A stretch of DNA of 64,000 bases from Glandiceps talaboti (lineage: Eukaryota; Hemichordata; Enteropneusta; Spengelidae): assembly GCF_964340395.1 (NCBI RefSeq), contig NC_135555.1, forward strand, positions 18,988,115-19,052,114, read 5' to 3'. The translations under genes were made by a program, and so were the position numbers. The notes under the pieces were generated by a model. It saw nothing but the letters and a program-made list of their open reading frames with translations. It had not been told where the DNA came from and searched no databases. Positions 1 through 64,000 of this stretch are shown here, one piece after another. Position 1 is the stretch's first letter; each line of letters starts with the position of its first letter.

Positions 1-1720
1 AATTTGTTGAAATCTAGGATTGATGAAGATGAGGCATTGATTGTAAATTTTATTGTCAGTTTTACTTCTAATGTCGTTACAAATGTCGGCAATTGTATTA
101 CAAATATCTGCAATGTTATTACAAATGTTGTTAGTTCATTACAAATGTCGTCAATTTTATTAAAAATGTTGTTAGTTTATTATTAATGTCGGCAATTTTA
201 TTACAAATGTCGTTAGCTTATTACAAATGTCAATTTTATTACAAATGTCAGTTTATTACAAATCTAGGCAATTCTATTAGGATAGTTTATTTCAAATGTC
301 ATTAGTTTATTACAAAAGTCGGCAATTTTATTACAATTGTCGTTAGTTTATTACAAATGTCGCCAATTTTATTACAAATGTCGCCAGTTTATTACAAATG
401 TCAGCAATTGTATTACAAGTGTCGTTAGTTTATTACAAATGTCAGCAATTTTATTACAAATGTCATTAGGTTATTACAAATGTCAGCAATTTTATTACAA
501 TTATCGTTAGTTTACTACAAATGTCGACAATTTTATTACAATTATCGTTAGTTTACTACAAATGTCGGCAATTTTATTACAAATGTCGTTAGTTTATTAG
601 AAATGTCGGCAATTTTATTACAAATGTCGTTAGTTTATTACAAATGTCGGCAATGTTATTACAAATGTCATTAGTTTATTACAAAAGTCGGCAATTTTAT
701 TACAATTGTCGTTAGTTTATTACAAATGTCGCCAATTTTATTACAAATGTCGCCAGTTTATTACAAATGTCAGCAATTTTATTACAAGTGTCGTTAGTTT
801 ATTACAAATGTCAGCAATTTTATTACAATTATCGTTAGTTTACTACAAATGTCGACAATTTTATTACAATTATCGTTAGTTTACTACAAATGTCGGCAAT
901 TTTATTACAAATGTCGTTAGTTTATTAGAAATGTCGGCAATTTTATTACAAATGTCGTTAGTTTATTACAAATGTCGGCAATGTTATTACAAATGTCGTT
1001 AGTTTATTACAAATGTCGGCAATTTTATTACAAATGTCGTTAGTTTATTACAAATGTCGGCAATTTTATTACAAATGTCGTCGGTTTATTACAAATGTCG
1101 GGGATTTTATTACAAATGTCATAGTTTATTACAAATGTCGGCAATTTTATTAGAAATGTACTTAGTTTATTACAAATGTCGGGAATGTTATTACAAATGT
1201 CATAGTTTATTACAAATGTCGGGAATTTTATTACAAATGTCGGGAATTTTATTACAAATGTCATAGTTTATTACAAATGTTAGTTTATTACAAATGTCGG
1301 CAATGTTATTACAAATGTAATTAGTTTATTACAAATGTCGGCAATTTTATTAGAAATGTAATTAGTCTATTTCAAATGTCGGGAATTTTATTACAAATGT
1401 CATAGTTTATTACAAATGTCGGGAAATTTATTACAAATGTCATAGTTTACTACAAATGTCGGCAATTTGATTAGAAATGTAATTAGTTTATACAAATGTC
1501 AGCAATTTTATTACAATTATCGTTAGTTTATTACAAATGTCGGGAATTTTATTACAAATGTCGTCGGTTTATTACAAATGTCGGGAATTTATTACAAATG
1601 TCATAGTTTATTACAAATGTCAGCAATTGTATTACAATTATCGTCAGTTTCTTACAAATGTCGGGAATTTTATTACAAGTTTTCAACAACTTTATTACAA
1701 GTGTACTCGTAATGGGTACA
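1..1720. repeat. 21/42-bp minisatellite array
   Basis: The stretch is a tandem array of two alternating 21-bp subunits. Both end in TTATTACAAATGTC; they differ in the next few bases (GGCAATTT versus GTTAGTTT), giving a 42-bp composite unit. Larger blocks are also duplicated: the stretch starting near 300 recurs near 670, about 370 bp further on, with the same variant bases. A degenerate remnant of the same motif lies at 3140-3262. Short open frames read through the array only because its subunit is a multiple of three bases; I do not call them genes. Confidence 0.95.
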
Positions 1721-2280
1721 AGTCTCTGTAAATATACAAAAAAAGTTGTAATATTATATATAGTGGCCACAACAGCATTTGGCTGTGCTATTATAAAACA
1801 TTCAAGAAGTTCAAAATTGAAATATACAAAATAATGATTTAATTGAAATGGAGATAAGATTTCATTATTTTAGAGAAAGGGATTGGGGAGACGTTATTCT
1901 CCCCTCTTTTCTGTCTTTCAGCTAAATCAGAACTCATGAACTCATTCCCGGCTCTACTGGTCAACTATCCCTGAAATCCCTTCCCTATCAGATTTAAAAT
2001 TATGAACTACTACCTAGAGTGCACAGCTCATTAAACCATGCACATCCTCGAAAACGTCACTAAATTGAATAGCTTGATGAAGAATAGAAAAAAACTGTCA
2101 TGATATGAAAGGGGGCTGCTGTACTCAAACATTGATGGTATAAGTCAAATCAATTCATTCAGTGGCGGCGAATCTCACAAATTCCATGTAAATGTCACGC
2201 GAACAAATATTTTCTAATATATTCTGTCGAATTGCAAAGTATCCCCGGCAACATGCAAGATATAACAAAAGTCCACTAAG
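1721..2280. other. Stretch without a recognised gene
   Basis: Single-copy-looking AT-rich sequence between the minisatellite and the microsatellite block. I see no coding exon, RNA gene or transposon ends in it. Confidence 0.5.
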
Positions 2281-2931
2281 AATTACAAGTGTACATACAT
2301 ACATACATACATACATACATACATACATGCATACATTCATTCATTCATTCATTCATTCATTCATTCATTCATTCATTCATCCAACCAACCAACCAACCAT
2401 CCATTAATTAATTAATGTGTTCGTTCATCCATTCATTCATTCATTCATTCATTCATTCATTCATCATCCATTCATTCATCCATCCACCCATCCATTAATT
2501 AATTAGTACGTTCGTTCAAACAAAAGCTACGCTAAGAATCACAAAGTGTACATTCATTCAATCATTCATTCATCCATTTATTCATCCATCCATCCATCCA
2601 TCCAACCATCCAGTAATTAATTAATTAATTAATTAATTAATTAATTAATTACTTAATTAGTTCGTTCAAATGAATGACATCCGCCCATTAATTAATTAAT
2701 CAATTAATTAATTAATTAATTAAACCATTCATTAATTCATTTATTCATTCATTCATTCATCATTAATTCATTAATTAATTAATTCATTAATTAATTCATT
2801 CATTCATTCATTCATTTCTTTGTTCGTTAATTCATTCGTTAATTTGTTCAATCAATCATTCTTGCACTTCCTCATCACATACATACACACACACATAAAT
2901 ACATACATACATGCATACATATATACATACA

Positions 2932-2962
<31 letters not shown>

Positions 2963-2995
2963 CTATATATGCGAATTGATTGAAATAATAATAAC
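2281..2995. repeat. Compound tetranucleotide microsatellite
   Basis: Runs of ATAC, ATTC/ATCC and TTAA repeats follow one another with short interruptions, including poly-ATTC at 2332-2380 and 2430-2464, TTAA runs at 2610-2660 and 2690-2720, and an ATAC run ending near 2960. The open frames here (poly-Thr-Tyr-Ile-His types) are repeat translations. Confidence 0.95.
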
Positions 2996-3139
2996 TTGGT
3001 TAATTGTTCAATTAATTATTATATTAATCAATTCAATTAATGCTTGTTAAATCTACTTTCGTTTGACGTGATGTTTTTGCAATATTGTAATTCTTTATTT
3101 AGATAACTCATGTTTTAGTGTGGAAGGAAGGACCCTCCT

Positions 3140-3262
3140 TAATGTCATTTTTTATTACAAATTCCGGCAATTATTACAAATGTCGGTTTTATTACATGAA
3201 AACGTGATTTTTATTACAAATATCGGCGTTATTACAAATTTCGGCAATTATTACAAAAGTCG
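3140..3262. repeat. Remnant of the 21-bp minisatellite
   Basis: Six or so degenerate copies of the TTATTACAAATGTCGG motif of the array at 1-1720, ending a few bases before the homology with the second segmental-duplication copy begins at about 3277. Confidence 0.7.
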
Positions 3263-3440
3263 GTTGTACAAGGGGGAGGCATGTTTGTGAGGCATTTTAC
3301 TACAACTATCTAATACTAAACCCTTATCGAAAGTCCAGGGATCCCGAATCTGAAACCATACATTGCATTATTCTCAGTATTTGCAAACACCACAGAAATC
3401 GTTTGTATTCGCTAAGGTGCTGACTTAACTACTTTATACA

Positions 3441-3630
3441 CAGGTATATCTTACTCTATTAGAAAGGATGTACTTATCTGCATCAAATATATCCATTGTA
3501 TCAGAATAGATGTAGTTGCCTGCATTATAGACAAGTATATCCAATGTATCAGAATATATGTACTTACCTGCATTATAGACAAGTATATCTACTCCATCAG
3601 AATAGATGTACTTACCTGCATTATTGACAA
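3441..3630 (-). repeat. 48-bp SDR exon-donor minisatellite, array A1
   Basis: About four units of the 48-bp repeat derived from the end of SDR exon 2 and its splice donor. On the minus strand each reads ...GTCAATAATGCAGGTAAGTA. The array is cut at 3631 by the Helentron-like insertion and resumes at 4168. Confidence 0.9.
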
Positions 3631-4167
3631 TTATATTATAGCATTACCAATTCCAGTGAATTTTGTGACGTCATCGCTGTACATTATTACTGATAATGTA
3701 CTCCGTTATTGGGCATCGCGGCCCCGGAACGAGCATAACAATACAAGCTTATGTCCGTAAGGTATTTTTTCGAAATGTATGTTGTTACCTATGATTGTCA
3801 TTTCCACTGTTTAAAAATACAACGCATTCATGAAACAAATTTGTGTTCACAGCAGTTCATTGAAGTGTATATGTGTGTGTACGTGTACGTACGTGTGTCG
3901 CTATGATTAGTATTCAGCTTCCGGGCCGAACATGGCAGACGACGTTCAGCGCTGTGTATATTATACGTTGTTTTGCGTTTCTCGGTCTACAAATTCACTG
4001 GAATTGGCAAAACTATAAAATAATAACAATAATGTACGTCCTCCCAGTCCATAATGGACTCAAGCAAACTTTGCACTCCATAATGGGCTCGGCTGTCGCC
4101 TCGCCCATTATGTCGTTCAAAGTTTGCTTTCGTCCATTATGGGCTGGGAGGGCGTACATTATTGTTT
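3631..4167. mobile_element. Helentron-like non-autonomous element, family 1, copy A
   Basis: The left end TTATATTATAGCATTACC carries CCAATTCCAGTGAATTT, which returns inverted (AAATTCACTGGAATTGG) at about 3989-4005. That inner repeat is followed by a terminal hairpin of about 140 bp whose stem reads AATAATGTACG...CGTACATTATT. The element therefore has asymmetric terminal inverted repeats plus one end hairpin, the layout known for Helitron2/Helentron-derived elements. It sits between GACAA and AAGTATATCC of the 48-bp minisatellite unit, as does the copy at 18524-19074, so it inserted before the segmental duplication. It has no coding capacity; the frame at 3873-4169 is an accident of the hairpin. 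The class assignment is an inference. Confidence 0.6.
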
Positions 4168-4458
4168 AAGTATATCCACCCCGTCAAAATAGATGTACTT
4201 ACCTACATTATAGACAAGTATATACTACTCTATCAGAATAGATGCCCTTACCTGCATTATTGATAAGTACATCCTCTCTATCAGAATAGATGCACCTAAC
4301 TGTATTATTGATAAGTATATCCACTTTATCACAATAGATGTACTTACCTGCATTATTGACAAGTATATCCACTCCATCAGAATAGATGTACTTACCTGCA
4401 TTATTGACAGGTATATCAACTCTATCAGAATATATGTACTTACCTGCATTATTGACAA
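4168..4458 (-). repeat. 48-bp SDR exon-donor minisatellite, array A2
   Basis: Six units of the 48-bp repeat between two transposon insertions. The last unit before 4458 is the displaced end of SDR exon 2 with the NNAG codons and the GTAAGT donor, separated from the rest of the exon by the element at 4459-5516. Confidence 0.88.
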
Positions 4459-5516
4459 TTATATTATACCAGTATATTGATGGTGGAAATCGAGGGATCT
4501 GATTGGTCTAGACATCGAACTAGCGCGTCTAAAACGAGTGATAATGCACTGCTGGTACGATAATGCACTGCTGGCACGCGTCCAAATTTTGTTCGCCTAC
4601 GAGCGTTGAGTTGTAGTCCGCCGTGATACTGATAGTGAACTCTTCGAATTGTCAGAGGAGGATTTTCTCTCAATGAGACAATATTTTATGAGAAATTATG
4701 AAGGAAATTTCGAAAGCAACCCAGTCATCGCGTATTTGTTCAAATCATCGCCTACTACATGTACTAAGGTCAAGGCGAGGCATGCACGAGATCGGTCGCG
4801 GTCCAAGCCTCGTCGCGGCTGGAGTGGAAACATTGGTGAGCTGTCCTGTCCTGTCATAAAAATGAAGCAAGTGAAAGAGGTTACACTGGCCGACTTACCA
4901 TTAATCTAAATAAAAATTTGTCTGGGATCCTGTCCTAGAGTATCAGTCATCAATCCGAGAGGGAAATCCTCAAACCCGAAAATCTACTGACGTAACTTCC
5001 AGTAATATAAATACATTGTAAATATCAACCTGCCGCCATGCCTATCGTCTCACTTCACCGAGTCGCGAATTCGGCCGGGAACGATCGAAGCACGCTGTAT
5101 TTAATAAACCACTTCAAGTTTATACCTTGAGTCAAACAGGTTGTTTATTCATCACTGTGCACTTTTAATGAGCCGATCAATGTACAGATTATCCCTAGAA
5201 ACGACGAGCAGATAAAATAAATCCAGTCGCTGCACGACGTTCACATTGAGGCCAAGATCAGCTGTCTTGAAAAGCAGCGTTATTGTTATGCAAATTAACA
5301 CAGAGGCGCATATGAAACGAGAAAACGTTAGTTCTTATCTTGTTTCCGATATTTTCAATATACTGGTATAATATAATAGCGATAAACCACCCCCTGGGGA
5401 AGGTATACCACTCGGTTTTGACCAGTGAACTCAATATATGCACTCGCTATCGCTCGTGCATATATTTCGTTCACTGGTCAAAACCTCTTGGTATACCAGG
5501 GGGTGGTTTATTGCTT
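4459..5516. mobile_element. Helentron-like element, family 2, long copy
   Basis: The left end TTATATTATACCAGTATATTGA is mirrored by TCAATATACTGGTATAATATA at 5355-5375. A hairpin of about 140 bp follows to the right end. Its stem includes AAACCACCCCCTGG, GGTATACC and TTTTGACCAGTGAAC with their complements, and its apex is ATATATGCACTCGCTATCG. The internal 900 bp holds an 86-codon open frame (4649-4909) that I do not recognise; it could be a captured fragment. The element splits SDR exon 2 of copy A after GGATATACTT. A 376-bp relative with most of the interior missing lies at 11703-12078. Confidence 0.6.
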
Positions 5517-6329
5517 AAGTATATCCACTCCATCAGAATAGATGTACTTGACATCTTCGTGCAGTTTCTTTGTTGAAGTCAAGTCACTCAGATCAGCTGA
5601 GATATAATGAGTTGGTATTCCATATTGTCTGACAAAAATGTAAAACGGATAGAGATATGAACGGATGTCACTAGTGAAATAAGTGAATTAGTCTGTTGTT
5701 TATTATTGCGTGTTTTAGGACATTGAAAGTAACAAGGAACGTTTAATTTGCAGGGTGTAGTCTACATATTTATAATATTACATTAGTAGTCATGTATTTA
5801 AAACAAATGTAGTTGGACTATTTGTGTCTGAGTGAAATAGCTGAACGCTACTTAATCGTACAAACGCACTTTAATATGTAAAACTTTGCGGTCTGTACTG
5901 GAAAGAAAATATTTTATTTATACTGTCAAACTTGAAAATATGTCGTAATTTTGTTTCTTGAAAATATTGTCCATAAGCGAAGATTAATACATAGGAAAGC
6001 AGAATCTTCTAACTTTAACCGTGTAAAAATGCATCTATATTCAATTTTGTATCAATACTAAAGTTAGCATTATTCGATAATAACTGCACCATTGAAACAA
6101 TTATTCATAATGCAAGTATATCATTAATTAGTAGAAACACATTAACATACGCTTCAAGTTCCATCTTTAATTTGTTTACATGTTCAGGGTGTCGGCTGCC
6201 AGTTAGTATAAGAGAACACCCCCTCCGTGCAAGACTTCGGGCTATCGCTATCCCAATTCCTCCAGAGTCACTAGATCCCGTGACCAGAGCAACTTTACCA
6301 TGATGTATACGAGATATATCAGAGTGATT
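5151..6329 (-). pseudogene. SDR/hydroxybutyrate dehydrogenase copy A, exons 1-2 only
   Basis: Exon 1 (6329-6151) and the first part of exon 2 (5628-5517) match the intact gene at 20534-13868. Exon 1 keeps the Gly-rich nucleotide-binding turn and the GTATGT donor, but the codon at the intact gene's start (6317-6315) is ATA instead of ATG. Exon 2 stops after ...SDGVDIL at 5517 because of the transposon at 4459-5516; its NNAG end and donor lie beyond it at about 4440-4458. No exons 3-8 are present in the 3.2 kb to the left. They could lie outside the window, but the start and exon damage make this a dead partial duplicate. An upstream ATG in another 5' exon cannot be excluded. Confidence 0.75.
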
Positions 6330-6387
6330 CTGTAAATAAACGAGAGTTGCTCTTCAAGCAGTCATCCAGGTATAATATGTGTAAAAC

Positions 6388-6390
<3 letters not shown>

Positions 6391-6454
<64 letters not shown>
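6391..6454. repeat. (GA)n microsatellite
   Basis: About 32 perfect GA dinucleotides. It is the counterpart of the longer tract at 20550-20676 upstream of exon 1 in duplication copy B. Confidence 0.98.
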
Positions 6455-6456
<2 letters not shown>

Positions 6457-8667
6457 GTCATTGAAACCAAAATATAAATACCAATTATTGAAGAAGTGTG
6501 GATTTTGTTTTATTGGCATCTCACTTAAATACATAGGATTGCGTAATGACAAAATGACAAACATTCTGTCTTTGTCTAACTCCTGTGGAAGCAAAAAACT
6601 GAAAATAATTACTAATCTAGTGTTTAAATATTGTTTTTGTTTTTGAGTCAAAGGTCAGGTAAGAAATAGTAATTTGTCGCCAGCTGCATGAGGACTGAAC
6701 CAATATTTCGTGTATTCTATTATTTATAACATTAGAGGTGTTAACATTCACAGACAAACCACTGTGTGATATGAATGTAATTCATAGTCAACAGTTATTT
6801 CGGCCGGGTATTTCGGAAGTGCGACGTATGAATCGAATATAGTGTAAACGAGGCTATCACGATGGGATTTTGGCATCTCACCGTTGCCACAGGCTCCACA
6901 TCCCAAATCACACAAACAGTCCGCACTTTATTTCCAAAATGGCCCTACCGCACCCCCTTTAACTACTGAAGGCTCCCCCGTACCTTACACCACTTTCTTA
7001 CCGTACTGTCATGTCATTGTTTGAATTGTCGTTTTCTGTATGGTTTATGACCGTACTTGTCGCATTAGCTAAGGAGAATATAATAATGCCCAATGATCAA
7101 TTTATATAATATGTGATACTTAACGTTGAAAGTGACGTGTTATTGCTTTAGCTTTGTGAAAATAAATTCCGATACAGACCAGATTCATCCAAGTTTTAAA
7201 AACATGATTGGTACTGAATAACAAAATGGAACCACTGTGTCACAATTCTGTATGTGTACATGTATAACCGACTGGCTACAATGCAATGGCAAATTATCGA
7301 CAGACAAGACCAATGGATCAACCAACATATAGAGGCGTTTTGATTGATTTTCACTTAAAGAATTACCCTAAAATGCAGCTACTGTACTGTTGCTGTAATG
7401 TAAGACGAGTATAGCAATGTTCTGTAGTTGTCTGAGCTCTAATAAAACATGCAATACCCTCTTGTTTTGCTACACCATTATGTTGGTTAGGGGCCTACGC
7501 ATTGGTCATTCAAGTATCAATTTAAACTGGTGTTAGCTTACCGTTGAACTTGATAGTCCTCTCACTACAAGGTACATACTTCTTAAATATCTTCTTGAGG
7601 TGATGCATCTCGAGAGAGACATTTTAAGCAAATCTTAACACTAGAATTTGTAATGGTAAAATCAGACTGTAGAGTGACCTAAATGCATACGTAATTCTAT
7701 GGTGATAAACTGGGGTGAAAGGTAGCAAAGAATTATGGTCTAGCAAACGAGGTCAGGGCCGTAGACAGACCAACAAATTGCCGGGGTGTGGGGGGGGGGG
7801 GGGGGTGCAGAACTTTATCTTGGTCCAATCCTGCATTTAAAATTTAGAAACTAGGTGGCTAATTTACATAAATGTGCATGGAATTTACATTATATCCATT
7901 TTAGCGTGCGCAATTACTTACCTATGTGTAATGTCGTATCTTTTGAAAGTAGTGGCCGAAAAGGTGTCAAATTCAAAGTAACAAAAAAAAAACCTACTTT
8001 TAAAATAAAAAATAATTGGATGACCTGCTTTCTCAAATAAGTAACACAACAAAATATCACTCTTCTTTATCCAACTATTTGCCCTACAGTCTGTGCAGGT
8101 ACAATGGGAAGTAGAATTAACATTTTGAACAGTTTTTTTTCTGTCATGCCCAAAAACGTTATGGCCTACTTTATGTCGAAATCCAATGAACTCAGTGGAC
8201 TCTACTTGTCATCATTATAATGAAAATTGAAGTTTGGATTTCGATGTTGAAGGTACAGCTCTGTTTACAAATTCAGGGCCATTCTTTCCATAGCAAATTG
8301 TCGCTTCAAAATGAATTGCGGAATAACACTAGCGTAATTGTAAATTAAAGAGATAATTATATCAAACAACATTTCAACCAAAGAGAACGTCGAACAAATT
8401 TGAAAGTAGACTTTCAAAGAGTGGATCTTAAACTGAATACCGAGTTTTTTCAGGGCCACCAAATATTCCAAAAAGAGATCTATCTGCCGTTTTATCAGTA
8501 ATGTTTTAATATAAGGAACATGATGCAAATTAGCACATCTTCAGAGTCACTGCATGCAGCAGGCGACCTCACATTGAATGACTTTTACCTATGATGTGAT
8601 AGAAAATGGTATGCTTTACCTGTCTGTTTCCTGAAAAATGTCAAAATAGACTGCTGGACGAGACGTC

Positions 8668-9140
8668 AAGGGGCCAATGAATGTTAAGGACTTGATCCCA
8701 CCGTTGCCACCATGTTGAAAGTTTTACGTTATTTCCCACTACTACCACCATGTGGATGTGTGTGTGAAGGCACTGCATTAATACATTTCTGTGTTTGGAT
8801 TTCATTGGCTGAGCTGAAGGCCACAATTCAACTCCCAATGATTAGATTGACACACTCCTGACATCGTCGGGAGCGAAATCAACATCTCCACAATATTATT
8901 TCTAGTATCTTAACCAACTGCTCCCGTTAGTACACCTGTGAGACCGACGCCTCTCCTCACACCACAACTGAAAATTAATTCATTACATGGTACGTTGTCA
9001 GCAGAAATTTGATTCGGATATAGGCTGATATCATGGTACCTATCCCTAACCCTAACTCTAACCAGAATGGCAGCAATGGGATTTGTAACAGGTAGCAGCG
9101 ATGGGATATGGATGACAAAACCCCCAAAATAATGAAATGT
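8668..9140. repeat. Dispersed repeat R1, copy 1
   Basis: This segment is matched in reverse complement by 34560-34945. Shared pieces include the stretch around GCACTGCATTAAT, the CTACTACCAC segment and a short CCCTAACCCTAAC run that is GGGTTAGGGTT in the other copy. It begins where the segmental-duplication homology stops (8667), so it may mark or have caused that breakpoint. It has no recognisable coding sequence. Family unknown. Confidence 0.7.
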
Positions 9141-10084
9141 TAGACAATACAATGAGTCAAAGTAAAATGTGACCCTCCACTAGTTTCGATTTTCTAAAAT
9201 ATGGCCCTCTCCGGCCCTTACAACTGATTTCTAAAAAGTGACTACCTCCCAATTCCATCGGCCTTCCTCTGTGTAAATACTGAAGGATCTCTATTTTCTT
9301 TGTTTTTTTAGTGATGAATTGTCAAAAAGTGTCCAAACCAATAAAATTAGTCAAACATTTATATGTAAACATACAATTTCCACTTGTTTTCGCACTATAA
9401 GGTTTTTATATACATGATATAATGTTCTGTGAACGGAGTACATAAATCTGCAACAAACAACAAAATAAGACTTTTGGGACAAACTCAACAAACGAAAATC
9501 ATTCATTTAGGTCAAACCTCCTTCTCTCTCCCCCTAAATAAACGAACGCTCATAAGTGCAACATCAAACTTTTATATATGATGTAACTATGATAACAACT
9601 GTTGTGGTCACACTTATGAAGTGAGAATTGAAATCATTCACTTTGTTTTTGGAGGGAACATGATTGCAGCTCCTGACTAAGAAGTAAGATGTGAGAACTC
9701 AATGTTTCAATGCCATATTATTCTCCATGTCGATTCGTCATGTTCCAGAGAGTGGTTTCTTGTAGAAAGACACAGTTGCAGTCTGAATACCCTGTTTTTA
9801 GATTTTCTAGAATAGTAAAGCGTTTTAGATCATCTCTACAACCACATGTATTACTACTTAGAATTGAGAGAGACAAGTCATAAGAAGTAGGGTGCAAGGC
9901 ACAGTTTGGTGCAATATCCCATGAAAGTTTGAGAGTTTATGAGTTGAGACATTAGAAGGAAGAACTTAGACCTCTACTTTTCATATCGTTTCTCAGTTTT
10001 TCCATTAGTTTACTAATTCTTTGTTTTAGTATTGAAGACAGATATATGTGTACACACATTAATACATAAATACATAATGGGAGA

Positions 10085-10085
<1 letters not shown>
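9141..10085. other. Stretch without a recognised gene
   Basis: AT-rich sequence. 9165-9290 holds short fragments resembling the ACTGAAGGCTC-type repeat seen near 6960 and 35120. I find no exon with splice signals and no RNA gene. Confidence 0.5.
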
Positions 10086-10179
<94 letters not shown>

Positions 10180-10249
10180 CTCAACATATACAATATGTCT
10201 ACACTGGAGCAAACAGTGCTCAATACATATACATGTAGAGCGGTATAAC

Positions 10250-10332
<83 letters not shown>
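10086..10332. repeat. Two (TA)n tracts flanking 85 bp
   Basis: Perfect TA runs at about 10088-10171 and 10254-10332. They border the hammerhead-bearing segment to the right; this fits a retroelement inserted into, or generating, TA repeats. Confidence 0.95.
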
Positions 10333-10333
<1 letters not shown>

Positions 10334-10960
10334 CTCGGTGAGTATCAATCTGCTAAGACAGTGCTCTACACCGCAGTGGCAGAGCGTAATAGTTTTGGTA
10401 GTACTGGAACTCTTTCTTGGTTGTAACTCGGAGTTTCACGCATGGTGCGATCATCAGACAACTCTGAGGCTTACTCTCTGGGTGTGCTGTATATATAGAG
10501 TGTAGACAATAGAAATACCATCACTATTGTCTGTGTCGGTGGGTAGGTGTTGTATGTGTGGAGATGTTGGTTGTTATTGTGTGAGTTATTGGGTGCGGAC
10601 AAGTAAGTGTTGGCGGGTTGTTACATGTTGGGCTTTGATGTTCCGTTAGTTAACGGGTTTAGTTTAGGTGATAGATGCTCTATTGAAGTTGGACAAATAA
10701 AACTTATTCTCGTGTCGGCATTTGGATATCAACTCAGTTCTTTTGTTTAGTGTGGAGTTTTTGTCTGCTTTAATAATGGTTAGTTTTTCGGTTAAACACA
10801 GGTTGCATCGTTTTGTTTTATTGGTGTATGCTTGGGCTGTCTTGCTGATGGACCAGGATACGGAAAAAGGCTCGTTGTTTCGACAGAACTATCAAAACAC
10901 ATTTGGAAACACATTTGGAAACTGAAAAGAAACAACGAGCCTTTGGTTTGAAATACAAGT
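10333..10960 (-). mobile_element. Penelope-like retroelement remnant with hammerhead ribozyme
   Basis: The segment next to the TA tracts contains a complete hammerhead fold on the minus strand (10420-10462). Near its right end an inverted repeat (AGGCTCGTTGTTTC at about 10868-10881 and GAAACAACGAGCCT at about 10927-10940) closes a short foldback. No reverse transcriptase frame is recognisable here, so this is at most a terminal piece. The Penelope assignment rests on established knowledge that these retroelements carry short type I hammerheads in their terminal repeats. Other hammerhead-bearing retroposons are possible. Confidence 0.45.
10420..10462 (-). ncRNA. Type I hammerhead ribozyme
   Basis: Read on the minus strand: stem I 5' arm GTTGT; core CTGATGA; a T; stem II CGCA with loop CCA and TGCG; a T; core GAA; stem III ACT with loop CCG and AGT; then T at the cleavage position; stem I 3' arm ACAAC. 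All core positions of the hammerhead consensus (CUGANGA, GAAA, NUH) are present, and stem I pairs at five of five positions. Weak points are the U-U opposition next to stem II, a three-pair stem III and a GUU rather than GUC cleavage triplet. Such minimal type I forms are typical of retroelement hammerheads. Confidence 0.8.
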
Positions 10961-11702
10961 TTGTGTTGTAAACTATGACCATAATTGCACATGGAATCTG
11001 TTTCTTTGATCCTTAAGGATTCAAATTGCTCTGCTACGATGTTATTGATCCTAGTCATGAGTCAACATAGGCATCAAATCCATGGTGTTGCCATAGCGAC
11101 CGAATACGCCACAAAGTGCTTATGTGAACCAGGCTCCTAGGGCACGCGTACGATAGCAACATGAATAGCAGATTAAGGAGATAAGATGAGGTCAGAGGTT
11201 AGGGGTCAATTAAACAATTACTGATACCTTCAGTTACATGTAATTAGCACCACCAAAAGGGAATTTGACTGGTTATGTATTTCTCCCCAATCATTACACA
11301 ACACCATTCTGCTTTTCTGTTTCATACAACCACGCAGTAACAAATAAGAAAGCGATATCCACACTTCAATAACAAGATCGTATTTTTTGCTACATTTAGT
11401 GTAAATAAAGTAAACCATTTAAACGTAACTCCACGCACACATTCGGACGCCAATGTTTTTCTTAGTATCAAACACCGACGAAGGGTGCGTAAAATGTCCT
11501 TTGCGGTGTTATGATTTGATGTCTTCTTAGACAAAATGTAGCAAGAAACTGTACTCATTCAATCTTGCCATCTTAAAGTGTATCATTTCAAATTTTTAAT
11601 TGGTTTCTGCGTGGTTGTATCAAACAGAAAAGCTGAACGATATTGTGAAATTCGCTGTATCTATTTGCAAATATAAAACGAAGCTGTACAGTGTATTGAT
11701 AG
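10961..11702. other. Stretch without a recognised gene
   Basis: No supported exon, RNA gene or repeat array. The short minus-strand open frames here lack splice signals and recognisable motifs. Confidence 0.5.
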
Positions 11703-12078
11703 TTATATTATACCAGTATATTGATGGCGCAAATCGTGAGATCTGATTGGTGTAGACATCGAACTAGCGCGTCTAAAATGAGCGATAATGCACAGTTGGC
11801 ACTCGTCCAAATTTTGATGTTCACTGTTCGTCTAGATCGTTGTAGTCCGTGCAGGGATGGGGGCGGAAATGAAACCAGAAAATGTTGCGTCTTATCTTGT
11901 TTCCGATATTTTCAATATACTGGTATAATATAATAGCGATAAACAACCCCCTGGGAATGGTATACCACTCGGTTTTGACCAGTGAACTCAATATATGCAC
12001 TCGCTATCGCTCGTGCATATATTTCGTTCACTGGTCAAAACCTCTTGGTATACCATCCCCAGGGGTGGTTTATTGCTT
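11703..12078. mobile_element. Helentron-like element, family 2, short copy
   Basis: A 376-bp relative of 4459-5516. It has the same left end TTATATTATACCAGTATATTGA, the same inner inverted copy (about 11917-11937) and the same end hairpin with GGTATACC and TTTGACCAGTGAAC stems and a TTATTGCTT end. The internal part is reduced to about 210 bp. It lies outside the 48-bp minisatellite, which shows the family moves independently of that locus. No clear target-site duplication is visible. Confidence 0.65.
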
Positions 12079-12365
12079 AAATATATGACATGGTCACAGT
12101 AAGTTCAAGAGAGGTTTGAGATAGTTGACGAGTAACTAATCAAGCTTAGTCACACTTTTTCTTAATTGAGACTAATTACAAACCTTGGCTGTTGAAACTA
12201 ACAAAAAGCACTGATACAACAACACACATATATCAAATTTTCACTAATTAAGTTTGCAGTTGTCAAGTTGTCGTCTGACTAGTTTGCAGATAATATTTTG
12301 CATTCCCGTTTGGATGTTGACCTGAAGTAATATTCATCACATCTATTGGTATGTTATTCCAAAGT
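12079..12365. other. Stretch without a recognised gene
   Basis: AT-rich spacer between the transposon and the ATTC microsatellite; nothing recognisable. Confidence 0.5.
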
Positions 12366-12640
12366 GTTGATCATTCATTCATTCATTCATTCATTCATTC
12401 ATTCATTCATTCATTCATTCATTCATTCATTCATTCATTCATTTTAATCATTCATTCAATCATTCATTCATTCATTCATTCATTCACTCACTCACTCACT
12501 CACTCACTCACTCACTCATTTATTATTTATTCATTTATTGGTTGACTGCTTGGTTGATTTACTAATTTAATTAATTAATTAATTGATTGATTAATTAATT
12601 ATTTATTTACTTACTTATTTCAGTGCAAATTTATGAAATT
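12366..12640. repeat. (ATTC)n/(ACTC)n compound microsatellite
   Basis: ATTC repeats to about 12485, then ACTC repeats, then TTAA/TTAC-type repeats to about 12620. Open frames across it (Ser-Phe-Ile-His type) are repeat translations. Confidence 0.95.
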
Positions 12641-13867
12641 CATGTCGTGTGTTCCTGTAAAGTACACAATGATCCAAAAGTCATAATTAAACTGTCACCG
12701 TTCAAAATGACAAATTTCTGATGCAATGGTTCCGAGAATGCGTTCAAGTCACTGAATGTAATTATGCACATAACGTGCTTTTGTTTTTTGTTGTGTAGTA
12801 AGGTCGTGCAAATGGGTTGGATATGTACTGCCCCCATACTTCCATTGGAAGAACAAGAATAAATTATAATGTTAGCTTTCTGGAAGTAAATACCTCTACC
12901 AAAATACTATGATAGCAAAACATATCAATGTAAAAGGCTGTCACGTACATCATTACCTAGAAGTTACTACATCTACCAAAATACCACAGTAGCAAAATAT
13001 ATCAATGTACGTACAGCACTAAAGTTGGTCTCATAGTTTTAGATTCGGCCTCATATAGTGTTATATTCGAGAAATCACGATGACACCAAATGAAAGCAGT
13101 CAAAGAAGAATTAATAAATGTTGAGGTTACAGGAAATATGCCCTCTTCACACCCACTTGACGGGAGAGGGGGTGTCTTAGCTTGTACGGGATAAAATACC
13201 TGAAAATCAGAAAGTTTATCACCGAGACATTTGTGAAAGTTCAAAGTTCAGCTGAGGGAAGTTTATTGGTGGGCACTATTCCGATGATGTATCTGTATTG
13301 CAGCCCTTAAAAAGACGTTAGTCTTATTTTAAAAATCTGTAGACTGAAGTAATATTTTATGGCATTGGTGGTGTGTTATCGTGATTTTCCGTATATGAGG
13401 CTATATGAGGCGGAATCTGCGGCTCAATATGAGCCTAGCCTCATAATGTCCGCCAATCTGAACTTGATCTGAGACTAACCTTATACACGTCAATACAACC
13501 AAGTTTTGAAATGAACTATGCAAAAATATATCTTGAAAAATTTGTTAATGAGACATACGGAAAACCTAGTTGCTATCTTTTGTCTTGTATGCACTTATAA
13601 CTGACCATGACGATATTTCTAGGCCAATTTAAATACACGAGCATTTTCAATTCTCTTTAATTAATAGTTAGTACTCATGATGACCTGTTATTTTTTATGT
13701 TAATGCAATTAGTAACTATACAGTCTCTGTTATGATGAGACGAATAAAACTCAGTGCCTGTTATTGGAATAAAATAATAATATAACAAACAGTTCATTAT
13801 AAAAGGTGTAAAACTGGTTATTTCCTGTGGGTTTTAAGTTGTAAATATATGGAAAGATGTTACGCTA
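12641..13867. other. 3' flank of the SDR gene, no gene seen
   Basis: Lies downstream of the SDR stop codon on the minus strand. On that strand TTTATT motifs (AATAAA in mRNA sense) occur at 13764-13769 and a few other places, about 100 bp past the stop, and are candidate polyadenylation signals. No coding exon is recognisable. Confidence 0.5.
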
Positions 13868-15422
13868 TTATTTAGCGCCAAACCCTCCATCGATAGGAAT
13901 GGCTGTACCAGTGATCTGGTCAGCAGCAGGAGAACACAGAAATGCTGCTAATTCGCCAATCTGTGGAGAGGAGATAGATAGGTAGATAAAGTCATAGAAC
14001 CAATAAGTGTTAAATATCAAAATATCTTGAATTTCTTCACTCGTTTATTTCAACATGAGATGTTTATTAAGTGGGTTGTTTGGATGTTCCTGGGTTATTG
14101 GTAGAATATAATTGTTGAATACAGAAATTGTACGAATAAGTGAATGGCAGAGTTATCTAAAGTGAAAGAATAGAAAATATAAGATAAAGTTCGGAGTGGC
14201 ATTTTATTGAGAAAAATTGTTTTTTTTTCGAACAGCGTCAAGATATATGTATGTACTCTTACAAGAGATATTCATTTTTTAAACATCAGAAAAATAAATT
14301 TGACATTTTAAACCTCCGCTTTAAAGAACTGTGTTATTCTGGTATTACATTCAATAATATCACACAAGACAGCATAACTATTGTATTAAGTGGTGGATTC
14401 GAAGTAATGTTAGGTTGACGATATGCTGAAAACAAAGTAAGGAAACGTTACAATCCTACTTACCTGATCGGTTTCTATGTACTTGCCGGATGGGTTTAAC
14501 GCCTCCAATAATTGTTTCTTTACAGAAGGAGAAAAGGGACAAGGGAATTAAAAACCACTTGAATGGTAAATTTAATTTTTTTAAATATAGTCTTGGGTTT
14601 TACTGAAGTTTCGTGTCGGTATTTGACATCATGTACGTCTGTTGTTAAAATGATATTTCCCCGAAATTAACAAATGTGTTTAATTTAAATAGCAAAATAT
14701 GTCAAAAAGATGAATATCGGAGTATTCACATTTGTCGTTATAAAACAAAATTACATCGAAAGTATTGATATTTGCTATCTAAAATTATTCAATAATATGA
14801 TATATAATGCTATCCTAGGCATATACACTGCCATAGAAAGACATGTTTAGTCATACAGGCTTCACATCACAAATGATGTGGTAACGCCCATTTATAATGA
14901 AAGCAATTGGCTAGACTTACTTCTGTCTCTTCTTTGGGTTGTCCCATCTTAATGGAGAACTGTCTAATTATGTGTTCCGTCACTGTAAACATAGACAAAT
15001 AAAGAAACGTACATACATACATACATACATACATACATACATACATACATACATACATGCACACACACACTCACAAATATATACTAGTGCTCAGGCATGC
15101 TTGGTCATACGTATGTACGTGATTGTTTGACTAGGATTATTTAAGTATCAAATTGTAATATATTGGTTGACAATAACCGAAAGAAAAAGAAACTGATTAA
15201 CAAATGTAATAACTGTTGGAATATATTCCAAATAAGCTAACATTATTTTAAGACGTTGAGATCATAATGTGAAGCAACTCACTGACTGTATATGAAAGAG
15301 CTGGGCAGATGGCATTACATGTCACTCCTGAGCCTAGAGTTTCCAGTGCAACCACCTGTTAATTAAAACACACGATATATGTTAATAATAAACAATAGAC
15401 TCCTCTGTTGAATGAAAACAGA

Positions 15423-15460
<38 letters not shown>

Positions 15461-15489
15461 CAGAGAGAGACAGAGAGACAGAGACAGAG

Positions 15490-15565
<76 letters not shown>

Positions 15566-18500
15566 AGAAGGAGGAGGTAAGGGACAGGAGGAAATACAGA
15601 ATGGGCAAAATCGCTTGATAGCTGTCGTGGCACATCAGATTAATTGGCAGTTCGCCACAATATCAACACCAACTATATCGGACAATGTTAACATTGGACG
15701 GACCTTTGTGAGACCATTCATTCCATGCTTAGATGTAATATAAGGAGCACCAAGAGGAGTTCCAGCCAGTCCAACGATTGAACTGATGTTGATTACCCGT
15801 CCCCAAGCTATGTGAATACAGAAAAGAAAATATCTAAACATACATTATGACATAATCATTAAAAAAACATGTAAGGAAATTTTCAAATTGAAATTGTGAG
15901 TACGTATTTAATAGTTATATCTCCTTTAAGGAGACACGTGACACTTGTAAATGATAGAAAGAGGTAATCATAAAATGTCCGTGCTCGACTCAAGTTAGAT
16001 ATTGGAACAACAGCGAAGGTCATGTATGTCTTCCGTAGTTTAATTTTGAAATTAAATTAACAAGGTCTAACTATGTTTATTACTGATTCTTATACATTTC
16101 TAATCAATAGCATTTGGATATTGAATATCGTAATCTGGAATGGACCACTCAGTAAAATGAATAGAATTTCATTTCACTTACAAAACGAGAACATGACATA
16201 AAATAATCAAATATGTACAATAGCTAATAATATAAAAACTACAATACATGTTTACAATAATATATGATAGCATACTTTTGGTGAGGCCCATGGATATAGT
16301 CCACTAGGGACTAATCTAGTCCATGATCCTAACTAATAGATGGAATGATAAATACACTAACACCGTACAAACATCAAATAAGATGTTAACAATGACATGT
16401 TGTTGTTGTTGTTGTTGTTGTTTTTGCTGTTACAATCTAATTTTGAAACTAACTATGTCTAAATAGTTTAATGGACATTACTATAAATTTCAACTGATTG
16501 AAATAAACTTGAGTAGAGAAATAACAACTTAAAACAAAAGTTAGAAAAATTGTTACTTCTGAAGTTAGCTAACCTTTTTGTTTCATGTTCGCCAAGGTCA
16601 GTTGCGTTAGATAAAAGCCAGCTGTCAAATTTATTCGAAGGCTTTTTTCGAAGTCGTCAATGGGTATTTCTTCAACTACATTAGGCGCAACGAATATACC
16701 TGGGAATTTGCAAAATAAAGATAATGAATATGGAAATAAGTTACGTCTCATCTACGCATTTCAAAGACGATGACTCAAATAATTTTACTATGGGAATCAC
16801 GAATACTCGTGTTCTTGATATCAGAATGAACCAAATGATGTATCTTCACATGTTATGATGTTGCTAAGTATTCGGTGGAATGATTTGCCTTTCTAGGAGT
16901 GGGAGGGGGATGGCGATGGGGTGGTGATGGGCATGTTTGTGAGAGATTTTACTACAACTATCTAATATTAAACCCTTATCGAAAGTCCATGGATCCAGAA
17001 TCTGAAACAATATATTGCATTATTCTCAGTATTTGCAACCACCACAGCAATCATTTGTATTAGCTAAGGTGTTGTGTTGACCTAACTACTTTATACACAG
17101 GTATTTCCTACACTATCAGAAAGGATGTACTTACCTGCATTATTGACAAGTGTATACACTGTATCAGAACAGATATACTTAATGTACCTGTATTATTGAC
17201 AAGTAAATCCACTCCGTCAGAATATATGTACTTACCTGCAATATTGACAAGACTATCCACTCCGTCAGAATAAATGTACTTACCTGCATTATTGACAAAT
17301 ATATTCACTCTGTCAGAATAGACGTAGTTACATGCATTATGGACAAATATATTCAGACAGAATAGATGTACTTACCTCTAGTAGTGCATTGGGAATTGCA
17401 CTCCGATACACGGGACCTCTATTTTACGTCCTGTCCGAGGGGCAAAAGTAAAGTATAAAAAGGAATAAAAAATACATGAGACATACAAGTGTACAAATAT
17501 CCATACGTTGTACAGAGGAGGCAAAATGCATTGTTGGAAACCTTAGTGATCAATAAAAGAACAAGACCCTGCTAGAGAATTACAGCACCAGGTCTTGCTG
17601 CACTGTTTTCTGTCAGTTTAAGGAACAGGTCCAGACAGCTCATAAATCACAAGTGCTCTAGTAAGCCAGGTGAATTGCCTACATCTCTTGAATGACCCAG
17701 TCACGTATTCTATATCATACCTTGCCAAAGATAACATGAAGCATGATTACATGAATTACACAGGATTACAGTCTGCCTGTCAATGGTGCTATTAAATGTT
17801 TATGCACTCGGCATTTGAAAGACTGGAAACAATCAATCTTAATTTTTCCTACGACTGCATCTGGAAGGTTGTTCCACATTCTTATTTCAGAGTGAAGAAA
17901 ACTACTATCCAGTGTAGATGTTTTTGAAGTTGGCATAGTAAGGGCAAGTATATCCACTCCATCAAAATAAATGTACTTACCTGCATTATTGATAAGTATA
18001 TCCTCTCTATCACAATAGATGTATTCACCTGCATTATTGATAAGTATATCCACTTTATCAGAATAGATGTACTTACCTGCATTAGTGACAAGTATATGCA
18101 CTCTATCAGAAGAGATGTACCTATGTGCAATATTGACAAGAATATCCACTCTATCAGAATAGATGTACTTACCTGCATTATTATCATGTTCATACACTGT
18201 ATCAGAAAAGATTTACTTACCTGCAATATAGACAAGTATATCCACTACGTCGGAATAAATGTACTCACCTGCATTATTGACAAGTATAGCCACTTTGTCC
18301 GAATAGATGTACTTACCTGCATTGCTGACAGCTATATCCACTCCGTTCTAATAGATGTACTTACCTGCATTATTGACAAGTATAAACTTTCTATCAGAAG
18401 AGATGTACTTACCTGCATTATTGACAGGTATTTCCACTCCATCAGAATAGATGTACTTACCTGCATTATTGACAAGTATATTCACTCTGTCAGAATAGAT

Positions 18501-20534
18501 GTACTTACCTGCATTATTGACAATTATATTATAGCATTACCAATTCCAGTGATTTTTGTAACGTCATCGCTGTACATTATTACTAATAATGTACTCCGTT
18601 ATTGGACATCGCGGCCCCGGAACGAGCATAACAATACAAGCTTATTCCGTAAGGCAATAAAGGTGTGGGTATTTAAGAACAGGGAAATTATGGGGTAAAC
18701 ACCATAAGAATATTTTTTTAAAAGATTGAAATTAAAATGAAACAAATTTGTATTCACAGCAGTTCATTGAAGTGTATACATGTGTGTACGTGTACGTACG
18801 TGTGTCGCTATGATTAGTATTCAGCTTCCGGGCCGAACATGGCAGACGATGTTCAGCGCTGTGTATATTATACGTTGTTTTGCGTTTCACGGTCTACAAA
18901 TTCACTGGAATTGGCAAAACTATAAATTAATAACAATAATGTACGCCCTCCCAGTCCATAATGGACTCAAGCAAACTTTGAACGACATAATGGGCGAGGC
19001 GACAGCCGAGCCCATTATGTCGTTCAAAGTTTGCTTTCGTCCATTATGGGCTGGGAGGGCGCACATTATTGTTCAAGTATATCCACTGTATCAGAATACA
19101 TGTACTTACCTGCATTATTAACAAGTATATGCACTCTATCAGAATAGATGTACTTACCTGCATTATAGACAAGTATATCCACTACGTCGGAATAAATGTA
19201 CTTACCTGCATTATTGACAAGTATAGCCACTCCATCAGAATAGATGTACTTACCTGCATTATTGGCAAGTACATCCACTCTGTCAGAAGAGATATACTTA
19301 CCTGCATTATTGATAAGTATGTCCACTCCGTCGGAATAAATGTACTTACCTGCATTATTGATAAGTATATCAACACCATCAGAATAGATGTACTTACCTG
19401 CATTATTGACAAATATATTCACTCTGTCAGAATAGACGTAGTTACATGCATTATGGACAAATATATTCAGACAGAATAGATGTACTTACCTCTAGTAGTC
19501 ACAAGTATATCCACTGTATCAGAATAGATGTGCTTACATGCATTATAGTTTAATATATCCACTGTGTCAGAATAGATGTACTTAACTGCATTATAGACAT
19601 GTATATCCACTCTATCAGAATAGATGTACTTACTTGCAATATTGACAAGCCTATCCACTCCATCAGAATAGATGTACTTACCTGCATTATTGACAAGTAT
19701 ATCCACTCCGTCAGAATAGATGTACTTGACATCTTCGTGCAGTTTCTTTGTTGAAGTCAAGTCACTCAGATCAGCTGAGATATAATGAGTTGGTATTCCA
19801 TATTGTCTGAGAAAAATGTAAAAGGAATATAGATATAAGAAAGTGTGTCACATATGAAATATGTGAATTAGTCTGTTGTATATGATTGTGTGTTTTGTGA
19901 CATTGAAAGTAACAAGGAACATTCAGTTGTTATGGTACCGGTGTAGTCTACATCTTTGTAATAGTACATATAAGTAGTCATGTATTTGAAAAAAATTAGT
20001 TGAACTATTTGTGTCTGAGTGAAACAGCTGAACCCAACTTAATCAAACAAACGCACACGTATGTAAACAGATTGCGGTCTGTACTAGAAACAAAATGTTT
20101 TATTTATACTGTCAAACTTGAAAATATGTCGTAATTTTGTCTCTTGAAAATATTGTCCGTAAGGGAAGATTACATGTATTACATAGGAAAGTAGAATCTT
20201 CTAAGTTTAGCTATAACCGTGTAAAAATACATCTATATTCAATTTTGTATCACCACTAAAGAAAGCATTATTCGATAATAACTGCACCATTCAAAGATGA
20301 AACAATTATTCATAATGCAACTATATCATTAATTAGTAGAACCACATTAACATACGCTTCAAGTTCCGTCTTTAATTTGTTTACATGTTCAGGTTGTCGG
20401 CTGCCAGTCAGTATAAGAGAACACCCCCTCCGTGCAAGACTTCGGGCTATCGCTATTCCAATTCCTCCAGACTCACTAGATCCAGTTACCAGGGCAACTT
20501 TACCATGATGTGTACGAGACATATCAGATTTATC
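13868..20534 (-). CDS. SDR-family 3-hydroxybutyrate dehydrogenase, 8 exons
   Basis: Predicted NAD(P)-dependent short-chain dehydrogenase of 267 aa, closest in motif pattern to bacterial-type D-3-hydroxybutyrate dehydrogenases (3-hydroxybutyrate to acetoacetate). Coding exons on the minus strand: 20522-20356, 19806-19682, 16699-16574, 15807-15704, 15355-15283, 14982-14921, 14517-14464, 13960-13868. All joins have GT-AG ends and keep frame. Visible motifs: a Gly-rich turn TGSSESGGIG at 13-22 (longer than the usual TGxxxGxG), NNAG at 95-98, catalytic S149, Y162 and K166 (YITSK), and a C-terminal IDGGFGAK. The start at 20522 follows a splice acceptor at 20535-20536, so a 5' non-coding exon lies further right. 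Intron 2 (19681-16700) contains the 48-bp minisatellite copied from the end of exon 2. Substrate is inferred from family likeness. Confidence 0.9.
15008..15058. repeat. (CATA)n microsatellite in SDR intron 5
   Basis: About 13 CATA repeats immediately beyond the exon 6 acceptor side; no coding role. Confidence 0.95.
15420..15560. repeat. (GA)n with GACA interruptions in SDR intron 4
   Basis: Purine-rich GA tract with GACA variants on the left and a pure GA run on the right, ending in a G-rich tail. It lies in the intron between exons 4 and 5. Confidence 0.97.
17104..17371 (-). repeat. 48-bp SDR exon-donor minisatellite, array B1
   Basis: Five to six units, distal in intron 2 of the intact gene. 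It is separated from the next units by a LINE tail at 17372-17943. Units differ by point changes, and several keep the GTAAGT donor. Confidence 0.9.
17372..17943 (-). mobile_element. 5'-truncated non-LTR LINE, 3' end
   Basis: The minus-strand frame ending at 17766 reads SSFLHSEIRMWNNLPDAVV and onward to a stop. It matches the conserved C-terminal tail (arginine, then W-N-x-LP) found after the reverse transcriptase of jockey/CR1/L2-type LINEs. About 390 bp of 3' untranslated sequence follows to 17372. Only the last ~58 codons remain. It is inserted in the 48-bp array: right flank AAGTATATCC, left flank CTCTAGTAGT, the latter also seen uninterrupted at about 19490-19500. Confidence 0.7.
17944..18523 (-). 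repeat. 48-bp SDR exon-donor minisatellite, array B2
   Basis: About twelve units. On the minus strand most of them read in one frame as variants of KYIYSDGVDILVNNAG. Exact ACTTACCTGCA (donor complement) occurs in most units. Confidence 0.93.
18524..19074. mobile_element. Helentron-like non-autonomous element, family 1, copy B
   Basis: Same element as 3631-4167, at the same point of the 48-bp unit, with the same ends and hairpin. The hairpin stem here is nearly perfect: CAAACTTTGAACGACATAAT pairs with ATTATGTCGTTCAAAGTTTG. It adds about 14 bp of interior relative to copy A. Confidence 0.6.
19075..19681 (-). repeat. 48-bp SDR exon-donor minisatellite, array B3
   Basis: About twelve and a half units directly downstream of exon 2's own donor (GT at 19681-19680). 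The exon end itself, AAGTACATC...AATGCAGGT, is unit zero. Reading on from the exon, the frame stays open for about six units as KYIYSDGVD-type repeats until a stop near 19467. The next stretch, 19422-19066, is open in register for seven more. Confidence 0.95.
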
Positions 20535-20548
20535 CTGTAAATAAATGA

Positions 20549-20678
<130 letters not shown>

Positions 20679-23277
20679 GTCATTGCAACCAATATGAAAG
20701 TACTAATTATTGAAAAATTGTGGATTTTGTTCTATTGGCATCTCACTTAAATACATAGCAGGATTGCGTAAGTGAAAATCATATCATCTGATATGTCGTA
20801 CATATAATTACAATGGTAACCGATTGTAAATCTCCTTGGGAGAGAATGAATTTGACCATAGGGTCTTTGTATATGGTTTGACTAACCCAATACAAAACAT
20901 TGGAAGACATTTTGCAACTATCAGACTGCCTCATTAAAAAGACAAAATGACAAACATTCTCTGTCTAACTCCTATGGAAGCAAGAAATGGAAAATAATTA
21001 CTAATCTAGTGTTTAAATAATGTGTTTTTATTTTTGAGTCAAAAGTCAGGGAAGAAATAACAATTCAAAGTGTCGCCAGCTACATGAGCACTGAACCAGT
21101 ATTTCGTGTATTCTATTATTTATAACATTAGAGGTGTTAACATTCACAGACAGGCCACTGTGTGATATGAATGTAATTCATATTCAATAGTTATTTCGGC
21201 CGGGTATTTCGGAAGTGCGACGTATGAATCGAATATAGGGTAAACCGCACTTTATTTCCAAATGGCCCTCCCGCACCCCCTTTAACTACTGAAGGCTCTC
21301 TTAGGTCCCCCGTACCTTACACCACTTTCTTACCGTACTGTCATGACATTGTTTGGATTGTCGTTTTCTGTATGGTTTATGACCTTACTTGTCGCATCAG
21401 CTAAGGAGAATATAATAATGCCCAGGGACCAATATATATAATGTATGATACTTAACGTTGAATGTGACGTGTTATTGCTTTAGTTTTGTGAAAATAAATT
21501 CCGATACAGACCAGATTCATCCAAGTTTTAAAAACATGATTGGTACTGAATAACAAAATGGAACCATTGTGTCACAATTCTGTACGTGTACATGTATAAC
21601 CGACTGGCTACAATGCAATGGCAAATTATCGGCAGACAAGACCAATGGATCAACCAACATATAGAGGCGTTTTGATTGATTTTCACTTACAGAATTACCC
21701 TAAAATGCAGCTACTGTACTGTTGCTGTAATGTGAGACCACTATAGCAATGTTCTGTAGTTGTCCGTGCTCTAATCAAACATTCAATACGTTCTTGTTTT
21801 GCTACACCATTATGTTGGTTAGGTGTCTAAGTATAGGTCATTCAAGTATTAATTTAAACTGGTGTTAGCTTACCGTTGAACTTGATAATCCTCTCACTGC
21901 AAGGTACATACTTCTTAAATCTCTTCTTGACGTGATGCATCTTAAGAGAGACATTTTAAACAAATCTTAACATTAGTATTTGTTATATACAGAGAGAATC
22001 AGCATGTATAGTGACATATATGCATACGTAATATTATGTATGGTTATCCTATGGGGTGATGGGTAGTTCACAGAATTATGGTCTAGTAAACGAGGTCAGG
22101 GCCGTAGATAGACCAACAAATTGCCCCCCCCCCCCGGGGGGGGGAGGCAGAGCTTTACCGTGGTGCAATCATGCATTTAAAATTTAGAAAGGTGGCTAAT
22201 TTACATAAATATGCATTCAATTTACATTATACCCATTTTAGCGTACGCAATTACATATCAACGTGTAATGTCGTATCTTTTGAAAGTATGGTTGCCGAAA
22301 AGATATCACATTCAAAGTAAAAAAAAAATTTAAATTAAAAAGAATTGGATGACCTGCTTTCTTAAATACGTAACACAACAAAATAACCTTCTTCTTTATC
22401 CAACTATTTGCCCTACAGTCTGTGCAGGTACAATTGGAAGTAGAACTAACATTTTTAACATATTTTATTTCTGTCATTCTCAAAAACTTTATGCCTACTT
22501 TATGTCGAAATCCAAAGTGAATACAGTAAATTCTACTTGTCATCATTATAATGAAAATTGAAGTTTGGATTTTGATGTCGAAGGTACAGCTCTGTTTACA
22601 AATTCAGGGTCATTCTTTCCATAACAAATTGTCGCTTCAAAATGAAGTAAATGTAAATTAATGAGATAATTATATCAAACACCATTTCAACCAAAGACAA
22701 CGTCGAACACAATTGAAAGTGAATCTTTAAAGAATGGATCTTAAACTGCGTACCTAGTTTAATAGTTTTTCAGGGCCACCAAATATTCCAAAAAGAGATC
22801 TGCCGTTTTATCAGTAAATGTTTTAATATAAGGAACAAGATGCAACTTAGATCGATAGCATCTTCAGAGTCACTGTATGCAGCAGACGGCCTTACGCTGA
22901 ACGACTTTTACCTTTGACGTGATAGAAAATGGTATGCTTAGCCTGTCTGTTTCCTGAAAAATGTCAAAATAGACTGCTGGACGAGACGTCGTTTTTTTTA
23001 GCTTCGCTCTCTGGTATTATTGTGACTAGCTGTCTAGATCTTCAAATGAAGGAGACTGGACACATTTTTATTCCAAGTTAAGCCAGTACATTTAATTTTG
23101 ACTTTAGTGAACCATCAATTCAAAGCGAGCGTACTAGGAATCGTTATTAACAACATGGCTATGTATTCGAAAAGTTTGTTTACTTCTTTCCTAAACATCT
23201 GCCCACCCCCCCACCCCCTCCCTCAGGCTCCGGTACAAAGAGTAAGTCATGTCAGGATTCTAATTTTGCACAATTGT

Positions 23278-23498
23278 TTATGTATGTATGTAAGTATATA
23301 TGTATGTAAGTATGTATGTATGTATGTATGTATGTATGTATGTATGTATGTATGTATGTATGTATGTATGTGTGTGTATACATGCATGCATGCATGCATG
23401 TATGTATGTATGTATGTATGCATGCATGCATGCTTGCATGCATGCATGCATGTATGTATGTATGTATGTATGTATGTATGTATGTATGTATGTATGTA
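23278..23498. repeat. (TATG)n/(CATG)n microsatellite
   Basis: TATG repeats interrupted by CATG runs. Several overlapping frames in five reading frames are translations of the repeat. Confidence 0.97.
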
Positions 23499-26217
23499 CT
23501 TTTGGAAAATATACTCTTTTATTTTTTCTTTAAAAGTTTAATGTTTTACTCAGATTTAATTCTAATGCTATATCTTCTCAAGTCTGAATAACTCATCACA
23601 CAAAAAATAACTCTTCAAGTTATCAGCACGTCACATTTTTTCACAAGAATGTGGGATCCCTTTTGATAAAAGACATAATGACACTTACAAAAAATGGAAC
23701 TGGATAGTTTTTTCCCATAAGAGGACCGGCAATATGTGCTCGAACAATTAGTAATTCTTTTAAAACTGTCGACAAAAGATATGATAATATTAAGCTGCTT
23801 GAGAGGGGGCCACTTAGAGAGGTGTGCACGCGTACGCGTTGCTGCGCCATGGCTCCCCTCAAAGACCCAGTGCCAAGACCATATGTAGTAGATTAAGAGA
23901 ACTCATTCAGAGTTTCTCTGACGATTCCATGATTTTTGTTTGTTTGTTTGCTTGTTTGTTTGTTTATTTATTTATCTTTTTATTTGTTTGCTTGTTTGTT
24001 TTGTGAATTTTGTCTATTTTGAATATACGAGGACTTTTTGAGATGAATGAAAGGGGAAGTCGATTGTTTATGTAGTGTGAATGACCTTCTGCAAGTGACG
24101 TCATTTCATTACTTTTGACGTGATTGAATATGATGACAGAAAAATTTAGTATCCTGTTATCTGGTATCATACATATTCTGTATGTCAGCCTCTCAATTTT
24201 GAGTTTACTCTCGCAGGTCCGTGTATCTGAACATCATAAATCACTTCAAATTTTTGTTAGCACGTCACGTGTTTTGGGAATGTGATAGGATACGTTTGAG
24301 CCACTCTAACCCAGATCAGGAACTTGGGATTCACACTATCTGAATGGTCAGTCTGTCCACTGAAGAAGACCACAGTGAGGAGCTCGTCGAAACTAATGCT
24401 AAAAGTATACATTTTTTTACAGGCACCAAATAGGTTTGGCGTGACTTTTCAAACTGATTCTGATTCTAATAACTTTTCAGACGTTAACGTAACGTCGCTT
24501 GGCTTGTTACAAACAAAGTGAATATTTCGTTCATTATGTGACGAAACACATTGATTTTAGAAAGGCTGCCCTCACACGCAAGTCGTGCTTACTCTTTTGT
24601 TTTTCTTGTGTAATTTCCACGCCCATATACATACACGTCATCCAAATTATTGTATTTCTTACAAGCTGCTTGTTCTCGTCATTGTTTATCGTGAAAATCG
24701 TTTATTAGCCCAAGACTGATAATTTCCTGTGTTACAAGAGAGTATGGAATAATCGTCCCTTGGCTCTGTTAAAGAGGATTAAACAAATAAACCATGACAA
24801 CGATATATGTACGTACACGTGATTGTGTGACGTCATGGCTATGATGAAGTTTGAATATTTTGAAGAAATTACTCTCATTTAAAATTACTCTCAATTGCAT
24901 TCACAAGGAAGGCGTTATATGGAACAGGGATACTGTAGAGTCTTGAAGAATCGGAGATGCTGATGATAAGGGTCTAATATGATAAACTAAATGCCTCATC
25001 GTTTTTCGCTTGCTCTTTTTGATGAACACCCAGAAAGTAACAAAAACCAACAACCTTTTAATAGTCAATCCATTTTGTACGTATTTTTATCATTGAAGGA
25101 ATGAAAGTTTTTCTTCGAAATTTAGTTAGAAGTGCGAAAATGAAGTTTTGCAATCGGATTGACGCCAGATTCTCCCCCCCCCCTGAACGAACGAAGTTCG
25201 CTTATTGAGTCTTTGTGACATTGTGCGAGCGTCCCATATCTTCCATACATTGGATGAAAGTCCAAAAAACCCCACAAACATGCACTGACAAAAACAATTT
25301 TTTGAGTATGATGCACGAATATTTGACGAAGCGTAAGCTTAAGGGTTTACGTTCTTAGCTTTTGAAAATCATCGTAACTACAGGCAGTAAAATTTCACTT
25401 GCGACAACATCAAAGTTCCCATATCAGGCTTGAGATGGTTTATTTATTCAAATGAGCATTTCAAATTTTAGGTTTTCTTTCACAATTTAATAATCAAATT
25501 AAATCTAAATGTAATGATCAAATTAAATCTAAACGAGGAAGCAGTTTGGTAATGTTATGACAATATGTAAAAGAAATCGAATACTTAAGGCAAGCCGCTT
25601 ACTAGAATTTTGAAATGTGCGGTCAATGGGTCCTAAATCCTAGAGTGTTATATGACCGAAACTAGAGATCATCAGTTCCACACCACTCCAAAGTAAACAG
25701 TCGCAGTTGAAATGCCCCCCCCCCCCCACCGTGAACTTGGCGTACACCAAGGAATGACATCACATTCTGGTCTCCCTCACCGATTTGCACAGCCTGCGGG
25801 CTTGCTAAGATCAACTGATAGCAAACCTAGCTGTGTGATGAAGTCATCAGTCACCAAAACAGACAGTGAGCATCCCAAACCACATACTCTAACTATCGAT
25901 GGCACAACTAATTTCAAAAAAGTTGAACGTTATGTTTTGGGAGACTAGCATGTTTTCCTTTTAATTTTCAGTGGTCCAGAACTGGGCAGTTATTCTCGCT
26001 TCGGTTTACTAAATACACAGCAAAACTACCAGAATTACGATATTTCATGAGAACTAAAAAAAAGCTTGAAAGTGATAATGATGATACTCATATACCTTCA
26101 TGTTCAATCACTGTCGCTAATAAGTTCACCATAGTCGACTAGTCTGTACACAGGGAACATAGGCGCAGTTAGTTTTCTTTACGAAAACAAACAAACAAAC
26201 AAACACATATAAATAAA

Positions 26218-26478
26218 ACTATACATACATACATACATACATACATACATACATACATACATACAAACTGTTTAACATACATACATACATACATACATAC
26301 ATACATACATACATACATACATACATACATACATACATACATACATACATACAAGCATACATACATACATGCATACATACATGCATACGTTCATACATAC
26401 ATACATACATACATACATACGTTCATACATACATACATACATACATACATACATACATTCATACATACGTTCATACAT
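26218..26478. repeat. (ATAC)n microsatellite
   Basis: About 60 ATAC units with scattered GCATAC and GTTCAT variants. Confidence 0.97.
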
Positions 26479-26865
26479 AAACAAACAAATAAATACTGAA
26501 TCACATCAACAATAGAGTAATCACGAATCAGTATCAGCAATAATGAACGTTTCGCAGTATCAAGAATTAGCGAGTGCATAATTTCCTATATCTGCACAAT
26601 AGTTTCCTATATCTACACCAAGTAGTATATTTTTTATGCCCTAAACAAATGTCATAATTTGACTTCCCATCAGTAAAACAACCACCTCGCTAGAACAAAC
26701 ATACTTAGAACTCAAATTATGTACCATGCTATTGACATCAAAATCAACAGAACGGCTGCAATTCCGACGACTTTTGAGCTGTAACTCTGTTGTATCTTGT
26801 CGTTTTGAATAATCTCGTTAGACCTTTAACCACCCGGGTACGCTATTTGAATAGCTATCGACAGT

Positions 26866-27775
26866 CATTCGTGCCTTTTTTGCTACTTTCATCTGAAACA
26901 AAGTCGTCGCCTCGCTCCGTAGGTCGACTACTAATGCGTACTGACAGGAACTGAGTGCAAAAGGCACGAACGACTGTTCTTCCTTGCCGCGCCCTCACAC
27001 GATAACAGTAAGAACATTTTTACTGCAGTATATTTGAAATTTGGGGTCATCGTTCTCAAAGCTTGTCAACTAAAATCAACATGGCGTCGCCAGTGTCACC
27101 AAGTGAGTTAACAGTTCAAGACGCATTGGAAAAACTTGGATATTCACACGTGAAAGACTTTCAGAGAAGAAAAATTATGTGCATGATAACAGTCCATGAG
27201 TTGGAGCCAATTGAGCTCCTTCAACTCGCAGCTAGCTAGTAGACTGTACATATACACGGCACCATAGACTAGTGAGCGTATGAGTATGACATTGTCAATG
27301 AAATTGTTGGGCATTGAGGTCGTCCAACAACGTCATTTACAAATGTCAAAAAATGCGCGGTTTCAAGCTTTCACAAAGAAAGATAGGAAAGGAAAATTAC
27401 TTCATTATGACCATCAAAATACATTTATGGGTTCAAATTTGTGCTGCAGTGTACGTGTATATGCGTTGAATGTTGAGTGAACTGTATGTAAATCATATGA
27501 TAGAGTAAAGCCCAATTCCATGACATCACACCATGAATAAGTAAAAGAAAGGGAGATGACAGTCACTCGTGCCTCCGGCACTTGCTGATCAGTATGCGGT
27601 TATAATATTGCTCTTGATCGGAGCAAGGCAATGACTTTAGTCTTAGATAACACGTAGCAAAAAATGCACAAATGACTGTCGACAGTCTTCGTGCCTCCGA
27701 CACTCGCTGTAGCAAAAAAGGCATGAACGACTGTCGACAGTCTACGACCAATGCTCCTAGAGGCTCAATCCATTT
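26866..27775. repeat. Cluster of palindromic GACAGTCRTTCGTGCC modules
   Basis: The module CGACAGTCATTCGTGCC at about 26868 is repeated inverted as GGCACGAACGACTGT at about 26977-26991. Related modules occur at about 27558 and 27674, with inverted forms ending near 27685 and 27741. GTAGCAAAAAA stretches accompany several of them. The pieces on both sides of the 52-aa fragment at 27081-27239 suggest a foldback-type element of about 900 bp. A single further module lies at about 52808. Family unknown. Confidence 0.5.
27081..27239 (+). pseudogene. 52-aa fragment resembling a RecQ-like helicase N-terminus
   Basis: ATG at 27081 opens a 52-codon frame starting MASPVSPSELTVQDALEKLG and continuing YSHVKDFQRRKI. 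The L-G-Y-x-x-x-K-x-F-Q-R pattern is that of the segment preceding motif I in RecQ/DEAD-type helicases. After this the reading becomes unrelated and ends at TAG 27237-27239, with no ATP-binding motif. It lies within a palindromic repeat cluster, so it may be a gene fragment carried by an element. The similarity is short and recognised by eye only. Confidence 0.3.
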
Positions 27776-28410
27776 ACCTGTCTGCTTAATCCAAGCACAA
27801 ACAATGGTGGCACATTTGTAACAGGATTTTCTTCTCTTCATTGTCTGTAAATAACATTGGCATATGAATTCCTTGGCTTTTAATTCACTATCTATGACAA
27901 ACAGTGTTTCTAGATCGTGATATAACATGTATGTTCTCAAGTGGCAATTGTACTTTTTTATAATTGTCTCTTTATTGTACAAGGCTGGGAGTACCGTTAC
28001 AAATCAAAACAGGAAGTACACACAGTTACTGAACATCACACACAAAAGATGAACAATGTTCATATTTGTAGTTGACCTAATAAACTTAAATTTTTATACA
28101 TGAAAACAACTCTTTTCCTGTAGACTGACCAATTTATACTTATAACAATGTCGTCTTGAAACTGACAAATTAGCAATGAGTGATTTCTAACTTATGATTT
28201 AAAAGTTGATATTTAGATAGACATTTCTAAATTAGCCGTCTAAACTTCTAGCTAAACTTTCTAAACTTATAAAGTTTAGATTTAGATTTTTAGACACTTC
28301 TAATTTAGCTTTCTAAACTTCAAGTTAAACTTTCTAAACTGGCGAATACACAATTCTGCACTGCACTGTACTGTACTGTACTTGTTGGCATCCAGACTAC
28401 AAAATCCCAT

Positions 28411-28602
28411 ACATACATACATACATACATACATACATACATACATACATACATACATACATGTACATGTACATACATGTACATACATGGATGCATGCAG
28501 GCATACATACATACATACATACATACATACATACATACATACATACGCGGACGCGCGCACGCACGCACACACACACACGCGCGCACGCACGCATGCATGC
28601 AT
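28411..28602. repeat. (ATAC)n with CG-rich CGCACG tail
   Basis: ATAC repeats with TACATG interruptions, then an alternating purine-pyrimidine CGCGCACGCACACACA segment at about 28548-28595. That segment could adopt Z-DNA. Confidence 0.95.
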
Positions 28603-29157
28603 ACACATACAGCACTATAGTGGTGTATGGTGATAGGTAATATTAGATGACTCATGTACCTTAACGACCTTGTAATCTACATTATGTAATGTCATGCTAA
28701 GATCACAAGCCATTGTGTCTGACAGGTTTCACAGAGGTGTTGGCTTCTTTTGGTGTTATACTCTAGACGAGTGTTAAACGGAATCAAAAGTGAAGGTATG
28801 CTCTTAAATGTGTACAGTTAATGAAATGCTGTAGGCTTGGTGTTTCACTCATGTGACATGACATTTATGACACCCTCAGACAACTTCTAATACAAAAGAA
28901 ACATAGCCGTGCACAGTGGGGATGTAGAAGTAGTCTTGTTGAAATGTTGATTATCAGTTAGAAAATAAACACCATTAAAATTATCAAGTCGATGTGTAAA
29001 CCTGTCTTTACTGCACTGTTTCGTAAAACAATAGCAATGTTTTTCACTGTTCAATGTAATTGGGCAAAGGATCCGGCTGTGTTTATTGTGTCTCAGTCAA
29101 AAACTAATATCAAAACCTACTTATTCTTATAGGATTACTCCACAAATATATACATCC

Positions 29158-29165
29158 TGACGTCA
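29158..29165. promoter_or_regulatory. CRE-like palindrome TGACGTCA
   Basis: A perfect 8-bp cAMP-response-element consensus ends two bases before the ATG of the sulfotransferase-like gene. If the acceptor at about 29133 is used, it is in the 5' untranslated part of the coding exon. Functional use is speculative. Confidence 0.3.
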
Positions 29166-29167
29166 TC

Positions 29168-29950
29168 ATGTCCGAAAAGAGAGTAATTGTATGGTCTGCT
29201 CCACGATGTTTGTCATCTGTGTTTCTTCGAGTTATTTCAAACTCGCCAGGTGTAAAAGCTTATCATGAATTGTATTCCTGGGCGTATCACTACGGAGAGG
29301 AACGACTGAGTGGAAGGTACAACAGCCAACCTATTATACCAGGCTTCAAATTTGGGGATGTGAAAAACACACTGGATGGGCCACACCGTAAAGGAGAGTC
29401 GGTGGTATTAAAAGATATAGCACATCGTGTTCTGACCAGATTGGATTCAATACCTTCTGGATATCAACATACATTTCTGATTCGTAACCCAACCAAGTCA
29501 ATCGTATCTTTGTATAAACTTGGTCAACGGTTCCCTCAAGATTGTAATGGCGACCATTTACCATCAGATAACGGTGGATCCCAACCAATGTGGAAGATGT
29601 ATAGTTACTTGGTCAGTCATGTGACAAACGGTGAACCAATTATAGTTGTTGATGCGGATGATCTTCAACGGGATCCGTCAGGAATGTTCAGGAAATACTG
29701 TGACGCTGTCGGCTTGGACTATGATGACAGTATGTTATGCTGGTCAGCTGGGGATCGACCGTATTACATGGATTCCTGCACTGATTATGATCACTGGTTC
29801 CAGAACGTGTTTGAAAGCGACGGATTTAAACAGTCGTTATCTGATCATACTACCAATCTGTCCACTCTACCGATTAAAGTTCAACAAACTATAGAAGAAT
29901 CAATGCCATATTACAAAATGTTACACGACTTAAGACTGAGGCTAGAGTAG
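29168..29950 (+). CDS. P-loop sulfotransferase-like protein, 260 aa
   Basis: A single uninterrupted frame encodes a 260-aa soluble protein of the sulfotransferase-like P-loop superfamily. The N-terminus RVIVWSAPRCLSSVFLRVI (5-23) is the variant 5'-phosphosulfate-binding loop, with SAPRCLSS in place of the usual RSGT. RNPTKSIVSLY at about 106-116 matches the 3'-phosphate-binding R-x-P...S motif. This N-terminal pattern (WSAPRSxSxxFxR) is that of bacterial sulfotransferase-family proteins and of plant proteins named branched-chain aminotransferase-like. A pyrimidine-rich acceptor (TTATTCTTATAG, about 29123-29133) suggests an upstream non-coding exon. There is no signal peptide or membrane segment, unlike Golgi sulfotransferases, so a cytosolic role is likely. 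Substrate unknown. An AATAAA lies about 490 bp past the stop. Confidence 0.85.
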   Translation: MSEKRVIVWSAPRCLSSVFLRVISNSPGVKAYHELYSWAYHYGEERLSGRYNSQPIIPGFKFGDVKNTLDGPHRKGESVVLKDIAHRVLTRLDSIPSGYQHTFLIRNPTKSIVSLYKLGQRFPQDCNGDHLPSDNGGSQPMWKMYSYLVSHVTNGEPIIVVDADDLQRDPSGMFRKYCDAVGLDYDDSMLCWSAGDRPYYMDSCTDYDHWFQNVFESDGFKQSLSDHTTNLSTLPIKVQQTIEESMPYYKMLHDLRLRLE

Positions 29951-30249
29951 CGGTCAAAGGTCAGGTCATTTGTCGTCTGAGTAAAGGCTCTGAGAGATTA
30001 AGAACATGTGTGCATTGTTATTGTTGATGACAGGAAATTTCATATGTGTGATACTCATCACTATACGAAAAGTCATATTGACCTTGTCTTTCCATCGGGG
30101 TAAATCTTGGGCAGATAGGATGTGTAAAATGTGGTGAATATGAGACGAAGCTCCACCTTTGACTTGATTTACCCACTGTGATCTCTCACCTGGGGGTTGT
30201 AGACAGTCAAAGGTGGTACTGTGTCTCGTACTACCCCTGGACAGAGATG

Positions 30250-30312
30250 GTGGTTAAGTGGGTCACAGGTAGGGTAAAGGTTGGGTAAAGGTGGGTAAAT
30301 TTGATTTTTCGT
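30250..30312 (+). repeat. Dispersed repeat R2, copy 1
   Basis: GTGGGTCACAGGTAGGG followed by GGGTAAATTTGA is matched in reverse orientation at 42617-42675. It lies in the 3' flank of the sulfotransferase-like gene. Confidence 0.5.
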
Positions 30313-31068
30313 TTATTCCACTTGAATATATGTAATGCTGTTTTTTTGGTATGAAAGGGTGTTATTTGGCCTATGCAGTGTTGAAGTTGCAGAATGGAAG
30401 CAATTTGTAAGTTTTATTTCACCACAAAAATTAACGATTAATAAATAACTAAACAAATCGATCGATCGATCAATTACATGCTCACTGCACCCTGTACTGT
30501 AATCGAATGACCGCAATCTGTAACGGATTATGAACACATTGACATTTTTATTTCCCTTTCCAAACTGTACAAGGAGATAAACGTGTGTATACTTGAATAA
30601 AGAGATAAAAGCACCAGTTCTTATAAATAATGTACTCATTTGATTATTAATTCATGTACAGCTTTATACTCTTTCTTCAATTGCCAACTACTATAGAAAG
30701 TTGTACTAACGAGCTAGTGTCAATAAGCATGTAATTCATTAAGATTTTTTTGTTAAATGTCATTGCATGTAAAGACTACTTTTCATGATAACATTCCGTC
30801 CAGTACGATGATGTATTAGAAAAACTAACTAGTTGACATTTCAATATTCTATAGAGCATGCGCATTACAAATTAAACATTTCAAGATCGCACGCAATTAT
30901 GGTTTAAATGTAATTGCGCACTGGCATTGGGACGATTTCGAAAGAGGAAACGGGTGCCCTTTATTTGTTCCATCAATAATCGTCAGTGTGTTGTAAAACG
31001 TAGACTTCTTGGTTATCACTGAAAGTAAAACATTATTCAAGCCAAAAATTTGAACGCTTGGCACCAGA

Positions 31069-42020
<10,952 letters not shown>

Positions 42021-42616
42021 ATTATCCGAATATTTGTTTTAGTAGGGTTATTAATACATTTTCCGCGGAGACAAGCTATTGCTAGCACTCATGATCATCA
42101 CAGAATGAATAATACCATATGATTCAAGTACATAATATTATTTCTTAGTAAAGTATATATGTGGAAAAATGTACAAAAAGTCACAAAAGTTATAGTTTAT
42201 ATTTTAATATTCAACTTTCAAAAATTGTACTGGGAAGTGCTCCCAACGATTTTCTCCTTACACCAAACTACACTTTCTACAGAAATGCATTCAGGTTTAC
42301 GACTGCTTGTTGTCGCTTTAGAACCGTCAAGACTTTCGCGATCAGTCCACAGGCTATCCTAGAGTAACACAGACCATGCAAACATAGCACCTATGGGATC
42401 CGTGTGGGTAATTATCTCTGACTGTTTGAGTCATTACACCAGGAATCCACCAAATTCACACTCGTTATAGTTAGTGCAGCACTGGAGTGTAAGTAACACA
42501 GAAAAGACAATGCATTATTTTAGTAAGGACTGATCATGAATGTGATTATGACGTGTAAGCCTCAGTGCTTGAAATCACACGTATTTTGTATTTTTGTGTA
42601 TCTATAGTATATACAC

Positions 42617-42675
42617 AAAAAGTCGAATTTACCCATCTTTGTCCAAGTAACCCTACCTGTGACCCACCTACATGT
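42617..42675 (-). repeat. Dispersed repeat R2, copy 2
   Basis: Reverse complement of 30250-30312 (CCCTACCTGTGACCCAC and neighbouring bases). Confidence 0.5.
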
Positions 42676-43564
42676 TTTTTTTCTTCTGATTTTGGAAGTT
42701 GGAAGTGGGAAGTCAGAAGTTAGAAGTCGGAAGTCGGAATTTCGAAGTCCCCTGTCGGCTTTCGTAGTCCCGCCTACCGTGAGTGTGACATAAACTTTGT
42801 TACAATAGCCAGGGATAAAAGTGCATGAGTTATTACTAACTTTCCTGTGAACAGGGTGCGAGAATAGGAGAAAGTTGCTTTACTGTGTTTTGGCGCCCTC
42901 ACATGGTGAGATTGAGAGAGTATAGAATGGGACTCCAGGAGGACAGAGTTGATACACAATTCATTGATTAGAGCAAAGACAAATGTGGCAACCGCCAATT
43001 ATTGTGAGATATTTCAATGAAATTGTAATATTATATTATATTTTGCCAGGTGAATACCCTGGAAATCTTCTATAAATAGTTTTAAGTTGAAATACTTTTT
43101 TCGTGCATAACAAGCAACAAGTGTAGTGACCAAATATTTTCTATTCGATTTCTAAGAGGTACAAAAAATCTGTTTTGTAAAAAAATCACATTTGATCAAA
43201 TTCTTATTACTTTCAATGTTACATATAGACCTTCCTTAATGTATCAATTTATATAGAATTAAAAGTATGCACATTTCAAATATATAGTCTAATTACAGAA
43301 ACCATTAATTATATATATGCCATTTGGTTAATGGTTAACGTATGTACCAAATTTAGAAATTATATTGGATTTGTAGTATGCCTTCCAAAGATATAGCCTA
43401 ATTACTTATAGCCATTAATTATGCAAATGACTAGTTTATGTTCACTGGATTTTTACTAAAATCTTATCAGTTCTTGCCATTACCTCAGGGAAGATGTGTA
43501 GCAAATTTCATTAGAATGGATGCAGTCGTTTTTGAGATATCGTGTCCACAGACAACAAACTGGC

Positions 43565-43574
43565 GGGCAGACAA

Positions 43575-43606
<32 letters not shown>

Positions 43607-43652
43607 GCAGGCAGACAGACAGACAGACAGAAAGACAGACAGACAGACAGAC
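43565..43652. repeat. (AGAC)n microsatellite
   Basis: AGAC repeats with AGGC variants. They directly follow a segment reading GTTTTTGAGATATCGTGTCC, a non-coding text often placed before AGAC repeats in invertebrate genomes, so the two probably form one dispersed element. Confidence 0.9.
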
Positions 43653-43799
43653 AGAAACATAGCATAACACCCCCCCCTTACGAGAGGCCAGGTAATGAGA
43701 ATTAGCCTTAGTGGCTAAAAAGAGAAATATGACAATAAGGGGGACATCTATGCTTCTGCTTTATTGACACAATATTTCCGCCAAATAAATTCTCGTAAA

Positions 43800-44065
43800 C
43801 GCATTTTAAAGGAATGATGTCATGGAAATTAAACACTGATGATGGGTAATTTAATAATTAATGATTTTCGATAATTAGGCAATATCTTAGGTATGCAAGT
43901 TTCAAATTTCATATGGGTTTCTATAATTCATTTTCCAATTAAGGGGTACATCATGTATGATAGCTAAAGCTCGGAATTTTGCATTCCAACAATGTGTTTA
44001 GGAAGAAATATCTATGATTTTTGCCCTTATGGGAGGCGTTCAGTTTAAATCTCGTTAAATATGCA
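43800..44065. repeat. Dispersed repeat R3, copy 1
   Basis: Matches 58060-58440 in the same orientation. Shared pieces are GATAATTAGGCAATATCTT, AATTAAGGGGT(A/G)CATCATG, TTGCATTCCAACAAT and GAGGC(G/A)TTCAGTT. No coding potential. Confidence 0.7.
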
Positions 44066-45193
44066 AGTCTTTTCAAGATGAGTTCCCTATTACCATAAAT
44101 AGCATAACCAATATTAAAAAGAGGTCAAATGTCATACAGGGGACATTTAAAGTTCGATTGTACCCTTTTGTATATGAATGGCTGTTTATCTTGTGGTCTA
44201 TACTGTTGAGTCTAAGACAAGGACACAATGACGTCACTGTAGATATGTAAAACAGTTGATATCACTGCTCACAACTGCACGTAGTTTGATCGCATTTTGA
44301 CGATCATTGATAGTATCCTGCATTTTGTATCATTTAAGTCTGGTATCGGAAAGTACTCAACCAGAACACGGCAGTTAAATTGTGTGATTGCTTTATTTCG
44401 AACAAATAAAAAAATTAATACACAACAATTTTTTTAATTTCGATAAGTTTCAGTAATATGGACTTTCAGTATATTTTACAAATTACAGTGTGGATAATGT
44501 GTTTACGGTTCTGCGTTTGTTAAATTAGAACGGTCTGTTGTATGCATCTCCTTTACTTAGCCATGGTTACCACGTACTGACCTCTTCTTTTCAAGTTTCC
44601 TAAGGAGAGGCCAGCGGTCGCCCTGCCGACGAATGATAAAATGACATCATGTGGCAAAGTTCACTTGCTGCATGCTTGTTGACAAATACCATGTACCACA
44701 TTAAACACAGCCACCTGTGAAAGTTATTCCAATGTATTGAATGTAAGTCACGTAGGGGCTGTTTTGTTAAATTCTATTCAAGAACTTGAATTGGTTTGGG
44801 CTGTGTTAGCTTCGACGTACTATCCGAAGTGTTGTTGTTTTTACTAAATATGAACCACAGTTCTATACTGTCAGGCAAATAAATCTGGACCGTAAATGTG
44901 AACGCCATAAAATCACTAATAGTGACAATTTAATATTGTGAAACAGAGAAGCTGAAAAATATCGTTCTCAACTAACGGATATTATAATGATTGATGACTA
45001 TGGATTAATAAGATCATAGTTCATCTATACGTGTATTTTGTGGTATGTGGGCGCTAATCAATATATAATTTTCTACAGTTATCATTGATTTCTTGGAAAT
45101 GAAGACCGACATATCTTCCATCAAATGTCATCACGGTTAATATATCCTACCATTAAATGTAAAAATGTCTTCGAGACAAATTCCGTGCTTAAG

Positions 45194-46930
45194 TTAAACC
45201 CTGACTTCTGCATACACTGTACTCTCAACAGTCTCGTTGATTACCATGCTTCGTTTCTTAATGTTCAAAATGGGTTTAGTTGTTGACAAGTCGAGTTCAG
45301 CGTAGGTCAACTCCTCTACATTACTACTTGTATATCAGTCTCATCTTGTTCAACGTATGATTTGTTTGTATCGACAGCAATGGTGCTTTCAGGGACTTTT
45401 GCTTCAGAGTTACGTTTCTTTTTCGACATGTCAACCTCCGAGTACATAACGCTTGTATCACTAATATCTTGTTCTAGATTCTCCTTCTCAGATTTGATGC
45501 CTTTCTCTTCATGGACATTAATATCGATCTCACTGTGTTGTTGATCTGATTCTTTCGAACTTGAATATGGTGATATCTCTTCTCTGTTATTATCACAACT
45601 CTCATAACAGACATTCTCTCTTGAGATGAATTCATCTGATGATTTATTCTGTGTTGAGTTTCTTCGTGATTTCATAACACAAACTATCACGATGATAATG
45701 ATGATAAGTACAATAACGAACCCAAAACCACCAACAGCGCCCCCAATGATGATTTGTATATCCATATTACCTTCTTGATTGTCAGCCACAGAATTGGTTA
45801 CATCGGTCTCCATGTTCGTTTTACTTACACCTTTCATTGTTGTGTGAACCTGAGTGTACATGTACATATCGTTTGTTTTTGAAATCTGTTTAGTTTCTAA
45901 TGATACTTCACTTTCTTTGACAGTTGTAGTTTCCATGGTGACTGGTGTTGGTGACATATTTACAGTAAAAGTCACTGAGCTTCTGTAGGAGCCAATAGCA
46001 TTAGTAGCTGTACAAGTGACTGTATATTCCCCATTATCTTCCATCAAAAATCCTGTAATTGATAGTGTTTTGTTTACATTGGAAAGTTCAATATTACTAC
46101 TCCCTTGTGTGAATCTAGGAATATCTGGTAAAGTCCATTCGTACTTCTCCACCGCTGGGTTTGCTTCTGTATCACATGTGAAAGTGATGAGAGTATCTTC
46201 TTCTGAGACGGTTTGAGAAGAAGACATGATTTGTATACTTGGCTTATACTGAACGTTGAATGGTCCGAGTTGACAAGTTCTGTTTGATGCAAACAACGGA
46301 TGATAGCTTGTACAAGAAAACGATGCTTGGGATTCTACTTTAGTCGCTGTCCATACATGTTGAATAAAAATGTAGCTGTTGCTTCCCTGAAGTCCACTTT
46401 CTGTAGTTGCTATAGGCCGTGTTCTGTTACCTACCTTATACCATTGTAGTACTATTTTTGGAACGCCACTTGGATCTGTTGAACATGTCAAATTAACCTT
46501 CTCACCTTCAATGACATTGAAATCATTTTGTCCGTGAAAACCAATGGCGCATTGAAGATCCCCAGTTTCGGGGTAAACAGAAATTCGTACGTATGCTATT
46601 TCTGACTGTATGACAGGAGTATTCGCAAGTCCTGTCACAGTACATACATATCGTCCATGAGAAGTATCGGCTTGAATCAGAACATTGCATGTAGACTGCT
46701 GTCCTGATATTGAATACATGACAGAATAACGATTGTCAGTCAAACCAGTGACGACATAGACAATTCCTGCTCCACTTATTGCAGTTCCGTCTTTGTACCA
46801 TACCACCTTCTGATCTGATTGAAGGCGTTTAACGATGCACGACAATTAAAGTAAGGGTTTCTTGGTGTTACTATACGTAAATACCAAGCTCTGGTGGGAA
46901 GGCTGAGTGACGAACGAAGGTTCCTGGGTA
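45194..46930 (-). pseudogene. Intronless immunoglobulin-superfamily receptor, damaged
   Basis: The open frame 46845-45316 (509 codons) encodes three Ig-like domains (about 1-92, 95-200, 203-296, with paired Cys and WYKDG, LQWYK and YEWTL strands). A linker, one membrane segment (about 365-392) and a cytoplasmic tail follow, with VMYSEV, an ITIM-like motif. The tail seems cut short. After the stop at 45318-45316 the next frame continues to 45194 with LTYAEL and VYAEV, two textbook ITIM-type motifs. A one-base shift would explain this. Upstream of 46845 the same frame reads EPSFVTQPS, a normal Ig-domain start, beyond an in-frame TAA at 46857-46855. No signal peptide exon was found. No intron interrupts three domains plus tail, which suggests a retrocopy or pseudogene of an inhibitory receptor. 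Sequencing error cannot be excluded. Confidence 0.65.
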
Positions 46931-47689
46931 TAACATAATACAACCAACGATATGACATTGAGAATTTTCACCACAGGCCTCCACTTGCACATCATAGTCA
47001 TTGATCAGTCTATAAAACGACACAGACAGTTGATAAGGTTAACTTTGTATTTCATGCCAATACACGGTGTACGTATCGTGGATCTTTTATTTCCTCAATA
47101 CGGGTAGTCTGTTGTGTTTTCAAGTCTCGTTATTGTAAACGAGAACGAGAATCATTTCTTGGAGGAACGAGAATCGTTGGCGAAATACACATAGTCCCTA
47201 TTGTTGTATGCATTGCGTTGTGCATATATCTGTATAAGTGCAATACCACTAAATATTTATACAATAGCTAGACCTTTTTGAGAACCCTCGTTATTGCGTT
47301 CTTGTTGGTATGTGATGAATCTGAACAATAATAATAAAACAACAAAAACCATGCATGTATATGATATCAATACAATAGGCATACTCTGTATGGTATCGCG
47401 CCAGTGTGGCGTACTTGAGTGTAACTATTGTGCGGGCTGCGGGTCACTGCAGGTCTATTATTTTTCCATTTTCATTAATTTATTCACTTTTTAAAACCCA
47501 AGAAACTTGTTTGCTGACCACTGGGGGTAGCTTATTTGTGTAGGTCACTCGCTACATGCACTGTACTATTCGATAGAACCTACGTGCTGGGCTAATTCTG
47601 CACACAATTTGTGTATATCCCCCCCTTTAAAAGTGATGGCTATTAAAAAAATGATTAGTTAGCATATAGCATCGACTTCAGAAAATATA

Positions 47690-49380
47690 ATTCCACTCAA
47701 CCTCTTTCCCATATAATCAATCTCTCTTTTTCCGATGGTATGTTCCCTGAGGCACTCAAGAACGCAAAAGTCACCCCACTGTACAAAAAAAGGTCCCGAT
47801 TCAACGTAGGAAACTACAGGCCGATATCTGTCCTTTCAATATTCAGCAAAATTTGTGAAACTATTGTAATCAAACAGATTATCTCCTTTCTTGAAAAGTA
47901 TGACATACTCTCTGCCACTCAATATGGCTTTAGAAAAAAGTACAGCACCAAACTGGCTCTTGTCAACATCATTAAGGAAATAACAGAAAGTCTGAATAGC
48001 GGCAATACTACCATTGGCGTCTTCATAGATCTTAAAAAAGCCTTTGACACTATAGACCATGATATTCTATTACGCAAATTAGAAATGTACGGGGTCAGAG
48101 GTCACCCTTTAAAATGGTTTCGAAGCTATCTCAACAAACGTCCTCAAACTGTAACTATTCATAATGTTTCATCGAATTCCCAACAAATTAAATGCGGAGT
48201 GCCTCAGGGATCTATCCTCGGTCCTACTCTTTTCCTTCTTTACATAAATGACATAAGCAATTCTACAGACTACTTTCAATTTAGGTTATTCGCAGATGAC
48301 ACAAATTTATTCAGATCAACTCACATGAATGCCATAAATCTTGACATTATCAATGCAGAATTCAGTAAGGTAGTTACTTGGTGTTTGGCTAACAAACTTA
48401 CAGTAAATGAAGAGAAAACTAATTTCATGCTAATAAGTACGCCTCAACGTCAAATAACATTGCAAGGTAGTATCTCTGTCAATAACACACAAATAGAGCG
48501 AGTTTCCTCAACTAGTTATCTTGGTGTAAATATTGATTCTTCACTTTCTTGGAATTGTCATATTAACAACATACTAAAAGTTGTAACCCCAAAGATCGGA
48601 ATCATTTCAAAAATTAGACATTTTGTTCCCAAGTCAATACTAATTACCATTTACAACACATTCATTTTACCGCACTTAACATATTGCATAGAAATCTGGG
48701 GCAACACTTACTTAACTATTCTGCATCCACTTTTCCGTCTTCAAAAGAAACTCGTTCGTCTTATAACTTTCTCTGACTTCCATGCTCACTCCGCACCACT
48801 ATTCCGAAAACTTGTCATTCTTAACATCTTTCAACTATGTGAATTCTACTCCTGTATATTTGCTTTTGACCTGATGAATAACCACTACCCCCACGATATA
48901 GAGACATACTTCCAGTATCCCGTAACAACATATTCAACACGTCAAGCATATCAGGGTAATTTCCGTATACCACTAACCCGTTTAAGAATTACTCAACACA
49001 ACTTCCAATACGCCATAACTAAGCACTGGAACTCATTACCGCCATCCCTCAAATGTATAAATTCAAGAAAATCATTCAAAGAAGAACTAAGAAATCACAT
49101 CGTATCTAAGACCTAAGGGCTTGTTTGTTTTGTATGTAACTTAGTGTGTATATTGCTTACAGAAAACTTGTTTTCAGATGTTTTTGTTTTATTTTTATTT
49201 TCTGTTTTGTAGTTTATATGTTGTGTGTCTGGGCCATTGGATTAAGACTAGTTCCACTGAACTATTTCCATGGCCCTCACCAGGGAGGGTGACCATGCAA
49301 TACTAAATTATATTTTTTGTCATGTACATTTTCCCAGTCTAAGTTCTGTCATTCTTTTTGGTGAAAATAAAATGAGTTAC
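47690..49380 (+). mobile_element. 5'-truncated CR1/L2-like LINE
   Basis: The coding part runs to 49116, with 458 codons from the ATG at 47740 and homology starting near 47690. It is the reverse transcriptase half of ORF2: NYRPISVLSIFSK, FIDLKKAFDTIDHDIL (motif A), GVPQGSILGPTLFLLYIND (motif B), FADDTNLF (motif C with the catalytic DD), and the C-terminal WNSLP segment. The frame is uninterrupted, which suggests recent insertion. The endonuclease half and 5' end are absent, as is usual for incomplete reverse transcription. About 260 bp of 3' untranslated sequence follows, ending near GAAAATAAAATGAGTTAC. The clade is judged from motif style only. Confidence 0.85.
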
Positions 49381-52300
49381 TATCATTGTGATCCACATGT
49401 GTGTACACATTCCCATTGAATATAAATTTCGAATATACTGTACATTGTGCCATATTATTATCATTAAACAACAGAAGTCCATTAGTTACGTGAAAGTATT
49501 TTGTGAAAGTATTTTGCTCTAAAAACAACGACAGAATAACGGCGTAAGGGATTCTCTGCGCAGAAAATGGAATATTTTATTTCACTTATGTTGTTCAAAC
49601 GTAGTTATACTATGTTTTGGTTGTGTGATTACTTGATAATTATAGTAGTCACTTGAAATGAACTGACGACACAAATGTTCAAGGATTATCTCCGGTGTAG
49701 AGGCTGGTGCATTCTTTTGTGACTTTTCATCAAAAAATGAATATTTTTTTTGTTTCGTTTGTATGGAAATGTAACAATCCATAAGTGTATGGTCAGTGAA
49801 GATATGACAAATAGAATGAAAGAAATTGCAGTCACTTTATCGGTACAGAACCTTCGCTAGTTGATATCGACTATGTCTGTTACACGGCTTTGAATCATTT
49901 ATTATCAATGAGCGATGGTTATAGCTATTCTATCAGATGTAGTGTGAATAATCAGATATGATGCTCCAATATTTATCTTTTTTTCAGATAACTGAAATAC
50001 GAGTGACCTAAGGGGCCTTGTCACTACGAGTCTCTCGAAAATTAGTAACAAGCCCATAAATATATTGGGAAGTAATATACCTTTTTCTGGCGTAATGTAT
50101 GAAAATATCGGGGAAAGTAGTGTCGATTTTAGAACGTTTTGACTCATTTTCCGATCACCGCAGAACCAATGACGTAGACATGTACACAATCCGAATTGTC
50201 GTGATGTAGAACGACTTGGGTATATAATCTATATTTTATGTTCAAAGACAAGACTTTGCGTGAGCGTGGTATAACACATAATACATATTTGCAGTTGAAA
50301 AGTAAAATTTCCCCCTCTTTCATTCTCAGACTCTTCCAGAGAGTCTAACCCACTTTGTTTGGATTATTTTTGTGGGCCTGTAGCATTTGTAACATTTGTT
50401 TGGCACTGAAATGGAATGCACTATCTAGTTCAGTTTTTGGCGCGAAAGGCGAGCAGACGATACGATCACGAAAACTATAGCTGCTACATTCCATTCATTG
50501 ACGTCATAACTTGGAGTATGTGCTGAAGGCTTACCCTCGAAAACAACACTTGGCATCAGAAATGTGATACTTCAATAAATATTTGTGGAGATCGTTTACT
50601 GTTTCACTTTATGTCGAGTGGACAGCAGTTAAGTGTGTGAACTAATTATACTAGATATGTCGATCTGAAGGTATGACGCCAAACAAGGCAGATAAATCAC
50701 TCACCGATCGGTCAGGCTAGTGTCACAGAACTCTTGGCCTACAACAGTGTTCTACATTGGAGAAATTATCTTAATGAAGGCTTGTATTTCTTAAACTGCA
50801 GTGATAATACTGTTGAAGAAGCTCCAACATCTTTTGGTGAGGTGAGTGGCAGGTACAAATTTGGTCTGACTATCGCGCCTTTTTGTTCAACTAAATGTAA
50901 GTGATATTTTTGCTTTCTATTTCAATATATTACAACGAATATGTCCTTGTTTATTCAATTTTTATTTAAAATTTGAAATATTTCAAAAACGTTCGTCTGC
51001 CGAGATAAGAGTAAAATTACTTTCCAAATGGTCTTAGTTTTTAGCTAGTGAATATCATCAGCCCCTTATATCTTACTTGTACACAAGTGAGCTGGAAACT
51101 TTTTAACAAGAACAAAACAATCGCATTGCAAACGTTTGAATAGTAATGGTGTTGGTGATAGATTTTATAGAACCAAAAGTGCTCAAGGTCTTTGACCATC
51201 ATTGTATCTGACCTGGCTCTATAACGGCACAGCAACTCTTTACACTTCAACAGCTCTCCAGGGATAATGCAAATCGTTCTGCCTCTATACACCCGTATGA
51301 TTAAATCATTTCATATAACAACTTACCTCCATCGACTGTATCAACATGATATTTTGAAGGAGTACTCAACACAACCACTAGGTCTTTATTCCAACCCTCA
51401 GCAAAAGCTGACTTCAAATTCTAACGATATTGGAAATATGGCTGTGCGATTACAGTGGCTATTTTGACACGAATGAACCAATGTTGTGTTAGGCGTTCTT
51501 CAGAATTTTACAGCTAGAACAGGCAGCGTTTACCAGAAGACTATGTGCAACATGCACAATTACAACCACAGTTGACCATTTTGCAAGTTTATGTTGTTGT
51601 TTTACTTGATAGATAACAACACTTTTACTGGTGAACACAGGGTGATATTGAGGAAAGATTCATGAATCTAATGGTTAAACAAAGCTCCCTCTTAAATCAC
51701 AAGCCTGCCTTGCCTTGCTTTGCTTTGATTTGATTTGATTTGATTTGATTTGATTTGATTTGATTTGATTTATTTCAGCACAAAATTCAGTACACAGACA
51801 ACAGACGATACATACAGCATTGTATGCTGGGAAAAAACAGCACAGTCAAACATTTATTTACACTGTGGTCTCACATGATACTGCAATACCGCAGTAAAAC
51901 AAAAATCTCAACTTGTCAAACGATCGACGTTGAGCATTAAATGTACATGTTATGTACAGTCTTCTTGCGAACGCTCCCTGTTTTAGCTGTAAAGTGCTTG
52001 ACAAAATATACTAAACCGTCGTCGGACGTTCTTAACTCCGACTCAAATAAAAGGGCAGTCTTGAAAACACAGAAACATGTATAACAAAAATGTACAGTGA
52101 AACAAAAAAAAGGCGATTTCGTTCCCATGTGCATCTTGGCGTTATGTTTTGTCACTTATCATACCATCCTATCATATTGCCAATAATTACCATAAACAAT
52201 TGAGGGCGTCCCCATTTAAAGCCACAAGGTGTCATATATCATGTATATCAACCAGTTGAAACGTATATGTTTACATTATAGAGATAAGAATCAGTACATC

Positions 52301-52399
52301 GGATAAGCATCACTACATCGACAAAACAAGAGAAACAGATAGCAGACCAAGGGGGTATTATCAACCCACATGCAGTGAACTACAGTATCGCACAAGAAA
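49381..52399. other. Intergenic region without a recognised gene
   Basis: Nothing convincing on either strand. 50812-50841 looks like a possible small exon (acceptor CTGCAG, donor GAGGTGAGT) but has no coding recognisable to me. A GATTT pentanucleotide tract lies at 51727-51772, followed by TTTATTTCAGCACAAAATTC, a text found at ends of dispersed elements. Confidence 0.45.
51727..51772. repeat. (GATTT)n microsatellite
   Basis: Nine or so GATTT pentamers with CTTGC/CTTTGC variants on the left side. Confidence 0.95.
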
Positions 52400-61464
<9,065 letters not shown>

Positions 61465-62058
61465 TGTGGTGATTCTCAGATGGAAAACTGCTTTAAATAA
61501 TGTTATCTAATTATCCTTTTAAAACAAATGCATCATGAATTTCTTTAGGAAATATTCAGGGAAACATCGTAGCACACCAATATCAAGTCTTAGTGTACCA
61601 ACTTTATAATATGAGGACATATTTACAAGTAGACCGTCTCTGAACTTCGTTGTGGCGACCAGAAGGAACAGCGCCCTCACAAGATTTTCTATGAAAATGC
61701 GATGAATCAATAATATAGTATCATATTTTGGAACCATAACATTGTACGTAAAACAAGTAGTGTGGCATGGATTGGCACACTGCCAAAGATATTAAAGTGA
61801 CTTTGAGTGACGCGACCTAATTACAATTAAATGACGGCTTTGATAGTTGCACTGTCTATATATGCGCGTAGACAACACATGTATATACTAACTCGACGAG
61901 GCATATATAAACAAATCATAATTTAGAATTTTGATAACATTGTTGTAAATGTGAACGCTTTTTTAAAATATTTTTTTTTCTTCAGGTGAATGAATAAATG
62001 CATATTTCGTAAATTTTATGGTTTGCAAAGATCTCACTTTTGCCACGTGTGTGTGCGA

Positions 62059-62059
62059 G

Positions 62060-62096
<37 letters not shown>

Positions 62097-62462
62097 CGTG
62101 GGTGAACGTAAGTACATGAACATACACACTTCTAGGTAGGTAGATAACTGCATATTTACACACACACACACATACATACATACATACATACATACATACA
62201 TACATACATACATACATACATGTACACACACATACATACATACATACATACATACATACGTACATACATACGTACGTACGTACGTACATACATACATACA
62301 TACATATCCATCCATCCATCCATCCATACACATACATACATACATACATACATACATACACACACGCACGCACGCACGCACACACACACACATGCATACA
62401 TACATACATACATACATACATACATACATACATACATACATACATACATACATACATACATA
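62059..62462. repeat. (GT)n and (CATA)n compound microsatellite
   Basis: GT tract at 62059-62094, CATA repeats from 62168 with CGTA, CATC and CACGCACG variants, and a long pure CATA run at 62397-62462. Multiple long frames (up to 164 codons) are repeat translations. Confidence 0.98.
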
Positions 62463-62747
62463 CACATCAAACATGATCTGTGTTCGGTATTACATTTATT
62501 CAGCATTACACATCTTCAATATGATGGTAAAATTACACACACAAAATTAGGGCATACACACCAATGAATCTTATATTTGGTGTATTGTATTTACAAGGCA
62601 TGAGAAGTTGTTATGCAATAAGTTTATTTTCATGAGCCAATTTCACTCCAAAAGGAACACACTCAGTATTGTTGCTCGTACTTGATAATCTGGCGACTGT
62701 TCCTTAAATAAAAGTACCAAATTTTGTGTTCGGTTACAATGGCGTTA

Positions 62748-63431
62748 TTATCTTGTTTTCTTCATCACGTTCTCTTTTAACATCGAGTAGTCAGTGACAG
62801 CCATTGTAATCCCAAACTGCGCTATATAGTAGGTAACCATGACAACCGTATTGCTGTGGGGAACCTCATGACGAAATTTATCAACTCCTATTACGAAGTC
62901 AGATATGATGAATGATATAGACCCAAGAGCACATAGCAGTTGTCCCCAGGTCCAGTCTCCTTCGAAAAAGCGACATCTCGACAGCGCCCTCCATACCATA
63001 TAGTAGATCAGGATATTGTAGAGGGCGATCAAAGTTATAAATATACCCCGTAACCCTGGATACAGATAGAAATACATTGCAGAAGCTGAAAGTATACAAA
63101 ACACTAAGCTGAAAGGTTTCATTGGTGTAAATCCAAACGTGACTGCATAGATAACTTGAGCTACTGCAAATGCTGCAACCCCTTGAATAAAACACGTTTC
63201 TTTGTAGACCATGAAGTAGTCACCAACGCCAGATACGAGCAGTCCTAGTAGTATACCCCTGGAAAACTTTGTTGATATCCCTGTTGAGAGCACGAAAATA
63301 ATCAACGACGCTATCGGCAGTATTTTGACGACAACTGCTTCCATAGAGGGCGCTGGTAATGAATCCTTGATGACGAAGTATAGAATTACTGTCAAAAAGA
63401 AGGACGAAGACTTCAATAGGTAGTTAAACAT
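62748..63431 (-). CDS. TMEM86/YhhN-family lysoplasmalogenase-like membrane protein
   Basis: A 227-aa protein with about eight membrane segments in one coding exon, the usual size for the family. Family features visible: SGVGDYFMV at about 66-74 and CFIQGVAAFAVAQVIY (79-94), both carrying the conserved acidic and polar residues, then SDFVIGVDKF (about 180-189) and YYIAQFGI near the C-terminus. Characterised TMEM86 proteins hydrolyse the vinyl-ether bond of lysoplasmalogens in the endoplasmic reticulum membrane, releasing a fatty aldehyde. That role is inferred here. The ATG at 63431 directly follows a strong acceptor (pyrimidine tract, then TTTTTCAG), so at least one 5' non-coding exon lies to the right. 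A minus-strand AATAAA lies near 62622-62627, about 120 bp past the stop. Confidence 0.88.
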   Translation of the reverse strand: MFNYLLKSSSFFLTVILYFVIKDSLPAPSMEAVVVKILPIASLIIFVLSTGISTKFSRGILLGLLVSGVGDYFMVYKETCFIQGVAAFAVAQVIYAVTFGFTPMKPFSLVFCILSASAMYFYLYPGLRGIFITLIALYNILIYYMVWRALSRCRFFEGDWTWGQLLCALGSISFIISDFVIGVDKFRHEVPHSNTVVMVTYYIAQFGITMAVTDYSMLKENVMKKTR

Positions 63432-64000
63432 CTGAAAAATGGAGGGAAAAAAAGATTAAGTTTTGAAGTAATACTTACTGACATGTTTGCCAATATTGTG
63501 ATTGCTAGATATGGAAAAGTGAATTGCCTGTGCAGATCTAGGCTTGAAAAACAAGTTGGCACGTTTCTCAGAAACAGTGTATACTTAGCACTAGATGGCA
63601 TTATAGTCAAGTTCTAAACTTAAAGTTAGCAACATTTTATTTGAAATATAACAATATTGCTGGTTTTTCCGGATTCCGCTTCTGCAATTGTTCAAAAACT
63701 TGAAAATGGTTATTCAAACAAGTATGGAAACACATAGTTGATCATTGTCGCAAGCTAGAGCACATATATTTCTGCTAAAGCAAAGAGGACGGTGCCGTAA
63801 AGAGGTCTATGAATTACGACGATTGTCGTTGAAGTGAAGAAGTGAAAGTATTGACCCTTTGCATGTATATCATGTATATTTAGCAAGCATTCCGTGTATA
63901 GAGTAAATTATACACTCTCAACATCACGACACTCGGTTCAGAATTGAACTTGACGTTTGGAAATCATGGACAATATGATGGTGTATATCTGATTGGAAAA

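Follow-up and report, generated by a model that had tools for sequence, protein, structure and literature searches.

In the acorn worm Glandiceps talaboti, the intron after exon 2 of a D-3-hydroxybutyrate-dehydrogenase-like SDR gene is filled with head-to-tail copies of a 48-bp unit (16 codons) derived from the last bases of exon 2 together with the adjoining 5′ splice site. This array belongs to a known class of repeats, the mirages of amphioxus, and is not a new kind. We consider it probable that it is a neutrally drifting intronic minisatellite of the mirage type, which is spliced out from the donor of unit zero, the exonic copy of the unit.

The window analyzed was a stretch of 64,000 nucleotides of contig C8. 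The SDR gene is located on the minus strand; its protein showed membership of the SDR domain family (PF00106, E 1e-45) and matched the hydroxybutyrate dehydrogenase 2yz7 of the PDB (E 5.3e-53). The SDR motifs TGxxxGIG, NNAG, and YxxxK are visible in an alignment of 39 homologues, chosen from 120 listed hits of a search that had scored 8000 candidates. As predicted, the window contains two duplication copies: in a self-comparison, 3278-8667 (copy A) matched 16930-22990 (copy B) in pieces, which confirmed a segmental duplication. Copy B, with an intron 2 of approximately 3 kb, shows the following features:

21874-21954, upstream of exon 1: probable mitochondrial-targeting exon, by similarity to P0003
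20356..20522, minus strand: exon 1 according to NCBI model P0001 (exact translation, P0001 residues 1-56)
19682..19806, minus strand: exon 2, ending at the junction CAG|GTAAGT
19680..19727, minus strand: unit zero, 46 exonic nt of the exon 2 end plus the intronic GT, reading KYIYSDGVDILVNNAG
19064..19679, minus strand: array block 1, 13 rows after unit zero, nearest five donors mostly degraded
18530..19063, no strand: fold-back repeat element in the array, with a 142-bp inverted repeat (18932-19073)
17931..18529, minus strand: array block 2
17378..17930, no strand: further inserted stretch, copy B only, with no copy A counterpart among the self-matches
17097..17377, minus strand: array block 3 and terminal partial unit
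16574..16699, minus strand: exon 3
15704..15807, minus strand: exon 4
15287..15355, minus strand: exon 5
14464..14517, minus strand: exon KQLLEALNPSGKYIETDQ, donor at 14458-14466
13871..13960, minus strand: last exon (coding part)

The proposed origin of the array from the exon 2 end and 5′ splice site was confirmed. Copy B contains approximately 32 units (31.9 according to TRF) and copy A approximately nine (9.4), with 76-88% matches. The 48-bp arrays reported by TRF are located at 19064-19727 (13.9 copies), 17945-18529 (12.2 copies), and 17097-17377 (5.8 copies) in copy B and at 4168-4464 (6.2 copies) and 3484-3636 (3.2 copies) in copy A. The exact sequence GCAGGTAAGT occurs 25 times on the minus strand, 20 times in copy B, counting unit zero, and five times in copy A, whereas a search of the whole window found it neither elsewhere nor on the plus strand. 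Thus, the claim that about two dozen units keep this sequence was right, and their number is far beyond chance. The unit size of 48 bp was likewise correct, but the step is not uniform: steps of -4 (at 19444 and 17330) and +5 (17181-17185) occur in copy B, and there are larger breaks where elements inserted. The fold-back element at 18530-19063, present at the same place in copy A (approximately 3637-4167), was inserted before the segmental duplication.

Paralogs of the gene form a series. Further units of this kind, in the register of the window array, are present once in L010, L011, and L013, approximately six times in L009, and ten times in L012 (the last one truncated), and L014 retains one degenerate further copy. 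The four C6 paralogs contain the segment once, lack an array, and have a different donor (CAG|GTAAAT). The array as source of the exon was rejected, because these paralogs carry the segment without an array and because hemichordate and bacterial SDRs have conserved it; the predicted direction, from exon to array, was upheld. The distal flank is common to L009, L010, L011, and copies A and B, which suggests a single seed event behind the arrays. The intron start as it was before the array is not preserved at the seed duplication.

We propose that a 48-bp segment over the exon 2 end and the 5′ splice site was duplicated in tandem in the gene ancestral to the C5 and C8 paralogs. Later slippage or unequal exchange would have led to different unit numbers in different paralogs. 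Unit zero would have stayed under protein selection, and the remaining units would drift as intron DNA and gather transposon insertions. Splicing would most likely occur from the unit-zero donor, with the whole array leaving together with intron 2.

The substitution patterns agree with drift of the units. The exon units of the seven C5/C8 genes (copy A cut unit left out) had a pN/pS of 0.23, or 0.33 with the four C6 genes added, versus 0.84 for 46 array units (copy B 0.86, copy A 1.01, L009 1.27, L012 0.86). Purifying selection on codons, as in a coding repeat, was thus not found in the array. Neither the substitutions per codon position in the 32 window units (55/51/45) nor the corresponding tree steps (36/40/29) had a coding signature. 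Overall, no clear sign of coding constraint is evident in the array units, and their drift is near-neutral. In-frame stops are present in only two of the 32 window units, compared to approximately five expected from a crude simulation, and in 2 of 46 units when the paralogs are included. The donor columns accounted for 15 of 105 tree steps versus 19.7 expected (P 0.15); selection on the donors was unsupported once counted on the tree, although by raw substitution counts the donor window was among the less variable (rank 3 of 48, with ties). Units did not cluster by locus, with mean differences of 8.1 within and 7.0 between loci, which argues against general homogenisation; concerted evolution by locus was rejected, only L009 being tight (mean difference 2.8 over 4 units). 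CAG|GTAAGT is kept in none of the five units nearest to exon 2 but in 24 of 32 others (P 0.003; post hoc test on a hand count in both copies, truncated units left out), and unit 4 of the copy B array keeps GAG|GTAAGT. Instead of decay at the array edge, this proximal loss could reflect selection against decoys. The low number of stops, the proximal donor decay, and the rank of the donor window were counted against an intronic mirage.

The original paper on the Adh3 mirage is reportedly that of Canestro et al. from 2002. Mirages of amphioxus are known in Adh3 and the globin genes BflGb6 and BflGb9; the sections of PMC3087553 considered here describe them as length-variable, with repeat turnover from which the cluster edges are excluded as regards homogenisation, report no interference with regular splicing, and propose a route to intron gain. 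Like these, the acorn worm array is a minisatellite of variable length, whose tandem units repeat an exon/intron boundary together with its splice signals. Its unit spans the boundary, the imperfect units are several and of minisatellite size (48 bp versus 10-160 bp in the cited cases), AG/GT is kept in many of them, and the paralogs compared differ in length (0, one, ~6, ~9, 10, or ~31 further units). It differs by its occurrence in a hemichordate, by a unit that stays close to 48 bp (16 codons) in every paralog seen, by approximately 32 copies compared to 6 and 3 in the BflGb6 haplotypes (PMC3087553, in part), and by forming a series in a gene family with units not clustered by locus overall. 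Parts of PMC3902484 describe imperfect 60-bp and 108-bp tandem repeats in lancelet PGBD5 (reaching 7 and 6 copies in a single assembly), which also abut the 5′ splice site and have unit lengths divisible by three, but in another gene and phylum and with fewer copies. With these two precedents, the statement that no such system had been described had to be withdrawn. Intron gain by tandem duplication across splice sites in potato RdRp (PMC4974935, in part) and human tandem repeats at exon-intron boundaries (PMC2812944, in part) likewise involve tandem duplication with splice signals, able to create introns or exons, whereas the acorn worm copies lie within an existing intron, with no new intron shown. 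Mirage minisatellites of hemichordates were not found in the literature searched.

Of 37 donor sites tested, unit zero among them, 24 match CAG|GUAAGU perfectly, with duplex energies of -13.5 to -14.0 kcal/mol for the U1 5′ end, compared to -2.4 to -5.6 kcal/mol for four other donors of the SDR gene. The sole instance of CAGGTAAGT outside the arrays is the donor 14458-14466 of exon 14464-14517; since this exon also has a perfect donor, the array does not stand out by donor strength alone. Where a 5′ splice site is duplicated, splicing often favours the intron-proximal donor of an equal pair; if so here, use of unit zero is not guaranteed. The pyrimidine content at -20 to -5 is 62-94% in the eight authentic acceptors and 50-62% in the five that P0001 and P0003 use within the array, a range touching the authentic one at exon 5 (62.5%). 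This contact and the intron-proximal preference were also counted against an intronic mirage.

It is unlikely that the array acts as a store of spare exon ends, through which copy A would have survived the loss of its donor and NNAG codons by splicing in frame into an intact unit. As intact unit boundaries read CAG|GTAAGT, mis-splicing into the array would be silent, by being re-spliced, or would add whole 16-residue modules.

We regard it as quite unlikely that the array is translated, with alternative donors or units used as small exons lengthening the SDR by multiples of 16 residues. The prediction P0001 for copy B (LOC144438051, 403 aa) extends eight and a half units, or 136 residues, past unit zero. 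Residues 1-333, all that were assembled, could be rebuilt from the window without a mismatch by using four array exons on the minus strand:

19206..19397: 192 nt (four units), coding, beginning with GTAAGT
18413..18508: 96 nt, also beginning with GTAAGT
17981..18076: 96 nt, also beginning with GTAAGT
17135..17158: 24 nt

The acceptors of these exons are pyrimidine-poor, and the NCBI predictions disagree. P0002 (L012) and P0004 (L011) match exon by exon and P0005 (L013) to residue 234, the end of the compared stretch, and all three have unit zero only, whereas P0001 and P0003 use array units; that the models of both window copies do so, as predictions, was counted against an intronic mirage. 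Only these two copies have an insert at the array position among the 39 aligned homologues, the aligned Ptychodera and Saccoglossus proteins having none, and a protein search with the repeat region matched only P0001, P0003, and P0004. In the AlphaFold model, residues 101-236 of P0001 had a pLDDT of approximately 30-49 compared to >90 for most of the SDR core, although a low score is expected anyway for an insert without aligned relatives. An equivalent exon of 57 residues, predicted from the 108-bp repeats of PGBD5, was rejected by the authors (PMC3902484, in part).

The expected lengthening by downstream donors is restricted in copy B, where the frame from exon 2 is open only through unit 4 (stop at 19469) and offers three in-frame donors and no others, two weak (+48 and +144) and one strong (+192), so that with a mere change of donor the frame remains open no further than +64 residues. 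Frames are indeed open over runs of units further down, e.g., 19066-19485 (139 codons), but joining these to exon 2 needs further splicing. L012 fits the idea far better, with a frame open through nine further full units and five strong in-frame donors (+48 to +336) ahead of any stop, but its model includes no unit beyond unit zero; the sole complete extra unit of L011 has 49 bp and causes a frameshift, and the units have little or no coding constraint.

It is improbable that copy A was rescued by its array, i.e., that a transposon cut unit zero and a downstream unit now provides beta-4, NNAG, and the donor. The features concerned are:

6151..6329, minus strand: exon 1, in P0003
5548..5628, minus strand: exon 2 according to NCBI model P0003, ending at the weak donor AA|GTACATC
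5517..5549, minus strand: 5′ part of unit zero, cut by the transposable element
4465..5516 (ends approximate), no strand: transposable element with a fold-back end, inside unit zero
3470..4464, minus strand: array, with the fold-back element inside
4348..4421, minus strand: array stretch serving as exon in P0003, supplying VDIPVNNAGKYIYSDGVDILVNNA (exact in P0003)

The transposable element has a relative at 11694-12086 (92.4% identity over 225 columns, 89.0% over 109). P0003 splices round it into the array units 4394 and 4346. AlphaFold predicted an otherwise normal SDR fold, with beta-4 (residues 133-136, block pLDDT 97) made from unit 4346, and all 50 Foldseek matches listed belong to the hydroxybutyrate dehydrogenases or other SDRs. 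The comparison of copies A and B over exons 1-2 and the targeting exon (123 codons) gave a dN/dS of 0.37 (P 0.03); at ten differing residues, read by eye, P0004 sided with A in six cases and with B in three, one being a gap. P0003 is full length, with five later exons intact left of the window, but as the insertion may be recent, intact exons say little. Moreover, P0003 is a prediction only, its splice sites are weak (AA|GTACATC and GATAG|AGTT), and its exon 3 was not located in the sequence examined, 2,500 bases of which are N.

Ratchet points of recursive splicing have the core CAG|GTAAGT. An intact unit boundary has this core too, and splicing of exon 2 to an intact unit would therefore restore the exon2|GTAAGT junction, repeatably and without a trace in the mRNA, in line with the GTAAGT starts of the 192- and 96-nt modelled exons. 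Such self-healing is very improbable. The array shares the juxtaposition of acceptor and donor with Drosophila ratchet points, where strong regenerated donors suppress such exons (PMC8605326, in part), but it has no strong polypyrimidine tract at the five acceptors tested, and the intron has only approximately 3 kb, whereas the Drosophila points occur predominantly in long introns. That the donors are decoys or U1-binding sites tuning splicing or protecting the transcript is hardly credible: their match to U1 is strong, but the donor columns are not significantly conserved, the proximal donors decay, and further copies range from 0 to ~31 among the paralogs.

As an intronic mirage, the array would place mirage minisatellites outside the cephalochordates. 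Part of the public gene model LOC144438051 may be translated intron repeat, and copy A offers a concrete example of repeats that could have restored a broken splice site. With 0 to ~31 further copies of one exon-end unit, the paralogs of a single gene provide a natural series, in which RNA reads could directly test whether such repeats give rise to new introns or exons, as has been proposed.

The window (G000:C8:18988115-19052114, from a 590-Mb assembly) comes from the acorn worm G. talaboti (Hemichordata, Enteropneusta, Spengelidae) and contains two segmentally duplicated copies of a short-chain dehydrogenase gene on the minus strand (PF00106, E 1e-45), whose product has D-3-hydroxybutyrate dehydrogenases as its nearest PDB entries. 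Copy B lies whole within the window, and residues 1-333 of its NCBI model P0001 (LOC144438051) match the window translation exactly. Five later exons of copy A were found left of the window, in stretch L018. The relevant features are:

20356-20522, minus: copy B exon 1 (NCBI model)
19682-19806, minus: copy B exon 2
19680-19727, minus: unit zero, comprising the 46-base 3′ end of exon 2 and the GT that follows
16574-16699, minus: copy B exon 3
13871, minus: final coding base of copy B, directly before the stop
3278-8667: copy A, segmental duplicate (counterpart in copy B 16930-22990)
7542-7622 (copy A) and 21874-21954 (copy B): probable first exons for mitochondrial targeting (MSLSRCITSRRYLRSMYLVVRGLSSST in copy A, with a counterpart form in copy B)

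The probable targeting exon of copy B is missing from P0001. A 41-bp satellite of about 40 copies (77-1678 and 3150-3265) adjoins the end of the A-to-B homology.

The original prediction that the end of exon 2 and its splice donor had been amplified as a 48-bp array was borne out, with corrections. For copy B, TRF resolved three blocks totalling 31.9 copies, and for copy A two blocks totalling 9.4, with inserted elements separating the blocks. Of the 25 exact occurrences of GCAGGTAAGT, all on the minus strand and inside the arrays, 20 belong to copy B and 5 to copy A; an exact-match count found none elsewhere in the window. A fold-back element occupies the identical array position in both copies and is therefore older than the duplication, and a second element interrupts unit zero of copy A. 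Elements at 4465-5516, 3637-4167, 18530-19063, 11694-12086 and near 5202 of the paralog stretch L013 begin with TTATATTATA and terminate in ATTG(T/C)TTAA or ATTGTTCAA. They share one within-unit position in copy A and in the central inserts of both copies, apparently also in L013, where one end is visible. This shared position might reflect a target preference, and the array may act as a transposon trap. A 485-codon stop-to-stop frame at 47659-49116 resembles a LINE reverse transcriptase.

Searching the animal's own genome for the unit gave at least 37 matches, and among the matches listed it occurred on contigs C8, C5 and C6 only. Nine stretches of 10 kb on these contigs and two left of the window were compared. 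The exon end is single and without repeat in the four C6 paralogs, whereas L014 on C5 carries one degenerate copy of the unit, L010, L011 and L013 one clear additional unit each (49 bp long in L011, cut by an element in L013), L009 about six further units and L012 ten, the tenth truncated. The distal flank after the partial unit is common to L009, L010, L011 and copies A and B. Judged from sequence, this series and the common flank indicate one seed duplication followed by separate expansions. In an alignment of 39 homologues drawn from hemichordates, other animals and bacteria, 37 lack an insert at the array point and the two exceptions are the window's own genes, which upholds the exon as the source of the array.

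The exon 2 donor reads CAG/GTAAGT in the repeat-carrying clade (GTAAGA in L011) and CAG/GTAAAT in the C6 paralogs, a comparison that covered the exon 2 ends of L014, L015, L016 and L017. Paired with the U1 5′ end, repeat-clade donors reach -11.0 to -13.7 kcal/mol, compared to a weaker -8.3 kcal/mol for the single C6 donor scored, and array-unit donors about -13.5 kcal/mol, compared to -2.4 to -5.6 kcal/mol for four other donors of the gene. Donor bases +3 to +8 come from AAG TAC, with which the next unit opens, and we infer that this improved the donor. CAG/GTAAGT also follows the exon at 14464-14517, outside the array. A 30/44-bp tandem repeat at 41008-41194 (TRF: 41030-41194), in what is presumably a channel gene, has its first copy about five bases past an apparent exon donor, GTAAGTATGTCAG, and, on sequence grounds, is possibly a second case seeded at a 5′ splice site.

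It had also been proposed that downstream donors could extend the protein in frame. In copy B the reading frame from exon 2 ends at a stop at 19469, and three in-frame donors precede it (U1 energies in kcal/mol):

+48: CAA/GTAAGT, -7.0
+144: CAT/GTAAGC, -4.4
+192: GAG/GTAAGT, -12.1

The remaining strong donors of copy B sit past the stop, and the 49-bp unit of L011 departs from the frame-preserving length. L012 is the best candidate for extension: its frame stays open across nine full further units into the truncated tenth, and five of its in-frame donors, between +48 and +336, are strong. Despite this, its predicted model P0002 uses unit zero alone, and the predicted models P0004 (L011) and P0005 (L013; matched up to residue 234, the end of that stretch) likewise use no further unit. 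P0001, by contrast, is predicted to include four array exons, which measure 192, 96, 96 and 24 nt and together encode 136 residues; AG/GT boundaries join the first three. Pyrimidine content at the array acceptors (four in P0001, one in the copy A model P0003) was 50-62%, compared to 62-94% in eight authentic acceptors. In the AlphaFold model of P0001, residues 101-236 have a pLDDT of about 30-49 and the SDR core mostly >90, which is weak evidence since inserts without aligned relatives score low regardless.

The pN/pS ratio was 0.23 for seven exon units of the C5/C8 genes, 0.33 once the four C6 genes were included, and 0.84 (point estimate) for 46 full-length array units, using 48-bp units free of truncations and indels. 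Within loci, array values were 0.86 (B), 1.01 (A), 1.27 (L009) and 0.86 (L012). Substitutions in 32 window units were evenly spread over codon positions (55/51/45; tree steps 36/40/29). An in-frame stop occurred in 2 of the 46 array units; a crude simulation predicted about five stop-bearing units among the 32 in the window. When changes were counted on a tree, 15 of 105 steps fell in the donor nonamer versus 19.7 expected, no significant protection, although it looked better by raw counts (rank 3 of 48 windows, ties included). Lengthening of the protein by the array is unsupported both by unit evolution and by the sister models P0002, P0004 and P0005, but may still occur.

In copy A, unit zero reads ...GATATACTT, an element of ~1.05 kb, then TTGTCAATAATGCAG/GTAAGT. 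The predicted P0003 leaves from a weak donor upstream of the break and joins units 4394 and 4346. In its AlphaFold model an array-derived strand fills the beta-4 position with high confidence, and Foldseek matched hydroxybutyrate dehydrogenases. Coding differences between A and B gave a dN/dS of 0.37 (P 0.03, 123 codons), and at ten residue differences P0004 sides with A at six and with B at three. Exon 3 of P0003 was not located in the available sequence, of which 2,500 bases are N. These data are compatible with a rescue of the gene by the array, and also with a recent insertion or a wrong gene model. Copy A is the first place to look for splicing that uses the array.

The claim that such a system is without precedent fails, because tandem repeats of exon/intron boundaries are already known in amphioxus as mirages; many carry AG/GT signals, their lengths vary and splicing is reportedly undisturbed (PMC3087553). 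The array exons of P0001 recall the case of lancelet PGBD5, where a 57-residue exon had been annotated from repeats abutting the 5′ splice site and the authors deemed it a misprediction (PMC3902484). No hemichordate mirage was found in a search of largely open-access literature on mirages, on hemichordate intron minisatellites and among citations of the Adh3 study, and the acorn worm array may therefore be the first mirage outside the cephalochordates.
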